From positions 558,001 to 622,000 of the forward strand of contig NZ_CP050308.1 of NCBI RefSeq assembly GCF_014189535.1: a DNA stretch of 64,000 nt, written 5' to 3'. The position numbers and the translations under genes were made by a program. Each line of letters starts with the position of its first letter. Positions within the stretch are counted from its first letter, which is position 1. The notes beneath the pieces were generated by a model. The model was not told the DNA's origin, ran no database searches, and was given only the letters and a program-made list of their open reading frames with translations. This DNA comes from Rhizobium lusitanum. GTDB lineage: Bacteria; Pseudomonadota; Alphaproteobacteria; Rhizobiales; Rhizobiaceae. Of this stretch, positions 1 through 64,000 are shown piece by piece.

Positions 1-2
1 AA

Positions 3-992
3 ACGGCAGCAGAGACACCGCGCCGCAAGCCGCAGAGTTTCGACACCGAGATCGTTCTGACACCGGACGAAGAGGATCCTTTCCTCAGCCCTGCCCTTAC
101 CGCATCGGATGCAGAAGCCGCCATTGCCGCGCCGCGCCGCCGCAGATTCTCCTTCGGCAAGGTCGCGCTCAGCGCTTTCGGCATTCTCGTTTCGCTCGCC
201 TTCGGCCTGTGGACAGACGAATTGATTCGCAATCTGTTCAGCCGCGCCGATTGGCTCGGCTATACGGCGTTGACCGTACTTGCCATCGGCATCCTCGCTG
301 TCCTTGCCATTGTCGTACGCGAAACGGCCGGCATGATGCGGCTTGCGGCAGTACAGACGATCAAGGCGGAGGCTGACGCCGCTATTATCGAAACGCGACC
401 GGCGCGCGCCAAAGCCCTTGTTCAGCGCCTCTGCACGCTTTTGGAGGCCAATCCGGCGACAGCGAAGGGTCGCGCCACGTTGAAAGCCGCCGAAGACGAT
501 ATCATCGACGCGCCGCACCTCATTGACCTCGCCGAGCGCGAATTGCTCGGTCCGCTCGACCGCCGCGCCCGCGCGCTCATTCTCGGCGCCTCGAAACGCG
601 TCTCCGTCGTCACCGCCGTCAGCCCGCGCGCGCTCGTCGATATCCTCTATGTCCTCTACGAGTCAGCCAAGCTGGTGCGCGCCATGGCGGAACTCTATGG
701 CGGCAGGCCCGGCGGGCTCGGCATGATCCGGCTGATGCGCGACGTGCTCGCCCACCTCGCCGTCACCGGTTCCATCGCCGTTGGCGACAGCATCGTGCAG
801 CAGTTGATCGGCCACGGCCTTGCCTCGAAACTCTCGGCCCGGCTGGGCGAAGGCGTCGTCAACGGCATGATGACGGCGCGCATCGGCATCGCCGCCATGG
901 ATCTCTGCCGGCCCCTGTCGTTCAAGGCATTGAAACGGCCGGGAATCGGCGATTTTGTCGGGGACCTCACCCCGAACATTACCGGTCGCTGA
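3..992 (+). CDS. UPF0283 / YcjF-family inner-membrane protein (DUF697), 5' end missing
   Basis: The frame is open from the window edge to the stop at 992, so the N-terminus lies outside. After a polar, acidic leader come two hydrophobic segments, near nucleotides 160-215 and 255-320, then a long soluble part with the alanine/glycine-rich helices typical of the DUF697 C-terminal domain (SAKLVRAMAELYGGRPG and the following GLGMIRLMRDVLAHLAVTG). This arrangement matches UPF0283 membrane proteins found in most rhizobia. The family has no established biochemical role; in gamma-proteobacteria the relative YcjF sits beside the predicted GTPase YcjX, whose gene would be expected just upstream. No shift in base composition is visible. 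Confidence 0.85.
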   Translation, partial: TAAETPRRKPQSFDTEIVLTPDEEDPFLSPALTASDAEAAIAAPRRRRFSFGKVALSAFGILVSLAFGLWTDELIRNLFSRADWLGYTALTVLAIGILAVLAIVVRETAGMMRLAAVQTIKAEADAAIIETRPARAKALVQRLCTLLEANPATAKGRATLKAAEDDIIDAPHLIDLAERELLGPLDRRARALILGASKRVSVVTAVSPRALVDILYVLYESAKLVRAMAELYGGRPGGLGMIRLMRDVLAHLAVTGSIAVGDSIVQQLIGHGLASKLSARLGEGVVNGMMTARIGIAAMDLCRPLSFKALKRPGIGDFVGDLTPNITGR

Positions 993-1098
993 ATGCTTTA
1001 AACGCCCACGAAAGCGGCTTTCTCCTTCATAAGAAACCAAGCATTAACCATTCTAATGCAAAAGTAGACATCAGTTTCAGGTTCCTCTTCGTTAGGGA

Positions 1099-1656
1099 AT
1101 GTCCATGTTTTCGCGCCAGTTTCTTCTTGTTAGCGGCTTTGCCGCCGCGGCTCTTTCCTTAGGTGCCTGGGTGCATTCAGCCGATGCGGGATCCCGTGAT
1201 AAAGCCTTCTTCCAGTCCGTCGCCGGCTCCTGGCGCGGCCCGGGCGAGATCGTCGCCGGCAAATACAAGGGTACGAAATTCACCTGCAATCTGACCGGTC
1301 AGCCGCTCGACAGCGGCGCGAGCGGCGTCAAGCTCGACGGCACCTGCCGCGTCGGCGTCTTCCAGCAGCCGATGTCGGCCGAAATCACCCAAAATGGTGG
1401 CAGCTATAGCGGCAAATTCCTGGATGGAGCGGCGGGCAAGGGCCTCGACATCACGTCTGGCACCGTCAGTGACGGCACTGTAGTCCTTGGGCTCAACCGC
1501 CAGAAGCTGAACGGCGCGATGATCGCCCGCGTCACCGACAACAAGTCGATGAACGTCACGATCTCGGTCAAGGTCGGGGAACAGATGGTACCGGTGATCG
1601 GTGTCACACTGCAGCGCGCCGATGTCGACCAGATGGCCGTGGGATCGATCCAGTAA
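1099..1656 (+). CDS. Exported hypothetical protein, about 185 aa
   Basis: The ORF begins with a clear Sec signal peptide (hydrophobic stretch at residues 9-24, likely cleavage after HSADA near residue 30). The mature part is rich in Gly, Ser and Val and probably a small beta-sheet protein; one pair of cysteines (in FTCNLTG and GTCRVG) could form a disulfide. ATG at 1099 follows a weak purine-rich TTAGGGA; ATG 1105 is an alternative start. It stands alone and is closed by a good terminator at 1682-1709. I do not recognise a named domain; the pattern resembles small conserved periplasmic proteins of Rhizobiales. Confidence 0.75.
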   Translation: MSMFSRQFLLVSGFAAAALSLGAWVHSADAGSRDKAFFQSVAGSWRGPGEIVAGKYKGTKFTCNLTGQPLDSGASGVKLDGTCRVGVFQQPMSAEITQNGGSYSGKFLDGAAGKGLDITSGTVSDGTVVLGLNRQKLNGAMIARVTDNKSMNVTISVKVGEQMVPVIGVTLQRADVDQMAVGSIQ

Positions 1657-1681
1657 AATACTGGCCTATCGTTATTTATGG

Positions 1682-1709
1682 AAAAGCCGGCAGATGCCGG
1701 CTTTTTTCG
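1682..1709 (+). terminator. Rho-independent terminator
   Basis: An AAAAGCCGGC / GCCGGCTTTT hairpin with a four-base loop is followed by a T-run, 25 bases after the stop of the exported protein. It lies between convergent genes, so it may also serve folK from the other strand. Confidence 0.85.
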
Positions 1710-1718
1710 TTTCGTGGC

Positions 1719-2246
1719 TCAGGCCGAGCGCCACCAATCGCGGTTTTCGTCGGCAATCTCGATGCCCTGCACGTCCACCGTGCTCAGCCAATCCCTCACC
1801 GCTTTCCCTTTGACCACGAGAGCGGCGGCGATATCCGCAAGCGGCATCATCACGAACCCCCGTTCGGTCATGCGCGGATGCGGGATGGTCAGCAAAGGTT
1901 CGACCTGCTCGACATCGCCATAGGTCAGGACATCAATATCGATGGTCCTCGGCCCCCAACGCTCGAGCCGCACCCGCTTCATCTCGCGCTCGATATTCAG
2001 GCAGACATCGAGCAGCGCTTCCGGCGACAGCGTCGTATCGACGGCGGCGCAGGAATTATAGAAGAAGGATTGGTCGGTATTGCCCCATGGCGGCGTGCGG
2101 TAGACCCTCGAGACTGCGACAACGCGGCAGTCGGCGCGCGCATCGAGCATCTGCAAGGCAAGCGCCATGGCCCGCACGGGATTGTCGAGGTTGCCGCCGA
2201 GGCCGAGAGTGGCGCGCGTGAAACCAGCTTCAGGCAAAGTGCTCAA
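1719..2246 (-). CDS. folK: HPPK: 2-amino-4-hydroxy-6-hydroxymethyldihydropteridine diphosphokinase
   Basis: Transfers pyrophosphate from ATP to 6-hydroxymethyl-7,8-dihydropterin, the step before dihydropteroate synthase in folate synthesis. Visible family features are the N-terminal GLGGNLDNP (residues 15-23), the signature RWGPRTIDIDVLTYG (96-110) whose two aspartates (103, 105) bind magnesium, and PHPRMTERGFVMMPL near the C-terminus. Length 175 aa is usual. It is the last gene of folP-folB-folK; its start overlaps the end of folB by 17 bp, which implies translational coupling. Confidence 0.96.
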   Translation of the reverse strand: MSTLPEAGFTRATLGLGGNLDNPVRAMALALQMLDARADCRVVAVSRVYRTPPWGNTDQSFFYNSCAAVDTTLSPEALLDVCLNIEREMKRVRLERWGPRTIDIDVLTYGDVEQVEPLLTIPHPRMTERGFVMMPLADIAAALVVKGKAVRDWLSTVDVQGIEIADENRDWWRSA

Positions 2247-2601
2247 CGCTCACCTGCACATAATCGAGAACGCCCGGAACCGGCGCATTCGGCTTGCGCA
2301 CAGTGATCTTCGCCCTGCGAATGGTCGGAAAACGCCGACACAATTCCCTGGCGACGTCGAGAGCCAGCGCTTCGATCAGATAGCGGCGACGGCCGGTGAC
2401 GATTTCCTCGATGACGCTGAAGGCGATGCCGTAATTGACGGTATCGACGATCGAATCCTTATCCAGCGCATCGCCTCCGTCGACATCGAGTTCGGCATCG
2501 ACGAAGAAGCGCTGGCCGAGGAATTCCTCTTCATCATGCACGCCGTGGCGAGCAAAGAAGGCACAGTTCTGAAGGGTGATGGTGTAGATCATTTCGCTCA
2601 T
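2230..2601 (-). CDS. folB: Dihydroneopterin aldolase
   Basis: Cleaves dihydroneopterin to 6-hydroxymethyldihydropterin and glycolaldehyde, supplying the substrate of FolK. The 123-residue protein has the family pattern: FFARHGVHDEEEFLGQRF near residues 14-31, the YGIAFSVIEEIV segment and LCRRFPTIRRAKITVRKPNAP in the C-terminal half. Its ATG overlaps the folP stop by four bases (ATGA type) and its end overlaps folK, so the three genes are read as one message. Confidence 0.95.
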   Translation of the reverse strand: MSEMIYTITLQNCAFFARHGVHDEEEFLGQRFFVDAELDVDGGDALDKDSIVDTVNYGIAFSVIEEIVTGRRRYLIEALALDVARELCRRFPTIRRAKITVRKPNAPVPGVLDYVQVSVEHFA

Positions 2602-3461
2602 GGCGTCCTGCCGCCTAATTTCGCCCGTGTCCTAAGGATAGCATCCGCGACCGCCAGTGCGTCCCTGTTGATTGCGACATTGTGTACCCGAAAAATCGCG
2701 GCTCCCTGCAAACGCAATATAGCGCTGGTCGCCGCCGTCCCCACATCCCGCTGCGACGCCTCGCGCCCGGTAATCGCACCGACGAAACGCTTGCGCGACG
2801 TGCCGGCCAGCAGGGGTAATTCGAAGCGCAGCAGCGCGGTGAAGCGCGCCATCAACTCCAGATTCTCCTCGTTATCCTTGGCAAAACCGAAGCCGGGGTC
2901 GAGCACGATGTTCTGCCTGCTCACGCCGGCCGCCGCGGCAATATCGAGCGATCGGCTCAGAAACAGCACCTGGTCGTCGATGACATCGGTGAGCTTCTGA
3001 CGATCGCGGCCGGTATGCATGATGCAGAGCCCCGCGCCCGTCTGTGCCGCCAACGCCGCAATCTCAGGTTCTCGTTGTAAACCAAAGATATCGTTGACGA
3101 TATGCGCGCCGGCGCCAATCGCCAGCCGTGCCGTATCGGCGCGATAGGTGTCGATGGAGATCAGCGCATCCGTCTTGCCGCGCAACGCCTCGATGACGGG
3201 CAGCACACGCCCCTGCTCTTCCGTGGCACTGACGGCGGCCGCGTTCGGCTTGGTCGACTCCCCGCCGATATCGATGATATCAGCTCCCTCCTCGACGCAA
3301 GCGAGTGCATGGGCGACCGCCGCATCGACGGCCTCATAGTGACCGCCGTCGGAAAAGGAATCAGGCGTCACGTTGACGATCGCCATGACGACGCTCTGTT
3401 CGCCGACATCGAGGCTGCGCCCGTGCGCAACATGCCAGCTATGGCTGCGAAGCTCCGTCAC
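2598..3461 (-). CDS. folP: Dihydropteroate synthase
   Basis: Condenses hydroxymethyldihydropterin pyrophosphate with p-aminobenzoate; the target of sulfonamides. The TIM-barrel signatures are present: NVTPDSFSDGG (from residue 30), DIGGESTKP, the IVLDPGFGFAKD segment and GTSRKRF near the C-terminus. I chose GTG 3461, which gives 287 residues, the usual length, with a purine-rich GGATGGA upstream. A longer in-frame start at 3584 would add a cysteine-rich tail unlike the family and run over the start of the divergent gene at 3564. It leads the folP-folB-folK operon. Confidence 0.94.
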   Translation of the reverse strand: MTELRSHSWHVAHGRSLDVGEQSVVMAIVNVTPDSFSDGGHYEAVDAAVAHALACVEEGADIIDIGGESTKPNAAAVSATEEQGRVLPVIEALRGKTDALISIDTYRADTARLAIGAGAHIVNDIFGLQREPEIAALAAQTGAGLCIMHTGRDRQKLTDVIDDQVLFLSRSLDIAAAAGVSRQNIVLDPGFGFAKDNEENLELMARFTALLRFELPLLAGTSRKRFVGAITGREASQRDVGTAATSAILRLQGAAIFRVHNVAINRDALAVADAILRTRAKLGGRTP

Positions 3462-3563
3462 GAACCGTCCATCCCATTGAAAACAAAAAAACCTCGCGCC
3501 CGATATTGCGCTCGCAGTGGCTATGCCGCAAGCTTGATCGAAGTTCAACTGGTAGCAGCATGA

Positions 3564-4184
3564 ATGCCGTTTGCATCCCGCCACATCCGCTTGCCGCTTA
3601 TCCTGTTACTTCTGTGCGGCATTTCCGGCGTAGCGCAGGCAGAGGTGATCGCCCACAAATCCGTCTCCTATTTCGATATCAAGGGCAGCGGCGCCGATAC
3701 GCTCGATGCGTCATTGAATGCGCGCGGACCGCTCGCCATGGGCTCCAGCAGCCATCATCCCGGCGCCACGAAAATCCGCTTCGGCGGCAATGCAACCTAT
3801 GTGCAGAGAGACGGACGTTGCCATATCGCCGGCGTCAAGATCACGGTCGATACCGAAATCATCCTGCCACGCTGGCGCGACCGGCGGCATGCGAGCCGGC
3901 AGCTATCGATGATCTGGGATACGCTCTCGGCGGACATCCGGCGGCACGAGGACCGGCATGTAGACATCGCGCGCCAGCATGCACGTCGGATGGAACAGGC
4001 GATCCTCGCCCTGCCGCCAGCCAGGGATTGCGATACGCTTCAAGACAAAGCGAACGACGCCACCGCGCGGGAAACCGAACTCCATGACAAGGATCAGGCC
4101 CGATTCGACCGAATCGAAGCGCTGAATTTCCAGAATCGCATGCAGCGGCTGCTGACCTATCGCAGCCAGCGGCGTGGCGAATAA
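3564..4184 (+). CDS. DUF922 exported putative zinc metalloprotease
   Basis: A signal peptide (hydrophobic residues 9-24, AQA-type cleavage near 26) is followed by a 180-residue domain matching DUF922. HEDRH at residues 128-132 fits the HExxH zinc-protease motif, preceded by the RRHASRQL and DTLSADIRR helices, as in this family. Known: the family is predicted, not proven, to be metallopeptidases. Inferred: a periplasmic enzyme. It is divergent from folP with only about 100 bp between the starts, so the two promoters share that gap. Four downstream charged helices end the protein. Confidence 0.82.
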   Translation: MPFASRHIRLPLILLLLCGISGVAQAEVIAHKSVSYFDIKGSGADTLDASLNARGPLAMGSSSHHPGATKIRFGGNATYVQRDGRCHIAGVKITVDTEIILPRWRDRRHASRQLSMIWDTLSADIRRHEDRHVDIARQHARRMEQAILALPPARDCDTLQDKANDATARETELHDKDQARFDRIEALNFQNRMQRLLTYRSQRRGE

Positions 4185-4448
4185 GGGTCGCCAAGGCGGT
4201 TTTCCACCAAAATCATACTTTGATCACAGCCACCTGTGTGAAAACTGTCACTATTAGCTGTGAATCGTTCACCAGTTTCACTCTTTGAACTTTACGAGAA
4301 TCTAAAACAGGTTCTTCCTAGTAGTTACAGCGCTGATCCGATGCTGGCGGATCTAAGGGCGAAAAAAAAAAAAGCTTTTCGCAAAGACCTGTCAGAGTTC
4401 TGCTCTTAACGCATATATCCAGGTGTTCTCCTGGCGCGTCCTCAAACC

Positions 4449-4528
4449 ACAGGTGTTTCCTCCCTTGCCTGTTGGTGATGCGCCCGCCTTGCCTCGCTCG
4501 CTGCGACAAGCTGAGCGAGGCATCTTTT
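4449..4528 (+). ncRNA. Candidate trans-acting sRNA of the alpha-r8 (MmgR-like) family
   Basis: A compact non-coding unit of about 80 nt. It starts with a small hairpin (ACAGG 4449-4453 with CCTGT 4468-4472) whose loop holds TTTCCTCCCT at 4456-4465. It ends in a 10-bp stem (4490-4499 with 4513-4522) and TCTTTT, a Rho-independent terminator. From memory, alpha-r8 sRNAs such as MmgR of Sinorhizobium meliloti (about 77 nt) carry an ultraconserved UUUCCUCCCU in an unpaired region before the terminator hairpin, which is what is seen here. The sequence could pair with Shine-Dalgarno regions. The exact 5' end is not fixed and the family call rests on motif memory. Confidence 0.65.
4490..4528 (+). terminator. 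Rho-independent terminator of the sRNA candidate
   Basis: TGCCTCGCTC and GAGCGAGGCA form a 10-bp stem with a 13-base loop followed by TCTTTT. Read on the plus strand it ends the sRNA. On the minus strand no T-run follows, so it is a poor terminator for the ferredoxin gene. Confidence 0.65.
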
Positions 4529-4556
4529 GCCAACAGTATGAAAAGATTGCTGCCTA

Positions 4557-4877
4557 TCAAGCCTGACGTTCGGGAACGTGCACGACAAGACCGTCGAGCG
4601 CCTGCGTTACCTTGATCTGACAGGAGAGCCTTGAACTCGGACGAACGTCGAAGGCGAAGTCCAGCATATCCTCTTCCATCGGCGCCGGACCGCCGACTTT
4701 CTCCACCCAGTCCTCATCGACATAGACATGACAGGTGGCGCAGGCACAAGCGCCGCCGCATTCGGCGTCAACGCCAGGAACGGAGTTGCGAACGGCATTC
4801 TCCATCACTGTGGAGCCATCGTCGGCAGTGAGGTCAAAACGCGTGCCGTCGAAAGCGACGATGGTCAGTTTGGTCAT
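4557..4877 (-). CDS. [2Fe-2S] ferredoxin, adrenodoxin/putidaredoxin type
   Basis: A 106-residue electron carrier. Cys40, Cys46, Cys49 and Cys86 follow the C-x5-C-x2-C...C spacing of vertebrate-type [2Fe-2S] ferredoxins; Cys44 is an extra cysteine within the loop. The C-terminal [12 protein letters not shown] is also typical. I chose ATG 4877 ([11 protein letters not shown]): the 19 further residues available upstream to 4934 do not resemble the family. Such ferredoxins serve Fe-S assembly, P450s or hydroxylases; nothing nearby names the partner. It is followed by the HPt gene on the same strand 149 bp upstream, perhaps a separate unit. Confidence 0.9.
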
Positions 4878-5026
4878 GTGAATGAATTCCGGTATTCGTG
4901 TTTCAAGGATGATCCGGAATTTTTCTTCCACCAATTCCCCGAGGCAGTCAACATTTGCGCCGCCGAAACGGCTGAAACCGTTTGGCGGCGCAATGAGAAG
5001 AATCTTTGGTGTCCGGCAGTCTCAGT

Positions 5027-5395
5027 TCAACGCGACAGCTTGAGAATGAAGTTCTCTGCCTCGATGACGCAGGTCGTCACCTTCGCCATGCAGGAAGCGT
5101 CGCCGGCATCGCTTTCGAGCGCATTGGCGGCATCCGCCACCTTGAAGGCGCCGACCGCACTGGCGGCACCCTTCAGCCGGTGCGATGCAGCCAGAATGCG
5201 TTTGCTGTCGCCGCTACCGATTTCCTGCAGACAGGACCGGGCCTGCCGGGCAAACATCTGTAGCACTTCCACTTCCAGGGCCTTGTCGCCCATCGTCTGC
5301 TTCGCCAGGTGAACCAGGTCGATCGCCCGCTCCCGCGACGGCGCCGCGCCGCGCGAATTATCCGGGGCCTCGAACGCGATATTCAATGCTGCCAT
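5027..5395 (-). CDS. HPt (histidine phosphotransfer) domain protein
   Basis: A stand-alone 122-residue HPt protein: a four-helix bundle with the phospho-acceptor motif HRLKGAA, His72. It lacks kinase or receiver domains, so it must relay phosphate between a hybrid kinase and a response regulator encoded elsewhere. The last helices (ADAANALESDAG, CVIEAENFILKL) complete the bundle. It is transcribed away from the giant scaffold gene at 5888, across a 492-bp region holding a CtrA-like box. In alphaproteobacteria HPt proteins often belong to the cell-cycle phosphorelay, but the partner here is not visible and this is not ChpT, which is larger. Confidence 0.88.
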   Translation of the reverse strand: MAALNIAFEAPDNSRGAAPSRERAIDLVHLAKQTMGDKALEVEVLQMFARQARSCLQEIGSGDSKRILAASHRLKGAASAVGAFKVADAANALESDAGDASCMAKVTTCVIEAENFILKLSR

Positions 5396-5887
5396 GTGCC
5401 AACTTCCCGTCTTATCTATCTATGACTTCTTTGGGATCTGCCGCATGCTTGCGGCCTGCTGATGGCCATCGAGTTAAATTTTGGCACATTCAGGACGCAA
5501 ATCTCGCGACATGGTTAACGCGCGTTAAACATGGCTGAATTATTAGATTTTCAACGGGTTCCGCAGTCGAAAAATGTTAACAACAGCTTAATGTCACAGT
5601 GGGGCGGCGGTGGAATTAATTGTCACGCTAGGGGGAATGTGTCACTACGATACTGTTAAATTGGGTTTATGGCACATGCCTTTGCCCAAAAAGTGGATGG
5701 TGGTAATGTTTTCATACCTTCCGTTTGATAAAGCGGGTATCCACCCTGAAATGTAATGGGAAATCCATCTCGACATCAGTCGAAGACGGGTGACCTCGCG
5801 GGAGGCAGGGTTCGTCTTTTCCGGACGTGGCGGATTTTCCGGAAAAGACACGGCAGGCCCGACTGAGTTGTAACGAGGCGTAACCGT
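5396..5887. other. Divergent intergenic region between HPt gene and rgsE/GPR gene
   Basis: 492 bp, clearly richer in A+T than its surroundings, with no credible gene. It should hold the promoters of both flanking genes. It contains a CtrA-type site at 5576-5591, a perfect TTAACGCGCGTTAA palindrome at 5515-5528 and further TTAA half-sites (for example near 5474). Confidence 0.6.
5576..5591 (-). promoter_or_regulatory. Candidate CtrA-binding box
   Basis: Read on the minus strand the site is TTAA, seven bases, TTAAC, an exact match to the alphaproteobacterial CtrA consensus TTAA-N7-TTAAC. It lies about 180 bp from the HPt start and 300 bp from the rgsE start, so it could act on either. Only the sequence match supports it. 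Confidence 0.5.
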
Positions 5888-8800
5888 ATGGCGAACAAAA
5901 AGTACATCGAGTCGATCGAGGACAAAGCCTTTCAGGCATTGGACGAAGCTTTACAGATCGATTTCAGTGAGGATAGCTTGGAGTCTCGCGGCGGTTCAAC
6001 GCCAGATGCCCCGGAGGCAAAAGTGTCTGAGCCATCAAATCCGCCTGCAGCACAGCCCCAAGAGGATACGGCCCGCAAGGCATCCGCAGCGCGCAGCACT
6101 GCCGCAGCAGCGGCTCGCCCGGCCGAACAGCCGAAGACCCCGGTCTTTGCTCCTGCCAATGACGCCAACCGCGCCAGCCCGGCGAGCATTCTGAAAGCTC
6201 TCGACGGCGGCTCCCAAAGCAACGCCGTCCGCAATGCGACTATCTTCTCGTTGTTCTGGATCATCGGCGGGGCCGGCCTCACCTTCCTGCTTTACGGCGA
6301 TCAGATCCGTAGCATCCGCACCCTCGCCGATCTCGCCGCCCTTCCCGGCGTCATCGCCTGCATCATCGGCATCGTCGTTCCCGTCCTTCTGTTCTACGCC
6401 TTTGGCATGATGATTTCGCGTGCCCAGGACATGCGCAACGCCGCCCGCTCCATGGCGGAAGTGGCCCTGCGCCTCGTCGAACCTGAAACCGTCGCCTCCG
6501 AGCGCATCATGACGGTCGGCCAGGCCGTGCGCCGCGAAGTCTCGGCCATGAACGAAGGCATAGAGCGGACCATTGCCCGCGCCACCGAGCTTGAGACGCT
6601 GGTTCACACCGAAGTCAACGCGCTGGAGCGCAGCTACGCCGACAACGAATTGCGCGTGCGCGGTCTCGTGCATGAACTCGGCTCGGAGCGCGACGCGATC
6701 GTCAACCATGCCGAACGTATTCGCTCTTCGATCGTTGGCGTGCATGAGCAGATCCGCGAAGATCTATCGCTGGCGACCGAAGAAATCGCCGTCCGCCTGT
6801 CGACCTCCGGCGAGGCCTTCGCCTCGATGATCGACACGCGCGCCGCAACGCTGATGGAGACATCCGACGCCGCCGTGGACGCGCTCGGCACCCTGCTGTC
6901 CGCCAAGACCGACAGCCTGCTGCAGAACCTGAACGCCTCCGGCTTCGCGCTGAGCCAGGAATTCGATGCACGCCTGGAATCCCTGTCTTCCACCCTCGCC
7001 GAACGCGGCAAGGAATTGGTGGGCCAATTCGAGACCCGCGCATCGACACTCGATGCCAATACCGAGAAGCTGAACACCGCTCTCAATGAGCGCGCCCGTC
7101 AGCTCAACGAAACGCTGGTCGCCCGCACCCGCGAAATCAGCGAGAGCCTGACCGGCAGCGAGCGCTCGATCACCGGCACGCTCGACGCAGTTCTCTCCAA
7201 GCTGAACAGCAGCCTCGACGAAAAGGGCGCGAGCTTCCGCCAGAGCCTGCAATCGACTGCCGACGATACCATCATGGATATCGACCTTCGCTCTGGCTTC
7301 TTCGAGGAGCGCTTCCAGTCGACCGTTGCGCATCTTTCGACCACGTTCGATGAACGTGTCTCCGAATTCACCTCCGCCTTCGACAAGCGTGCCGGCTCGC
7401 TGGATAGCAAGCTGTCGGAAAGCCTGGCGCGGATCAACGAGACGCTCGGCGGCGGATCGGATGCCATTGACGGTATTCTGACCTCCAGCATCGATCGCCT
7501 TGGCTCGTCGCTGACCGACCAGTCCTTCGCCCTGGCAACAACGTTCGCCACCAGCCAGGAACTGCTGGAAAGCGCAATCGGCGACAAGGCCGGTGAAATT
7601 GCTACCGCTCTCCAGGGCGCGACGACGCATATTTCCTCGGCCCTGACTTCCGGCACCAGCGAGATGAACTCCACCCTCGCCGCGCATGCCGGTGCCTTTA
7701 CCTCTGCCGTACAGGGCGTGACACGCGATGTTTCGACCGCCCTCCAGAGCGGCACGGAAGAGCTCACCTCGGCCTTCGCAGGCCGCTCCGCCGAACTGAA
7801 CGATACGCTGGCAGCTCATTCCGGTGAATTCACCAAGTCCGTGCAGACGGCTACGTCGGACATCTCCTCTGCGCTGAACAAGGGCACGAGCGAGCTCACA
7901 AATACATTCCTCGGCCGCGCCAACGAGATCAACAACACGCTCTCTGCCCGCACAGGTGAAATCACCCAGGCGCTGGGTTCCGCGCATGAACATATCGATA
8001 CCGTCATGGCCGAGCGCAGCAGCGCTCTGTTCGGCGCCCTCTCCGACCACCAGACACGCTTCGAGCAGACCCTGGCCGAGCGCTCGGCTGGCATTCTCAA
8101 TGCCGTCAGCGGCACCCACGAAAACCTGACTTCGGCTCTCGATGAGCGCACATCGAAGCTGACGAATTCGCTTTCCGAAAGCCAGCTTCGTCTCGAAAAT
8201 ACGCTCGCAAGCCGTGCCGACACCTTTGCCAATACCGTCGCCGACACACACAGCAAGCTCGCGGACACGCTGGACGACAAGGCCATGGCTCTTGCCATCG
8301 CTCTCTCCGATGGCCAGTCACGCATCGAAGATACACTGAACAACCGTGCCGAAATCCTGACCAGCACATTGGCCGATACGCATGCCAAGATCGCCGATAC
8401 TTTCGACGATAAGGCCATGGCCCTTGCCATTGCACTCTCGGAAAGCCAGGCACGGCTGGACGACACCGTTGCAGGCCATGCCGAAGCGGTCGCCAATACG
8501 ATGGACGGCAAGACCAAGGCACTCGCCGCCGCATTGACCCACGGCCAGTCGCGCCTCGAGGAAACCTTGGCGCATCGTGCCGAAGCGATCACCAACGCCT
8601 TCTCAGGCAACCACAACGCCGTTGCCGACACGCTGGATCAGAAGGCCGTCGCCTTGGCCGCCTCGCTGGCCGATACGCAAGCACGCCTGGAAAATTCGCT
8701 TTCCAGCCGCATGGATGCACTCGCCGACACCGTCGCCGGCACGCATGACAAGATCGTCAACAGCCTCGACGACAAGACGCTGGCGCTTGCCATCGCCCTG

Positions 8801-11800
8801 TCCGACAATCAGGCCCGGATCGAGGAAACGCTGGCAAACAGCGCAGACGCAATCGCCCAGTCGATCAATCATGGCCACGCAGCTCTGACGGACACACTCG
8901 ACGACAAGAGCATGGCATTCGCCATCTCGCTCGCCGAAAACCAAAGCCGTTTCGAAAGCACGCTCGAAGCCCGGGCCAATGCCCTGCTCGACAGCGTATC
9001 CGGTGCGGAATCCCGCGTCGCCGGCGCCTTCGGTGACAAGGCCGAAGCCATTCGCGCCGCCTACACCGAAAATCAGGAGCGCCTCGACCGTTCGCTCACC
9101 GCCCATACCGATGCACTCTCAGGCCTGCTCGGCAGCAGCAGCGACCGTATCGAAACCGTCGTCGGCGGCTCGGCCGAACGGGTCGAGAAGGCGCTCGGCG
9201 CCGGTCTGTCGCAAATGGATGAGAACCTTGCTTCCGCCTATGAGCGCATGCGTTCCACCCTGGACGATCGCAGCAACGCTATCAGCGTGACGCTACGCGA
9301 CGCCCATGCCCAGATCGACAATACCCTGATGGAACAAGCGACTGCGATCGGAACTTCGATCGCTACCAGCGCCAGCATGCTGGAAATGTCGCTCGAGGAT
9401 CGCGAAGCTTCGCTGCGACAGACCATTGATGCCAGCGCGAAAACGCTTGAGGAGCGCCTGCACAGCGGCGCCGGCGATATTGCCGGTCGTATCCAGCAGG
9501 CAGCCGGCGATATCCAGCGTTCGGCCGAGGGCTTCTCCACCAACCTCAACCAGTCGGTCGACGGCATGACCAGCCGCTTTGCCGAAACCGGCTCGCGCGT
9601 CGAAGCCAGCCTGTCTGCCCTCGAAAATCGCATTCACGAAGGCGTCGGCGGCGTTGCCGCTCAGGTCGATGCTGCCGGAAACCGCCTGTCTGACACGCTG
9701 GCCAGCGGCGCTGCCCGCATCGACAGCAGCGGCGGCGATGCGGCGACCCGCCTCACCTCCGCGCTCGACGAGCGTCTGGCAACCTTGGCCGAAGCACTCG
9801 ACAGCCGTACGACCCATCTGAACCAGGCGCTCGAAAGCGGCAGTGCCCGCATCGAAGAACGTCTGTCGACCATGGACCGGGCGCTGAACGTCGGCCTCGA
9901 AGCCGTCAACCGCACCATCGAAGGCAAAGCCACCAACCTCGCCACGACGCTGCGCACCGCCGTTGCCGATGCCGCTCAGGGCATGGACAGCGAAGCCACG
10001 CGCACTGCCGATCTGCTCGCCCGCACCGGCCAGCAATTCGCCGACGACCTCGGAAACCACAGTGACGCCTTCACCCGCGTCATGAGCGAGCGTTCGGAAG
10101 AAATCGTCGGCCGCGTCTCCGAAACGCACAATCGTCTGGCGAGCCAGGCAGCTGCCGTCGCCCAGACCTTCTCGGAAGCCGGCAACGCGATCGTCAACAA
10201 GGTCGCCGAAGCCGAGACCCTGGTCGGCAATCAAGTCAACGCCATCTCGCAGGCGCTGTCTTCCGCCGAACAGTCGCTGGAAGCCCGTGGCTCTGCCATC
10301 CGCAACACGCTTGCCGGCGGCAGCGAACAGATCGCCTCCACCATGGCGCAAGTCGAGCGCGCGCTCGACGAACGCAGCAATGCGATCCGCTCTAACCTGG
10401 AAGCGCGCGCCAACGAGATCAATGCGACGCTTGCCGATGTCGACAAGGCTCTGGAAGCGCGTGGCACGTCGATCCGCACCTCGCTTGACGAACGCACCCG
10501 CGAGCTCAATTCCATGCTCGCCGGCCGCTCCAGCGAACTGTCGCGCCTGATCGATGAAAAGGCCCGCCCGATCGTTGACCGCTACGCCGCGACCGGCCAG
10601 GAAGCAGCAGCGCTCATCACACAGGCCGCTCAGGAAAGTACCGACCGCCTGCGTGCGGAAAATGCAGCCCTGATCGACGCCATCGCATCGCGCACCAATG
10701 ATACGCTGGCGGCAATCTCCGCCCGCACCGAACATGCCACCAACACGGTCAGCTCGCTGGAAAACAACCTGCTTGCTAGCGTCAACGGCATCATCGAGCG
10801 GCTGGCGGACAATAACTCAACCATCGTTGGCATGCTGCACAATGCCGCTCAGGAGTTCGCCGCTGTCGACGACCGCCTCAGTGCCACGTCCGTCCAGTTT
10901 GCCGACTCCGCGTCGAAGGCCGGCGAAATGGTCTCTGCTTCGACCCGCCTTCTCGAAGGCAAGGTTGACAAGCTCTCGGACATCTCCGGCAAGACGCTGT
11001 CGCAGGTCGGCGGCATCATTGGCCGCTTCGACGAGCATTCCCAGGTGTTGACGCAGGCCTCCCAGCTTCTGGGTGCCGCGCAGTCCAACCTCGTCTCGAC
11101 GCTGGAAGAACGCGAAACCGCGCTGCAGAACCTGTCAATCGGCCTGGTGCAGCGCTCGGAAGAGATCGAGAACACCATGCGCGCCCTCGGCAGCATGGTG
11201 GAGACCGCATTCGACCGCGCCGAGCAGCGCTCCAATCAGGTCACCGGCAATCTGCGTCAAGGTGTGCAGTCCTCCTTCGCCGATATCGGCCGCGTTCTTT
11301 CCGATGCGGAAAAGCGCGCAGAAGAGGCGGCCGAGACTATGCGCGGCACGCTTCAGAAGGCCGGTGAGGAAGCCAACCAGACCATCGAGAGCACCTTCGC
11401 CAATGCCGAGCGCCGCTCGGGCGATTTGACGAACCGTCTTCGCGGTGGCCTCTCGGCTTCGATCGCCGATGTCGAACAGATGCTCAGCGAAGCCGGCAAG
11501 TCCTCGGACGGTGCCGCTCAGCAGCTCCGTGAAACGCTGCGTGTTGCCGTCGACGACGCTGTTGGCCGCTTCTCCGGCGCGACCGATGAAATCCGCCGTT
11601 CGGCGGGCGACATTCGCCGCGAGCTCGACCTCACCCGCAGCGAACTGAAGCGCGGCGCCTTCGACCTGCCGGAAGAAGCCAAGGAAAGCGCGGCCGCCAT
11701 GCGCCGTGCCGTCGCCGAGCAGATCAAGGCCCTGCAGGACATTTCGCAGATCGTCGGCCGCTCGACGCAGCACCTCGAAATCTCCGAGCCGACGGCCCGC

Positions 11801-12544
11801 GCGATTACCGAAGCACAGCCGGCCCAGCGTCCGCGTCCGGCCGCACCGGCGCCAGTCGCCGCTGCTCCGGCTCCCCGGCCTCAGCAGCCTGCTCCGCAGG
11901 CACCGGTCGCTCAGCAGGTAGTACCGCAGCCTGCCCCACAACAACCGGCTCCGAAGCCGCAGCAGCCGACGATCGAGGCTCTGGGCCTGCGCGGCAGCAT
12001 CGCCGCCGAACGTCCCGTCGCTCCGCAGCCGCGTCCGGCCGAAACGCCGGTTCCCGCCCGCCAGGAAACGGCTGGCGGCGGCTGGATCAGCGATCTCCTG
12101 CGTGGCGCATCGCGCGATGAAAATGCCGACCTGCAGCCCGCGCGTCAGGCCACGCCCCGCGCACAGACGGAATCGACACCCGCCGCACGCAATCCGCGCC
12201 ATGTGGTGGAATCGCTGAACTCGCTCTCGGTCGACATCGCCCGCGCCATCGACCACGACGCCTCTGTCGACCTGTGGCGCCGTTATCAGCGCGGCGAACG
12301 GGATGTCTTCACACGTCGTCTCTACACGCTGAAGGGCCAGCAGACCTTTGACGAGATCAAGCGCAAGTACGACCGCGAACCTGAATTCCGCACCGCCGTC
12401 GACCGCTACATCGCCGATTTCGAAAAGCTGCTGGCGGACGTCGCCCGCACCGACCGCGACCGTACCGTCACCCAGTCCTACCTGACCTCCGACACCGGCA
12501 AGGTCTACACCATGCTGGCCCACGCAGCAGGCCGTCTGAGCTGA
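5888..12544 (+). CDS. rgsE: Giant membrane-anchored coiled-coil/apolipoprotein-like scaffold, GPR (growth pole ring)/RgsE type
   Basis: 2218 residues. Order: acidic then Ala/Pro-rich cytoplasmic N-terminus (1-115), two membrane segments (about 117-136 and 152-174), then roughly 1750 residues of continuous amphipathic helix built on 11-residue repeats. A Pro/Gln-rich linker (about 1975-2090) and a conserved C-terminal globular part (about 2105-2218, including VDLWRRYQRGERDVFTRRLY) follow. The architecture and size match GPR of Agrobacterium tumefaciens (about 2100 aa), which forms a ring at the growing pole and is needed for rod shape, and its Sinorhizobium homologue RgsE. A section at 8261-9151 is a clear 44-residue repeat array. 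ATG 5888 follows GAGGCG. A terminator lies 25 bp after the stop. Generic annotation often calls such proteins kinesin-like or apolipoprotein. The role here is inferred from architecture. Confidence 0.85.
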   Translation: MANKKYIESIEDKAFQALDEALQIDFSEDSLESRGGSTPDAPEAKVSEPSNPPAAQPQEDTARKASAARSTAAAAARPAEQPKTPVFAPANDANRASPASILKALDGGSQSNAVRNATIFSLFWIIGGAGLTFLLYGDQIRSIRTLADLAALPGVIACIIGIVVPVLLFYAFGMMISRAQDMRNAARSMAEVALRLVEPETVASERIMTVGQAVRREVSAMNEGIERTIARATELETLVHTEVNALERSYADNELRVRGLVHELGSERDAIVNHAERIRSSIVGVHEQIREDLSLATEEIAVRLSTSGEAFASMIDTRAATLMETSDAAVDALGTLLSAKTDSLLQNLNASGFALSQEFDARLESLSSTLAERGKELVGQFETRASTLDANTEKLNTALNERARQLNETLVARTREISESLTGSERSITGTLDAVLSKLNSSLDEKGASFRQSLQSTADDTIMDIDLRSGFFEERFQSTVAHLSTTFDERVSEFTSAFDKRAGSLDSKLSESLARINETLGGGSDAIDGILTSSIDRLGSSLTDQSFALATTFATSQELLESAIGDKAGEIATALQGATTHISSALTSGTSEMNSTLAAHAGAFTSAVQGVTRDVSTALQSGTEELTSAFAGRSAELNDTLAAHSGEFTKSVQTATSDISSALNKGTSELTNTFLGRANEINNTLSARTGEITQALGSAHEHIDTVMAERSSALFGALSDHQTRFEQTLAERSAGILNAVSGTHENLTSALDERTSKLTNSLSESQLRLENTLASRADTFANTVADTHSKLADTLDDKAMALAIALSDGQSRIEDTLNNRAEILTSTLADTHAKIADTFDDKAMALAIALSESQARLDDTVAGHAEAVANTMDGKTKALAAALTHGQSRLEETLAHRAEAITNAFSGNHNAVADTLDQKAVALAASLADTQARLENSLSSRMDALADTVAGTHDKIVNSLDDKTLALAIALSDNQARIEETLANSADAIAQSINHGHAALTDTLDDKSMAFAISLAENQSRFESTLEARANALLDSVSGAESRVAGAFGDKAEAIRAAYTENQERLDRSLTAHTDALSGLLGSSSDRIETVVGGSAERVEKALGAGLSQMDENLASAYERMRSTLDDRSNAISVTLRDAHAQIDNTLMEQATAIGTSIATSASMLEMSLEDREASLRQTIDASAKTLEERLHSGAGDIAGRIQQAAGDIQRSAEGFSTNLNQSVDGMTSRFAETGSRVEASLSALENRIHEGVGGVAAQVDAAGNRLSDTLASGAARIDSSGGDAATRLTSALDERLATLAEALDSRTTHLNQALESGSARIEERLSTMDRALNVGLEAVNRTIEGKATNLATTLRTAVADAAQGMDSEATRTADLLARTGQQFADDLGNHSDAFTRVMSERSEEIVGRVSETHNRLASQAAAVAQTFSEAGNAIVNKVAEAETLVGNQVNAISQALSSAEQSLEARGSAIRNTLAGGSEQIASTMAQVERALDERSNAIRSNLEARANEINATLADVDKALEARGTSIRTSLDERTRELNSMLAGRSSELSRLIDEKARPIVDRYAATGQEAAALITQAAQESTDRLRAENAALIDAIASRTNDTLAAISARTEHATNTVSSLENNLLASVNGIIERLADNNSTIVGMLHNAAQEFAAVDDRLSATSVQFADSASKAGEMVSASTRLLEGKVDKLSDISGKTLSQVGGIIGRFDEHSQVLTQASQLLGAAQSNLVSTLEERETALQNLSIGLVQRSEEIENTMRALGSMVETAFDRAEQRSNQVTGNLRQGVQSSFADIGRVLSDAEKRAEEAAETMRGTLQKAGEEANQTIESTFANAERRSGDLTNRLRGGLSASIADVEQMLSEAGKSSDGAAQQLRETLRVAVDDAVGRFSGATDEIRRSAGDIRRELDLTRSELKRGAFDLPEEAKESAAAMRRAVAEQIKALQDISQIVGRSTQHLEISEPTARAITEAQPAQRPRPAAPAPVAAAPAPRPQQPAPQAPVAQQVVPQPAPQQPAPKPQQPTIEALGLRGSIAAERPVAPQPRPAETPVPARQETAGGGWISDLLRGASRDENADLQPARQATPRAQTESTPAARNPRHVVESLNSLSVDIARAIDHDASVDLWRRYQRGERDVFTRRLYTLKGQQTFDEIKRKYDREPEFRTAVDRYIADFEKLLADVARTDRDRTVTQSYLTSDTGKVYTMLAHAAGRLS
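8261..9151 (+). repeat. In-gene tandem repeat, 132-bp (44-residue) units
   Basis: Seven in-frame units begin at 8261, 8393, 8492, 8624, 8756, 8888 and 9020. All spacings are 132 bp except the second, which is 99 bp. Each unit opens with a variant of ADTLDDKAMALAIALSDGQ. The 99-bp unit lacks exactly 11 residues, showing that the 44-mer is four 11-residue helical turns. The DNA copies are diverged, so the repeat is old and held at protein level. Confidence 0.85.
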
Positions 12545-12567
12545 TTGGTCAAAACGATAAGCGAAAC

Positions 12568-12601
12568 AAAAAATCCCCGGTCATTGTGCCGGGGATTTTT
12601 G
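12568..12601 (+). terminator. Rho-independent terminator of rgsE
   Basis: AAATCCCCGG and CCGGGGATTT form a stem around an eight-base loop, with a T-run, 25 bp after the rgsE stop. Confidence 0.88.
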
Positions 12602-12648
12602 ATTCTGGTCGGGATACCCTTGCCGAAAACATAGGCGGAGCAAAAAGC

Positions 12649-13290
12649 ATGAGGCGTTCGGTAGCTATAGGCCTGGTGCTTATCTGCGGGGGATACTTCC
12701 TTTGGAAGGCCCAGATGACACGCTCTGCGACAATATCGTTGGAACCGACCCCATATAATCTAACCTATGCAATGGCATGGGGCTGGGGGATGGAGGAGCG
12801 GTTCAGCATAACGCCGATCGGAGCGCTGTTATCCGGACCATCCAGCGATTGGATAGATATCTGGAAAAGGCCCTATAACTCCGGGATCGCTCTCTACCGA
12901 ACTTTGGACGGAAGAACCTACTATCTAGGTCTCTCGTATCAGCTGTTTTGGTTTCATGCCCCGTCAGGGGACTTGGTGGCATCCTGCGACAAAGGCAATA
13001 TCCCAGCTTATACTTCGCTAGGTGACGAGATTTCGAAATTGAGAAACTATGAAGCCATCGAGGCTTTGGATCCTGGCGCGTGGCATCTTTTCGAATACAT
13101 TGAAGCTGATCAACGTGGGACAATTCCAACATTGCCGCCCAACTCGCGATATTACGCCAACCTCCAGTATCTGGGGAAATTTGGGCTTGTTAGACCAGAG
13201 AAGCGCGGTGGTCGCGGTGATGAGGTCGACTTCGCTCCAGCAGGCAAGGCACCCGAACCCCGTCTTGGCCTGGACTTCTCCTGCGGATAG
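12649..13290 (+). CDS. Hypothetical protein with N-terminal membrane anchor
   Basis: 213 residues with one hydrophobic segment (residues 5-17) just after MRRS, so either a membrane anchor or a signal peptide. The rest is rich in Trp and Tyr (AMAWGWGMEERF, YYLGLSYQLFWFHAP) with a late Cys in CDKGN and another at the C-terminus. I chose ATG 12649, preceded by GGCGGAG; an in-frame ATG at 12586 lies inside the rgsE terminator and is unlikely. Codon choice is less G+C-biased than in neighbours (many third-position A/T), which suggests recent acquisition. No family recognised. Confidence 0.6.
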   Translation: MRRSVAIGLVLICGGYFLWKAQMTRSATISLEPTPYNLTYAMAWGWGMEERFSITPIGALLSGPSSDWIDIWKRPYNSGIALYRTLDGRTYYLGLSYQLFWFHAPSGDLVASCDKGNIPAYTSLGDEISKLRNYEAIEALDPGAWHLFEYIEADQRGTIPTLPPNSRYYANLQYLGKFGLVRPEKRGGRGDEVDFAPAGKAPEPRLGLDFSCG

Positions 13291-13318
13291 GCAAAGCAGC
13301 CGGATCAACTTGCCCGAC

Positions 13319-14200
13319 TTATAGGAGAGAAAGCACCGCCTCCGCAAAAGCGCCCGGTACCTCCTGCGGCAGATTGTGGCCCACGCCTGCTATGATCCGG
13401 CGCTCATAAAACGCGGAGAAGTGCGCCACATCGCGGTCAGCCGCTTGCGGTGGATCGACGCCGTCGTCCGCTCCCTGCAACACGATTGTCGGCACGGTGA
13501 TATCGGGCTGTTTCGCCAGACGCGCCTCGATCTCTGCGAAAGCAGAGTCGCCGGCAATGCCGCCAAATCTATGCCTATAGGAGTGAATAACGACATCGAC
13601 GAAATCGGGATTGTCGAAAGCGACGGCACTGCGGTCAAAGGTCTCGTCGCCAAACGCCCATGTCGGAGACCATAGCCGCCAGAGGAGGCGACAGAACTCA
13701 CGTCGGTTTGCGGCAAGGCCAGCCCTGCCGCGCTCCGAGTGGAAATAATATTGGTACCAGTACCGAAACTCTTCTTCAGGAGAAACGGGCAGCCCTGCCT
13801 TGGCGATATTCTGGATATTATAGCCAGCGCCGCAGCTCACCAGACCCCGAACACGCTCCGGCCAGAGCGCGGCGACGATGCAAGCCGCCCTGCCGCCCCA
13901 ATCATAGCCGCCGAGAATAGCGCTCTCAATTGAGAGCGCATCCATCAAGGCCACTAAATCCGCTCCAAGAGCGGCCTGCTCACCAGAACGGAGCGTCTCC
14001 TCCGAGAGAAAACGCGTCGGGCCGTAACCTCGAAGAAACGGGACGATGCAACGTAGGCCCTTGCCTGCCAGTTGCCGCGCGACATCATGATAGGCATGCG
14101 CATCGTAGGGAAAGCCATGGAGCAGCAGGACGGGCAAGCCATCTTCTGGGCCGGTCTCCTTATAGGCGACGTCGAGTACACCGGCAGCGATCTTTTTCAT
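13319..14200 (-). CDS. Alpha/beta hydrolase, epoxide hydrolase-like
   Basis: A 293-residue alpha/beta-hydrolase fold protein. HGFP (oxyanion region, His28) and the nucleophile elbow GGYDWGGR with Asp100 instead of Ser are seen. An Asp nucleophile is typical of epoxide hydrolases and haloalkane dehalogenases. A late GADDG and VGHNLPQE supply the acid and the catalytic His. ATG 14200 is preceded by AAAGGAG at good spacing; the longer reading to 14248 is not needed. The substrate is unknown. It is not in an obvious operon. Confidence 0.85.
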   Translation of the reverse strand: MKKIAAGVLDVAYKETGPEDGLPVLLLHGFPYDAHAYHDVARQLAGKGLRCIVPFLRGYGPTRFLSEETLRSGEQAALGADLVALMDALSIESAILGGYDWGGRAACIVAALWPERVRGLVSCGAGYNIQNIAKAGLPVSPEEEFRYWYQYYFHSERGRAGLAANRREFCRLLWRLWSPTWAFGDETFDRSAVAFDNPDFVDVVIHSYRHRFGGIAGDSAFAEIEARLAKQPDITVPTIVLQGADDGVDPPQAADRDVAHFSAFYERRIIAGVGHNLPQEVPGAFAEAVLSLL

Positions 14201-14299
14201 TGCCACTCCTTTCATCGGGAATGGCCCGATCAAGACGACATTCTCCATCGCCGCAGAACTGGATTGCTACGGCTGGCAGCACCGGCAGAGCATTGAAAA

Positions 14300-14338
14300 C
14301 AAAGAAACCACCTGCGGCGGTCTGCTGCAAGTGGCTTT
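14300..14338 (-). terminator. Possible terminator of the RcnB-like gene
   Basis: On the minus strand a GCCACTTGC / GCAGGTGGT stem with one mismatch is followed by TTCTTTGTTTTC, about 85 bp after the stop at 14423. Confidence 0.4.
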
Positions 14339-14422
14339 AGGCTCCGGCCCAATGGCGACGCTACATTGAACGAAAGGCAGCCCACCTGACCGTCTCTCCT
14401 GCATTTCGGATTGAGGTCGCCC

Positions 14423-14752
14423 TCAGCGTGCGGTGACCACCTTGGAGATCAAGCCGCTGGTCATGCCGACGAGCAGGAAGTTATTCTTGATGCGAACCCA
14501 GTGATAGCCGCGCGGCGGAGCCGACAGATGGTGGCGGCGATAATCGACGTTGGCGGTACGGTGGCGATCGGATGCCGACAAGCGACGACCCGTTACCCAG
14601 CCACCCTTGCGAACGACAACCTTCTTTTTGGCCACGTCTTTCTTGACGACAACGACCTGCTTGTTCACCTGGGCTGCATTGGCCTCGGTGACCATTACCA
14701 GCGGCGTTGTCAGAACCGAGGCGGCGAGAAGGATGGAAAGGATTTTTCTCAT
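14423..14752 (-). CDS. RcnB-family periplasmic protein
   Basis: 109 residues with a signal peptide (cleavage after EANA, residue 26), a Val/Lys-rich linker and the C-terminal motif YRRHHLSAPPRGYHWVRI followed by a Gly/Leu tail. This motif is diagnostic of the RcnB-like family (formerly DUF3315), small periplasmic proteins named after the E. coli nickel/cobalt homeostasis factor. In rhizobia many copies exist with no proven metal role. A 7-bp-arm palindrome lies 75-92 bp upstream of the start. Confidence 0.8.
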   Translation of the reverse strand: MRKILSILLAASVLTTPLVMVTEANAAQVNKQVVVVKKDVAKKKVVVRKGGWVTGRRLSASDRHRTANVDYRRHHLSAPPRGYHWVRIKNNFLLVGMTSGLISKVVTAR

Positions 14753-14826
14753 TGGGATATTTCCTCGATTCGTTATCTGTAAAAGAGGCTTCTACCCCGC
14801 AAAGGATGAAGTGAACCTGACGATTA

Positions 14827-14844
14827 TATTACATTTTTGTAATA
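14827..14844. promoter_or_regulatory. Perfect AT-rich inverted repeat upstream of the RcnB-like gene
   Basis: TATTACA-TTTT-TGTAATA, 7-bp arms, located 75-92 bp upstream of the gene start at 14752. The place fits an operator or upstream promoter element. The regulator is unknown. Confidence 0.35.
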
Positions 14845-14963
14845 GAAATTAGATGCCTACAGGGATTTACTGATGAAATGAGACCGACAGCTCACCGACA
14901 GTCAGCATCTGGAAAAATACCTCCTTCTGTTTGCAAATATGGGCGTGCTGATAATCGGGAAAA

Positions 14964-16574
14964 TCAAAGTTCGTCGTAATTGAACCAATCAAAATCGGCG
15001 GTCTTTGCCCGGCCCGACGTATCGAAGGCGAACATGCCGACGAAGGCGCCGGTGAAGGAGCCATGTTCGCCACGGCCGCCCTCATCGGAAATCACGCCGG
15101 CGTCGAGCACAGGGCCGATCGCCTGCCACGCTCTCATGCCTTCGGCTTGCCAGAAGAACTGCAGATCATTGTCGTAGACTTCCATGGCAAGCTGGATGCG
15201 CCCATCGGGAGTGGCAACACCACCATCGATCGGAAAGGTCAGCCGGCCGTTCGGATAGTCGCCCGGGCAGGTCATGATGGTGACGCAGCGTCCGAGTTTC
15301 TCATGCAGGGTCACGGCGATCGCGTGCAGCTTGAAGCGATTGTAGTAATGCGTCAGGCCCGCCACCTGCTGATAGGTATCCGGCTGAAACTCGACGACGG
15401 TTTCGGCGCGGAAGCTGTGGTGCTCCTGCCGGCGGGCGACCAGCGCCTGCTCGAACCAGGAGCCAATGCTTTCGCGCGCGAGCAGGCGGAGATGACCGGG
15501 TCGATCCGTCAGGCTGAAGATACGCTCTGGCTGCGGCGTGCGCAGCCATTGAAAATCCGCCGGCAGCTTGCCACCGTCGAAATTATAGCCACTGCGGCGC
15601 GGCTTCTCGATACGCTCAGCACCATTCAGGCCGGGCACTTCAACATCGGGAACGGTGGTGCCGTTATCCAGATAGAGCCAGCCGTCGTCTTTCCAGACAC
15701 ATTTCTGCAGGCTGGTCTCGCGGCCAAGCGTGCAGCGGCGATGCGGCGGCAGTGGACGGCCGGAAAGATGCGTATGGTAGAACTGCCCATCCGGCGTCTC
15801 GACATACTGGCCATGCCCTGCCCGCTGCAAGGCCGCGTCCGGACGATCCTTCGAGGTGATCAGATGCTTGTTCGGATGCAGCTCGTAGGGGCCATCGATA
15901 TTGCGCGAACGCGCCATGGTGACAGCGTGGTCATAGCCCGTGCCGCCCTCGGCGGTCGTCAGATAATACCAGCCGTTGCGCTTGAAGAGATGCGGACCCT
16001 CGACCAGGCCGAGTTCGGTGCCGGCGAAGATGTTCTTGATCGGACCCTTCAGCGATTTCGTCGCGGCATCCCATTCCTGCAACAGGATACCATCGAAAGC
16101 CGGCGTCTTCGGCGAGCCGCCATAGCTTTCCGTGCGCTGGTTCCATTGCATATTGGCGAACCATTTGCGGCCGTCGTCGTCATGGAACAGCGACGGGTCG
16201 AAGCCCGAGGAATTGACATAGGATGGCTCGGACCATTCGCCTTCGATCGTCGACGACGTCACGATGTAGTTATGAGCATCCTTGAAATTGCCGTCGTAGC
16301 GCTTAACGTCGGTATAGACCAGCCAGAACAGACCGTCGGCATAGGAGAGGCATGGCGCCCAGATGCCGCAGCTATCGGGCTCGCCCCGCATGTCGAGCTG
16401 CGAGGCCCGCTCCAGCGGTCGGCGCACCAGCGTCCAGTTCACCAGATCGCGCGAGTGATGGATCTGCACGCCCGGATACCATTCGAAGGTCGACGTGGCG
16501 ATGTAGTAATCCTCGCCGACACGGCAGATGGACGGGTCGGGGTTGAAGCCCGGCAGGATCGGGTTGCGGATCAT
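14964..16574 (-). CDS. Glycoside hydrolase family 43 beta-xylosidase
   Basis: 536 residues: a five-bladed GH43 propeller (about 1-320) and a C-terminal beta-sandwich (about 330-536) as in GH43 subfamily 11 xylosidases. The three catalytic acids are visible: Asp13 in NPDPSI (base), Asp126 in FDPSLFHDDDG (pKa modulator) and Glu192 in VEGPHL (acid). RAGHGQYVETPDGQFY is also typical. There is no signal peptide, so it works in the cytoplasm on imported xylo-oligosaccharides. A terminator between it and the aldo-keto reductase gene separates it from the mannosidase operon, and its own promoter must lie at about 16575-16645. The symbol xynB is often used, but arabinofuranosidase activity is possible. 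Confidence 0.9.
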   Translation of the reverse strand: MIRNPILPGFNPDPSICRVGEDYYIATSTFEWYPGVQIHHSRDLVNWTLVRRPLERASQLDMRGEPDSCGIWAPCLSYADGLFWLVYTDVKRYDGNFKDAHNYIVTSSTIEGEWSEPSYVNSSGFDPSLFHDDDGRKWFANMQWNQRTESYGGSPKTPAFDGILLQEWDAATKSLKGPIKNIFAGTELGLVEGPHLFKRNGWYYLTTAEGGTGYDHAVTMARSRNIDGPYELHPNKHLITSKDRPDAALQRAGHGQYVETPDGQFYHTHLSGRPLPPHRRCTLGRETSLQKCVWKDDGWLYLDNGTTVPDVEVPGLNGAERIEKPRRSGYNFDGGKLPADFQWLRTPQPERIFSLTDRPGHLRLLARESIGSWFEQALVARRQEHHSFRAETVVEFQPDTYQQVAGLTHYYNRFKLHAIAVTLHEKLGRCVTIMTCPGDYPNGRLTFPIDGGVATPDGRIQLAMEVYDNDLQFFWQAEGMRAWQAIGPVLDAGVISDEGGRGEHGSFTGAFVGMFAFDTSGRAKTADFDWFNYDEL

Positions 16575-16642
16575 GGGACATCTCCTCCTGAGAACACACC
16601 ACTATGCGCCGTTCGAACGGCAATAGGAAATCAAGACAAAGA

Positions 16643-16674
16643 AAAACGCCCGGAACAAGGTTCCGGGCGTTTAC
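16643..16674 (-). terminator. Rho-independent terminator of the sugar operon
   Basis: AAACGCCCGGAAC and GTTCCGGGCGTTT pair around a three-base loop; on the minus strand it is followed by TTCTTTG. It lies just after the aldo-keto reductase stop (16681). Confidence 0.85.
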
Positions 16675-16680
16675 GATTGA

Positions 16681-17712
16681 TCAGTCGCGCTCGGCCGACT
16701 TGGCCCAGAGATTGATGTCGGCCTCGCGGGCGTAGACATCGATATCCTTCAGCTCTTCCGCGGTGAATTCGAGATTGTCGAGCGCCTTGACGCAATCGAC
16801 GATCTGCGACGAGCGGCTGGCGCCGATCAGAGCGGAGGTGATACGGCCGCCGCGCAGAACCCATGCGATTGCCATCTGCGCCAGCGTCTGGCCGCGCTTT
16901 TCGGCGATCTCATTGAGCTTCTGGATATTCTCGAGGATCGACGGACGAATGAAGTCGCGCTTCAGGAAGTGGTTCTGAGCGGCGCGGCTGTCGGTGGGGA
17001 TGCCACCGAGATATTTCGTCGTCAGCATGCCCTGGGCAAGCGGCGAGAAGACGATCGAGCCGATGCCCAGATCTTCCAGCGTATCGACCAGACCGTCATC
17101 CTCGACCCAGCGGTTGAGCATGGAATAGCTCGGCTGGTGGATCAGGCAGGGCGTGCCGAGTTCCTTAAGGATAGCGGCGGCTTCGCGCGTGCGCTGCGAG
17201 TTGTAGGAGGAGATGCCGACATAGAGCGCCCTGCCCGAGCGGACGATATGATCGAGCGCCGCGCAGGTCTCTTCGAGAGGCGTATCCGGATCGAAACGAT
17301 GGGAATAAAAGATATCGACATAGTCGAGCCCCATGCGCTTCAGGCTCTGGTCGCAGGATGCGATCAGATATTTGCGGCTGCCCCACTCGCCGTAAGGACC
17401 CGGCCACATGTCGTATCCGGCCTTCGACGAGATGATCAACTCGTCGCGCAGACCGGCGAAGTCGGTGCGCAGGATCTCGCCGAAAGCGGTTTCTGCACTG
17501 CCGGGAGGCGGGCCGTAATTATTGGCGAGGTCGAAATGGGTGATACCGAGATCGAAGGCGGTACGGCACATATCGACCTTGCGGTCATGCGGCGTGTCGC
17601 CACCGAAATTGTGCCAAAGCCCCAGCGAAACCGCCGGCAGCTTCAGGCCGGAACGGCCCGTTCTGTTGTATTTCATTTTTGCATAACGGTCAGATGCCGG
17701 TTGCCAAGACAT
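16681..17712 (-). CDS. Aldo/keto reductase, YghZ/MgrA type
   Basis: 343 residues, like E. coli YghZ (L-glyceraldehyde 3-phosphate reductase), including the N-terminal block LPAVSLGLWHNFGGDTP. The AKR tetrad is present: Asp61 and Tyr66 in DLANNYG, Lys97 in SSKAGY, His138 in FYSHR. The NADPH-binding end RITSALIGASRSSQI is intact. It is the last gene of the ABC-mannosidase operon and probably reduces a sugar or ketose intermediate; the actual substrate cannot be told from sequence. Confidence 0.9.
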   Translation of the reverse strand: MSWQPASDRYAKMKYNRTGRSGLKLPAVSLGLWHNFGGDTPHDRKVDMCRTAFDLGITHFDLANNYGPPPGSAETAFGEILRTDFAGLRDELIISSKAGYDMWPGPYGEWGSRKYLIASCDQSLKRMGLDYVDIFYSHRFDPDTPLEETCAALDHIVRSGRALYVGISSYNSQRTREAAAILKELGTPCLIHQPSYSMLNRWVEDDGLVDTLEDLGIGSIVFSPLAQGMLTTKYLGGIPTDSRAAQNHFLKRDFIRPSILENIQKLNEIAEKRGQTLAQMAIAWVLRGGRITSALIGASRSSQIVDCVKALDNLEFTAEELKDIDVYAREADINLWAKSAERD

Positions 17713-17780
17713 GATGCCAATTCCTTTGAGATAAAAACGCGCGGGTTATCCACCCGCGCGCAAACTAGCTTTTCCTGTGT

Positions 17781-18914
17781 CTACTTCAAGAGCGCCTGAG
17801 CTTCTTCGATGCCAAGTGCTGCTGGCTGCGTGCAGGTCGTGGTCAAATCGATGAAGCGGTTTTCCGCACCCGATTTCAGGATCGAGGTCATGACATCGAC
17901 GCCGTGCAGTGTGCGGTCGAGCGAGCAACGCGCGTCGCGGCCGTCGATCAGTGATGCCGCCATGTCTGCAAGACCGGCCGTGCGGTAGTTGGCGCGCTTG
18001 CCGCTCGGGCTTTCCTGGTTGGCGATACCAAAAGGATGCGCCCAGTCGGCAAGCGGCTTGATATCCTTGTCGCGACCGCTGGCTTCGACCACACCGCCGA
18101 AGAAGTTCGGATCCGGCACGTAGAGCGAGCCTTCGGTGCCGTAGAGCTCCATATTGGCGTGACGGTTCGACCAGACATCCCAGCTCGCCGTCACCGTTAT
18201 CGTGGCGCCGCTGACGAATTCCAGCAGTGCCTGGATCGTCGTCGGCGTCTTCACCGGGATAGTCTCGCCATTGCGCGGCTGGCTGGTGATGGTGCGGGTT
18301 TCCGACGCCATCGAGGTCATCGCGCCGACCCGCTTCACCGGACCGATGAGGTTGATGAGGTTGGCGACATAGTAAGGGCCGAGGTCGAGGATCGGTCCAC
18401 CGCCCGGCAGGAAGAAGAAGTCCGGGTTCGGATGCCACATCTCCATGCCCGGGCTCATGACGTGGCAAGTGCCCGAGGTGATGCGGCCAACACCGCCGTC
18501 ATCGATGAACTTGCGGGCAAGCTGGTGCGCGCCGCCGAGGAAGGTATCGGGAGCGCAGCCGACGGCAAGCCCCTTCTCCTTGGCGATGCGGCGCAGTTCT
18601 TCACCCTGCTCCAGCGTCAGCACCAGAGGCTTTTCGGAATAGACGTGCTTTCCGGCCTCCAGAATGCGCTTGGAGATCGGGAAATGCGCGTCCGGGATCG
18701 TCAGGTTGACGATGACGTCGAGCTCGTCATTGGCGAGCAATTCGTCCACCGTCTGTGCCTTCACCTGATATTCCTCGGCGCGCAGGCGCGCCGCATCCAT
18801 GTTGATATCAGCGCAGGCGAGTACCTTCAGGCCCTTGAAGAGCGGAGAAAGCTTGAAGTAGGTCGTTGAGATATTGCCGCATCCGAGGATGCCGACGCCA
18901 AGTTCCTTAGCCAT
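17781..18914 (-). CDS. Gfo/Idh/MocA-family oxidoreductase
   Basis: 377 residues. The N-terminal Rossmann domain has GILGCGNIS (residues 8-16) and the family signature SEKPL (Glu94-Lys95-Pro96). The C-terminal alpha/beta domain carries GGGPILDLGPYYV, where the active-site aspartate lies. Such enzymes oxidise or epimerise sugars and inositols with NAD(P). It lies 11 bp from the isomerase gene upstream, in one operon with the sugar ABC transporter. Inferred role: oxidation of the imported sugar. Confidence 0.92.
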   Translation of the reverse strand: MAKELGVGILGCGNISTTYFKLSPLFKGLKVLACADINMDAARLRAEEYQVKAQTVDELLANDELDVIVNLTIPDAHFPISKRILEAGKHVYSEKPLVLTLEQGEELRRIAKEKGLAVGCAPDTFLGGAHQLARKFIDDGGVGRITSGTCHVMSPGMEMWHPNPDFFFLPGGGPILDLGPYYVANLINLIGPVKRVGAMTSMASETRTITSQPRNGETIPVKTPTTIQALLEFVSGATITVTASWDVWSNRHANMELYGTEGSLYVPDPNFFGGVVEASGRDKDIKPLADWAHPFGIANQESPSGKRANYRTAGLADMAASLIDGRDARCSLDRTLHGVDVMTSILKSGAENRFIDLTTTCTQPAALGIEEAQALLK

Positions 18915-18925
18915 GGGATAGTGCC

Positions 18926-19687
18926 TCAGTAAGTCTTGAAGGATGCGATGGAGCGGGTGATCAGGCGATCGACATCGCTCGGATTGTCATGCTCGATGAC
19001 GTAGTGCTTGGCTTTGGTGCCGGTGAGTACCTTCAGCAGCTTCTGCCACGGAACGGTGCCATGGCCGAGGTCGGCCCAGCCGTCTTCGTCCTTGTTTTCG
19101 CCGGCAGCAGCAATGTCCTTGACGTGAACCGAGGTGATACGCGAGCCGAGCTTCTCGATCCAGGCGAAGGGGTCGCCACCGCCACGGATGACCCAGGCGA
19201 TATCGGCTTCCCAGGAAATGTCCGGAGCGCCTTCGAAGATCTGCTCGATCGGCAGCGAGCCGTCGGCCTGCTTGATGAATTCGAAGTCGTGGTTATGCCA
19301 ACCGAATTCGAAACCGGCGTCCTTGTAGGGCTTGCTCATCTCCTGCAGGCGCTTGCCGAAAGCGAGCCAGCCGGCCGCGTCTGTCGGGCGTTGATCGGCG
19401 GCCAGATGCGGCGCGTAGATCGAATCCATGCCGAGGGTCTTGGCGATCGTCAGCGACTTCTGCACCTGACCGTCGAGGAAATCGGGGCTGAAATGGCCGC
19501 TCGCCATCACCAGGCCGTTCTTGTCGAGCTCAGCGCGCAGGCTCTTCAGGCCGGCCTCGTCGAGATCGGCATAGATACCACCGAAACCTTCAACTTCCGC
19601 ATAGCCGGCCTTGCCGAGCTTTACGAACACGTCGGAATAGGGCTGGAAGTTGCGGGCGCTATAAATCTGAAATCCAAGTTTCGTCAT
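18926..19687 (-). CDS. Sugar phosphate isomerase/epimerase (xylose isomerase-like TIM barrel)
   Basis: About 253 residues of the AP endonuclease 2 / xylose isomerase-like TIM-barrel family. The metal-site residues lie in WHNHDFEF, ISWEADIAWV, SVHVKDI and VIEHDNPSD (C-terminal Glu). Three starts are possible: TTG 19702, ATG 19693 and ATG 19687. GGAG is best spaced for 19687, giving MTKLGFQIYS. These proteins commonly pair with Gfo/Idh dehydrogenases in sugar or inositol pathways, as here. Confidence 0.9.
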   Translation of the reverse strand: MTKLGFQIYSARNFQPYSDVFVKLGKAGYAEVEGFGGIYADLDEAGLKSLRAELDKNGLVMASGHFSPDFLDGQVQKSLTIAKTLGMDSIYAPHLAADQRPTDAAGWLAFGKRLQEMSKPYKDAGFEFGWHNHDFEFIKQADGSLPIEQIFEGAPDISWEADIAWVIRGGGDPFAWIEKLGSRITSVHVKDIAAAGENKDEDGWADLGHGTVPWQKLLKVLTGTKAKHYVIEHDNPSDVDRLITRSIASFKTY

Positions 19688-19768
19688 CGTCATGCTCTCC
19701 AATGGCCTAACGGCCTTCTGTCATGGGCCAACGGCCCTGAAATACCGCCGGATGGCGGCTGGATATCC

Positions 19769-22231
19769 TCAGTCCACCGATTGGCTGGACTGGAGGTCGT
19801 AAATGCGGAAGTCCGGAACCACACCGACAAGCGGCTGTGTCGGCGTAAAGACGATACGGCGGCTTTCGCCGGCGGCAAGATCGAAGGCGTTGTCGGAATA
19901 GCGCCCCTCAGTCTCGCTTTCGATCATCACGAACAGCGCCAATCCCTTCGCGGTGACGGTGAGTTCGACCGTGCCGTTCTCTTCAGTCTCCTCCCTCAGG
20001 ACCACCAGGCCCGCCGGTTGAAGCTCCAGCGCCTTGTAGGTGCCGTGGACATAATGCCCCTCGCCGCCCATGCCGTTCGATGCGGTGAAGTGCCACGCCA
20101 GCAGGCAATCGGCCGGTACCTGCGAGGCATCGATGGACAATGAGGTAACGGCCGCATCCGGCGTGCAGACCGCATGCGCTGTCGTCAGCGGCACGCGCAC
20201 GCCATCGAGCTTGAGCAGCGACACCGCGATATCGACGGTGACATCGACGTTGGTGTCGTTGACCAGTGACAAGCGGATGGTCTTGTTGTCCTCGGACGGG
20301 ATAGCCGCGACAGAGACCGGCTGGAAGAAGCGGCGCACCAGATAGTGCATTACCTTCCAGCGCCCGCCGTAATCGAGGCTCGACCATGAGGCCACCGGCC
20401 ATGTGTCGTTGAGCTGCCAGTAGATCGTGCCCATGCAATGCGGCTTCAGCGAGCGCCAATATTCAACTGCCGTCTTGATGGCGAGGCCCTGCTGCACCTG
20501 GCTCAGATAGACGAAGTTCGGAAAATCCTTCGGGAAACGGAAATAGCGGAACATCGTGCCGGCAATGCGCTCGTTGCCGCCGGCGTTCTTCTGATGCAGC
20601 TCCATCACCGGAGAAGCGATATTCATGTCCTTGGCGTCCGCATAAGTCTTGATGACCGGCAACGACGTATAGGACTGGAAACCGAATTCCGAGCAGAAGC
20701 GCGGACGCACGGAACGATAATTGTCGAAAGACTTGTTCTCGTGCCAGACCGACCAGTAATGCATGTCGCCGGAGCCGTCGGCATGCCAGGCATCGCCGAA
20801 GTTGAGATAGCCGGACGCCGGGCTCGACGGCCACCAGATCGCGTCCGGTGCTGCCTTCTTCATCGCCTGTTCGATCGTCCGGTTCAGACGATCGTAGGAG
20901 ACAAGATAGCGGTCGCGGTCGTTGCGGGATTCCTCGAACCAGGTGAGCGCGCCGACCAACTCATTGTCGCCACACCAGAGTGCGATCGACGGATGCGTTG
21001 CCAGCCGCCGAACCTGATAGCTGACTTCGTCCGCGACATTCTCGAGGAAGTCGCCGGTCGAGGGATAGAGATTGCAGGCGAACATGAAGTCCTGCCAGAC
21101 CATCAGGCCGAGCCGGTCGCAGATGTCGTAGAACCAGTCATGCTCGTAAAAGCCGCCGCCCCAGACGCGGATGATGTTCATGTTGGCGGCTGCTGCCGAC
21201 TGCAACAGGTCTTCGGTCAAGGCCGGGCTGGAACGGGAGAACAGAGCGTCCGCCGGGATCCAGTTGGCACCGCGCGCGAAGATCTCGCGACCATTGACCT
21301 TGAGCGCGAAACGGCTGCCCGCCTCGTCCTCGTCGGTGATAAGTTCGACGGTACGCAGGCCGATCTGCCGCGTCACAGTTTCCGAATGGGTCTCGACGGA
21401 GAGCGCATAGAGCGCCTGCTCACCACTGCCGGCCGGCCACCAGAGCTTCGGCTTGTCTACATGAAAGACATGGGTGATCGAAGTCTCGCCGGCATTGACG
21501 CCGATGTCGAGCCGCAGCCGCTCGTCATCGAGCGAGAAATAGACCTGGGCAACGCCGGTGCCCTTGGCAAACAACGCTGCGGTCACCTTGATATCGACCG
21601 AGCCATCCGCATTGTGAAACTGCTGCGTGACGACATTCTCGATGCGGGCAATCTCGAGCTTCTTAAGCGCGATGGTGCCGTAGAGGCCCAACGGCGCGAC
21701 GGCGATATTCCAGTCCCAGCCGAAATGGCATTGCGGCTTGCGCAGCATGTTGCCATTCGGAATCGGCGAATTGGCCGTGCTGTAAGGGATATAGAACGGC
21801 TGCTTCGCCTGCAGTTCCGCGCCCGCCTTAACGCTGGAATGCAGCACGATGCGGATCGTGTTCTCGCCGGCTTTCAGCGCCTTGGAAACGTCGGGTCGGT
21901 AACGCTGGAAGCTGTTGTTGCCCTCAAGCACGAGCGCGTCATTGACATAGACGCTCGCCACCGTGTCGAGATAGTCGATATCCAGATACCAGTCACCGCT
22001 GGCATCATCGACATTGAAGCTGCGCGTGATCTGCCAGTCCTGATTAGCGACCCACTGCACCACCTCTTCATTCCGGCCGAAATAGGGATCAGGAATGAGG
22101 TTGGCAACATGAAGCGCGGTATGGACGTCGCCGGGAACCGGCATCGAGAGGGAATGATCGCTGTCGGGCGACGTCAACCGCCACAAACCAGCCAAATCGA
22201 CATTAAAATCATCATTGAATGCGGACGACAT
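19769..22231 (-). CDS. Beta-mannosidase, glycoside hydrolase family 2
   Basis: 820 residues with the GH2 order: sugar-binding domain, immunoglobulin-like domain, TIM barrel and C-terminal beta domains. Glu424 in WCGDNELV (acid/base) and Glu515 in FCSEFGFQS (nucleophile) match the positions known in bacterial beta-mannosidases. GWDWNIAVAPLGLYG and WWPAGSGEQALY support mannosidase rather than galactosidase. No signal peptide, so it cleaves imported beta-mannosides in the cytoplasm. It follows the ABC ATPase gene by 54 bp and gives the best clue to the transporter's substrate. Confidence 0.92.
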   Translation of the reverse strand: MSSAFNDDFNVDLAGLWRLTSPDSDHSLSMPVPGDVHTALHVANLIPDPYFGRNEEVVQWVANQDWQITRSFNVDDASGDWYLDIDYLDTVASVYVNDALVLEGNNSFQRYRPDVSKALKAGENTIRIVLHSSVKAGAELQAKQPFYIPYSTANSPIPNGNMLRKPQCHFGWDWNIAVAPLGLYGTIALKKLEIARIENVVTQQFHNADGSVDIKVTAALFAKGTGVAQVYFSLDDERLRLDIGVNAGETSITHVFHVDKPKLWWPAGSGEQALYALSVETHSETVTRQIGLRTVELITDEDEAGSRFALKVNGREIFARGANWIPADALFSRSSPALTEDLLQSAAAANMNIIRVWGGGFYEHDWFYDICDRLGLMVWQDFMFACNLYPSTGDFLENVADEVSYQVRRLATHPSIALWCGDNELVGALTWFEESRNDRDRYLVSYDRLNRTIEQAMKKAAPDAIWWPSSPASGYLNFGDAWHADGSGDMHYWSVWHENKSFDNYRSVRPRFCSEFGFQSYTSLPVIKTYADAKDMNIASPVMELHQKNAGGNERIAGTMFRYFRFPKDFPNFVYLSQVQQGLAIKTAVEYWRSLKPHCMGTIYWQLNDTWPVASWSSLDYGGRWKVMHYLVRRFFQPVSVAAIPSEDNKTIRLSLVNDTNVDVTVDIAVSLLKLDGVRVPLTTAHAVCTPDAAVTSLSIDASQVPADCLLAWHFTASNGMGGEGHYVHGTYKALELQPAGLVVLREETEENGTVELTVTAKGLALFVMIESETEGRYSDNAFDLAAGESRRIVFTPTQPLVGVVPDFRIYDLQSSQSVD

Positions 22232-22285
22232 CGGGTCTCCTCGGACCGCTATGGGCGGAGGCGGAAAAGCCGCCCCCGTTTATGA

Positions 22286-23377
22286 CTAGATTCTGAGTTC
22301 TGTTTGCGCGTCGAAGAGCGAGGCGACGGTCATGTCGAAGACGAGCTTGACTGGCGATCCCGGGCTGAAGCGCCGCGAGCCATTGATGCGCACCGACATG
22401 GTGTGACCGGCATGGTTGAGCCAGAGCAGGTTATCCGCGCCCATCGGCTCCTCGATATCAACGGTGGCGTTGTGGGTTTCCGTGCCGGGACCCAGATCCT
22501 CGTTGACCTTGACGTGCTCCGGTCGGACCCCGAGAACGACCTTGCGGCCTGCTTCCATCGCCTCGCCGGCCTTATACCCTTCGAGCGAGAAGATCACATC
22601 GTTGGTTGCAAAGGCGACCTTGCCTTCACGATTGACCAATTCGCCTTTCAGGAAATTCATAGACGGCGAACCGATAAAGCCGGCGACGAACAGGTTGCGC
22701 GGCTCATTGTAGATCGTTGTGGGATCGTCGAGCTGCATGATGATGCCATTCTTCATGATGGCGATGCGGTCGGCGAGCGTCAGAGCCTCGATCTGGTCGT
22801 GGGTAACGTAGATCATGGTGTTCTTCAGCGATTGATGCAGCCGCTTGATCTCGACGCGCAGCTCCGAGCGCAGCTTGGCATCAAGATTCGACAACGGCTC
22901 GTCGAAGAGGAACACATCGACATCACGCACCAGGGCGCGGCCGATCGCCACGCGCTGACGCTGGCCGCCGGAAAGCTCCGCCGGCTTGCGCTTGAGCAGA
23001 GGCTGGATCTGCAGAATTTCGGCGGCGCGGGCGATACGCTTGTCGATCTCCGCCTGCGGCACCTTGGCGACCTGCAATCCGAAGGAAAGGTTCTTTTCGA
23101 CCGTCATCTGCGGATAGAGCGCGTAGGACTGGAACACCATGCCGATGCCACGGTCCTTCGGCTCTTCCCAGGTGACGTTCTTGCCCTTGATGAAGATCTG
23201 CCCTTCGGTGATGTCGAGCAAGCCCGCAATGCAGTTGAGAAGCGTGGACTTGCCGCAGCCGGACGAACCGAGCAAAACAAGGAATTCGCCGTCGTCGATC
23301 TCAAGATTGAGGTTCTTCAGAACGGTGACCGCGCCGAAATCGAGCGACAGGTCTTTGATGGAAACACTGCTGTTCAT
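22286..23377 (-). CDS. Sugar ABC transporter ATP-binding protein (UgpC/MsmK type)
   Basis: 363 residues of the CUT1 class: Walker A GSSGCGKS (37-44), Q-loop VFQSYALYP, signature LSGGQ (135-139), Walker B VFLFDEP (Asp159, Glu160), H-loop THDQ. A C-terminal TOBE-type regulatory domain (about 240-363, VLGVRPEHV) follows. It energises the two permeases encoded just upstream; its start is 3 bp from the stop of the second permease. Confidence 0.95.
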   Translation of the reverse strand: MNSSVSIKDLSLDFGAVTVLKNLNLEIDDGEFLVLLGSSGCGKSTLLNCIAGLLDITEGQIFIKGKNVTWEEPKDRGIGMVFQSYALYPQMTVEKNLSFGLQVAKVPQAEIDKRIARAAEILQIQPLLKRKPAELSGGQRQRVAIGRALVRDVDVFLFDEPLSNLDAKLRSELRVEIKRLHQSLKNTMIYVTHDQIEALTLADRIAIMKNGIIMQLDDPTTIYNEPRNLFVAGFIGSPSMNFLKGELVNREGKVAFATNDVIFSLEGYKAGEAMEAGRKVVLGVRPEHVKVNEDLGPGTETHNATVDIEEPMGADNLLWLNHAGHTMSVRINGSRRFSPGSPVKLVFDMTVASLFDAQTELRI

Positions 23378-23380
23378 GAA

Positions 23381-24322
23381 TCAACCCTTCACTGCGCCGG
23401 CGGCGATGCCGCGGACGAAAAGCCGTCCGGAGACGAAATAAACGACCAGCGGAACAAGACCCGTCAGGATCGTTGCCGCCATGTTGACGTTGTATTCCTT
23501 CACGCCCTGGACAGAATTGACGATATTGTTGAGCTGCACGGTCATCGGATAATATTCCGGCCTGGTGAAGACGACGCCGAACAGGAAGTCGTTCCAGATA
23601 CCCGTGATCTGCAGGATCATGGCGACGACGAAGATCGGCAACGACATGGGCAGCATGATGCGCAGGAAAATCTGCCAGAAGCCCGCGCCATCGATGCGCG
23701 CAGCCTTGAAAAGCTCCACCGGCAACGACGCGAAGTAATTGCGGAATAGAAGCGTCAGGATCGGCATGCCGAAAATGCTGTGGACCAGGATAAGTCCGCT
23801 CAGCGTGCCATAGATACCGATTTCGCGCAGCACGATGACGATCGGATAGATCATCACCTGATAAGGGATGAACGCGCCGACGACGAGGATCGAGAAGAAT
23901 AGATCCGCTCCCTTGAACCGCCAGTTGGCAAGCGCGTAGCCATTGACCGAGGCAATCGCGATCGAGAGGATCGTGGACGGCACGGTGATGCGCACCGAAT
24001 TCCAGAAACCGCGGGAAAGACCGTCGCAATTGAGACCGGTGCAAGCCGTTGCCCAGGCTTTCACCCATGGCTCAAACGTGATCTCGAGCGGCGGCGAGAA
24101 GATGTTGCCCATGCGGATTTCCGGCATCCCCTTCAGCGAGGTGACGATCATCACATAGAGCGGCAGCAGGTAGTAGACGGCAGCAACGAAAAGCGTGCCA
24201 TAAAGCATGATGTTGCGGCCGGAAAGCGCCGGACGCGGCTTGCGACCGTTCGGCCCAGAGAAGGTCTTGCCGCTCGCGGCCTCACTGCTATTCGCATTCT
24301 TGAGTGTAACAGGATCAGCCAC
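23381..24322 (-). CDS. Carbohydrate ABC transporter permease (MalG type)
   Basis: 313 residues with a charged cytoplasmic N-terminus (about 35 aa) and six predicted membrane helices. The EAA loop that docks on the ATPase is ELFKAARIDGAGFWQIFLRI. Its start overlaps the end of the preceding permease gene by 8 bp, so the two are made together. Confidence 0.95.
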   Translation of the reverse strand: MADPVTLKNANSSEAASGKTFSGPNGRKPRPALSGRNIMLYGTLFVAAVYYLLPLYVMIVTSLKGMPEIRMGNIFSPPLEITFEPWVKAWATACTGLNCDGLSRGFWNSVRITVPSTILSIAIASVNGYALANWRFKGADLFFSILVVGAFIPYQVMIYPIVIVLREIGIYGTLSGLILVHSIFGMPILTLLFRNYFASLPVELFKAARIDGAGFWQIFLRIMLPMSLPIFVVAMILQITGIWNDFLFGVVFTRPEYYPMTVQLNNIVNSVQGVKEYNVNMAATILTGLVPLVVYFVSGRLFVRGIAAGAVKG

Positions 24323-25220
24323 GCTTGCGCCCTCCGCCGAATTCCAAATAGGCCCAGGGGATAATGATGATGGCGACGGTCACCAGCATCATGGTGGAGG
24401 CTGCGAAACCCTGACCGAGGTTCTGCGCCTGGAACATGTAGTCGTAGACATATTTTGCCGGGACTTCCGACGAGATTCCGGGGCCGCCGCTCGTTTGCGC
24501 GACGACGAGGTCGTAGACCTTGACGATACCGCTGGCGATGATGACGAGCGTTGTGATGAAGACCGGACGCATCATCGGAATAATGATGAACAGATAGGTC
24601 CTCCACATCGGGATCCCGTCCACGCGGGAGGCTTTCCAGATGTCCTCATCGATGCCGCGCAGGCCGGCGAGCATCAGGCACATCACAAGACCCGTTCCCT
24701 GCCAGAGCGCGGCGATCAGCACGCCGTAGATGACAATGCTCGGCGTATAGAGCGGATCGAAGGTGAAATTTGTCCAACCAAACGAACGCACCACGGACTG
24801 GATGCCGAATTCGGGATTGAGCAGCCACTGCCAGACGAGGCCGGTGACAATGAAAGAAAGGGCAAAAGGATAGAGAAAAATCGTGCGGAAGGTGTTTTCA
24901 AACCGGATCTTCTGGTCCATCAGCGCAGCCAGCACGAAGCCGATAACGAGACTGAAGATCATGGAAAGGATGCCGTAAACCGCAAGATTTTCGATGGACA
25001 TGATCCATCTCGGCGCCGCCCACAAGCGGTGGTACTGGTCCAGTCCGACAAAGCTGAGACGAGGCAGCAGCTTTGAATTGGTGAAGGAATAAACCACCGT
25101 CCAGACTGAACCGCCAAGGAAGATGACGACAGCCGTCAGGATCATTGGAATGGATGCAATCTTCGAGTTCAGATTGCGCAGATATTGATTTGGCCGGCCG
25201 GCTTTCGCTTGACCCGTCAT
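24315..25220 (-). CDS. Carbohydrate ABC transporter permease (MalF type)
   Basis: 301 residues from ATG 25220, chosen because GAGGAG lies at good distance and the seven residues possible upstream are not needed. Six membrane helices, EAA loop DEDIWKASRVDGIPMWRTYL. Partner of the MalG-type permease downstream; separated from the binding-protein gene by a 213-bp gap with a strong hairpin. Confidence 0.94.
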   Translation of the reverse strand: MTGQAKAGRPNQYLRNLNSKIASIPMILTAVVIFLGGSVWTVVYSFTNSKLLPRLSFVGLDQYHRLWAAPRWIMSIENLAVYGILSMIFSLVIGFVLAALMDQKIRFENTFRTIFLYPFALSFIVTGLVWQWLLNPEFGIQSVVRSFGWTNFTFDPLYTPSIVIYGVLIAALWQGTGLVMCLMLAGLRGIDEDIWKASRVDGIPMWRTYLFIIIPMMRPVFITTLVIIASGIVKVYDLVVAQTSGGPGISSEVPAKYVYDYMFQAQNLGQGFAASTMMLVTVAIIIIPWAYLEFGGGRKRG

Positions 25221-25381
25221 TTTAGCTCCTCTGCGTCGCAACTACTTCGATGATCAGAAACTGGGTCAGTGACCGCGGTTCCTGCGCTTCCCCCTCATCC
25301 ACGGTGACCGTCCTATAACTTCGGGTCCGCCGCCCATCAGGGGCGCTGTTGCAAACCGGGGTCACATGATGTGTCCCGACC

Positions 25382-25414
25382 GTGATACCGGCCTCACCGC
25401 GAGGCCGGCATCAC
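25382..25414 (-). other. Intercistronic hairpin after the binding-protein gene
   Basis: GTGAT plus CCGGCCTC pair with GAGGCCGG plus ATCAC around a five-base loop with a single A/C mismatch. It lies 19 bp after the binding-protein stop. There is no T-run, so it is probably a 3' stabiliser or partial terminator that keeps binding-protein mRNA above permease mRNA. Confidence 0.65.
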
Positions 25415-25433
25415 AACAGCGAGAAGATAGAGA

Positions 25434-26669
25434 TCAATCAGCCGCAGCGATGATATCGGCAAAGCGCTTCTGCGCCGCCTCCGGCGTCATCGCAGGATTT
25501 GCGAAGAACTCGGAGAACAGGTCTTCTTTCTGCTTTTGAGTGTCGGCAGAGAGAAGCTGGTCCGTACCCTGGATCACATTGCCCTTCTTCAGGATCTCGA
25601 GACCCTTCTTCATGCAGTCATTGGCGTCCGCAAGATCCACGTCGCCGCGCACGGGCAGCGAGCCCTTCTTCAGATTGAAGGCGACCTGCGTCTTCGGATC
25701 GAGCAGCGTCTTGGCCAGCACTTCCTGCGCCTTCGACTTGGCTTCGTCCTTCAGCAGCGGGAAGTAGAATGCATCGCCACCCGTCGAGATAATCTCGTTG
25801 ACGCCGAGACCCGGAAGGCAGGTATAATCCGTGCCGGCCTTCTGGCCCGCGAGGGCAAACTCACCCTGTGCCCAGTCGCCCATGATCTGACCGCCGGCCT
25901 TGCCGGTGATGACCAGGTTCGTGGCCTGGTTCCAGTCCTGAACGTTAGAGCCCTTGGACAGCTTGCGGGCATCGTCGGCAGCCTTGAAAACCTTGGCGAT
26001 TTCCGGCCCGGCCGCCACTTTCGCATCCTTGTCGCCGAACACTTTCTGGAAATTATCCTTGCCGGCGATAGCGACCATCAACACGTCAAAGGCACCCGTA
26101 GCCTGCCAGGGCTGGCCACCGATGGCGAGCGGAACGATGCCAGCCTTCTCCAGCGCGGGGCCAGCGGCTACAAACTCATCCCAGTTCTTCGGAACCTCAA
26201 CGCCGGCCTTCTTGAAGGCTGCATTCGAGAGCCAGAGCCACTGCCAGGAATGGATATTGACCGGAGCGCAATAGATCTTGCCGTCAATCGTGCAGGAGTC
26301 GAGCAGGCTGGATGGGCGAATGACGTCCTTCCAATGCTCCTTCGTGGCGACATCGGTCAGGTCGCGCATGAGGCCTGCCTGCACGAGTTCCTCGGCCTGG
26401 CGACCGTGATTGAACTGGGTGGCGCCCATCGGATCGCCGCCGGTGATGCGGCTGACCATGATCGGACGCGCGGTACCGCCGGAGCCGGCAATCGCACCAT
26501 CGACCCAGTGATTGCCGGTGGCGTCGAACGCCTTTGCAAACTCGGCCACCGCGGCAGCTTCGCCACCGGACGTCCACCAATGGGTTACTTCCAGATCGGT
26601 CGCGTTGGCCGCTCCGAGTGGCAATACGACCGACGCAGCAAGCGCAGCCGCCATTAAACGAATATTCAT
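25434..26669 (-). CDS. Sugar ABC transporter substrate-binding protein
   Basis: 411 residues with a signal peptide (residues 1-23, AANA cleavage). The mature start DLEVTHWWTSGGEAAAVAEF and the GGTARPIMVSRI, VNIHSWQWLWLSN and GDAFYFPLL segments resemble CUT1 binding proteins of the glucose/mannose group (GtsA-like). Aromatic residues (Trp in HWWTSGG, WQWLW, GQPWQ) would stack on the sugar. First gene of the operon that continues into the permeases, ATPase and beta-mannosidase. Likely ligand: mannose-containing or glucose-like oligosaccharides, not provable here. Confidence 0.93.
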   Translation of the reverse strand: MNIRLMAAALAASVVLPLGAANATDLEVTHWWTSGGEAAAVAEFAKAFDATGNHWVDGAIAGSGGTARPIMVSRITGGDPMGATQFNHGRQAEELVQAGLMRDLTDVATKEHWKDVIRPSSLLDSCTIDGKIYCAPVNIHSWQWLWLSNAAFKKAGVEVPKNWDEFVAAGPALEKAGIVPLAIGGQPWQATGAFDVLMVAIAGKDNFQKVFGDKDAKVAAGPEIAKVFKAADDARKLSKGSNVQDWNQATNLVITGKAGGQIMGDWAQGEFALAGQKAGTDYTCLPGLGVNEIISTGGDAFYFPLLKDEAKSKAQEVLAKTLLDPKTQVAFNLKKGSLPVRGDVDLADANDCMKKGLEILKKGNVIQGTDQLLSADTQKQKEDLFSEFFANPAMTPEAAQKRFADIIAAAD

Positions 26670-27123
26670 GAGTTTTCCTCCCTCACTGAAACGTTGCCGG
26701 AAAAACGTAGTCTAATCATTTTCAACGCGCAACCGCCTGTCCGCGAAATTTTCTCGAAAGTCCGAGCATCCGATTTCAGATTACCTTTATGCTTGCAAAA
26801 ATTGCGGCATGCCTGAAAACTCGTCAAACATAAGCGTCAATGATATTTCGCATTAGTTGATTGATATTTTTAGATTAAAATTGCTGCAGTGCTCCATAAA
26901 CGCTGCATTCCCTTTCGCGAATGCAAAATTTTTCGCCTGTAGCTGTGGATTCAACCCCTGGATATCTTATTTGACATCACGGCAGAAAAAGCGCTCGACT
27001 TTTCTACTGTATCGTTACAGATTTCTGCAACGAGGGAGGAGCGGCCGTATCACGCATGTGCTTGCGGCGCTGCCGCAGGCGATATAAGCGCATGGTCGCG
27101 GGAGAGGCGGCCGGGAGGCAGGC
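26670..27123. other. Divergent control region of the sugar operon and LacI gene
   Basis: 454 bp, A+T-rich, no gene. It must contain the promoters of the binding-protein operon and of the LacI-type gene. The best operator-like element is CTGTA-TCGT-TACAG at 27007-27020. Other short palindromic AT stretches (for example GCAAAAATTGC near 26793) are weaker. Confidence 0.55.
27007..27020. promoter_or_regulatory. Possible LacI-family operator
   Basis: CTGTA and TACAG arms flank a central TCGT holding CG, as LacI-family half-sites usually do. The element is about 105 bp upstream of the regulator gene. No second copy was found. Confidence 0.3.
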
Positions 27124-28164
27124 TTGGACGAGATGGATAACAAGAAAATTACAGGCAGCGGCATTCAACCCACGCCCGAGCGGCCGACGCTGAAGACAAT
27201 CGCCTTCATGACCGGCCTTGGAATAACGACTGTTTCGCGCGCCTTGAAGGACGCTCCGGATATCGGTGCTGAAACCAAGGAGCGTGTTCGCATGGTGGCC
27301 CGCCAATTGGGTTACCAGCCCAACCGCGCCGGCGTGCGCCTGAGAACAGGCAAGACCAATGTCATCGCGCTGGTTCTCAGCATCGACGAGGAAATCATGG
27401 GCTTCACCAGCCACATGGTCTTCGGCATCTCCGAGGTTCTGGCGGGAACGCAATATCATCTCGTCATCACACCGCATTCGCACAGCAAGGACCCGCTGGT
27501 GCCGGTGCGCTATATCCTAGACACAGGCTCGGCGGATGGCGTCATCATATCGCGCACGGAGCCGGACGATCCGCGCGTGGAGCTCATGCATCAGCGCGGT
27601 ATGCCCTTCGCCACGCATGGGCGCACGAATATGGGAATTATCCATCCTTTTCATGACTTCGACAACGAAGCTTTCGCCCGCGAAGCGGTGCGTGCGCTGG
27701 TTGCCAAGGGACGCCGCCGCATCGCGCTGCTGCAGCCACCGGGCAAGCTCAATTACTACCTCCACACCCAGATCGGCTTTCAGACGGGCTTGCGCGAATA
27801 TCAGGCTCAGGAGGTTCCGTTGAGGGCCAGCACCGACACGACGCTTGCCGACATCAAGGATACAGTCGAGGCGCTGATGCGCTCCCCGCACGCGCCCGAC
27901 GGTATCGTCTGCGCCAGCAGCGCCGGCGCCATCGCCGTCAATGCCGGCATCGAGGCGGCAGGCTTCCACCTCGGTCAGGATATCGACATGGTCGCCAAAC
28001 AATCGACCGATGTGCTGAGTTGGATCCGCCCGGAGATCATCGCGATCCACGAGGACTTCCGCCATGCCGGCCGCGAACTGGGTAAAGCCGTCATCGCCCG
28101 TATCGACGGTATAGAACCGGAACTGCTGCAGAGCATCAGCTCCCCCATCTGGCCGAAGGACTGA
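27124..28164 (+). CDS. LacI-family transcriptional regulator
   Basis: 346 residues: N-terminal helix-turn-helix (about 22-41, LKTIAFMTGLGITTVSRALK), hinge YQPNRAGVRLRTGKTNVIA, then a periplasmic-binding-protein-like sensor domain. TTG 27124 has GGGAGG five bases upstream and is preferred; ATG 27133 is possible. Divergent from the sugar operon, which it most likely represses until the sugar is present. The unusual linker before the helix-turn-helix (about 20 residues) resembles AglR-type regulators of rhizobial glucoside operons. Confidence 0.9.
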   Translation: MDEMDNKKITGSGIQPTPERPTLKTIAFMTGLGITTVSRALKDAPDIGAETKERVRMVARQLGYQPNRAGVRLRTGKTNVIALVLSIDEEIMGFTSHMVFGISEVLAGTQYHLVITPHSHSKDPLVPVRYILDTGSADGVIISRTEPDDPRVELMHQRGMPFATHGRTNMGIIHPFHDFDNEAFAREAVRALVAKGRRRIALLQPPGKLNYYLHTQIGFQTGLREYQAQEVPLRASTDTTLADIKDTVEALMRSPHAPDGIVCASSAGAIAVNAGIEAAGFHLGQDIDMVAKQSTDVLSWIRPEIIAIHEDFRHAGRELGKAVIARIDGIEPELLQSISSPIWPKD

Positions 28165-28171
28165 CGGCCAC

Positions 28172-28203
28172 GAAAAAGCCCGCCGAATATATCCGGCGGG
28201 CTC
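28172..28203. terminator. Bidirectional terminator between lacI-type gene and gnd
   Basis: AGCCCGCCG and CGGCGGGCT pair around an eight-base loop, with five A's on the left that read as a T-run on the minus strand. It fits best as the gnd terminator and lies between convergent genes. Confidence 0.8.
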
Positions 28204-28230
28204 CTTGATCTTCAAAATCAGCCGAAAATA

Positions 28231-29658
28231 TCAGCCGTTCGCGCCACTGCCCCAGGGGCCGTGGTGAATATCCTTGCCGTCGACGCGATCGAAGCCATGG
28301 GCGCCGAAGAAGTCACGCTGTGCCTGGATCAGGTTGGCAGTGCCGCGAGCCTGGCGATAGGCGTCGAAATAGGTCAGTGCCGAGGCCAGGGCCGGAACCG
28401 GCAGGCCGGAGGCCGTGGCAGCCGAAACGATACGACGCAGCGACGGGATCGATTCCTTGACCATCTCAGCAAAGGCCGGGGTAACGATCAGGTTTGCAGC
28501 ATCCGGCGTCTTGGTGAAGGCGCTGGTGATCTCGTCGAGGAACTGCGAGCGGATGATGCAGCCCGCGCGCCAGATCTTGGCGATGACCGGCATCGGCAGC
28601 GACCAGTTGAACTCCTTCGACGCCTCAGCCATGACGGCAAAACCCTGCGCATAGGCGCCGATCTTGGCGGCGAACAGTGCCAGCTCCAGGTCCTTCAGCA
28701 GGTCGGGGCCAAAGCCGATCGGGAACTTGTAGTCCGGCGTGCCGAAGATCTTCTCGGCAGCTTCACGCTGGCTCTTGATGGCTGACAGGCTGCGGGCGGC
28801 AACGGCGGCTTCGATGGCGGTGGCCGGAATGCCCATGTTCTGCGCTTCGATCGCAGACCACTTGCCGGTGCCCTTCTGGCCGGCCTTGTCGAGGATGACG
28901 TCCGGCATGGCGCTACCGGTTGCCGGATCCTTGGCAGCCAGCACCTTTTCGGTGATCTCGATCAGGTAGGAGTTCAGGCGACCCTTGTTCCAGTCGCCGA
29001 AAATGCCGCTGATCTCAGCCGCGCTCTTGCCAAGGCCATCGCGCAGGATGCCGTAGATTTCGGCGATCATCTGCATGTCGGCATATTCGATGCCGTTGTG
29101 GATGGTCTTGACGAAATGCCCTGCCCCGTCATTGCCGAGCCAGGCAACGCAGGGATCGTCGTTGTATGTGGCGGCGATCGAGGTCAGCACCTTCTCGACG
29201 CGCTTGTAGGAATCCTCGGTGCCGCCAACCATGATCGACGGGCCATGGCGCGCACCTTCCTCGCCACCGGAGACACCCATGCCGATAAAGGTCAGGCCGG
29301 TATCCTTCAAGCGGTCGAAGCGGGCAATCGTATCGCGGAAATTGGCGTTACCGGCATCGATCATGATGTCGCCCTTGTCCAGATACGGCTGCAGAGCCGC
29401 CATCTGCTGGTCGACCGGCTCGCCGGCCTTAATCATGATGATGATCGGCCGCGGTGGGCGGATCGATTCGACGAACTCTTCGATCGTCTTGCAGGGAATG
29501 ATCTTGTCCTTCAGAGCGCCCGCATTCGCGTAAAACTCATCCGTCACTTGCGTTGTACGGTTGAACACAGCGATTTTATTGCCTTTCTCGGCAATATTGA
29601 GCGCCAGATTCGATCCCATCACAGCGAGACCGATCAGTCCGATTTCTGCCTTTTCCAC
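28231..29658 (-). CDS. gnd: 6-phosphogluconate dehydrogenase, decarboxylating
   Basis: Oxidises 6-phosphogluconate to ribulose 5-phosphate with NADP in the oxidative pentose phosphate pathway. The Rossmann start IGLIGLAVMGSNLALN, substrate loops MGVSGGEEGARHGPS and FVKTIHNGIEYADMQ (catalytic Lys) and the long all-helical C-terminal domain are intact. 475 residues, near the usual 468-480. GTG 29658 was chosen because GGAGG sits six bases upstream; the residues encoded upstream do not fit. It is a single gene with its own terminator. Confidence 0.95.
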   Translation of the reverse strand: MEKAEIGLIGLAVMGSNLALNIAEKGNKIAVFNRTTQVTDEFYANAGALKDKIIPCKTIEEFVESIRPPRPIIIMIKAGEPVDQQMAALQPYLDKGDIMIDAGNANFRDTIARFDRLKDTGLTFIGMGVSGGEEGARHGPSIMVGGTEDSYKRVEKVLTSIAATYNDDPCVAWLGNDGAGHFVKTIHNGIEYADMQMIAEIYGILRDGLGKSAAEISGIFGDWNKGRLNSYLIEITEKVLAAKDPATGSAMPDVILDKAGQKGTGKWSAIEAQNMGIPATAIEAAVAARSLSAIKSQREAAEKIFGTPDYKFPIGFGPDLLKDLELALFAAKIGAYAQGFAVMAEASKEFNWSLPMPVIAKIWRAGCIIRSQFLDEITSAFTKTPDAANLIVTPAFAEMVKESIPSLRRIVSAATASGLPVPALASALTYFDAYRQARGTANLIQAQRDFFGAHGFDRVDGKDIHHGPWGSGANG

Positions 29659-29949
29659 GACAATCCTCCAATAATTCTCTTGCTGCGCCTCATATCCCAT
29701 CGCATGCGCGGAGGACGCAGTGATATTTTGAAACGACGCCTAAGCCTTTCCCGAAACCGATACTGCCTTTCGGGAGTTATGCGTTGGGCGTGTTGTTGCA
29801 CCCCGGGCGCGAAACGGCAAGCCTTCGCCAGCGTCGAATCGACCCCATTGCAGAACCGGGCAAGAATGCTGCAGGATTTTTCAAAAGGCCGGCTTCCGGT
29901 AACTTGCCCGACGGTCCATCGAATGACGGATATAGAGGAGGAAACATCC

Positions 29950-30348
29950 ATGTCGACCATGTCCGCCAAGATCGTCCATGTCTCCATCGACCGCCATTGG
30001 CAGGAGGTCTATGGCTTTGCCGGCCGCCCGGAAAACATGCCGCTCTGGGCCTCAGGACTTGCATCCGGACTGGAACTGGATGGTGAGGATTGGATCGCCA
30101 AAGGCATTCTCGGCACCGTCCGTGTCCGCTTCGCACACCGCAACGACTTCGGCGTCATCGACCATACGGTGACTCTCGACACCGGCTTGCAGGTCTATAA
30201 TGCGCTGAGGGTCGTGCCAAATGGCGATGGCTGTGAAGTCATGTTCACGCTGCTGAGATTGCCCGGAATCACGGACGAGCAATTCGCAGCCGATGCAGCG
30301 CATGTGCTGAAGGATCTCAACACATTGAAGGCGTTCATGGAGCGATAG
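29950..30348 (+). CDS. SRPBCC-superfamily protein
   Basis: 132 residues with the helix-grip pattern of the polyketide cyclase / START-like superfamily: an N-terminal beta strand (KIVHVSIDRHWQEVYGFAG), a central antiparallel sheet and a long C-terminal helix ending DLNTLKAFMER. Ligand unknown. ATG 29950 is preceded by GAGGAGG. Isolated gene, convergent with the Mla operon, whose last stop is only 10 bp away. Confidence 0.75.
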   Translation: MSTMSAKIVHVSIDRHWQEVYGFAGRPENMPLWASGLASGLELDGEDWIAKGILGTVRVRFAHRNDFGVIDHTVTLDTGLQVYNALRVVPNGDGCEVMFTLLRLPGITDEQFAADAAHVLKDLNTLKAFMER

Positions 30349-30357
30349 AGGCAAACC

Positions 30358-31014
30358 TCAAAGCGAGCGCAGCGTCCAGTCGACGATCTCGGCAGTCACA
30401 CCGGCAAAGGCCGTGTCGAGCCCTTTCACGAAATCGGGGTTGCTGCCGCCGGTGACCGGAACGGCCTTGCGGAAGACGCTCTGCGCCTTGATCGTGCCCG
30501 TACGGTCATTGAGGATCTTAACCGAGATTTCAACAGCGGCGGACTTCTGGCCGCCGGCAGCATCGATCTCGAAGGAGCGGATATCGGTGACGATCTGATA
30601 GTCGATCGCGAGCCCCTGCCCCGGCACGCCGACGCCACCAAGCTTGCCGGTATTCTCGAAAGCTTCGACCAGCTTCGACTGCACCATCCGGCTCAGCTTG
30701 TCGCTCCACTGTGCCTTGCCGAGATACTGGATTTCAGAGGGCGAGACGCGGATGACGATCAGATTGCTGTCGAGCGCCTGCAATGCCGTCGGCGGCGGAA
30801 TCAGGATTTGCTTGCCCTTCATCAACGGACCGCTCGCCTTGACCGAGGCCGAGAGATCATAGGTATCGTTGGATGCCTTGGAACCGCAGCCGCTAAGCAG
30901 GGCCGCAAGCAGCGGCAGAACGATCGCTGCCTTCCGGTACACCTGATAACGCTCACTCGAAACGCAACCGACCATATTCCGCATATCCCTCACAGTCCAA
31001 AAACCGCTATCCAT
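30358..31014 (-). CDS. ABC-type transport auxiliary lipoprotein (PqiC/MlaD-partner type)
   Basis: 218 residues. A lipobox LLSGC ends the signal sequence, so it is an outer-membrane or periplasmic lipoprotein. The mature domain (YDLSASVKASGPLMKGKQILIPPPTALQALDS, then VIRVSPSEIQYLGKAQWSDKL) matches the ABC_trans_aux family that accompanies MCE operons. The start overlaps the MlaD stop (ATG 31014 within TGATG); ATG 30984 would give a shorter leader and is possible. Fourth and last gene of the Mla-like operon. Confidence 0.86.
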   Translation of the reverse strand: MDSGFWTVRDMRNMVGCVSSERYQVYRKAAIVLPLLAALLSGCGSKASNDTYDLSASVKASGPLMKGKQILIPPPTALQALDSNLIVIRVSPSEIQYLGKAQWSDKLSRMVQSKLVEAFENTGKLGGVGVPGQGLAIDYQIVTDIRSFEIDAAGGQKSAAVEISVKILNDRTGTIKAQSVFRKAVPVTGGSNPDFVKGLDTAFAGVTAEIVDWTLRSL

Positions 31015-32384
31015 CAACGCCGCGCCCGGCCATCATATTGCTTGACCGTATCGCCACCGAACAGCAGGCGCTGCGGATTGCGATCGAAGTTAGTGATCGT
31101 GCTGTTGAGATTGTCAACCGTGCCCCGCATGTCGTTGATGAGCGTCTGGACATCCCGCAGACCACTGCTCGAGAACTTCTGCAAATTGTCGGCGATCGGC
31201 CCGATCCGGGCGTTGAGATTGTCCGCCATCTTCTTGAAGGATTCGAGCGTGTCCTTGGCTTCGGCAAACAGCGACTGCGTGCTGTCGGAGCCGAGCAGCG
31301 AGTCGAGCTTGCTGAGAACGCCGTCGACCTTGCCGGACGCCGAGTTCAGCTTCTCGGAAATCGACCTGGCATTGGCAATCGTCTGGTCAATATCCTGCTG
31401 ACGGGCGGCAACCGAATTGGCGACATCGCGGATGGATGTGACGGCCGCGCGGGCGTCCTTGGTCACCTGCGTAATGTCGTCGACCGAACCTTTCAGCTTG
31501 GCGGGATCGATCTGCGCCACGATGGCGTCGACACGGTCCAGCGTCTGCTGTGCCTTCTGACCGAAGGCATTATAGGTGTCGGCGGTCTGCTTGAACGCGG
31601 CCACGGTCGCCTTCAGATCGGTCGTCGCGTCCGCCACATTGGCGGTGATCTTGTTGGCGTTATTCACGACCTCGTTGATCTTGTTGGCATCGACCGCACG
31701 CACCAGTTTCTCGACGGCTTCCAGCGTCGAGTCGATGCGCGTCGACACGGTCTTGAAGGTATCGGAAAGCTGTCCCATGCTGGCAAGGAACTTGTCGATG
31801 TTGTCGGAATTGTCCGACAATGCCTTGGAGAAAGTCTGCGCGTTACGCACGGTATCCGTCAGCGGCGCGCGCGAATCCGAGACGAATCCCTGGATGTCGC
31901 CGATTGTGTCGTTGGCGCGGTTCAGGATTTTATCAGCGGTGTTGAGCAGGTTCGTGACGCTCGACTGATCGGCGAGCAACACAGCGCGTTTACCGGTATC
32001 GGTCGAGCGCTTGAGAATGTTTTCGTCGCCGTTGCGACCGCCGGAAAGCTCGATATAGGCAGCACCCGTCAGGCCCTGGATCTCCAGAATGGCCTTGGTG
32101 GACGTGTAGACCGGCGCGTCGGCGCGCACTTCGGTAAAGGCCAGCGAATAGTTCGGATCGTCGGCATCGATCGAAAGCCCCTGGACAGAGCCGACCTGAA
32201 TGCCGTTGAAGCGCACCGGCGAACCGACGCTCAGGCCGTTTGCCGAGCCCGGAATGCGAACGACCAGTTCGACCATCGGACCGCCCCGCCCATATTCCGC
32301 CATCCAATAGACAAAGCCGAAGGCGGCCGCGATAACCAGCAGTGTGAAGAACCCGACGATCGTATAGTTGGCTTTGGTTTCCAT
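31014..32384 (-). CDS. mlaD: MlaD/MCE-family lipid transport protein
   Basis: 456 residues: one N-terminal membrane helix (about 9-28), an MCE domain (about 38-116, NGLSVGSPVRFNGIQVGSV), then a long helical region with heptad-like leucine spacing (about 140-440). Known: MCE proteins form hexameric rings or tubes that carry phospholipid between membranes. It is far longer than E. coli MlaD (183 aa) and closer to the long rhizobial/mycobacterial MCE forms. Encoded 8 bp after the ATPase. Confidence 0.92.
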   Translation of the reverse strand: METKANYTIVGFFTLLVIAAAFGFVYWMAEYGRGGPMVELVVRIPGSANGLSVGSPVRFNGIQVGSVQGLSIDADDPNYSLAFTEVRADAPVYTSTKAILEIQGLTGAAYIELSGGRNGDENILKRSTDTGKRAVLLADQSSVTNLLNTADKILNRANDTIGDIQGFVSDSRAPLTDTVRNAQTFSKALSDNSDNIDKFLASMGQLSDTFKTVSTRIDSTLEAVEKLVRAVDANKINEVVNNANKITANVADATTDLKATVAAFKQTADTYNAFGQKAQQTLDRVDAIVAQIDPAKLKGSVDDITQVTKDARAAVTSIRDVANSVAARQQDIDQTIANARSISEKLNSASGKVDGVLSKLDSLLGSDSTQSLFAEAKDTLESFKKMADNLNARIGPIADNLQKFSSSGLRDVQTLINDMRGTVDNLNSTITNFDRNPQRLLFGGDTVKQYDGRARR

Positions 32385-32392
32385 CGTTCCAA

Positions 32393-33256
32393 TTACTTCT
32401 CGCGGCTGTGGGCGCCAGCGCCGTTGTCGTCTTTGCGGTTTCCAACCCTTTCCGTCGGCACGATCGAACGTGCGCGTTTACCACGGAAATAGGACTGAAC
32501 CCAGGGGTCGTCGCAGGCGAGCATGTCCTCAACCGTTCCTTCCACCAAGACCCGCTTCTGTCCGAGAACCGCAATTCGATCACAAACGGAAAACAGGCTG
32601 TCGAGGTCGTGAGTCACCATATAGACGGTCAGGCCGAGCGTGTCTCGCAGCTTGGCGATCAACTCGTCGAATTCCGCAGCGCCGATCGGGTCAAGGCCGG
32701 ATGTCGGCTCGTCCAGGAAGACGAGGTCGGGGTCGAGTGCTAGGGCCCGCGCAAGAGCTGCGCGCTTGATCATCCCGCCGGAAAGCTCGGACGGGTACTT
32801 GTCGGCGGCATCGGCGGCAAGGCCCACCATGCGGATCTTCAAATGCGCCAGTTCATCCATCAGGCTCATCGGCAGGTCGAGATATTCCCGCATCGGCACC
32901 TGGATGTTCTCCTTCACCGTCAGCGAGGAAAACAGCGCACCCTGCTGGAAGAGCACGCCGAGGCGCATGTCGAGCCTGTTGCGCTCCGGCTCGGAGAGCT
33001 TGTCATAGTCTTCGCCGAGGATCTCGATCTTGCCCGAGCGGCGCGGCAGTAGCCGCAGTACCGTGCGCAGCAGCACCGACTTGCCCGCACCTGAAGCGCC
33101 GACGAAGCCCAGGATTTCGCCGCGATAGATATTGAGGTTCAATTTATCGAGAACCACTTTCGAACCGAAAGCGACGGTGACATCCCGTGCCGACAGCACG
33201 ATATCCCTGCCATGCTCATCTTTTTCCAAGGGGATTTCCGAGTGAAGCGCGCTCAT
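32393..33256 (-). CDS. mlaF: Mla-type ABC transporter ATP-binding protein
   Basis: 287 residues. Walker A GASGAGKS (53-60), signature LSGGM, Walker B LVFLDEP, switch His in THDLDS. The N-terminal segment (1-20) and the tail after about 260 are extensions. The LSGGMIKRAALARA form of the signature is typical of Mla/Ttg2 ATPases for lipid or solvent-resistance transport. Lies 12 bp after the permease gene. Confidence 0.92.
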   Translation of the reverse strand: MSALHSEIPLEKDEHGRDIVLSARDVTVAFGSKVVLDKLNLNIYRGEILGFVGASGAGKSVLLRTVLRLLPRRSGKIEILGEDYDKLSEPERNRLDMRLGVLFQQGALFSSLTVKENIQVPMREYLDLPMSLMDELAHLKIRMVGLAADAADKYPSELSGGMIKRAALARALALDPDLVFLDEPTSGLDPIGAAEFDELIAKLRDTLGLTVYMVTHDLDSLFSVCDRIAVLGQKRVLVEGTVEDMLACDDPWVQSYFRGKRARSIVPTERVGNRKDDNGAGAHSREK

Positions 33257-33268
33257 CGTTGATATCCC

Positions 33269-34429
33269 TCAGAAATCGATCGCGGCATAGAACATGGCAA
33301 ACAGCCCGTCCATCAGGATCACCACGAAAATCGACTTCACCACCGAGGCGGTCACATGCTGGCCGAGCGATTCGGCGCTGCCGCCGACCTTCAATCCTTC
33401 GACCGCGGCGACAATACCGATGACCAATGCCATGAACGGCGCCTTGATCATGCCCGAGATGACGGTGGAAAGGCTGATTGCCTCATGCAGGCGCGCAATG
33501 AAGGTAGCGAAGGTAATGCCGGAATAGGCCCAGGTCACCGTTGCCGCACCGAAGAGCGAGGCGAAGTTGGCAAGAATCGTCAGCAGCGGCAACGCCACAG
33601 TCAGCGCCACCAGCCGCGGGAAGATCAGGACGCCGATCGGGTTCAGCCCCATCACCTTCAGCGCGTCTACCTCTTCGCGCATCTTCATCGAGCCGATTTC
33701 GGCAGTGATCGCGCTGCCCGAACGGCCGGCGATCATGATGGCGGTCAGAAGCACGCCGATTTCACGCAATTGCAGGATGCCGACGAGATCGACAACAAAG
33801 ACTTCGGCGCCGAAATAGCGCAGCTGGAATGCACCCTGCTGCGCGATGATCGCGCCGATCAGATAGGACATCAAAAGGATGATCGGGACGGCGCGCACGC
33901 CCATATGATCGATCTGGTTGACGATCGAGGCTGGCGAGACGCCGCTGCCACGTCCAAACTTCAGCTGCGCGCCACGCACTGCTGAACCGAGGATATACAT
34001 GGCCGCGACGAGATTGCCCCAAACGTCGTAGACGGTTTCGCCGATCGGCGCGAAGATGCGCTCCGCCCTGGACTTTTTCGGCCTGGGCTCCGCCTTCCCG
34101 GCATCAGGGTCCTCGGTAAAGGCTGTCAGCAGTTCGTCGATATGTGGATTGGAGCCTTCGATGCTGACGCTGGCGCCATGCGCCTCCTGGCTTTCCTTAA
34201 GACGGCGGATCAGCAGCGCGCCGGCGGTATCGACATCAACCAGATCAGAAAGATCGATCACGATGTTGCCACCGCTGTTCCGTGTCGTCAGCTGATCGAT
34301 GCGCCGCAGCACGCCATGGACATTGGCACTGCGCCAATTGCCTTCCAGCCGATAGCGATGCCCGTTGCCATCGGGCTCGTCGTCGATCCTCGGTGCGTCG
34401 GGTTTCTGTTCGACTGCTTTCAAACTCAT
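33269..34429 (-). CDS. mlaE: Mla-type ABC permease with fused N-terminal STAS domain
   Basis: 386 residues. Residues 1-115 form a STAS domain (NIVIDLSDLVDVDTAGALLIRRL), the role played in E. coli by the separate protein MlaB. Residues about 130-386 are the MlaE/Ttg2B permease with five or six membrane helices and the family signature ALKVMGLNPIGVLIFPRLVAL. The fusion is common in alphaproteobacteria. First gene of the operon permease-ATPase-MCE-lipoprotein; no MlaC-like gene is present here. Confidence 0.93.
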   Translation of the reverse strand: MSLKAVEQKPDAPRIDDEPDGNGHRYRLEGNWRSANVHGVLRRIDQLTTRNSGGNIVIDLSDLVDVDTAGALLIRRLKESQEAHGASVSIEGSNPHIDELLTAFTEDPDAGKAEPRPKKSRAERIFAPIGETVYDVWGNLVAAMYILGSAVRGAQLKFGRGSGVSPASIVNQIDHMGVRAVPIILLMSYLIGAIIAQQGAFQLRYFGAEVFVVDLVGILQLREIGVLLTAIMIAGRSGSAITAEIGSMKMREEVDALKVMGLNPIGVLIFPRLVALTVALPLLTILANFASLFGAATVTWAYSGITFATFIARLHEAISLSTVISGMIKAPFMALVIGIVAAVEGLKVGGSAESLGQHVTASVVKSIFVVILMDGLFAMFYAAIDF

Positions 34430-34584
34430 ACGTCTTTCAGGTCTTTCGGCTCAATCGCCGACTCGGGGAGCCCGTGCGACGCTAGTGGTTAATACACCGA
34501 GTTCATAGGAGATTTCTATGTCGTGCAAACGTCGAAAATAAGCCACGGCATTTTGATATCCAAATGAATTCGTTTTGAGGCGCC

Positions 34585-35802
34585 TTACGAAGCTTCGCTC
34601 ATTCTTCCACCAATTGCGGAACTCCGGGGCTGGAGGTTGCGGGCGACGATCAATATGGCAAGGCCGAGAGCCGCAACGCCAGACATGATGTAGTAGCTGG
34701 AAAGGCCGAACCAAGCGTAGAGATAGCCGGACGCCAGCGTCATCAGTCCGAGAAACATGCCGTTGTAAAAGAAATAGGCGCCCTGGGCAGAAGCCTCCTG
34801 CGTTTCCTGCACCGAAGCGACGATGCGGCGCTGAATGCCGGTATGCACACAGGCAAAAGTGCAGGCATGCAAACATTGCAGCACGAAATAGCCGGCGAAA
34901 CCGAGGTTGATCGGGAACAGGATCCAGCGAACGACGCACACGGCCGCGCCGAAAAAGATCAACGTCCAGGCGCTGAACCGCCGACCCAGCATCCTCGACA
35001 TGAAAAATACCATGACCTCCGCCGCCACCCCGACGCACCAGAGGATGGCGACCTGCGTGCCTGAAAAGCCAAGCTGGCGCCAATAGATCGACGCGAACGT
35101 ATACATCATGGCATGGCTCGACTGCTGCACCGACACACCGATCATGGTGACCAGCAATTGCGGCGAGCGGAGCGAACTGGTCGACGCCTGCAGATTGATC
35201 GGCTGGTTGCGCCGTCGCGTCGGCCCGATACGCGGACAGAAGAAGGCCATCAGCGTTGTCAGGACAAAGCCCGCGACCATGGCGGGAAGAACCGTCGTGC
35301 CGCCCCATTTGCCGATCATCTGACCGCCGATAAGGGTCGAGATGATGAAAGCGATCGACCCCCAGACGCGCATCGAGCCGTAATCGAAACCCCAGCGCCG
35401 CACGCCGGAAACGGCGATCGATTCGACGATCGGCACGTAAGGCGCGTATGTCGCTCCCTGAATACCGTAGACCAACAGCACCGGCCAGAAGTCGCTCGTC
35501 CAGTAAAGCGCGATCGCCGTCAGCAGCGACAGGGCGCCCGACCAGAACAGCACATTGGCGCGCTCCTCCACACGATCCGCGAGCATGCCGACAATAGGCA
35601 CGACAAGAACCCGCACCACCATCGGCACAGCGAGGATCAGACCGATCTCGCGATCAGTAAAATTCAACCCGGCCAGCCAGACCGGAAAAAACGGCAAGGC
35701 AATCCCGTTGACGATCAACGGAGCGCAATAGGACAAGGCGGTACGTAACCGGAAATGCGGAGGCGCAACCTCGCCCTGCAAAGATTTTGTCGCGGGAATC
35801 AT
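34585..35802 (-). CDS. MFS transporter, MFS_1-like (HcaT/NucH-type)
   Basis: 405 residues with about 12 membrane helices. The loop between helices 2 and 3, GMLADRVEERANVL, is the MFS motif A region. The YGSMRVWGSIAFIIS segment is characteristic of the MFS_1_like branch (3-phenylpropionate or nucleoside proton symporters). The substrate cannot be inferred. Single gene. Confidence 0.85.
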   Translation of the reverse strand: MIPATKSLQGEVAPPHFRLRTALSYCAPLIVNGIALPFFPVWLAGLNFTDREIGLILAVPMVVRVLVVPIVGMLADRVEERANVLFWSGALSLLTAIALYWTSDFWPVLLVYGIQGATYAPYVPIVESIAVSGVRRWGFDYGSMRVWGSIAFIISTLIGGQMIGKWGGTTVLPAMVAGFVLTTLMAFFCPRIGPTRRRNQPINLQASTSSLRSPQLLVTMIGVSVQQSSHAMMYTFASIYWRQLGFSGTQVAILWCVGVAAEVMVFFMSRMLGRRFSAWTLIFFGAAVCVVRWILFPINLGFAGYFVLQCLHACTFACVHTGIQRRIVASVQETQEASAQGAYFFYNGMFLGLMTLASGYLYAWFGLSSYYIMSGVAALGLAILIVARNLQPRSSAIGGRMSEAS

Positions 35803-35955
35803 GAAAGACCTGATGGGAACTGATGTGTTCCTATCACTCTATCGATATCACGACTATGGCGGGAAATGGCCTTGCTGCAACGTTTCAGCCCAAAATGGCG
35901 AAAGCAGAGGGATCCCGGTGATCAATAATTGTGACGGATCGTTATTGGGCCCGTG

Positions 35956-35979
35956 AGGCGGCGAAGTATTACGCCGCCT
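35956..35979 (-). terminator. Hairpin spanning the LpxH-like stop codon
   Basis: AGGCGGCG and CGCCGCCT pair with the TAA stop in the eight-base loop. No T-run follows, so termination is uncertain. Confidence 0.35.
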
Positions 35980-36793
35980 GCGCTCCAAGCGATTCCGGCA
36001 GTTCCTCGCCAGCAATGGCAACGGGCTGAGTTTCGGTAATCGATCGCCAGGTGATCAACTCGAATGTGCCATCTTCGTGCTCGGCGATCGCCGTACAGCT
36101 TTCCACCCAGTCGCCGGTGTTGATGTAGCGGATGCCATCGAAATCCTCGATGACGGCATGGTGGATATGGCCGCAGATGACGCCGTCTGCATCGCTGCGC
36201 TTGGCCTCTTCGACGACGACACGCTGAAACTCGCCGATGAAGTTGACGGCATGCTTGACCTGAAGCTTCGCCCAGGCCGAAAACGACCAGTAGGGCATGT
36301 TCAGGCGGCGGCGAACCGCTGCAAGACCGATATTGATCAGGATCGCCATGTCGTAGGCCCAGTCGCCGAGATAGGCGAGCAGACGGGCATTGCGGACGAC
36401 GACGTCGAATTCGTCGCCATGCAGGACGAGATACCTCTTGCCGTCCGCCGCCTCGTGGATCGCCCGCTGGGCCACCTCGATGCCGCCGAAATGCATGCCT
36501 GGGAAGTCCCGCAGGAATTCGTCGTGATTGCCGGGGATATAAACAATGCGCGTGCCCTTGCGCGCCTTGCGCAAAAGCTTCTGCACGACGTCGTTGCAAT
36601 CCTGCGGCCAGTACCAATTGCGCTTCAGCCGCCAACCATCGACGATGTCGCCGACAAGGTAGATGGTGTCAGCTTCGTGAAGACGCAAAAAATCGAGAAG
36701 AAAGTCCGCCTTGGCGGCTTTCGAGCCGAGGTGCACGTCAGAAATGAACAGCGTCCGAAACTGCCGAGTGTCCATGTTTTCATTCACGAACAT
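35969..36793 (-). CDS. Metallophosphoesterase, UDP-2,3-diacylglucosamine diphosphatase (LpxH)-like
   Basis: 274 residues. Calcineurin-like motifs occur in order: SDVHLGS (Asp19, His21), GDIVDGW (Asp49), PGNHDEF, LHGDEFD, CGHIHHA. It resembles the COG2908 group related to LpxH. Rhizobia are generally thought to use LpxI for the lipid A step, so this protein may have another phosphoester or pyrophosphate substrate. ATG 36793 or 36775 are both usable. Confidence 0.85.
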   Translation of the reverse strand: MFVNENMDTRQFRTLFISDVHLGSKAAKADFLLDFLRLHEADTIYLVGDIVDGWRLKRNWYWPQDCNDVVQKLLRKARKGTRIVYIPGNHDEFLRDFPGMHFGGIEVAQRAIHEAADGKRYLVLHGDEFDVVVRNARLLAYLGDWAYDMAILINIGLAAVRRRLNMPYWSFSAWAKLQVKHAVNFIGEFQRVVVEEAKRSDADGVICGHIHHAVIEDFDGIRYINTGDWVESCTAIAEHEDGTFELITWRSITETQPVAIAGEELPESLGAQAA

Positions 36794-36886
36794 TTGTCCG
36801 TGCCCTATCCTACGTTGGCTATTCCAAAATCAGACTCGTGTTTCAGGATGATGACAAATGCTGTGTGGAGCGCTCACAGTGGGAAA

Positions 36887-37642
36887 TCAGCCGTGTTTTG
36901 CAGCTATTGCGAGATCCGGCCGGTCGGTTGTGAAACTGGCGACCCCAAGACGAAACATCGCCCGCGCCGCCTCGCTCGTATGCGCCGCCCAGCCATGCAC
37001 CGTCACGCCGTTCCTCCCGAACAGGTCGATCACCTCGACGTCGATTGTGTCTGCCCGCAAGGCGATGTCACGGACACCAAACCGGCCAAGCGCGGCAAGG
37101 ATGCCCTCCCAACCAAGCTGCGCAACCGTCTGCGGCGAGCACAAGAAGACAAAACCGAGGAGCTCGCCGACATTCAGGTCGCGCTCGTCAAGCGCCATAC
37201 CAAAGGCTTCGAGGCGTGAAAGCGAAAAGCTGGTCACCATGGTCCGCCCCAGCATGTCGCTCGCCAGCAGCTCGTCCGCGATGCGGCCCTCCATGCCGTC
37301 ATAGGCTTTGCCGTCCGGCTTTGTCTTGATCTCCAGCCGAAGGTCGATCGCGGAAGGCCCGAAAATGTCGATGGTTTCGGCAAGGGTCGGAATGGTCTCG
37401 CCGCCGCTGCCGATGACGATGTGGCGCATCAGCTCGTCGTAGCTGAAATCGGCGATCGCGCCTTTGCCATCCGTCATGCGGTCGATCAGCGCATCGTGAT
37501 GGACGACGATCCTGTTGTCTCGCGTCTGGTGCACATCGAACTCGACGAGATCGACATCGAGCTTGGCGGTGTTCGAAAAGGCAAGCCGGGTGTTTTCAGG
37601 CCACAGATGCGTGCCGCCGCGATGAGAGGCGATGAGGGTCAT
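36887..37642 (-). CDS. Glycerophosphodiester phosphodiesterase
   Basis: 251-residue GDPD TIM barrel: SHRGG (His7, Arg8), ENT (Glu16), EFDVHQTRD (Glu34, Asp36) and HHD (His49) give the metal and acid-base site. No signal peptide, so a cytoplasmic UgpQ-like enzyme that hydrolyses glycerophosphodiesters to glycerol 3-phosphate. Divergent from dme. Confidence 0.92.
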   Translation of the reverse strand: MTLIASHRGGTHLWPENTRLAFSNTAKLDVDLVEFDVHQTRDNRIVVHHDALIDRMTDGKGAIADFSYDELMRHIVIGSGGETIPTLAETIDIFGPSAIDLRLEIKTKPDGKAYDGMEGRIADELLASDMLGRTMVTSFSLSRLEAFGMALDERDLNVGELLGFVFLCSPQTVAQLGWEGILAALGRFGVRDIALRADTIDVEVIDLFGRNGVTVHGWAAHTSEAARAMFRLGVASFTTDRPDLAIAAKHG

Positions 37643-37872
37643 GAGGGATCTCTCTGTTTTTCACCCTCCTAGCCTCCCGCCATGAACCTCGTATGACGCG
37701 GCCGCCTGCCGGCTGTCGCTCTGCAAAGCCGTCATTTCCGCCAAGGGGAAATATGCGCTTGCCGCGACAAAAAACCCTTCAGCAGCGTCAAATCCATACT
37801 GTGCACTCCGAACGATTGATGTAAGGAGAGGGCTTGAGGCGCAGGCGCGCAAGCAGGACATGGAGAAGCGGG

Positions 37873-40185
<2,313 letters not shown>

Positions 40186-40191
40186 TCTGAC

Positions 40192-40237
40192 ATTCACGCT
40201 GGACGGCCGTCTCCAAAGGCGGCCGTCCAGCGTGAAT
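40192..40237 (+). other. Perfect 18-bp hairpin after dme
   Basis: Positions 40192-40209 and 40220-40237 are exact complements, separated by ten bases. It begins 7 bp after the dme stop. No T-run follows, so it may act as a 3' mRNA stabiliser, a factor-dependent terminator signal or a binding site. Confidence 0.7.
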
Positions 40238-40456
40238 AGCACAATAATTAGCCGACTAAATTACCTCTTTCGACATTCCTGACCTCGTCGGCAATGCCTC
40301 ATTTAGAGGCCTCGCTCCGCCGATGAACCCCAAGCCAAATTCGATCCCAAGTCTAACCGAAAAAATCTTTCGTAATCAGCCTGTTTTGATGGGTACGTTG
40401 TTAAGCTACACGGTATATTCTCCATAGAGATCTAACCGCTTTTCGAAGAGCACAAC

Positions 40457-41215
40457 GTGAACCGCGGCAAAAAATTTTATTCCTCTGTTTTGCTATCCCT
40501 GCTGGCGGCGACGCCGGCCCTTGCGCAGGCGAATGCCATCTGCGACGAATTGCGTGGCCGCTATGCCGACGTCACGGAGATTGTTGGCGCCAATGCGGAG
40601 ACGCGACAGCTTTCGCGATCCATCGTTCAGCAAAACATGGCGATACGGCGCCTGAAGAGTGACATGCGCAATCAGGGCTGCACAACCGACAGCAGTTTGA
40701 CGATACTCGGCTCGGACAATGAAGCCGCCTGTGATGACATGCACGATGCGATGGAGCGGATGCGCGATGATCTTGCATCGCTGATGGACGAGCGTGAGGT
40801 AAGCGTGTCCCGCATCGACGATGCGGGCTTGGAGAGGCGGCGATTGCTCGATGACATGCAACGAAACAGCTGTAGCGCTCCGATGTCGGCCACGCCGGAC
40901 ACCGTCATCGACACCCGCGTAAGACCCGAGAGTTCAGCACCCGAGCAACAGTCGCTGGTGCAGCCGGAAAGCTCGATCACGACGATCGAGACGCAGAAGC
41001 CCAAGACGGACGCCGCCGCATTGCCACAGCAGAAGACGGCGGCGATGCCAACTCCAGAAATCACTCCAGTTCAGCCGAAACAACTGCAACCTGACCGGCC
41101 CTACGATCCCGCGACCAACAAGGTGCGCCAGGTCGGCCCGCAATTTCTTGCGACCGACCAAGGCACGCTCGATCTCAAGCATCCGAAAGAGATTGGCCCG
41201 CAGCCGGCGCAATAG
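40457..41215 (+). CDS. Exported hypothetical protein with Pro/Gln-rich tail
   Basis: 252 residues. Signal peptide (1-26, ALAQA cleavage). A helical domain follows with four cysteines (ICDELRG, NQGC, AACDDM, RNSC), then a low-complexity Pro/Gln/Thr region from about 145. The N-terminal half recalls rhizobial DUF2865-type proteins, but the C-terminal block of that family is not evident. GTG 40457 is the start; GAAGAG lies upstream. The last 41 bp overlap the end of the convergent ankyrin gene. Confidence 0.68.
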   Translation: MNRGKKFYSSVLLSLLAATPALAQANAICDELRGRYADVTEIVGANAETRQLSRSIVQQNMAIRRLKSDMRNQGCTTDSSLTILGSDNEAACDDMHDAMERMRDDLASLMDEREVSVSRIDDAGLERRRLLDDMQRNSCSAPMSATPDTVIDTRVRPESSAPEQQSLVQPESSITTIETQKPKTDAAALPQQKTAAMPTPEITPVQPKQLQPDRPYDPATNKVRQVGPQFLATDQGTLDLKHPKEIGPQPAQ

Positions 41216-42950
41216 ACACCCTCAACAGCGACATGATCGCCTCGTCGCCCACCTCCCGCGACAGATCGCGATAGGACCGGCCGGAGGCATCTCTCACGGA
41301 ACGATCGGCCCCGCGTTCCAGCAGGAAGCCCACCGCATCGGCTCGGCGATTGAGGATGGCAAAACCAAGCGGCGTCATCCAGTCGCGATCCGGACTTGCC
41401 TCTCCATGCGGGCGAAAATCACCGAAGCGCATGTTGATCAGTTCAGGGTGAGCATCCAGATGCACGGCCAATTGCTCGATCTGGCCATAGGCAGCGGCCG
41501 CAAAGATATCGAGCGGCTGCGTCTTCAGGAATTCCACCATCTCCGCTCTGCCGTTATACTCCGCCCAGCCGATCGGCGGCGCATAATAATAGGGATCGCG
41601 GATGCTGGTATCCGCACCATGCTCGATCAAAAGCGTCGCCATCTCGATGTCGCCGTGCAAAGCGGCCTCATGCAGCGGCGTGCGGCTGGTCATGGCATTG
41701 ATGTCGAGGCCGAGCGCCAGCATACGGCGAACGCGCTCTAGAGCATTCTCTCCGGCCGCTTCATGCATTATGGCGGGGTGAGCCCGTCGCATCGCATCGG
41801 GAATATCGATGTCACTTGCAACTCTTTTTACATGGTCGACGAATACCGCTTGATCGGTGGATACATCGCCGGTTGTTAGCAGAATATAGATCCAATCCTC
41901 TTGCTTTAGACGGACGGCTATAGCTCCCTGCTGAACGAGATACAGCACCAGATCCTTGTCATTACCCAGCCGCGCCCATTCGTAAGGCGTTCGGCCGTTG
42001 ACGGGCCTATTAACATCAGCTCCGTGCTCGACCAGCAGTCGGACACGCTCCCCCATACGCTTCTCACAGGCCCAGGCCAGTTGATAGTCGAATACGGTCT
42101 GCGAATTCGCGACCAGCCTTCCATCCTCGCGCACCAGCCAGTTGTTCTTGTCTTTGGCCGAAAGGCCATGTTCCAGCAGCAGCTTCAGGCAAGTATCATC
42201 CGGCTCGAACATCCGGTTATAAAGCGCCTGGCTGTCATTCGCCTCGGCACCGGCATCAAGCAACAGGCGCGCGAAGGCCTCGCATTCGGGATGTTGCGGC
42301 TGCCGGATCTTACCGGCCTCGCCCTCGCCGAAAACGCCGGTCAGCGCCGTGAAGCGATACTGGCCGCTGTCGAGAAAGAAGGCATTGGGATCGGCGCCGC
42401 GCTCAATCAGGACCCTTGCCGCCGACAGACTAGATCGGCTAGGCAGCCGGGCATAGGAGGCATAAAGCAACGGCGGCCAATCATAGGGCCCGCCTTTGCG
42501 GTCGAGAAGCTGCGGTTGGCGATCGAGCCAGCGCGCCACGCCGTCGGCGTCACCGAGAGCAGCAGCAATGTGGATGCTGTCGCCGGCAATGTCGGGATTG
42601 GCCTCCAGCAGTTGCAACGCCTCGTCAAAGCGCGCCGGATCAGCCGCAGTGTGAGAGAAATAGGAAACCGTCGCCAGCGACAGGAATTGATTGGCAAGCT
42701 GATCCAGCGGGACCTCTCCGCGATTGCCGCTTTCCAGATGCGTCTTGAGTTTCGCCCAGCTGGAAAAGCCATGCTCGCGGGCGACGACAAGCTGAATGTC
42801 CTGAAGCCCGATATCGGCAACATTGGCAAAATAGGGCGCGACACGGCTTCGTGCCGATGCATCGCCGGAATGAACGGCTTTCAGAAAAGCCTTGGCCTGC
42901 TTTTTGAGGGAATCGAGGGTGGCGTTGCCCGCCAGAGAGCGCGTGGTCAC
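41175..42950 (-). CDS. Ankyrin-repeat protein
   Basis: 591 residues. The N-terminal 75 residues (SLKKQAKAFLKAVHSG... and REHGFSSWAKLKTHLE) are a helical cap seen in many bacterial ankyrin proteins. Ankyrin-type repeats then run to the end. Clear ones include AARVLIERGADPNAF, RVRLLVEHGADVNRPVNGRTPYE, TPLHEAALHGDIEMATLLIE and the last, DAVGFLLERGADRSV. No signal peptide or catalytic domain. Likely a protein-interaction module; the function is unknown. Confidence 0.85.
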   Translation of the reverse strand: MTTRSLAGNATLDSLKKQAKAFLKAVHSGDASARSRVAPYFANVADIGLQDIQLVVAREHGFSSWAKLKTHLESGNRGEVPLDQLANQFLSLATVSYFSHTAADPARFDEALQLLEANPDIAGDSIHIAAALGDADGVARWLDRQPQLLDRKGGPYDWPPLLYASYARLPSRSSLSAARVLIERGADPNAFFLDSGQYRFTALTGVFGEGEAGKIRQPQHPECEAFARLLLDAGAEANDSQALYNRMFEPDDTCLKLLLEHGLSAKDKNNWLVREDGRLVANSQTVFDYQLAWACEKRMGERVRLLVEHGADVNRPVNGRTPYEWARLGNDKDLVLYLVQQGAIAVRLKQEDWIYILLTTGDVSTDQAVFVDHVKRVASDIDIPDAMRRAHPAIMHEAAGENALERVRRMLALGLDINAMTSRTPLHEAALHGDIEMATLLIEHGADTSIRDPYYYAPPIGWAEYNGRAEMVEFLKTQPLDIFAAAAYGQIEQLAVHLDAHPELINMRFGDFRPHGEASPDRDWMTPLGFAILNRRADAVGFLLERGADRSVRDASGRSYRDLSREVGDEAIMSLLRVSIAPAAGQSLSDA

Positions 42951-43116
42951 AAAGACCTCCTTTCATTCACGTCCGGTATCCGCGCCCACAGACTGAAAAG
43001 AGGTGTGGCAGTCTTTACGTTCTATGCATCAGGTGGGCCTTGCCCTTCCCGCGGATCGGATGCGCCCTGAGAACGGCCAAAGATCTATAACGGAGCGCGC
43101 GGCCTGTCCAGAGGCG

Positions 43117-43944
43117 TCAAGCCGGCTCGTAGCGGACATAGGCGAATTCATCGCCGTCGGGCGACCAGTTGGGCACATTGATGCTGCCCTGCCCGCCGAA
43201 GAGTTCGAACAATGTCGTGAGGTTGCCGCCATCCATGTCCATCAACCGCATACGAACATTCAAATCACGCGGATGATCGAAGACATCGGGGTCGTAGGAG
43301 ATCAACAGGACCTTGTCGTTCTTCGGCGACGGATGGGCGAACCAGTTGCCGTAATTGTCACTTGTCACCTGCTGGAGACCAGCGCCATCCGGGTGGATGC
43401 GCCAGATCTGCATCAGGCCGGTGCGGCTCGAATTGAAGTAGATCCATTGCCCATCGGCGGAATAATCAGGCCCGTCATTGCGGCCCTCGCCATGCGTCAG
43501 CCGCGTCTCTTCGCCGCCATCGACCGAGATCGTATAGATGTCGAAGACGTTGTTGCGAATACCGCAATAGGAGAAGCGTTTTCCATCAGGCGACCAGCCA
43601 TGCCAGTAGGACGGCAGATTGGTGGTGACCTGTCGCGGCGTACCGCCTTCGGCCGGCAGGACGTAGATGCAGGACTTGCCATGCTGGGTCTTGTCGGAAA
43701 TGGCAATCAGCGAGCCATCGGGCGAAATGCCATGATCGTTATTGCAGAGCGTCGCAAAGCCGGTATCGACCTGAACCGGTTCACTCGTCCCGTCGAGGAC
43801 AATCCGATAGAGCAGTCCATCTGCGTTCAACAAGAGATAGCGCCCATCCGGCGAAAAATTCGGCGCCTCGATCAACCTCTCCGTCTGCCAGACGATCCGG
43901 TTCTCACCGGTGCGGATATTGTAGATCTCAACCGAACTGCGCAT
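43117..43944 (-). CDS. TolB-like beta-propeller (PD40) protein
   Basis: 275 residues with at least five PD40 blades, each holding an SPDG- or SADG-type turn (NFSPDGRYLL, GISPDGSLIA, WSPDGKRFSY, YSADGQWIYF, WSPDGDEFAY). No signal peptide, unlike periplasmic TolB, so probably cytoplasmic. Its start is 30 bp from the nadE stop and may be co-transcribed. Function unknown. Confidence 0.82.
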   Translation of the reverse strand: MRSSVEIYNIRTGENRIVWQTERLIEAPNFSPDGRYLLLNADGLLYRIVLDGTSEPVQVDTGFATLCNNDHGISPDGSLIAISDKTQHGKSCIYVLPAEGGTPRQVTTNLPSYWHGWSPDGKRFSYCGIRNNVFDIYTISVDGGEETRLTHGEGRNDGPDYSADGQWIYFNSSRTGLMQIWRIHPDGAGLQQVTSDNYGNWFAHPSPKNDKVLLISYDPDVFDHPRDLNVRMRLMDMDGGNLTTLFELFGGQGSINVPNWSPDGDEFAYVRYEPA

Positions 43945-43974
43945 TGCTTCTCCATTCGCCGGAGGGCGTTACGA

Positions 43975-45654
43975 TCAACGATCGCGAAACCGGTTGGTGA
44001 TCGGATAGCGCCGGTCGCGACCGAAATTCTTCGTTGTGATCTTCACGCCCGGCGCCGACTGCCGGCGCTTGTATTCGGCAAGGTAAAGCAGATGCTCGAT
44101 GCGGTGAACCGTCGCGACATCATGCCCGCGCGCCACGATCTCATCGACCGCCATTTCCTTTTCAACCAGGCATTCGAGGATATCGTCGAGCGCCGGATAG
44201 GGCGGCAGCGAATCCTGGTCAGTCTGGTTTGGCCGTAATTCGGCCGACGGCGCCTTGTCGATGATGTTGTACGGGATCACCTCGCCCGAAGGGCCGAGCG
44301 CGCCCGGCGGCACATGCTGGTTGCGCCAGCGCGACAGCGCATAGACCTGCATCTTGTAAAGGTCCTTGATCGGGTTGAAGCCGCCGTTCATGTCGCCATA
44401 GAGTGTGGCATAGCCGACCGACATTTCCGACTTGTTGCCGGTGGTGACCACCATCGAGCCAAACTTGTTGGAGATCGCCATCAGGATGGTGCCACGGGCG
44501 CGGCTCTGCAGGTTTTCCTCAGTGATGCCGCTCTCGGTGCCTTCAAACAGATCGGCCAGTGCCGAGGTAAAGCCAGTCACTGGCTCCTCGATCGGCACGA
44601 TATCGTAGCGGCAGCCAAGCGCCTTGGCGCAATCGGCCGCATCCTTCAGCGAGTCCTCGGAGGTATAGCGGTAAGGCAGCATGACGGTGCGCACCCGCTC
44701 CTCGCCGAGCGCATCGACAGCAATCGCGGCGCAGATCGCCGAGTCGATACCGCCCGAGAGGCCGAGCACGACCGATTTGAAGCCATTCTTGTTCACATAA
44801 TCGCGGAAGCCCAACAGGCAGGCACGATAATCGGCCTCCTCGCCCTCCGGGATATGCGCCATCGGACCTTCGCTGCAATGCCAGACGTCGCCGTTCTTCT
44901 TCCAGGTCGTCACAGCCAGGGCGGTTTCGAACTGGCTCATCTGGAAAGCCAGCGTTTTGTCGGCGTTAAAAGCAAAGCTCGCGCCATCGAAAACATACTC
45001 GTCCTGGCCGCCAACCTGGGCTGCAAAGATGAGCGGCAAGCCAGACTCGATCACTTGGCGGAGCACGACCTGATAACGGACGTCGACTTTGCCACGATAG
45101 TAAGGCGAGCCATTCGGAACCAAAAGAATTTCCGCGCCACTTTCGGCCAGCGTTTCGCAGATGCCAAGATCGTTCCAGATCTCCTCGCAAATCGGGATGC
45201 CGATCCGGACGCCTCGAAAATTGACCGGCCCCGCGATAGTCCCCTCATCAAAGACGCGCTTCTCGTCGAACTCGCCGTAGTTTGGCAGATCAACCTTGTC
45301 CCTGATGAAGATGACCTTGCCGCCATCAAGCACAGCGACCGAATTGTAGCGGCCAGTCTCATCCTGACGCGGAAAGCCGACGATGATGCCCGGTCCGCCA
45401 TCGGCGGTATCGGCGGCAAGGCTGTCCACGGCTTTCTGGCAGGCGCGGATAAAGGCTGGCTTCAGCACCAAGTCCTCCGGCGGATAGCCGGAAATGAACA
45501 ATTCTGTAAACAAAACAAGCTGCGCGCCCTCGCGCGCCGCCTCGGCCCGCGCTTCACGCGCTTTTGAAAGGTTGCCGGAGACATCGCCGACCGTCGGATT
45601 GAGCTGCGCGACAGCGATGCGGATCGTCTGGGTGATGGGGCTTTGTTCTGTCAT
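43975..45654 (-). CDS. nadE: Glutamine-hydrolysing NAD+ synthase
   Basis: 559 residues. An N-terminal nitrilase-type glutaminase domain has the Glu51-Lys120-Cys156 triad (FTELFISGYPPEDL, RDKVDLPNYGEF, IPICEEIW). The C-terminal ATP-pyrophosphatase domain has the P-loop SGGIDS (300-305) and the MLPYRYTSEDS and TTGNKSEMSVGY segments. Converts deamido-NAD to NAD with glutamine as nitrogen donor. Rhizobia often have two nadE genes. Confidence 0.95.
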   Translation of the reverse strand: MTEQSPITQTIRIAVAQLNPTVGDVSGNLSKAREARAEAAREGAQLVLFTELFISGYPPEDLVLKPAFIRACQKAVDSLAADTADGGPGIIVGFPRQDETGRYNSVAVLDGGKVIFIRDKVDLPNYGEFDEKRVFDEGTIAGPVNFRGVRIGIPICEEIWNDLGICETLAESGAEILLVPNGSPYYRGKVDVRYQVVLRQVIESGLPLIFAAQVGGQDEYVFDGASFAFNADKTLAFQMSQFETALAVTTWKKNGDVWHCSEGPMAHIPEGEEADYRACLLGFRDYVNKNGFKSVVLGLSGGIDSAICAAIAVDALGEERVRTVMLPYRYTSEDSLKDAADCAKALGCRYDIVPIEEPVTGFTSALADLFEGTESGITEENLQSRARGTILMAISNKFGSMVVTTGNKSEMSVGYATLYGDMNGGFNPIKDLYKMQVYALSRWRNQHVPPGALGPSGEVIPYNIIDKAPSAELRPNQTDQDSLPPYPALDDILECLVEKEMAVDEIVARGHDVATVHRIEHLLYLAEYKRRQSAPGVKITTKNFGRDRRYPITNRFRDR

Positions 45655-45842
45655 GCCATATATTTAACGACGGTGGCCCTGTTCCGCAACAGCCTTCGCC
45701 ATCCTGCATGCGGCAAAATCGCGTCATACGCGCAAGTGATATTTTTACCCCGAAAAATACTAAGTCCGCCTTGCGGTTCGTTCGGTATTCATGACAAAAG
45801 CACGACAATTATATGAATATTTTATAGCATTCGGAGAAATCT

Positions 45843-47771
45843 TTGGTCGCTTTGGTCATCGGTTCTGCTTTGGCAGGCAGGTTCGTTCTTTTCCAGAAGA
45901 TCGGCGCAGCGAGACGGCAATCGGCGGTCCTGCGCCAGATTTTGAGCCTCACCCTCACCTTCCTGCTCGCGCTGTCGACCGTTGTCGCCGTCGAATGGAT
46001 TGCTCGAGGAGAGTTCGCGGCCGTTCCGTCCTACCTGCTTTCTCCGACTCGTCCTGGCTTCACCACCATCGGCATCGTCATGCTGCTGATGATATTGCTG
46101 GATGCGATTTTCGGCCGCGCGCATCAATCGATCCTGATGGTTGCCCCACTGCTGCTCGTTCCGGCGTTCATCTCCAATCAGAAACAGAACTTCCTCTCCG
46201 ATCCGCTTTATCCGTCGGATTTCCTGTTTGCCCGCCAGATCATGGAACTGATGCCGGTAATGGTTCGGGACAAGCCCTGGACCGCCGTGGCGCTCACTAT
46301 CGGCATCATAGCGTCCTTGGCCATCCTCGCCTTTCTGTGGCGCTATGGCTGGCAACGCGCCGCCATGCTGTCGAAAAAGGCACGCGGGGCCCGGCTCTCC
46401 ATCTGCCTGCCGCTTGCAGCCCTCTTCGTCTCGCAGATGGACCCGACGCAATATTCGTTTATCCGCGAGAAACTGCGCATCATCCCCATCGTCTGGGATC
46501 AGAAGGAAAATTACAGCTATAACGGCTTCATTATAGCCTTCTCGCTGAACCTGCCCATGGCTGATGTCAAAGCGCCGGCGGGCTACGGGCAAGATGCGAT
46601 CGACGCCATACCCGCGCGCAATTATGGATATCTCTCCGGCCCACGCCAAAAGCCTGACGTCATCATGCTGATGAGCGAATCCTTCTGGGATCCGACCCGG
46701 CTTTCTAACGTGAGCTTGACTCCCGACCCGATGCCGAACATCCGCGCAGCGCAGTCCGGCCATGTCTTCTCACCGGAATTCGGCGGCATGACCGCCAATG
46801 TCGAGTTCGAGGCGCTGACGGGCTTTTCCAACGCGTTTCTGCCGTATGGCAGCATTCCCTACCAGCAATATGTTCGCAAGCCGATCCCGTCGCTTGCCAC
46901 TTTCTTCCGCGGAGAAGGCTATGCGGCGCGCGCGCTCCATCCGTTCAGCGGCTGGTTCTGGAACCGCAACGAGGTCTATAGAGCTTTCGGCTTCGAGGAA
47001 TTCCTCACCGAAGACACCATGCCCCCCATGGAGAAGCGCGGTGTCTTTGCCTCGGACGACTCGCTGATGAAAGAGATCATGCGCGAGGGCGACGCAATGG
47101 ATCGGCCGTTCTTCCTCTTCGCCGTCACCTTGCAGGGTCATGGCCCTTATGAAGCAAATCGCTATGTCGAGAACACGATCGATATCAAGGGCAACCTCAC
47201 CGATACCGATCGTGACACGCTCGCCACCTATGCGCAGGGTGTGCGGGAAGCCGACCAAAGCCTGAAAATGCTGATGGACTGGGCTTCCAATCGCGACCGC
47301 GAGACCATTATCGTCCTCTGGGGCGATCACCTGCCGCCGCTCGGCTCGGTCTATCCGAACACAGGCTACATGCCAGAACCGGTAGCGACCCGAAAGGCGC
47401 CGCTCGACGTCATGAAGCGAGAGCATGAAACGCCGCTGGTCATCTGGTCCAACAAGAAGGGCGTCCGCAAGGACGTCGGCACGATCAGCCCATCGCAACT
47501 GCCCTATCACATCCTTAAGACCGCTGGATACGAGCACCCTTTCTACACCGGCTTCCTCGGCCGGCTGCAGAAGAAATACAGTATCGTCGATCGCTATCAG
47601 CTTGCGACGCGTGACGACAAGGTTTTCCCGGACTGGGGCCGCAAGGAGCAGGATCTCGATCCGCTGGTGCGCGACTATCGTTATCTGGAGCATGACCTGA
47701 TGTTCGGACGGGAATACGGACTAGACCGCTTCTTCCCGTCGCATGCCTGGTTGGTCAACCAGGGGAGCTAG
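45843..47771 (+). CDS. LTA synthase/sulfatase-family membrane protein, putative phosphoglycerol transferase
   Basis: 642 residues: three to five membrane helices in the first 200 residues, then an extracytoplasmic alkaline phosphatase/sulfatase domain (about 270-560). Metal and nucleophile motifs of LtaS/OpgB-type enzymes are visible: LMSESFW (Glu279), GGMTANVEFEALTG (nucleophile Thr317) and LWGDHLPPLG. The only start is TTG 45843 with GGAG six bases upstream; a TAG bounds the frame just before it. Gram-negative members move phosphoglycerol from phosphatidylglycerol to periplasmic glucans. In rhizobia the acceptor could be cyclic beta-glucan; this is inference. Confidence 0.85.
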   Translation: MVALVIGSALAGRFVLFQKIGAARRQSAVLRQILSLTLTFLLALSTVVAVEWIARGEFAAVPSYLLSPTRPGFTTIGIVMLLMILLDAIFGRAHQSILMVAPLLLVPAFISNQKQNFLSDPLYPSDFLFARQIMELMPVMVRDKPWTAVALTIGIIASLAILAFLWRYGWQRAAMLSKKARGARLSICLPLAALFVSQMDPTQYSFIREKLRIIPIVWDQKENYSYNGFIIAFSLNLPMADVKAPAGYGQDAIDAIPARNYGYLSGPRQKPDVIMLMSESFWDPTRLSNVSLTPDPMPNIRAAQSGHVFSPEFGGMTANVEFEALTGFSNAFLPYGSIPYQQYVRKPIPSLATFFRGEGYAARALHPFSGWFWNRNEVYRAFGFEEFLTEDTMPPMEKRGVFASDDSLMKEIMREGDAMDRPFFLFAVTLQGHGPYEANRYVENTIDIKGNLTDTDRDTLATYAQGVREADQSLKMLMDWASNRDRETIIVLWGDHLPPLGSVYPNTGYMPEPVATRKAPLDVMKREHETPLVIWSNKKGVRKDVGTISPSQLPYHILKTAGYEHPFYTGFLGRLQKKYSIVDRYQLATRDDKVFPDWGRKEQDLDPLVRDYRYLEHDLMFGREYGLDRFFPSHAWLVNQGS

Positions 47772-47853
47772 GCTGCGACCCTTTTCACATTGCATTTCCA
47801 TCGGGCAGTCGAATACTTGGCACTCAAAGCGATCAAGTCCTCGGAGTGTTCCC

Positions 47854-48447
47854 ATGTATAATCTGCCCAATTTCGTTCATCAGCATTTCGACAAGACGGC
47901 TGAGGAGCTTGGCGAGATCGAAAAGCGCGTGCTGAAAAAGGCGCATGAGCGCAAGATCGTTTCCACCGACATCAATGCGGCTTTCTCCGCCAAAGCCTCT
48001 TATGGCGAACGCCTCGCAGACGGCATCGCCCGCGTCGGCGGTTCCTGGTCCTTCATCATCTGCTTCCTGCTGTTCCTGGTCTTCTGGTGCGTCGTCAATA
48101 CCATCGTCCTCCTCACCCACGCCTTCGACCCCTACCCCTTCATCTTCCTCAATCTGCTCCTCTCCATGATCGCCGCCATCCAGGCGCCGATCATCATGAT
48201 GTCGCAGAACCGCCAGACCGAACGCGACCGTTTCGAGGCCGCCAAGGATTACGAAGTCAACCTCAAGGCCGAACTCGAAGTCCTTTCGCTGCACCAGAAG
48301 ATCGACCTGCGTGTTATGACAGAGCTTTCGGCGCTACGTGAGGAAATCGCGAATCTGAGCAAGCTGGTGACGGCGAAGAACGGGGGTGATGTGGGGTGCT
48401 CCCTCATGGCCGAAATTGACTTTTCACGCGATTCTTCTATTTTGTAA
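47854..48447 (+). CDS. DUF1003 membrane protein
   Basis: 197 residues. A helical N-terminus, two membrane segments (about 70-90 and 98-118; SFIICFLLFLVFWCVVN and FIFLNLLLSMIAAIQAPIIMM) and a coiled C-terminal helix (ELEVLSLHQKIDLRVMTELSALREEIANL) match DUF1003. ATG 47854 follows GGAG at eight bases. The last roughly 20 residues, GDVGCSLMAEIDFSRDSSIL, do not look like the family and are coded by DNA that also carries the promoter of the toxin-antitoxin pair. The original 3' end may have been replaced when that module arrived. Confidence 0.85.
   Translation: MYNLPNFVHQHFDKTAEELGEIEKRVLKKAHERKIVSTDINAAFSAKASYGERLADGIARVGGSWSFIICFLLFLVFWCVVNTIVLLTHAFDPYPFIFLNLLLSMIAAIQAPIIMMSQNRQTERDRFEAAKDYEVNLKAELEVLSLHQKIDLRVMTELSALREEIANLSKLVTAKNGGDVGCSLMAEIDFSRDSSIL
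48416..48443 (+). promoter_or_regulatory. Probable promoter of the toxin-antitoxin operon
   Basis: TTGACT (48416-48421) and TATTTT (48438-48443) are separated by 16 bp, a sigma-70 type pair. It lies within the last codons of the DUF1003 gene and its -10 overlaps the palindrome at 48440-48454. Confidence 0.5.
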
Positions 48448-48454
48448 TACAAAA
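48440..48454. promoter_or_regulatory. Perfect palindrome, probable antitoxin operator
   Basis: TTTTGTA-A-TACAAAA, 7-bp arms about a single base, overlapping the -10 element and lying just before the GGAG ribosome site. Ribbon-helix-helix antitoxins usually bind such sites to repress their own operon. Confidence 0.6.
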
Positions 48455-48461
48455 GGAGATA

Positions 48462-48731
48462 ATGCTTATGAAAAATCAACGAGACCTCTCAGATCCTATC
48501 ACCTTGCGCGTTCCCGCCGACATCCTCGCTGAAATCGAGGAGATCGCCGAGGTCTGTGAGCGAACGCGCAGCTGGGTTTTTGTAAGAGCGCTTAAATCAT
48601 ACCTCGCATCCGAAGGTCGCGAAGTATTAGAGATAGCGAAAGCGCGTCGAGACATGGCGAACGGCGAAGCTTACGATCTCGACGATGTCATCAGCGAAGT
48701 GACGAAGGCGGTCAAAGGAGCGGCTGCTTGA
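48462..48731 (+). CDS. Ribbon-helix-helix antitoxin (ParD/CopG type)
   Basis: 89 residues. The N-terminal strand-helix-helix unit (DPITLRVPADILAEIEEIAEVCERTRSWVFVRAL) is a ribbon-helix-helix DNA-binding domain. The acidic C-terminal part (ARRDMANGEAYDLDDVISEV) is the flexible toxin-binding tail. GGAG precedes it; ATG 48468 is the better-spaced start, ATG 48462 the longest. The end overlaps the toxin gene by 4 bp. Confidence 0.88.
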   Translation: MLMKNQRDLSDPITLRVPADILAEIEEIAEVCERTRSWVFVRALKSYLASEGREVLEIAKARRDMANGEAYDLDDVISEVTKAVKGAAA

Positions 48732-49069
48732 AGAGAATTCGTCTTTCGGCAGGTGCCAGAGCCTACATCAAGTCAGAAGTGCAATACCTAAAAGATAGAA
48801 ATCCCGCGGCGGCTCTCCGCTTCCTCGATGACCTCAATCGGCTAAAAACCAACCTGCTTCTTTTCCCTCAAATGGGCTTTCACAGCGATGAATTGCCGAT
48901 CCCGGGTATCCTGAGGTTTGCCATGGGAGATTATTTGGTCGACTACGAAATTGCTGGTGATTTCATAGAGATCAGAGCTGTTCGCCACGGCCATCAGCGA
49001 CCTCCCGGCCTTGCGATTGATGACGATTTCGATTTCGAAGATAGCGGACCTAACCAGCTAAAAACTTAA
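48728..49069 (+). CDS. RelE/ParE-family toxin
   Basis: 113 residues. The small alpha/beta fold of RelE/ParE toxins is visible: LSAGARAYIKSEVQYLKDRNPAAALRFLDDL helices, then GMGF-like PQMGFHSDEL and the final strands YLVDYEIAGDFIEIRAVRHGHQRP, where the conserved Arg/His residues lie. An acidic tail of about 20 residues (IDDDFDFEDSG) is unusual. Translation starts at TTG 48728 inside the antitoxin stop (TTGA), so the toxin is coupled to the antitoxin and made at lower level. ParE-type (gyrase) or RelE-type (mRNA) action cannot be told apart. Confidence 0.86.
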   Translation: MKRIRLSAGARAYIKSEVQYLKDRNPAAALRFLDDLNRLKTNLLLFPQMGFHSDELPIPGILRFAMGDYLVDYEIAGDFIEIRAVRHGHQRPPGLAIDDDFDFEDSGPNQLKT

Positions 49070-49109
49070 CTGCCCCGCCTCTAATTACTCCGGTGCCCCT
49101 CCTCGACAA

Positions 49110-49508
49110 TCACGGCCGCCCCTGCGGGTACTGTGGCAACCCATCGGTGATCTCATAGAAATCACCCTTGTCGGCGCAATAGATGTGGTAGCCCAGCGTC
49201 AGCTCGCTCGGCTCATCGAAGAGGCCTGCCATGATCGAGATTTTCTCGGCGTTGTCAGCCACCCAGAAAAGTGCGGAACCGCAGGTGCGGCAGAAGCCAC
49301 GGCGGGCAGACGAGCTGGCACGGTACCATGTGATCGCCTCTTCACCCTCGATGCTGAGATTGTCGAGAGAAACATCCGTGGCGGCGAAGTAGAGCCCTGT
49401 CTGCTTGCGGCATTGCGAACAATGGCAGCCGACAACCTCCCGCAACGCGCCGCGTGTCTTGAAACGTACGCTGCCGCAAAGGCAGGCGCCGGTGTGTTCG
49501 TCACTCAT
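49110..49508 (-). CDS. GFA/CENP-V-family zinc protein
   Basis: 132 residues. Zinc-binding cysteines lie in GACLCGSV (Cys9, Cys11), CHCSQC (28, 30, 33) and GFCRTCGSALFW (73, 76), the full pattern of the GFA family. The founding member is a glutathione-dependent formaldehyde-activating enzyme, but most members have no tested activity. Single gene. Confidence 0.88.
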   Translation of the reverse strand: MSDEHTGACLCGSVRFKTRGALREVVGCHCSQCRKQTGLYFAATDVSLDNLSIEGEEAITWYRASSSARRGFCRTCGSALFWVADNAEKISIMAGLFDEPSELTLGYHIYCADKGDFYEITDGLPQYPQGRP

Positions 49509-49614
49509 TCTGAACCCTCTCTTTTGCAGACAAACTCGACGGCGGCAGCGTGAGCGTCAAACGCAAAGAAATGAAGCAGCTTTCAGCCGGATTGATCGCA
49601 AGGGCACAAAAGCA

Positions 49615-49641
49615 AACGGGCCGGTTCTGGACCGGCCCGTT
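49615..49641 (-). terminator. Rho-independent terminator of aroG
   Basis: AACGGGCCGGT and ACCGGCCCGTT form an 11-bp stem with a five-base loop; on the minus strand TTGCTTTT follows. It lies 28 bp after the aroG stop. Confidence 0.82.
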
Positions 49642-49668
49642 CATGAGAGATGATCTGGTAGCCTACGA

Positions 49669-51041
49669 TCAGCCGTGTGCGGCGAGACGCTTCTCGTCGC
49701 GGCCGCCCTTCATGCGTTCGGCCAGCAGGAAGGCCAGCTCCAGGGCCTGATCTGCGTTCAGACGCGGGTCGCAATGGGTATGGTAGCGATCCTGCAGATC
49801 ATCGGCGCCGACAGCGCGAGCGCCGCCTGTGCACTCGGTCACGTCCTTGCCGGTCATCTCGATGTGGATGCCGCCTGGATGCGTGCCCTCGGCGCGATGG
49901 ATCTGGAAGAAGCTTTCGACTTCCGACAGGATGCGCTCGAACGGCCGGGTCTTGTAGTTGTTGAGCGTGATCGTGTTGCCATGCATCGGATCGCAGGACC
50001 AGACGACCTTGCGGCCCTCCTTCTCGACGGCACGAATGAGGCGCGGCAGGTTGTCGGCAACCTTGTCGTGGCCGAAACGGCAGATCAGCGTCAAGCGGCC
50101 AGCTTCGTTGGTGGGGTTCAGGATGTCGATCAGGTTGAGCAGATCGTCCGCCTGCAGCGAAGGACCGCACTTCAAGCCGATCGGGTTCTTGATGCCACGG
50201 AAATATTCGATATGCGCATGGTCGGCCTGACGCGTACGGTCACCGATCCAGAGCATATGGCCCGAGGTCGCATACCAGTCGCCAGAGGTGGAGTCGACGC
50301 GGGTGAAAGCCTCTTCGTAGCCGAGCAGCAGCGCTTCATGGCTGGTGAAGAAATCGGTCTCGCGCAGGCTAGGATTGTTCTCCGAGGAGATACCGATCGC
50401 CTTCATGAAATCCATGGTCTCGCTGATGCGGTCGGCAAGCTTGCGGTAGCGCTCGCCCTGCGGGCTATCCTTGACGAAGCCGAGCATCCACTGGTGCACG
50501 TTTTCAAGGTTGGCATAGCCGCCCATCGCGAAGGCGCGCAGAAGATTGAGCGTCGCCGCCGACTGGCGGTAAGCCATCATCTGGCGTTCCGGATTGGGGA
50601 TACGCGCTTCTTCGTTGAATTCGATGCCGTTGACGATATCGCCACGGTAGCTCGGCAGCGATACGCCCCCTGGGTTTCAATGCCCGAGGAACGCGGCTTA
50701 GCGAACTGGCCGGCGATACGGCCAACCTTCACCACCGGCAGCTGGGCGCCGAAGGTCAGGACGACGGCCATCTGCAGGAAGGCGCGAAAGAAGTCGCGGA
50801 TCGTGTCGGCGCCATGCTCGGCAAAGCTCTCGGCGCAGTCGCCGCCTTGCAGCAGGAAGCCATTTCCTTCGGCGACATTGGCAAGATGCGCCTTCAGACG
50901 GCGAGCCTCACCGGCAAAAACGAGCGGCGGATAGCTGGCAAGCTGCGCTTCCGTTGCCGCCAGCGCCGCCGCATCCGGATATTCCGGCATCTGCTGGATC
51001 GGTTTTTGCCGCCAAGTGCTCGGTGTCCAATTCTGTGCCAT
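49669..51041 (-). pseudogene. aroG: Class II DAHP synthase with a one-base frameshift
   Basis: Makes 3-deoxy-D-arabino-heptulosonate 7-phosphate, the first step of the shikimate pathway. Two overlapping frames together encode a normal class II enzyme. The first (from ATG 51041, [10 protein letters not shown]) is right up to RSSGIETQG. The second is right from SLPSYRGD on (read in its own frame) through [17 protein letters not shown] to the end at 49669. The break is in a run of five C's at 50666-50670 (G's on the coding strand), where a sixth base would restore frame. Total 1373 bp; one more base gives 458 codons, the family length. A sequencing error in a homopolymer is as likely as a real mutation. 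Confidence 0.88.
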
Positions 51042-51112
51042 CTCACTCACCTGTTTCCGCGCCTGGTCTTTTCGCCAAGTGCCCGTCGCCGTAAATTGTG
51101 CGCGCTTATAAA

Positions 51113-51135
51113 CCTTTGCCGACCACTTGCAAAGG
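51113..51135 (-). terminator. Weak terminator-like hairpin after gor
   Basis: CCTTTGC and GCAAAGG pair around nine bases; on the minus strand TTTATAA follows. It lies 55 bp after the gor stop. Confidence 0.4.
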
Positions 51136-51189
51136 CGAACCAACTATTCGGCAGGTCTTTTGTACGTCTGGGAATACTATCCCTATTGC

Positions 51190-52575
51190 TTACACGCGCT
51201 CGCCGTTGCGGATGCGGTAGCTTGGGGAATACATCGTCACCAATTCTTCGGCCGCCGTCGGATGAACGGCCATGGTGCGATCGAAATCTTCCTTGGTGCA
51301 GCCGGCCTTCAGGGGAATTCCAAGTAGTTGCGCCATCTCGCCGGCATCGTGGCCGAGAATATGCGCACCAATCACCTTGCGATCGGCGGCGTTGACGATC
51401 AGCTTCATAATCATCTTCTCGCTGCGGCCGGACAATGTTGCCTTCATCGGCCGGAACTGAGCACGGTAAACCTCGAGTTCCGGATAACGCTTGGCGGCAT
51501 CCTCCTCGCTCAGACCGACCGTGCCGATCTCCGGCTGCGAGAAGACGGCCGTCGCGATCAGCTCGTGATCCGGGCGGGTCGGATTGTCCTTGTAGACGGT
51601 CTCGATGAAGCACATAGCCTCATGGATCGCCACCGGCGTCAATTGTACCCGGTCGGTGACGTCTCCAAGCGCATAGATGCTCGGCACCGATGTGCGCGAA
51701 TATTCATCGACAATGATAGCGCCCTGTTCGTTGATCGCCACGCCAGCGGCCTCGAGCCCGAGACCCTTCGTGTTCGGCGTGCGGCCGAGCGCCAGCATCA
51801 CCGTGTCCACCGTCAATGCCTTGTCGTTCTTCGTCCGCACGCTAAGGCCCTCTTCTGTCTTCGTCACGCTCTCGATGATATCGTGGCAGAGTATACGGAT
51901 GCCCTTGGCTTCCATGGCCTCATGCAGGCCCTTGCGCATGTCCTGGTCGAAGCGCGACAGGATCTCGGCGCCACGATAGATCAGTGTCGTCTCGACGCCG
52001 AGACCGTGGAAGATATTGGCGAATTCCACGGCGATGTAGCCGCCGCCGGCAATCAGGATCGATTTCGGCAGCTCGTCGAGATGAAAAGCCTCGTTCGAGG
52101 AAATGCAGAATTCGTGGCCGGGCAGCGCCGTATGCAGGTTCGGCGTTCCGCCGGTGGCAACGACGATCGTTTCCGCTGTGACAGTCTTGCCGCTCTTCAG
52201 GAGGCGGATCGTATGGGCATCGACCAGCTCGGCACGCGTATCAAAGATCTCGGCCTTGGCGTTGTCGAGGCCCTTGCGATAGAGCCCCTCCAGGCGATCG
52301 ATTTCCTTGTCCTTCGCCTCGATCAGCTTTTTCCAGTCGAAAGTGCTCTTACCGACCGTCCAGCCGAAGCCGGCGGCATCCTCGAAATGCTCACTATATT
52401 GCGAGGCGTAGACGAAAAGCTTCTTCGGCACGCAGCCGCGGATAACGCAGGTGCCGCCATAACGATATTCTTCGGCAATACCGACCTTCTTGCCGAGCGA
52501 GGCGGCAACACGCGCACTGCGTACACCCCCAGAACCGCCGCCAATGACAAAAAGATCGAAATCAAAGGAAGACAT
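51190..52575 (-). CDS. gor: Glutathione-disulfide reductase
   Basis: 461 residues. FAD-binding GGGSGG (12-17), redox pair GGTCVIRGCVPKK (Cys43, Cys48), NADPH-binding GGGYIAVEFANIF, second FAD motif YALGDVTDR and the catalytic HPTAAEE (His438) are all present. Reduces oxidised glutathione with NADPH in the cytoplasm. The NADPH pocket reads IYRGAEILSRFD, differing from the E. coli VRK form but keeping an Arg on each side. Starts 83 bp after the terminator of the DUF2059 gene, so it has its own promoter. Confidence 0.94.
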   Translation of the reverse strand: MSSFDFDLFVIGGGSGGVRSARVAASLGKKVGIAEEYRYGGTCVIRGCVPKKLFVYASQYSEHFEDAAGFGWTVGKSTFDWKKLIEAKDKEIDRLEGLYRKGLDNAKAEIFDTRAELVDAHTIRLLKSGKTVTAETIVVATGGTPNLHTALPGHEFCISSNEAFHLDELPKSILIAGGGYIAVEFANIFHGLGVETTLIYRGAEILSRFDQDMRKGLHEAMEAKGIRILCHDIIESVTKTEEGLSVRTKNDKALTVDTVMLALGRTPNTKGLGLEAAGVAINEQGAIIVDEYSRTSVPSIYALGDVTDRVQLTPVAIHEAMCFIETVYKDNPTRPDHELIATAVFSQPEIGTVGLSEEDAAKRYPELEVYRAQFRPMKATLSGRSEKMIMKLIVNAADRKVIGAHILGHDAGEMAQLLGIPLKAGCTKEDFDRTMAVHPTAAEELVTMYSPSYRIRNGERV

Positions 52576-52657
52576 CGCATACTCCTGCGGAAATAAGGGC
52601 GGCGCACGAAGCGCTCATAGGGGTCGGCACTGATATAGGATCTCGACATACAAAAAG

Positions 52658-52685
52658 AAAAGCCCGGAACGATATCCGGGCTTTT
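52658..52685 (-). terminator. Rho-independent terminator of the DUF2059 gene
   Basis: AAAAGCCCGGA and TCCGGGCTTTT form an 11-bp stem with six-base loop; a T-rich tail follows on the minus strand. Confidence 0.88.
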
Positions 52686-52762
52686 AAATTCCGAGAGCTG
52701 AAATGCGTAATCCCGAAAACTCCGACGCTATATTCGGATAGGATCACGACCAAAGGTCAAGC

Positions 52763-53335
52763 TTACTTCTTCGTTGCCGGTGCCGGTGCTGGCTGGGCAT
52801 CGGTGGCAGCATCAGTCGACACAGGAGCGACCGGCGCCTTCACCACCTTCTGCAAAGCGTCGCTGCTCTGGTTGGCGAGGTCGCGGGAAATGCCCTGGCC
52901 CCAGATGTCCGCGGCCTTATAAAGCTCACGCAAAGCAACCGGATTGTCCTGCAAGAATTTCTTGCCGGTTGGCGAGGAGAAGAACGTGGCGATAGAGTTG
53001 AGTTCGTCTGTCGTAAATGCCTTCGAGAATGTTACGGCAGCTTCACGCTCCAAGTCAGCGCGGCGCGGCGCAAGAGCAAGTGCGGTTGCATCGACGGACG
53101 AATTGATGGCGTCGCCGAAGTTCGGATTCGCCTGGATCATCGTGCTCTTCAGCTGCTCGGCGAGATTCGGCAGGATGTTGTCGAACTGGTTCGTGACGCC
53201 GAGCGCGTTGATCGCGGCACGAGCGGCCTTGATCTGCTCTTCCGAGACTTCCTGCGCACTGACGGAACTAAGCGCGATACCAGAAAGAACGATGGTCGCA
53301 GCGGCAAAACGGCCAAGACCCGCAATTTTGATCAT
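52763..53335 (-). CDS. DUF2059 exported protein
   Basis: 190 residues from ATG 53335, preceded by AGGAG. Signal peptide (1-27, VSAQE). The mature part is helical: a first unit EEQIKAARAAINALG, then the DUF2059 core FSKAFTTDELNSIATFFSSPTGKKFLQ, a segment widely conserved in alphaproteobacteria. A Pro/Ala tail ends it. Function unknown. It lies 13 bp from the rpiA stop and is surely co-transcribed with rpiA. Confidence 0.86.
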   Translation of the reverse strand: MIKIAGLGRFAAATIVLSGIALSSVSAQEVSEEQIKAARAAINALGVTNQFDNILPNLAEQLKSTMIQANPNFGDAINSSVDATALALAPRRADLEREAAVTFSKAFTTDELNSIATFFSSPTGKKFLQDNPVALRELYKAADIWGQGISRDLANQSSDALQKVVKAPVAPVSTDAATDAQPAPAPATKK

Positions 53336-53348
53336 GAGTTCAGTGCTC

Positions 53349-54050
53349 CTATGTATTGTTCGCCTGCAACGTGCGTGCGCCGGAGGGACCGGCAATAATC
53401 GCAAGTGTCGCCATGTTGATAAAGAGCCCGTGTTCGACAACACCGGGAATGGAATTCAGCGCAATAGACAGCGCCTCTGCATCAGGAATACGGCCAAAAG
53501 ATGCGTCGATGATGAAATGCCCGCCATCAGTCGTGAAGTTGCCGTCTTCCGATTGGCGCAGGTTGAGTGCGCCGGAAAGGCCAAGGCGGGCAGCCATCTT
53601 CTCGATCTGAATACGCGTGGAAACGAGGCCAAACGGGTTCACCTCGATCGATAGCGGAAAGGCGCCAAGCGTCTGAACAACCTTGCTTTCGTCGGCAATG
53701 ACGATCATCCGCTGCGACGAGGCCGCAACGATCTTCTCGCGCAGCAGCGCACCGCCGGCGCCCTTGATCAGCCGCAGGGCACCGTCCACTTCGTCGGCAC
53801 CATCGATGGTGAGATCGAGTTCAGGAAGCTCGTCGAGCGACTTCAACGGCACGCCGAGCTCGACGCAGAGACGAGCTGTTCGCTCGGAGGTCGGAACCCC
53901 CTCAATCACGAGGCCATCCGCTACCTTCTCGGCAAGCAACCGAACGAATTCCTCGGCCGTGCTGCCCGTGCCAATCCCAAGCCGCATACCGCTCTCGACA
54001 TAGGCCAGAGCCGCTCTTGCAGCCTCGATCTTCATTTGGCGGGCGTCCAT
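53349..54050 (-). CDS. rpiA: Ribose-5-phosphate isomerase A
   Basis: 233 residues. Converts ribose 5-phosphate and ribulose 5-phosphate in the pentose phosphate pathway. Motifs: GIGTGST (25-31), DGADEVD (83-89), [11 protein letters not shown] (96-106) with catalytic Glu105 and Lys. Leads an operon with the DUF2059 gene. With gnd in the same window it forms part of the same pathway, though not in one operon. Confidence 0.95.
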
Positions 54051-54247
54051 GCGCCACCTGCTCCCGATAGTTACGTTGGGTGCTGTTTACACGGCTCTCC
54101 AGGCAAACGAAAGCCAAAATAACGGCCTTTCATAGAAATCCCGGACCATATTCGAAGCGGCTCGTGGCGCCATTAGTTGCAATTGCCGGCCCGATCTTCT
54201 AACTCCGAAGACTTGCTTTTCTCTTCTTTTCCAAAGGCTGATTCCTG

Positions 54248-54922
54248 GTGAAATCTCCCCTTGTCGTATTCGATCTCGACGGTACCCTGCTCGACACCCA
54301 TGCCGATCTCGTCGCCAGCCTCAATCACACGATTGCAGCACTCCATCTCGCGCCCGTCAATTATGACGACCTGACGCATCTGGTGGGCAACGGCGCGCAG
54401 GTAATGATCGAACGCGCCTGCAAGCTGCGGGATTATACGCTAGCCCCGGAAGAGCTGCCGGCACTCCTTCAGCGCTTCATCACGCATTATAGCGAGACGA
54501 TGCCGGGCCTGACCGAACCCTATCCGGGATTGCTGGCCGCCATGGATGCATTGAAGAGCCAGGGCTACAAGCTGGCGGTCTGCACCAACAAGATGGAATC
54601 CCTGGCACGCACGCTGCTTGAGAGACTGAATCTCACCCATTATTTCGAAGCCATCACCGGCGGGGACACCTTCCCCGTTCGCAAGCCGAATGCCGAACAT
54701 CTGATCGGCACCGTGGAGCGCGCCGGCGGCGATCTCAACCGCACAGTCATGATCGGCGACAGCGTCAACGATATCCTCGTCGCCCGCAACGCCGGCGTCC
54801 CCTCGATCGCCGTGCCCTTCGGCTATTCCGACGTCAGCGTAGAAACGCTCGGCCCAAGCCGCATCATCAGCCACTATGACGAACTGACACCGGCGCTGGT
54901 CCAGGGACTGCTCGCGGCCTGA
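54248..54922 (+). CDS. gph: Phosphoglycolate phosphatase, HAD family
   Basis: 224 residues. HAD motifs: DLDGTLLDT (Asp9 nucleophile, Asp11), CTNK (motif II), KPNAE (motif III Lys) and GDSVNDI (motif IV). The helical cap between motifs I and II fits phosphoglycolate phosphatase. GTG 54248 is the start. Divergent from rpiA, with 197 bp between them. Confidence 0.88.
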   Translation: MKSPLVVFDLDGTLLDTHADLVASLNHTIAALHLAPVNYDDLTHLVGNGAQVMIERACKLRDYTLAPEELPALLQRFITHYSETMPGLTEPYPGLLAAMDALKSQGYKLAVCTNKMESLARTLLERLNLTHYFEAITGGDTFPVRKPNAEHLIGTVERAGGDLNRTVMIGDSVNDILVARNAGVPSIAVPFGYSDVSVETLGPSRIISHYDELTPALVQGLLAA

Positions 54923-54951
54923 TCCGGAGCGAATTTTCTTGATCGAATATG

Positions 54952-54980
54952 AAAAAGGCGGCCCCATGGACCGCCTTTTC
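54952..54980. terminator. Bidirectional terminator between gph and the L,D-transpeptidase gene
   Basis: AAAAGGCGG and CCGCCTTTT form a stem with a nine-base loop, A-run on one side and T-run on the other, between convergent genes. Confidence 0.82.
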
Positions 54981-55003
54981 TTTGTTCAAATATCGAACTG
55001 CAA

Positions 55004-56905
55004 TCAGATCTGCGCCGTGCGGGACTTGGTCGTCGCGTCGAGTGCCTTTAGCGTTGCCGCGTCGCGATCGTAGACATCGTTGAAATACTGCACGACGCCG
55101 TCCTTGTTCGGCCAGGCGGTGAAGTAGGCGATATAGATCGGCAACTTCTGCGGCACGGCAACGGCCTTGTTCTGGCCGCCGGCAATCTGCTTTGCAACAT
55201 CCGCAACTGTGGTGTTGAGCACGGCAGCAGCCATGGCGCGCGGATCAGCAAGGCGGACACAGCCGTGGCTGAGGGCACGCATGTCCTTCTTGAAGAAGCT
55301 CTTCTGCGGCGTGTCATGCATGTAGATCGCATGCGAGTTCGGGAAGAGGATCTTCAGCTCGCCCAATGCATTGTCGCTGCTCGGCGGCTGGCGGACGGCG
55401 ACGCTCTTGGTCGAGCCGTACCAGTCGACACTGGACGAAGCGACAGCACGACCACCGACTTCAACCTGATAGCCCATGCGGTCGAGATAGTTCGGGTCGG
55501 CACGCAGCTTCGGCAGCATCTCGTTGATGATGATCGACTGCGGAACGCCCCAGAACGGGTTGAACTCGACCGTCTGGATCTGATCTTCGAAGAAGAAGGT
55601 CTGATGCTGCTTGCCGCCGACGACGACACGCATCGACAGCTGCTCCTGATTATTGTTGTGGTAGTAGACCATGAAGGCCGGCTGGTTGATGAGAACGTAG
55701 CGCGGTCCGAGTTCATTCGGCAGCCAGCGCAGCTGTTCCATGGCGACAACCAGCTTCTGGATCTTCACATTATTATTTTCGCCGACCATGGCGCGGACCG
55801 AAGACTGGCCGATGACGCCATCGGACGTCAGGCCCTTTTCTTTCTGGAAGTCCTCGACCAGCGCCACGAGATCCGGGGTATAATCCGGCGTCCCCTGATA
55901 GGCGTCGAGCGTGGCTGCATGAGCCGTCTTCAGCACGTCGGAACCGCGATGCTGGATCGCCTTGACGATATTGGCCATCTCGGGCGAGCTGCCGCCCGGC
56001 TTGAGAATGCCGGTCAGCGAAACGGAAATATTATTGCCATCGCCGCCGCTTGCACCCTTGAGCTTTGCAAGCTCGGCCTTCAACTCCATGAACTGCTGGT
56101 TGGAAGGACTGCGGCTATTGAGATAGGCGGCGACATCCGGGCTTGCGCCCAACATGCCAAGCACCGGCATCAGGTTGACGTCCTTACGCTTGAAGTCGTG
56201 ATAACCGGAGATCTTGTTTGGGTCGAGACGACCGCGGATCGTGTCCTGAATGAACACCAGCACCTTGGTGGAGAGCGTCAGCTCGAATTGCATCAGGGCA
56301 CGGTCACGCATCTCCTGATCGACGCTCGACTGGTCGAAATTCGGCGGCGTCACGGCATAGTCGGCGGGATCGAGGCCAACGGAGGCGGCATCGGCCAGAA
56401 CCGCCATGGCGGCCTTCGCCTTCTCGCTGATGGTATTGTCGGCAACCCAGACCAGCGGCTTGCTCTGGTCGGCATAATAGGACTCGACTGCCTTGGCGAC
56501 GTCGTTCGTCGCCATGACGCGAACTTCGGTCAGATGATGCCGCTGCGAAGCGCTCGAATCAACCGCAACCGGCGTGGCCGAAGCATCGGCGACAGCCCCG
56601 GTTACCACCGGATCCGCAAAACGGTTCGATGCAACCAGCCGCATGGCTTCGGGCTTATAGGTATAATATTGCGGGGCATCAACCTTTGGCAGCGGCCCTT
56701 TTACCTGCGGCGTCGGGTTGGAGCCTAGGGTATCCTGAGCCGGATTGGCGGGGACCGGAGCGGAGACCTGCGTGCTCTGCTGACGCCCCTGGCCTCCACG
56801 AATGAAGTCCATGAGGGTCATCGCGTTCGCGGATGTCGCGCCGACGGCGGAGATGCAGCAGGAAAGAGCCAGGACGGATGCTGCGGCTTTGGTGACAAGT
56901 TTCAT
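55004..56905 (-). CDS. L,D-transpeptidase, YcbB/LdtD-type
   Basis: 633 residues. Signal peptide (1-28), a Pro/Gln linker, a scaffold domain (about 130-320), a peptidoglycan-binding domain (YTPDLVALVEDFQKEKGLTSDGVIGQSSVRAM, about 335-370) and the YkuD catalytic domain with ALSHGCVRLADP (catalytic Cys549). The insert between the catalytic sheet and the Cys is YcbB-like. Makes 3-3 crosslinks in the periplasm. Rhizobiales depend on L,D-transpeptidases for wall growth at the pole, so it is functionally close to the RgsE scaffold though far from it on the map. Confidence 0.92.
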   Translation of the reverse strand: MKLVTKAAASVLALSCCISAVGATSANAMTLMDFIRGGQGRQQSTQVSAPVPANPAQDTLGSNPTPQVKGPLPKVDAPQYYTYKPEAMRLVASNRFADPVVTGAVADASATPVAVDSSASQRHHLTEVRVMATNDVAKAVESYYADQSKPLVWVADNTISEKAKAAMAVLADAASVGLDPADYAVTPPNFDQSSVDQEMRDRALMQFELTLSTKVLVFIQDTIRGRLDPNKISGYHDFKRKDVNLMPVLGMLGASPDVAAYLNSRSPSNQQFMELKAELAKLKGASGGDGNNISVSLTGILKPGGSSPEMANIVKAIQHRGSDVLKTAHAATLDAYQGTPDYTPDLVALVEDFQKEKGLTSDGVIGQSSVRAMVGENNNVKIQKLVVAMEQLRWLPNELGPRYVLINQPAFMVYYHNNNQEQLSMRVVVGGKQHQTFFFEDQIQTVEFNPFWGVPQSIIINEMLPKLRADPNYLDRMGYQVEVGGRAVASSSVDWYGSTKSVAVRQPPSSDNALGELKILFPNSHAIYMHDTPQKSFFKKDMRALSHGCVRLADPRAMAAAVLNTTVADVAKQIAGGQNKAVAVPQKLPIYIAYFTAWPNKDGVVQYFNDVYDRDAATLKALDATTKSRTAQI

Positions 56906-57317
56906 TCTCTAATCAGTCCCCGTGTCATGCTGTAGCTTCGAGACAGACGGTGCTGTTTTCAAATCGGCCACGATATTCCTAACATCGTTTAACCATCAAA
57001 ATGAAAACGACCAGCCCCACCTTTTGTTCAATGCCTCAACTTCGTGTGAGAAAGCAAAGGCGTGCTTCGCGATTTAATTCACACAAAATTATGATATTAT
57101 TAGTTAATTTTTTATTGAATTTTCCTGCTGTTTTCACGCGCTCATAAATACGCAACAAAGAATATCCACCGAGCGTGTCAAAAAGAACACGCATTTCCCG
57201 CACCTTCAAAAACATGATTAAATTAGTCATGAAATGCACGCCTCAGCTGTTTTCTTAGGCGTTATTCGGACCTATATGGCATCTATCTTTTTCAACGGAA
57301 AAGCAGGATCAGGGATC
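56906..57317. other. AT-rich intergenic region upstream of fumC
   Basis: 412 bp without a credible gene. It should hold the promoters of the transpeptidase gene and fumC. A weak inverted repeat CATGA...TCATG is seen near 57213-57231. The region just before fumC (57234-57317) is open in the fumC frame but does not resemble fumarase. Confidence 0.5.
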
Positions 57318-58709
57318 ATGACCTCCACCCGCACCGAAACCGATACTTTTGGCCCGATCGAAGTCGCAAGCGACCGCTATTGGGGCGCGCAGGCGCAGCG
57401 CTCGCTCGGCAACTTCAAAATCGGCTGGGAGAAGCAGCCATTGTCGATCGTCCGTGCGCTCGGCATCGTCAAGCAGGCAGCTGCCCGCGCCAATGTGGAA
57501 CTTGGCCAACTGGACCCCGCTCTCGGTAAAGTGATCGCCGAGGCGGCACAGGAAGTCATCGACGGCAAGCTCAACGATCATTTTCCGCTGGTCGTCTGGC
57601 AAACCGGCTCCGGCACGCAGTCGAACATGAACGCCAACGAAGTGATCTCCAACCGCGCGATCGAGATTCTCGGCGGCGTCATGGGCTCCAAGAAGCCGGT
57701 GCATCCGAATGATCACGTCAACATGAGCCAGTCGTCGAACGACACCTATCCGACGGCGATGCATATCGCCTGCGCCGAACAGATCGTTCATCATCTGCTG
57801 CCAAGCCTGCGGCACCTGCATGCGGCCCTTGAGAAGAAGGTTGCCGACTTCGCCCATATCATCAAGATCGGCCGCACCCATACCCAGGACGCGACGCCGC
57901 TGACGCTGGGCCAGGAGTTTTCCGGCTATGCGGCCCAGGTGGCCTCGGCCATCAAGCGTATCGAACTGACGCTGCCGGGCCTCAGCGAACTCGCCCAGGG
58001 CGGCACGGCTGTGGGAACCGGCCTCAATGCGCCGATCGGCTTTGCCGAAAAGGTGGCCGACGAGATCGCCAAGATCACCGGCCTGCCCTTCGTCAGCGCG
58101 CCGAACAAGTTCGAGGCGCTTGCCGCTCATGATTCGATGGTCTTCAGCCACGGCGCTATCAATGCTGCTGCGGCCGCTCTCTTCAAGATCGCCAACGACA
58201 TCCGCTTTCTCGGCTCCGGCCCGCGCGCCGGCCTTGGCGAATTGTCGCTGCCGGAAAATGAGCCGGGTTCGTCGATCATGCCCGGCAAGGTCAATCCTAC
58301 ACAGTGCGAAGCACTGACGCAGGTTTGCATCCACATCTTCGGCAACAATGCCGCCCTGACCTTCGCCGACAGCCAGGGTCATTTCGAGCTTAACGTCTAC
58401 AACCCGATGATGGCCTATAATTTCCTGCAATCGGTGCAATTGCTCGGCGACGCCGCCGTCTCCTTCACCGACAATTGCGTCGCCGGCATCGAGGCACGCG
58501 AAGACAACATCAAGGCGGGTCTGGAACGCTCGCTAATGCTGGTGACGGCGCTCGCCCCGAAAATCGGCTACGACAACGCCGCCAAGATCGCGAAGACCGC
58601 GCACAAGAATGGCACGACACTGAAGGAAGAAGCCCTGGCGAGCGGGCTGGTGTCTTCGGAAGAATATGATGCCATCGTCCGGCCAGAAATGATGATCGGG
58701 CCGAAGTAG
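57318..58709 (+). CDS. fumC: Class II fumarate hydratase
   Basis: 463 residues, the oxygen-stable homotetrameric fumarase of the TCA cycle. Catalytic His188 ([10 protein letters not shown]) and Ser318 in the signature [11 protein letters not shown] (317-327) match the numbering of E. coli FumC. ATG 57318 gives the usual N-terminus [12 protein letters not shown]; the 28 residues possible upstream are rejected. The second, unrelated fumarase follows 373 bp later. Confidence 0.96.
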
Positions 58710-58763
58710 GCTCGTGGTTTGGTGATGGTCAGGCACGTTCGCCAGTGACGCAATTATCTGCCT

Positions 58764-58911
58764 GGCCCCTCACCCCAACCCTCTCCCCGCTCATGCGGGG
58801 CGAGGGAGTTTTACGATGCCCTAAGCCTCTATCCAGGCTGCGGAGACCGCTTATCTTGCGCGATCGTCCCCTCTCCCCGTGCAAACGGGGAGAGGGCTAA
58901 GGTGAGGGGCC
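58764..58911. repeat. Palindromic intergenic repeat element (RIME-like)
   Basis: A 148-bp element with outer arms GGCCCCTCACC (58764) and GGTGAGGGGCC (58901-58911). Each side holds a smaller hairpin: CCCCGCTCATGCGGGG on the left and CTCTCCCCGTGCAAACGGGGAGAG on the right. Such C/T-rich mosaic palindromes are dispersed in rhizobial genomes. I am not sure of the exact family name. It lies between fumC and fumA and nothing else is seen in this 373-bp gap. Confidence 0.7.
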
Positions 58912-59082
58912 GGGTACAATGTTTCCGCATCGGAAAATCTACCCGACCTGCGCATCTCTCACCGACAATCTCCCATTTTGAAATTCCATCATAGCAGCCA
59001 AGCAATTGCATTTGGACCCTACCGGATTTAGACCGTTTCCAAACGTCTCTTCCGCCACTTCAAGGCATTGAAAGGTCCACGC

Positions 59083-60690
<1,608 letters not shown>

Positions 60691-60717
60691 CACACTGCCG
60701 GCCGACAAACAAAGGGG

Positions 60718-60742
60718 AGGCGCCGTTCTGGCGCCTTTTTTT
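60718..60742 (+). terminator. Rho-independent terminator of fumA
   Basis: AGGCGCC and GGCGCCT pair around GTTCT, with a run of eight T's. Confidence 0.88.
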
Positions 60743-60887
60743 CAAAAGTATTTCTATGTAGTAATACAGCTATTTCCCGACCTGAAATTACTGGTAAAGT
60801 TTTATTTTTATTGCTTTAATATTTTTCAAAGAATCGTAGACTAAGTAAAGCTACTGCTTTCATGAATAGATATTATGGAGTTCGCGA

Positions 60888-61955
60888 ATGAATACGGTGG
60901 TTGCGCCCAAGGCGCAAGTTCCCGACGTGGCAGGGCAGATTACCTATGCCATGCGCTCCATGGGTGTCGCCCCCATCCCGCGGAATTATGAGTTGTTCTA
61001 TGAAGCCTATATCGGCTCCAATCCCATCCTGACCCGCGAACTCGCCGCCCTCGGCAGCAACGCCACGCAAGAAGAGCTGGACGCGATCAACGCGCGGCAT
61101 TTCGCCCGCCATTCCGGTCGTATTTTCGATGACGCTCATACCCGCATCATCACCGAATTGGATGGCGTATTGCGCGCGCTTCAGCAGGAGCAGACCTCTC
61201 TGGAAAGCTACAACCGGCTGCTCGGCGAAACCTGCCAGCGCATCATGTCCAAGAATCACAATAGCGTCGACCTGCTGCGCGGGGCCATCGACATCCTGAC
61301 CGAAGCGACCGGCGACACCATGGCCCATGGTGAGCGGACCGTCGAGAACGTCAACCAGCGCAGCCAGGAAATGGACCAGGTCCGCAAGGAGCTGGACGAA
61401 TACAAGCGTATCGCCAACACCGACGCACTGACACGCCTCTCCAATCGCCGCGCCTTCGACGACCGCCTGGCTTCGGTCTTCGACAATCAGATGGCCCGGC
61501 CCGTGACGGCACTGGTGCTGGCCGACATCGATCATTTCAAGAAGATCAACGACAACTACGGTCATCCGGTTGGCGACAAGATCCTGGCAACCGTTGCCTC
61601 CGTTATTCGCGCCAACGTCCGCCGCGAGGCCTTCGTCGCCCGTACCGGCGGCGAGGAGTTTGCGCTGATCCTCGAAGGCTATACGCCGGAGGACGCGCTT
61701 GCGACCTGCGAACGCATCCGCCGCGCGCTGGAGGCAACGCCATTCAAGAATTCACGCACCAGGGTGAATTACGGCCCAATCACCATCTCGCTGGGCGTCT
61801 GCATGGCCTCCGACGCCACCGACCCCGGTGAACTCTATGGCAAGGCCGATATCGCGCTCTATTCCGCCAAGAATGCCGGCCGCAATTGCAGCTACGCCTA
61901 CCAGAGCGGCATGCAGAAAGACTTCGCGAAAAGTTGGCTTATCTACAAGAAATAA
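60888..61955 (+). CDS. Diguanylate cyclase (GGDEF)
   Basis: 355 residues. The N-terminal 160 residues are a soluble helical domain without membrane segments, then a GGDEF domain (about 170-335). The active site is GGEEF (254-258), an active variant, with Asp213 (LADIDHFKKIND) as the metal ligand. The product-inhibition I-site should be RxxD at 245-248; here it reads R-R-E-A, so the Asp is missing and feedback control is probably weaker. Makes cyclic di-GMP. The 145-bp leader is very A+T-rich. Confidence 0.92.
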   Translation: MNTVVAPKAQVPDVAGQITYAMRSMGVAPIPRNYELFYEAYIGSNPILTRELAALGSNATQEELDAINARHFARHSGRIFDDAHTRIITELDGVLRALQQEQTSLESYNRLLGETCQRIMSKNHNSVDLLRGAIDILTEATGDTMAHGERTVENVNQRSQEMDQVRKELDEYKRIANTDALTRLSNRRAFDDRLASVFDNQMARPVTALVLADIDHFKKINDNYGHPVGDKILATVASVIRANVRREAFVARTGGEEFALILEGYTPEDALATCERIRRALEATPFKNSRTRVNYGPITISLGVCMASDATDPGELYGKADIALYSAKNAGRNCSYAYQSGMQKDFAKSWLIYKK

Positions 61956-62009
61956 AATCGAGGCCAACGGTCGCCGGCGCCATCCTTCTGGAAGCGCCGA
62001 CGACTTTCA

Positions 62010-62618
62010 TTACCACATGCTCTTGGCAGCGCGCACCGGCCATTCGCGGTCATAGGTTTCCTGGTCGAAATCGCCCTTCGCCGCCTTCAGCAGCATGCCG
62101 GGCGTCGGGAGGCTCGCCGGATCGACAAATCTCTCCGAATTCCAGAGCTCCGCGCGCATCACCGCCCGCGCGCACTGGAAATAGACCTCGTCGATAGTGA
62201 TCACCACGACGCTGCGCGGATGCTTGCCATCCATTTCGAAACTTGCCAGCAGGCCTTCTTCGATGGAAACGACCGCGCGGCCATTGAGCCGCATCGTCGT
62301 GTTCGAGCCTGGGATCAGGAACATCAGCGCGATACGGGGATCGCGGACGATATTGGCAAGCGAATCGACGCGATTGTTGCCGCGCCAGTCGGGAAGCAAC
62401 AGCGTCTTGTCGTCCTCTACCCGCACGATGCCGCCGAGATCGCCGCGCGGCGAGCAATCCAGCCCTTCCGGGCCAACCGTTGCCAGGGCCATGAAGGGCG
62501 AAGCCTCGATCATCCGGCGATAAAGCGGCGTCAGCGCATTCGTCACCTTGGCGGTCGCGGCCTCGCCGGCGCCACCGTAAAGCTCATTCAATTCTTCAAC
62601 GGATGTGATGATCGTCAT
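62010..62618 (-). CDS. Pyridoxamine 5'-phosphate oxidase-family (PPOX) flavoprotein
   Basis: 202 residues from ATG 62618, preceded by AGG. A split-barrel FMN-binding fold is suggested by FMALATVGPEGLDCSPRGD, LLLPDWRGNNRVDSLANI and VGLMFL-type strand IALMFLIPGSN. Similar to the MSMEG_1061 family of PPOX proteins. The actual substrate is unknown. It is 57 bp from the alpha/beta hydrolase gene on the same strand and may be part of that MarR-controlled unit. Confidence 0.83.
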   Translation of the reverse strand: MTIITSVEELNELYGGAGEAATAKVTNALTPLYRRMIEASPFMALATVGPEGLDCSPRGDLGGIVRVEDDKTLLLPDWRGNNRVDSLANIVRDPRIALMFLIPGSNTTMRLNGRAVVSIEEGLLASFEMDGKHPRSVVVITIDEVYFQCARAVMRAELWNSERFVDPASLPTPGMLLKAAKGDFDQETYDREWPVRAAKSMW

Positions 62619-62675
62619 GTTGCCTCGCGTCTTTTCGAACCGGATCCGGTGGGTTAGGCGCAAGGCATGACGTGG

Positions 62676-63650
62676 CTATGACACGCGCCGCACCGGAGTC
62701 CGGAAAAACGATATCACCGTTTCGTTGTCGGTTTCGAGAGCATTTTTGTCCTCGGCGGAGATTTGCGCTTCCGCCAGGAATTCGCCGATCGCCTCCAGTA
62801 CTGGAACGGCACTGACGATGCGGCGATGGCCGAAACCATTCGCCCAGAGCATGCGAACATCGCCGCCTGCCCTCTCATAAGCGCGAGCATGGTCAGCACT
62901 TACTTCCTTGTCGTCCTCGGCATGGATGACCAGCATTGGCCTGCCGAGATCACGAACGCCGCGCACAGCATCATAATCCTTCAACGGCCTACCGGTGACC
63001 CGCCCGACCTGCGCCTCAAGCGCCGCTTGTGTCTTCGGGTCGAGCCTCATCAGCCCGCCAAAATCAGTGAACAACCAACCCATCGCGCTTGGTGCGCCGA
63101 TCAACACCAGGCGTTCCGGCAGAACCGGCTCAATACCCGGCAGGAACCCGGCCGCTGCAAGCGCGACAGAAGCGCCGCCGAAGGAGTGACCGATCGTCGC
63201 ATCAAAGCTGCCGAATCGTTCCGCAGCAGCGGCAATGGCGGAAACGGCTAGACGCAGATTGAGGAAACGCCCCGGCGAACGGCCATGGCCCGGCAGATCG
63301 AGCGAGACCACTTCGGCGCCGGTATCCGCGAGAAAGGCGGCAAGCTCCGACGTGTATTCGCTGCTGGAGACCCAGCCATGGACGACAAGATAGCGCCGGC
63401 GTCGGCCTTTCGCGCCGCCGTTGAAACGATAGGCCATTGCCCGTCCTCCAGGGAAAGACAGCATGACCGCCTCGGCGGAAGCAAGCCGCGCCCTGCCCTC
63501 GGCATGAGCGGCCTTGGCCTTGGCGCCCTGGGGCAGACGCGACGGCGTCAGGCAAAAGAGCTTGAAGGCGGCCTTGCCGGCGAGCTGCGGCGAGACACGG
63601 CTGAGGCCGGATAATCCCAGCCGGGTGACCTTGAGCACAAAGGATGGCAT
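62676..63650 (-). CDS. Alpha/beta hydrolase
   Basis: 324 residues from ATG 63650 (MPSFVLKVTRLG); a start at 63674 would begin inside the palindrome. The first 20 residues are hydrophobic and amphipathic. Oxyanion HGW (His91), nucleophile elbow GHSFGG (Ser156), acid in HAEDDKEV and the late His in NGFGHRRIVS give a complete triad. Substrate unknown. Divergent from the MarR gene 46 bp away. Confidence 0.86.
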   Translation of the reverse strand: MPSFVLKVTRLGLSGLSRVSPQLAGKAAFKLFCLTPSRLPQGAKAKAAHAEGRARLASAEAVMLSFPGGRAMAYRFNGGAKGRRRRYLVVHGWVSSSEYTSELAAFLADTGAEVVSLDLPGHGRSPGRFLNLRLAVSAIAAAAERFGSFDATIGHSFGGASVALAAAGFLPGIEPVLPERLVLIGAPSAMGWLFTDFGGLMRLDPKTQAALEAQVGRVTGRPLKDYDAVRGVRDLGRPMLVIHAEDDKEVSADHARAYERAGGDVRMLWANGFGHRRIVSAVPVLEAIGEFLAEAQISAEDKNALETDNETVISFFRTPVRRVS

Positions 63651-63667
63651 AGTGAGAATCCAAAAAA

Positions 63668-63683
63668 TGTTCAACTATGAACA
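63668..63683. promoter_or_regulatory. Probable MarR operator
   Basis: TGTTCA-ACTA-TGAACA, perfect 6-bp arms, in the 46-bp gap between the divergent hydrolase and MarR genes. A further TGAACA half-site falls on the MarR start codon (63698-63703). The place suggests autoregulation and control of the hydrolase. Confidence 0.6.
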
Positions 63684-63696
63684 ATAAAGTACAACG

Positions 63697-64000
63697 ATGA
63701 ACAAAAATCAATCCCTACCCTGGGACCATCCGCGTTTTCGCAGCTGGATCGCCGTTGCCCGCGCCTGCCAGTTGATGCAACAGTCACTCGGCCGGGCGCT
63801 CGCCCATCTCGACATCAAGCCGCCCCATCTCGATATCCTCGTCAATCTCTTTCGATTCGAGGGCATTTCGCAGCAGGAACTGGCCCGCAAGCTGTTGGTC
63901 GGGCGCTCCAACATGAGCATGCTCTTACCGCAGATGGAAAAGCGCGGCCTGATCGAGCGGCGCGGCGACAGACACGATAAGCGCGTCCTGCGGCTTTATT
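63697..64000 (+). CDS. MarR-family regulator, 3' end beyond the window
   Basis: 101 codons are visible. The winged-helix core is clear: ISQQELARKLLVGRSNMSMLLPQME as the helix-turn-helix and RGLIERRGDRHDKRVLRL as the wing. The Asp-Arg-His-Asp-Lys-Arg of the wing is the MarR signature. It is divergent from the alpha/beta hydrolase, with an operator-like palindrome in between, so it likely represses that gene and itself. Confidence 0.88.
   Translation, partial: MNKNQSLPWDHPRFRSWIAVARACQLMQQSLGRALAHLDIKPPHLDILVNLFRFEGISQQELARKLLVGRSNMSMLLPQMEKRGLIERRGDRHDKRVLRLY

Follow-up and report, generated by a model that had tools for sequence, protein, structure and literature searches.

The window, a stretch of 64,000 nucleotides from Rhizobium lusitanum (RefSeq assembly GCF_014189535.1, contig NZ_CP050308.1, positions 558,001 to 622,000), encodes a giant protein of 2218 residues whose layout and relatives support its assignment as an orthologue of GPR/RgsE. 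The features of this gene and its surroundings are as follows (aa, amino acid positions in the 2218-residue protein).

4557..4934, minus strand: 2Fe-2S ferredoxin gene adjoining the Hpt gene (PF00111)
5027..5395, minus strand: gene for an Hpt (histidine phosphotransfer) domain protein, the divergent upstream neighbour (PF01627, E 4.8e-10)
5888..12544, plus strand: intact gpr/rgsE orthologue of 2218 aa, one open frame from the ATG at 5888 to the stop at 12544
6221..6622, plus strand: putative N-terminal membrane hairpin and the stretch after it (aa 112-245), from hydropathy and a profile match to the TipN N-terminus
6605..11587, plus strand: rod, probably helical (aa 240-1900), with 1 proline in 1661 residues
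7058..9532, plus strand: phase-locked stretch within the rod (aa 391-1215), a run of 75 units of 11 residues with constant phase and apolar core positions
10853..11182, plus strand: interruption of the 11-residue pattern at about aa 1656-1765 (pattern power 0.7)
11768..12187, plus strand: linker (aa 1961-2100), by composition Pro/Gln-rich mainly at aa 1961-2060
12188..12541, plus strand: C-terminal domain (aa 2101-2218) with six predicted helices, from profile searches and AlphaFold, common to TipN and rodless relatives
12586-13290, plus strand: GTG-started open frame of 234 aa directly after gpr

The frame is free of stops from end to end, as a preliminary description of this DNA had it, and its N-terminal start, MAN[KN]KY, is found again in most loci of the genus. 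Hydropathy places the two N-terminal membrane segments of that description at aa 117-135 and 151-169 and finds no further hydrophobic segment in the 2218-residue protein at the thresholds used, and the Pro/Gln linker described there is confirmed by 40 P or Q among 100 residues at about aa 1961-2060. The Pfam apolipoprotein A1/A4/E model PF01442 matches 11 stretches of the protein (E 5.7e-67, 225.5 bits against a cut-off of 90), and its matches above that cut-off are confined to this one frame in the entire genome. Size, membrane segments, PF01442, Pro-rich linker and C-terminal domain all agree with the published layout of GPR (Atu1348 of A. tumefaciens, 2115 aa) and RgsE (SMc00190 of S. meliloti, 2089 aa; PMC8262873, PMC7327166), and the GPR/RgsE identity proposed earlier stands on these grounds. 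The alignment proposed along with it, with GPR and RgsE themselves, was run on relatives only: identity to a full-length orthologue from a record bearing the name Agrobacterium vitis is 52% over the protein and 95% in the C-terminal domain at about aa 2101-2218, which had rightly been described as conserved. A protein of Rhizobium rhizogenes OV677, the top of 80 named contigs ranked by C-terminal domain (a ranking from which the own genome is possibly excluded), is 96% identical over its full length.

All 45 genus loci have the divergent Hpt gene, as do 78 of 80 named loci and 23 of 29 loci of other families of the order, and the divergent orientation holds in the 29 loci of the order and class for which orientation was worked out; the ferredoxin gene accompanies gpr in all 45 genus loci and in 22 of the 29 from other families. 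Draws from the class, where several loci carry little upstream sequence, gave an Hpt-like frame in 8 of 56 loci, divergent and upstream in 7 of these 8, with 3 of the 7 from the same order. The recurrence of a divergent Hpt gene with gpr across Rhizobiales families hints at a phosphorelay connected with the growing pole. No Hpt partner was found at the 3 TipN loci and 11 rodless loci examined (both described below), and the Hpt neighbourhood was dropped as a clue to the TipN family (0/3 and 0/11 loci). On the other side of gpr, the 234-aa frame at 12586-13290 has no Pfam match and no relative in the 45 genus or 80 named loci; it is perhaps a recent arrival or no gene.

An 11-residue pattern in the rod

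Large apolar residues recur in the rod with a period of 3.667 (3/11) and a power of 69.5, compared with a theoretical mean of 1, and the power at the heptad frequency is 0.5. Because of this period and the scarcity of proline—a lone one within aa 240-1900—we infer that the rod is helical. Phase and pattern strength were read in 110-residue windows. The pattern is strong at about aa 281-1655, is gone in the 110-residue windows covering aa 1601-1765 and is back at about aa 1766-1930; its phase is flat over aa 391-1215 and drifts from aa 1216 to about 1655. The repeat claimed at first is therefore real and far above chance, but it does not run uninterrupted for about 1750 residues: it is strong only in these two parts and keeps strict phase only at aa 391-1215. 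Within that phase-locked part, two positions of the eleven, 7 and 4 residues apart, are I, L, V, M, F, W or Y in 74 of 75 units each, and the remaining positions hold such residues in at most 11% (among 1000 shuffled controls, the second-best position never exceeded 35%). T, A or S fill one position adjoining the apolar pair in 87% of these units.

An alphaproteobacterial family with constant ends

With a single sequence as the query, the C-terminal domain was found once per genome in 79 of 80 genomes, the own one included, and the lone miss (G072) is 67% complete; it was also found in 112 of 289 genomes of the class, a few of them with a second, weak match. A profile of 85 rows detected it in 157 of 387 class genomes. 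A phylum-wide draw gave matches in 128 of 397 genomes, all 128 being Alphaproteobacteria; as 249 non-matching rows are unlisted, the out-of-class share of the 397 is not shown. The single-sequence search placed the domain in a frame at 210 of 214 loci, and the other 4 are rodless and were found by the profile. It ends at most 22 residues before the frame end in all but one of the 210 (47 residues at L232), in frames that span 538 to 2752 residues at L185-L244. Of the 210 frames, 178 have exactly two predicted membrane segments, 13 have one, 12 have three and 7 have none.

The copies of Pfam and NCBIfam that we searched yielded no model over its cut-off on the domain in the window protein, in ten distant relatives or in six TipN and rodless proteins; PF28217, from a newer Pfam release, is given for some relatives among the 120 listed of 554, with its position within the protein unspecified. 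Structure prediction of the domain with AlphaFold, as advised in the preliminary description, returned six helices with a mean pLDDT of 85.3 and a pTM of 0.75, and no convincing fold match to this model was found among solved structures. The searches delineate an alphaproteobacterial family whose constant parts are a predicted membrane hairpin and a roughly 120-residue, predicted helical domain at the C-terminus.

Several members of this family, of about 325-440 aa, keep hairpin and domain but have no long rod. The matching frames of family f52 measure 329-481 aa, and the five inspected have hairpin and domain without a long rod; compared with GPR profiles, these proteins reach probabilities of 96.8 in the domain and 96.2 in the hairpin, and the hairpin of a second, f92-like rodless set reaches 97.8. 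Matches of TipN to the rodless sets are weaker (71 in the domain; 90 and 28 in the hairpin). Four rodless proteins searched against Pfam and NCBIfam gave no model over cut-off. Hairpin plus C-terminal domain in about 325-400 aa is likewise the layout at L298, L299, L287, L288, L289, L290 and L291. Rodless and long-rod versions coexist in four f92 genomes, where the domain of the rodless version is followed by a further tail, and at L240/L241 the long-rod version is encoded opposite to a neighbour that resembles accA.

Across the family, the rod between the constant ends ranges from almost nothing to more than 2000 residues. The best pattern length among 80 rods is 25 residues in 43, 11 in 30, 18 in 5 and 29 in 2, and the 25-residue pattern (7+7+11) occurs in many rods outside the Rhizobiales (e.g., L188, L196 and L216). 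A tree of the C-terminal domain, computed by a quick method from 96 rows and 125 columns, has 45 open branches among its 93 inner ones, and the long branches of TipN and rodless proteins meet in it; we used this tree only for the clustering of 11-residue rods. Assigned by period, these rods are clustered (20 rows, 7 changes versus 18.3 when shuffled), and 19 of the 20 lie within one Rhizobiales part of the tree, in which many forks are weak. Type and length of the predicted rod change while the ends stay.

Both ends of GPR are matched in TipN

A domain profile built without sequences of family f86 matches the ends of f86 proteins of 833-995 aa, with E-values of 1.3e-9 to 2.4e-7 for the f86 genomes; the phylum draw gave matches at E <= 1e-6 in nine f86 genomes and no such match in at least one (G679). 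Some relatives of two of these f86 proteins are named tipN, from Brevundimonas (best 120 listed), Phenylobacterium and Asticcacaulis. The two listings of TipN relatives comprise 201 proteins, most of them nameless and most of them close Brevundimonas kin that are not independent, and the best domain match ends at most 12 aa from the C-terminus in all 201. It scores at least 20 bits in 199 of them, compared with at most 1.5 bits for reversed copies, and the two weakest, P0280 (13.4 bits) and P0318 (16.7 bits), are both named TipN.

Profile-profile comparisons, run as single comparisons with no database, matched the C-terminal domains of GPR and TipN with a probability of 98.4 when 40 diverse TipN sequences were used (E 7.5e-15, 118 columns) and of 97.1 with 21 TipN sequences, and the two hairpins with a probability of 98.1 (E 6.7e-14, 132 columns). 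As controls for the domain, six TipN rod windows gave at most 0.33 and the reversed domain 0.17; for the hairpin, reversed versions gave 2.6 and 1.4, and the six TipN rod windows gave at most 16 except for one at 66. A structural model of TipN from a TipN-only alignment has a mean pLDDT of 64 overall, with values of 85-93 for most of the blocks that make up the C-terminal domain, and the last four helices of this model (767-779, 781-803, 807-815 and 817-829 of 833) lie at nearly equal distances from the C-terminus as those of the GPR model (56-71, 73-96, 101-108 and 110-121 of 126). Profile comparison thus shows Caulobacteraceae TipN to belong to the same family as GPR/RgsE, with both ends matching. 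A similarity to TipN was already stated in passing in PMC8546619, and a passage of PMC9731437 names both GPR/RgsE and TipN without a link between them. No description of the shared C-terminal domain was found in the literature searched, which did not cover the 2019 PNAS paper on GPR.

Rod length differences are mostly multiples of 11

Length changes of the rod were studied in a sample made up of the window protein, 45 genus loci and 80 named loci minus 2 short ones (124 relatives, 106 of them distinct), with a minimum spanning tree linking the 106 distinct proteins in 105 pairs and rod borders set by motifs, or by fixed fall-backs where a motif was absent. The rod mostly changes length in 11-residue steps. 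Across the tree pairs, 190 of 286 indels in the rod are multiples of 11 versus 4 of 402 elsewhere, and 231 of 286 rod indels stay within 35 degrees of phase versus 58 of 402 outside, a comparison that is not quite fair because the outside parts are mostly loose linkers. A further 41 rod events leave a remainder of 4 or 7 on division by 11 and come close to preserving the stripe. The rod, although several times longer, has 41 indels of 1-6 residues versus 320 outside, and this scarcity suggests that selection on register also acts.

An alignment-free test of rod length agrees for those proteins in which anchors could be placed. The first anchors placed 29 of 106 proteins, of which 27 share the same residue mod 11, and all 17 non-zero differences between tree pairs are multiples of 11. 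Looser anchors placed 62 of 106, with 51 of the 62 on the same residue mod 11; 27 of 34 non-zero tree-pair differences are then multiples of 11, 6 are off by 4 or 7, and 1 is off by 1 or 10. Over all pairs, these anchors give 1142 non-zero differences that are multiples of 11 and 598 that are not. Total protein length has no preference for multiples of 11 in the same check.

Alternative readings of the rod and of its relatives

Apolipoproteins are built of 22-mers punctuated by proline. The rod, with its single proline in 1661 residues, has no such proline-punctuated 22-mers; its apolar stripe is narrow (2 positions in 11), and relatives with the same ends show 25-residue patterns (43 of 80) or 18- and 29-residue ones (together 7 of 80), each of these lengths being a sum of 7 and 11, like the patterns of coiled coils. 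The rod has the look of a coiled coil made of 11-residue units and not that of a classical apolipoprotein. The opposing reading is that of the authors of the GPR work, whose reasoning in PMC8262873 treats the rod as a true apolipoprotein-like surface in which amphipathic 11/22-residue helices on the membrane would organise lipid synthesis; the PF01442 score (225.5 against 90 bits) speaks in its favour, as does the fact that solved ApoA-IV is the sole PDB match (two chains, E 5.8e-5 and 8.9e-5), but in view of the points just given we hold it to be unlikely. Considerably less probable still is that GPR and TipN resemble each other in architecture only, with two transmembrane segments and a coil acquired by convergence. 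An aligned identity of about 21% in the C-terminal domain would be compatible with this, and a recent paper terms TipN "analogous" (PMC13170164); the profile matches at both ends, with their reversed and rod-window controls, and the C-terminal placement in 201 of 201 proteins argue so strongly for homology that we give convergence hardly any credence.

More open to debate is how the steps of 11 arise. Recombination of imperfect repeats could alone yield multiples of 11, and these might be no more than a product of the way such a sequence mutates, through unequal recombination or slippage and with no selection on register. Duplication probably occurs, since a lag of 44 tops the self-identity of the protein (0.19, the highest of the lags printed), and 38 of 286 rod events are of 44 or 88 residues. 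No DNA-level tandem repeat was detected in the window gene, however, and the shortage of 1-6-residue indels in the rod (41 against 320) and the 41 of 96 non-multiples that nearly keep the stripe also count against mutation as the whole explanation, which we regard as possible yet doubtful; repeat recombination may supply the multiples-of-11 changes on which selection for register then acts. A molecular ruler, in which a fixed rod length sets the size of the ring, has in its favour a rod of about 1720 residues that would measure roughly 260 nm as a single straight helix by our own arithmetic, comparable to the 200-nm ring (PMC8262873). Close relatives, however, have rods of anything from 1441 to 2060 residues (62 of 106 proteins anchored), and given this wide variation we consider a fixed-length ruler highly improbable and dropped it as the main idea. 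An in-register coiled coil, the reading that we prefer, also fits the effect of short deletions, without being proven by it: losing 20 residues turns the 11-residue stripe by 164 degrees and losing 21 by 98 degrees, and GPR deletions of about 20 residues, given as 20 in the body of the paper and as 21 in its abstract, were surprisingly severe at one of two sites (PMC8262873).

Among other models, that of ZorA (NCBIfam) matches the rod at aa 434-729 with 47.7 bits against a cut-off of 190, and its best stretch comprises only the tail of the model (positions 304-609 of 619); membership in ZorA was therefore rejected. The same tail is matched by 2 of 10 distant relatives (30.5 and 20.8 bits), a rod style common to GPR and a motor-type protein.

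A probable coiled-coil scaffold with a membrane hairpin as its proposed anchor

GPR is reported to form a ring of six foci, and internal deletions of the rod disturb the ring or cell shape (PMC8262873). According to the same source, complementation suffers when 10, 221 or 332 residues are cut from the C-terminus, and paired polar foci are still formed by GPR without its last 332 residues, and thus without any of the domain; of these deletions only the one of 221 residues is diffuse, which its authors blame on cell shape or the remaining region. Since the 332-residue deletion still gives paired polar foci, the C-terminal domain is dispensable for ring formation or polar targeting. RgsE, whose mutant in S. 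meliloti is viable, is found at the growing pole and interacts with TolQ, RgsA and RgsS, with the TolQ contact seen by two-hybrid and RgsE present in the TolQ pull-down (PMC7327166), and TipN interacts with Tol-Pal (PMC7403779, citing Yeh 2010). It is plausible that the C-terminal domain binds partners.

We favour, with good though not full confidence, a polar-growth scaffold that is an enlarged relative of TipN, in a Rhizobium close to R. rhizogenes. The hairpin would anchor the protein in the inner membrane, and several chains of the rod would associate in register as a coiled coil, making up the ring or cluster at the new pole. Rather than form the ring, the C-terminal domain would dock partners at the pole; among the candidates, TolQ of the Tol-Pal system appears the most attractive, given that contacts with Tol-Pal have been reported for both RgsE and TipN. 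During the evolution of the Rhizobiales, the rod would have been enlarged, often into a pure 11-residue repeat, turning a landmark of the new pole into an organiser of unipolar growth. A bolder and decidedly tentative extension is that GPR, TipN and the rodless proteins all descend from one alphaproteobacterial landmark of the new pole, linked to Tol-Pal by way of its hairpin or its C-terminal domain, that unipolar growth arose as the rod was enlarged into a phase-locked hendecad coiled coil, and that this rod may be the added cytoplasmic tail of a TolQ-type motor, relaying force or position.

It is an open question how the Rhizobiales select and construct a single pole of growth, and GPR/RgsE has so far been treated as a giant "apolipoprotein". 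With both ends tied to TipN, two separately studied polarity systems—which have in common an unnamed domain, a membrane hairpin and a reported Tol-Pal contact—become testable with each other's tools, and the 11-residue phase rule is a cheap and sharp discriminator between a coiled coil and a lipid surface.

Comparison with known systems

The closest counterparts are GPR and RgsE themselves, which share with the window protein its size, the two N-terminal membrane segments, the PF01442 region, the Pro-rich linker and, functionally important in the published proteins, the C-terminus; in the published layout, no important difference was seen. TipN, the new-pole marker of Caulobacteraceae, resembles GPR in its homologous hairpin and C-terminal domain with a rod between them and in the reported contact with Tol-Pal. 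It differs in being 833-995 aa long at the three loci examined and in a rod period of about 3.59 compared with 3.667, and Caulobacter is not known to show unipolar growth of the Rhizobiales kind. The rodless proteins (e.g., L298, L299, L290 and L291) have both conserved ends of GPR, but they lack the long rod, and in L290, L291 and L292 an extra tail follows the domain. Outside the family, Scy and FilP of Streptomyces are polar scaffolds with hendecads like GPR, and the small T/A/S position of the GPR rod recalls their hendecad coiled coils, in which core positions are often alanine (PMC9858780). Scy is described in the same source as having a rod of more than 1000 residues that consists nearly entirely of hendecads and has grown from a shorter relative. 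Scy and FilP are actinobacterial, however, and have different ends with a DivIVA-like motif.
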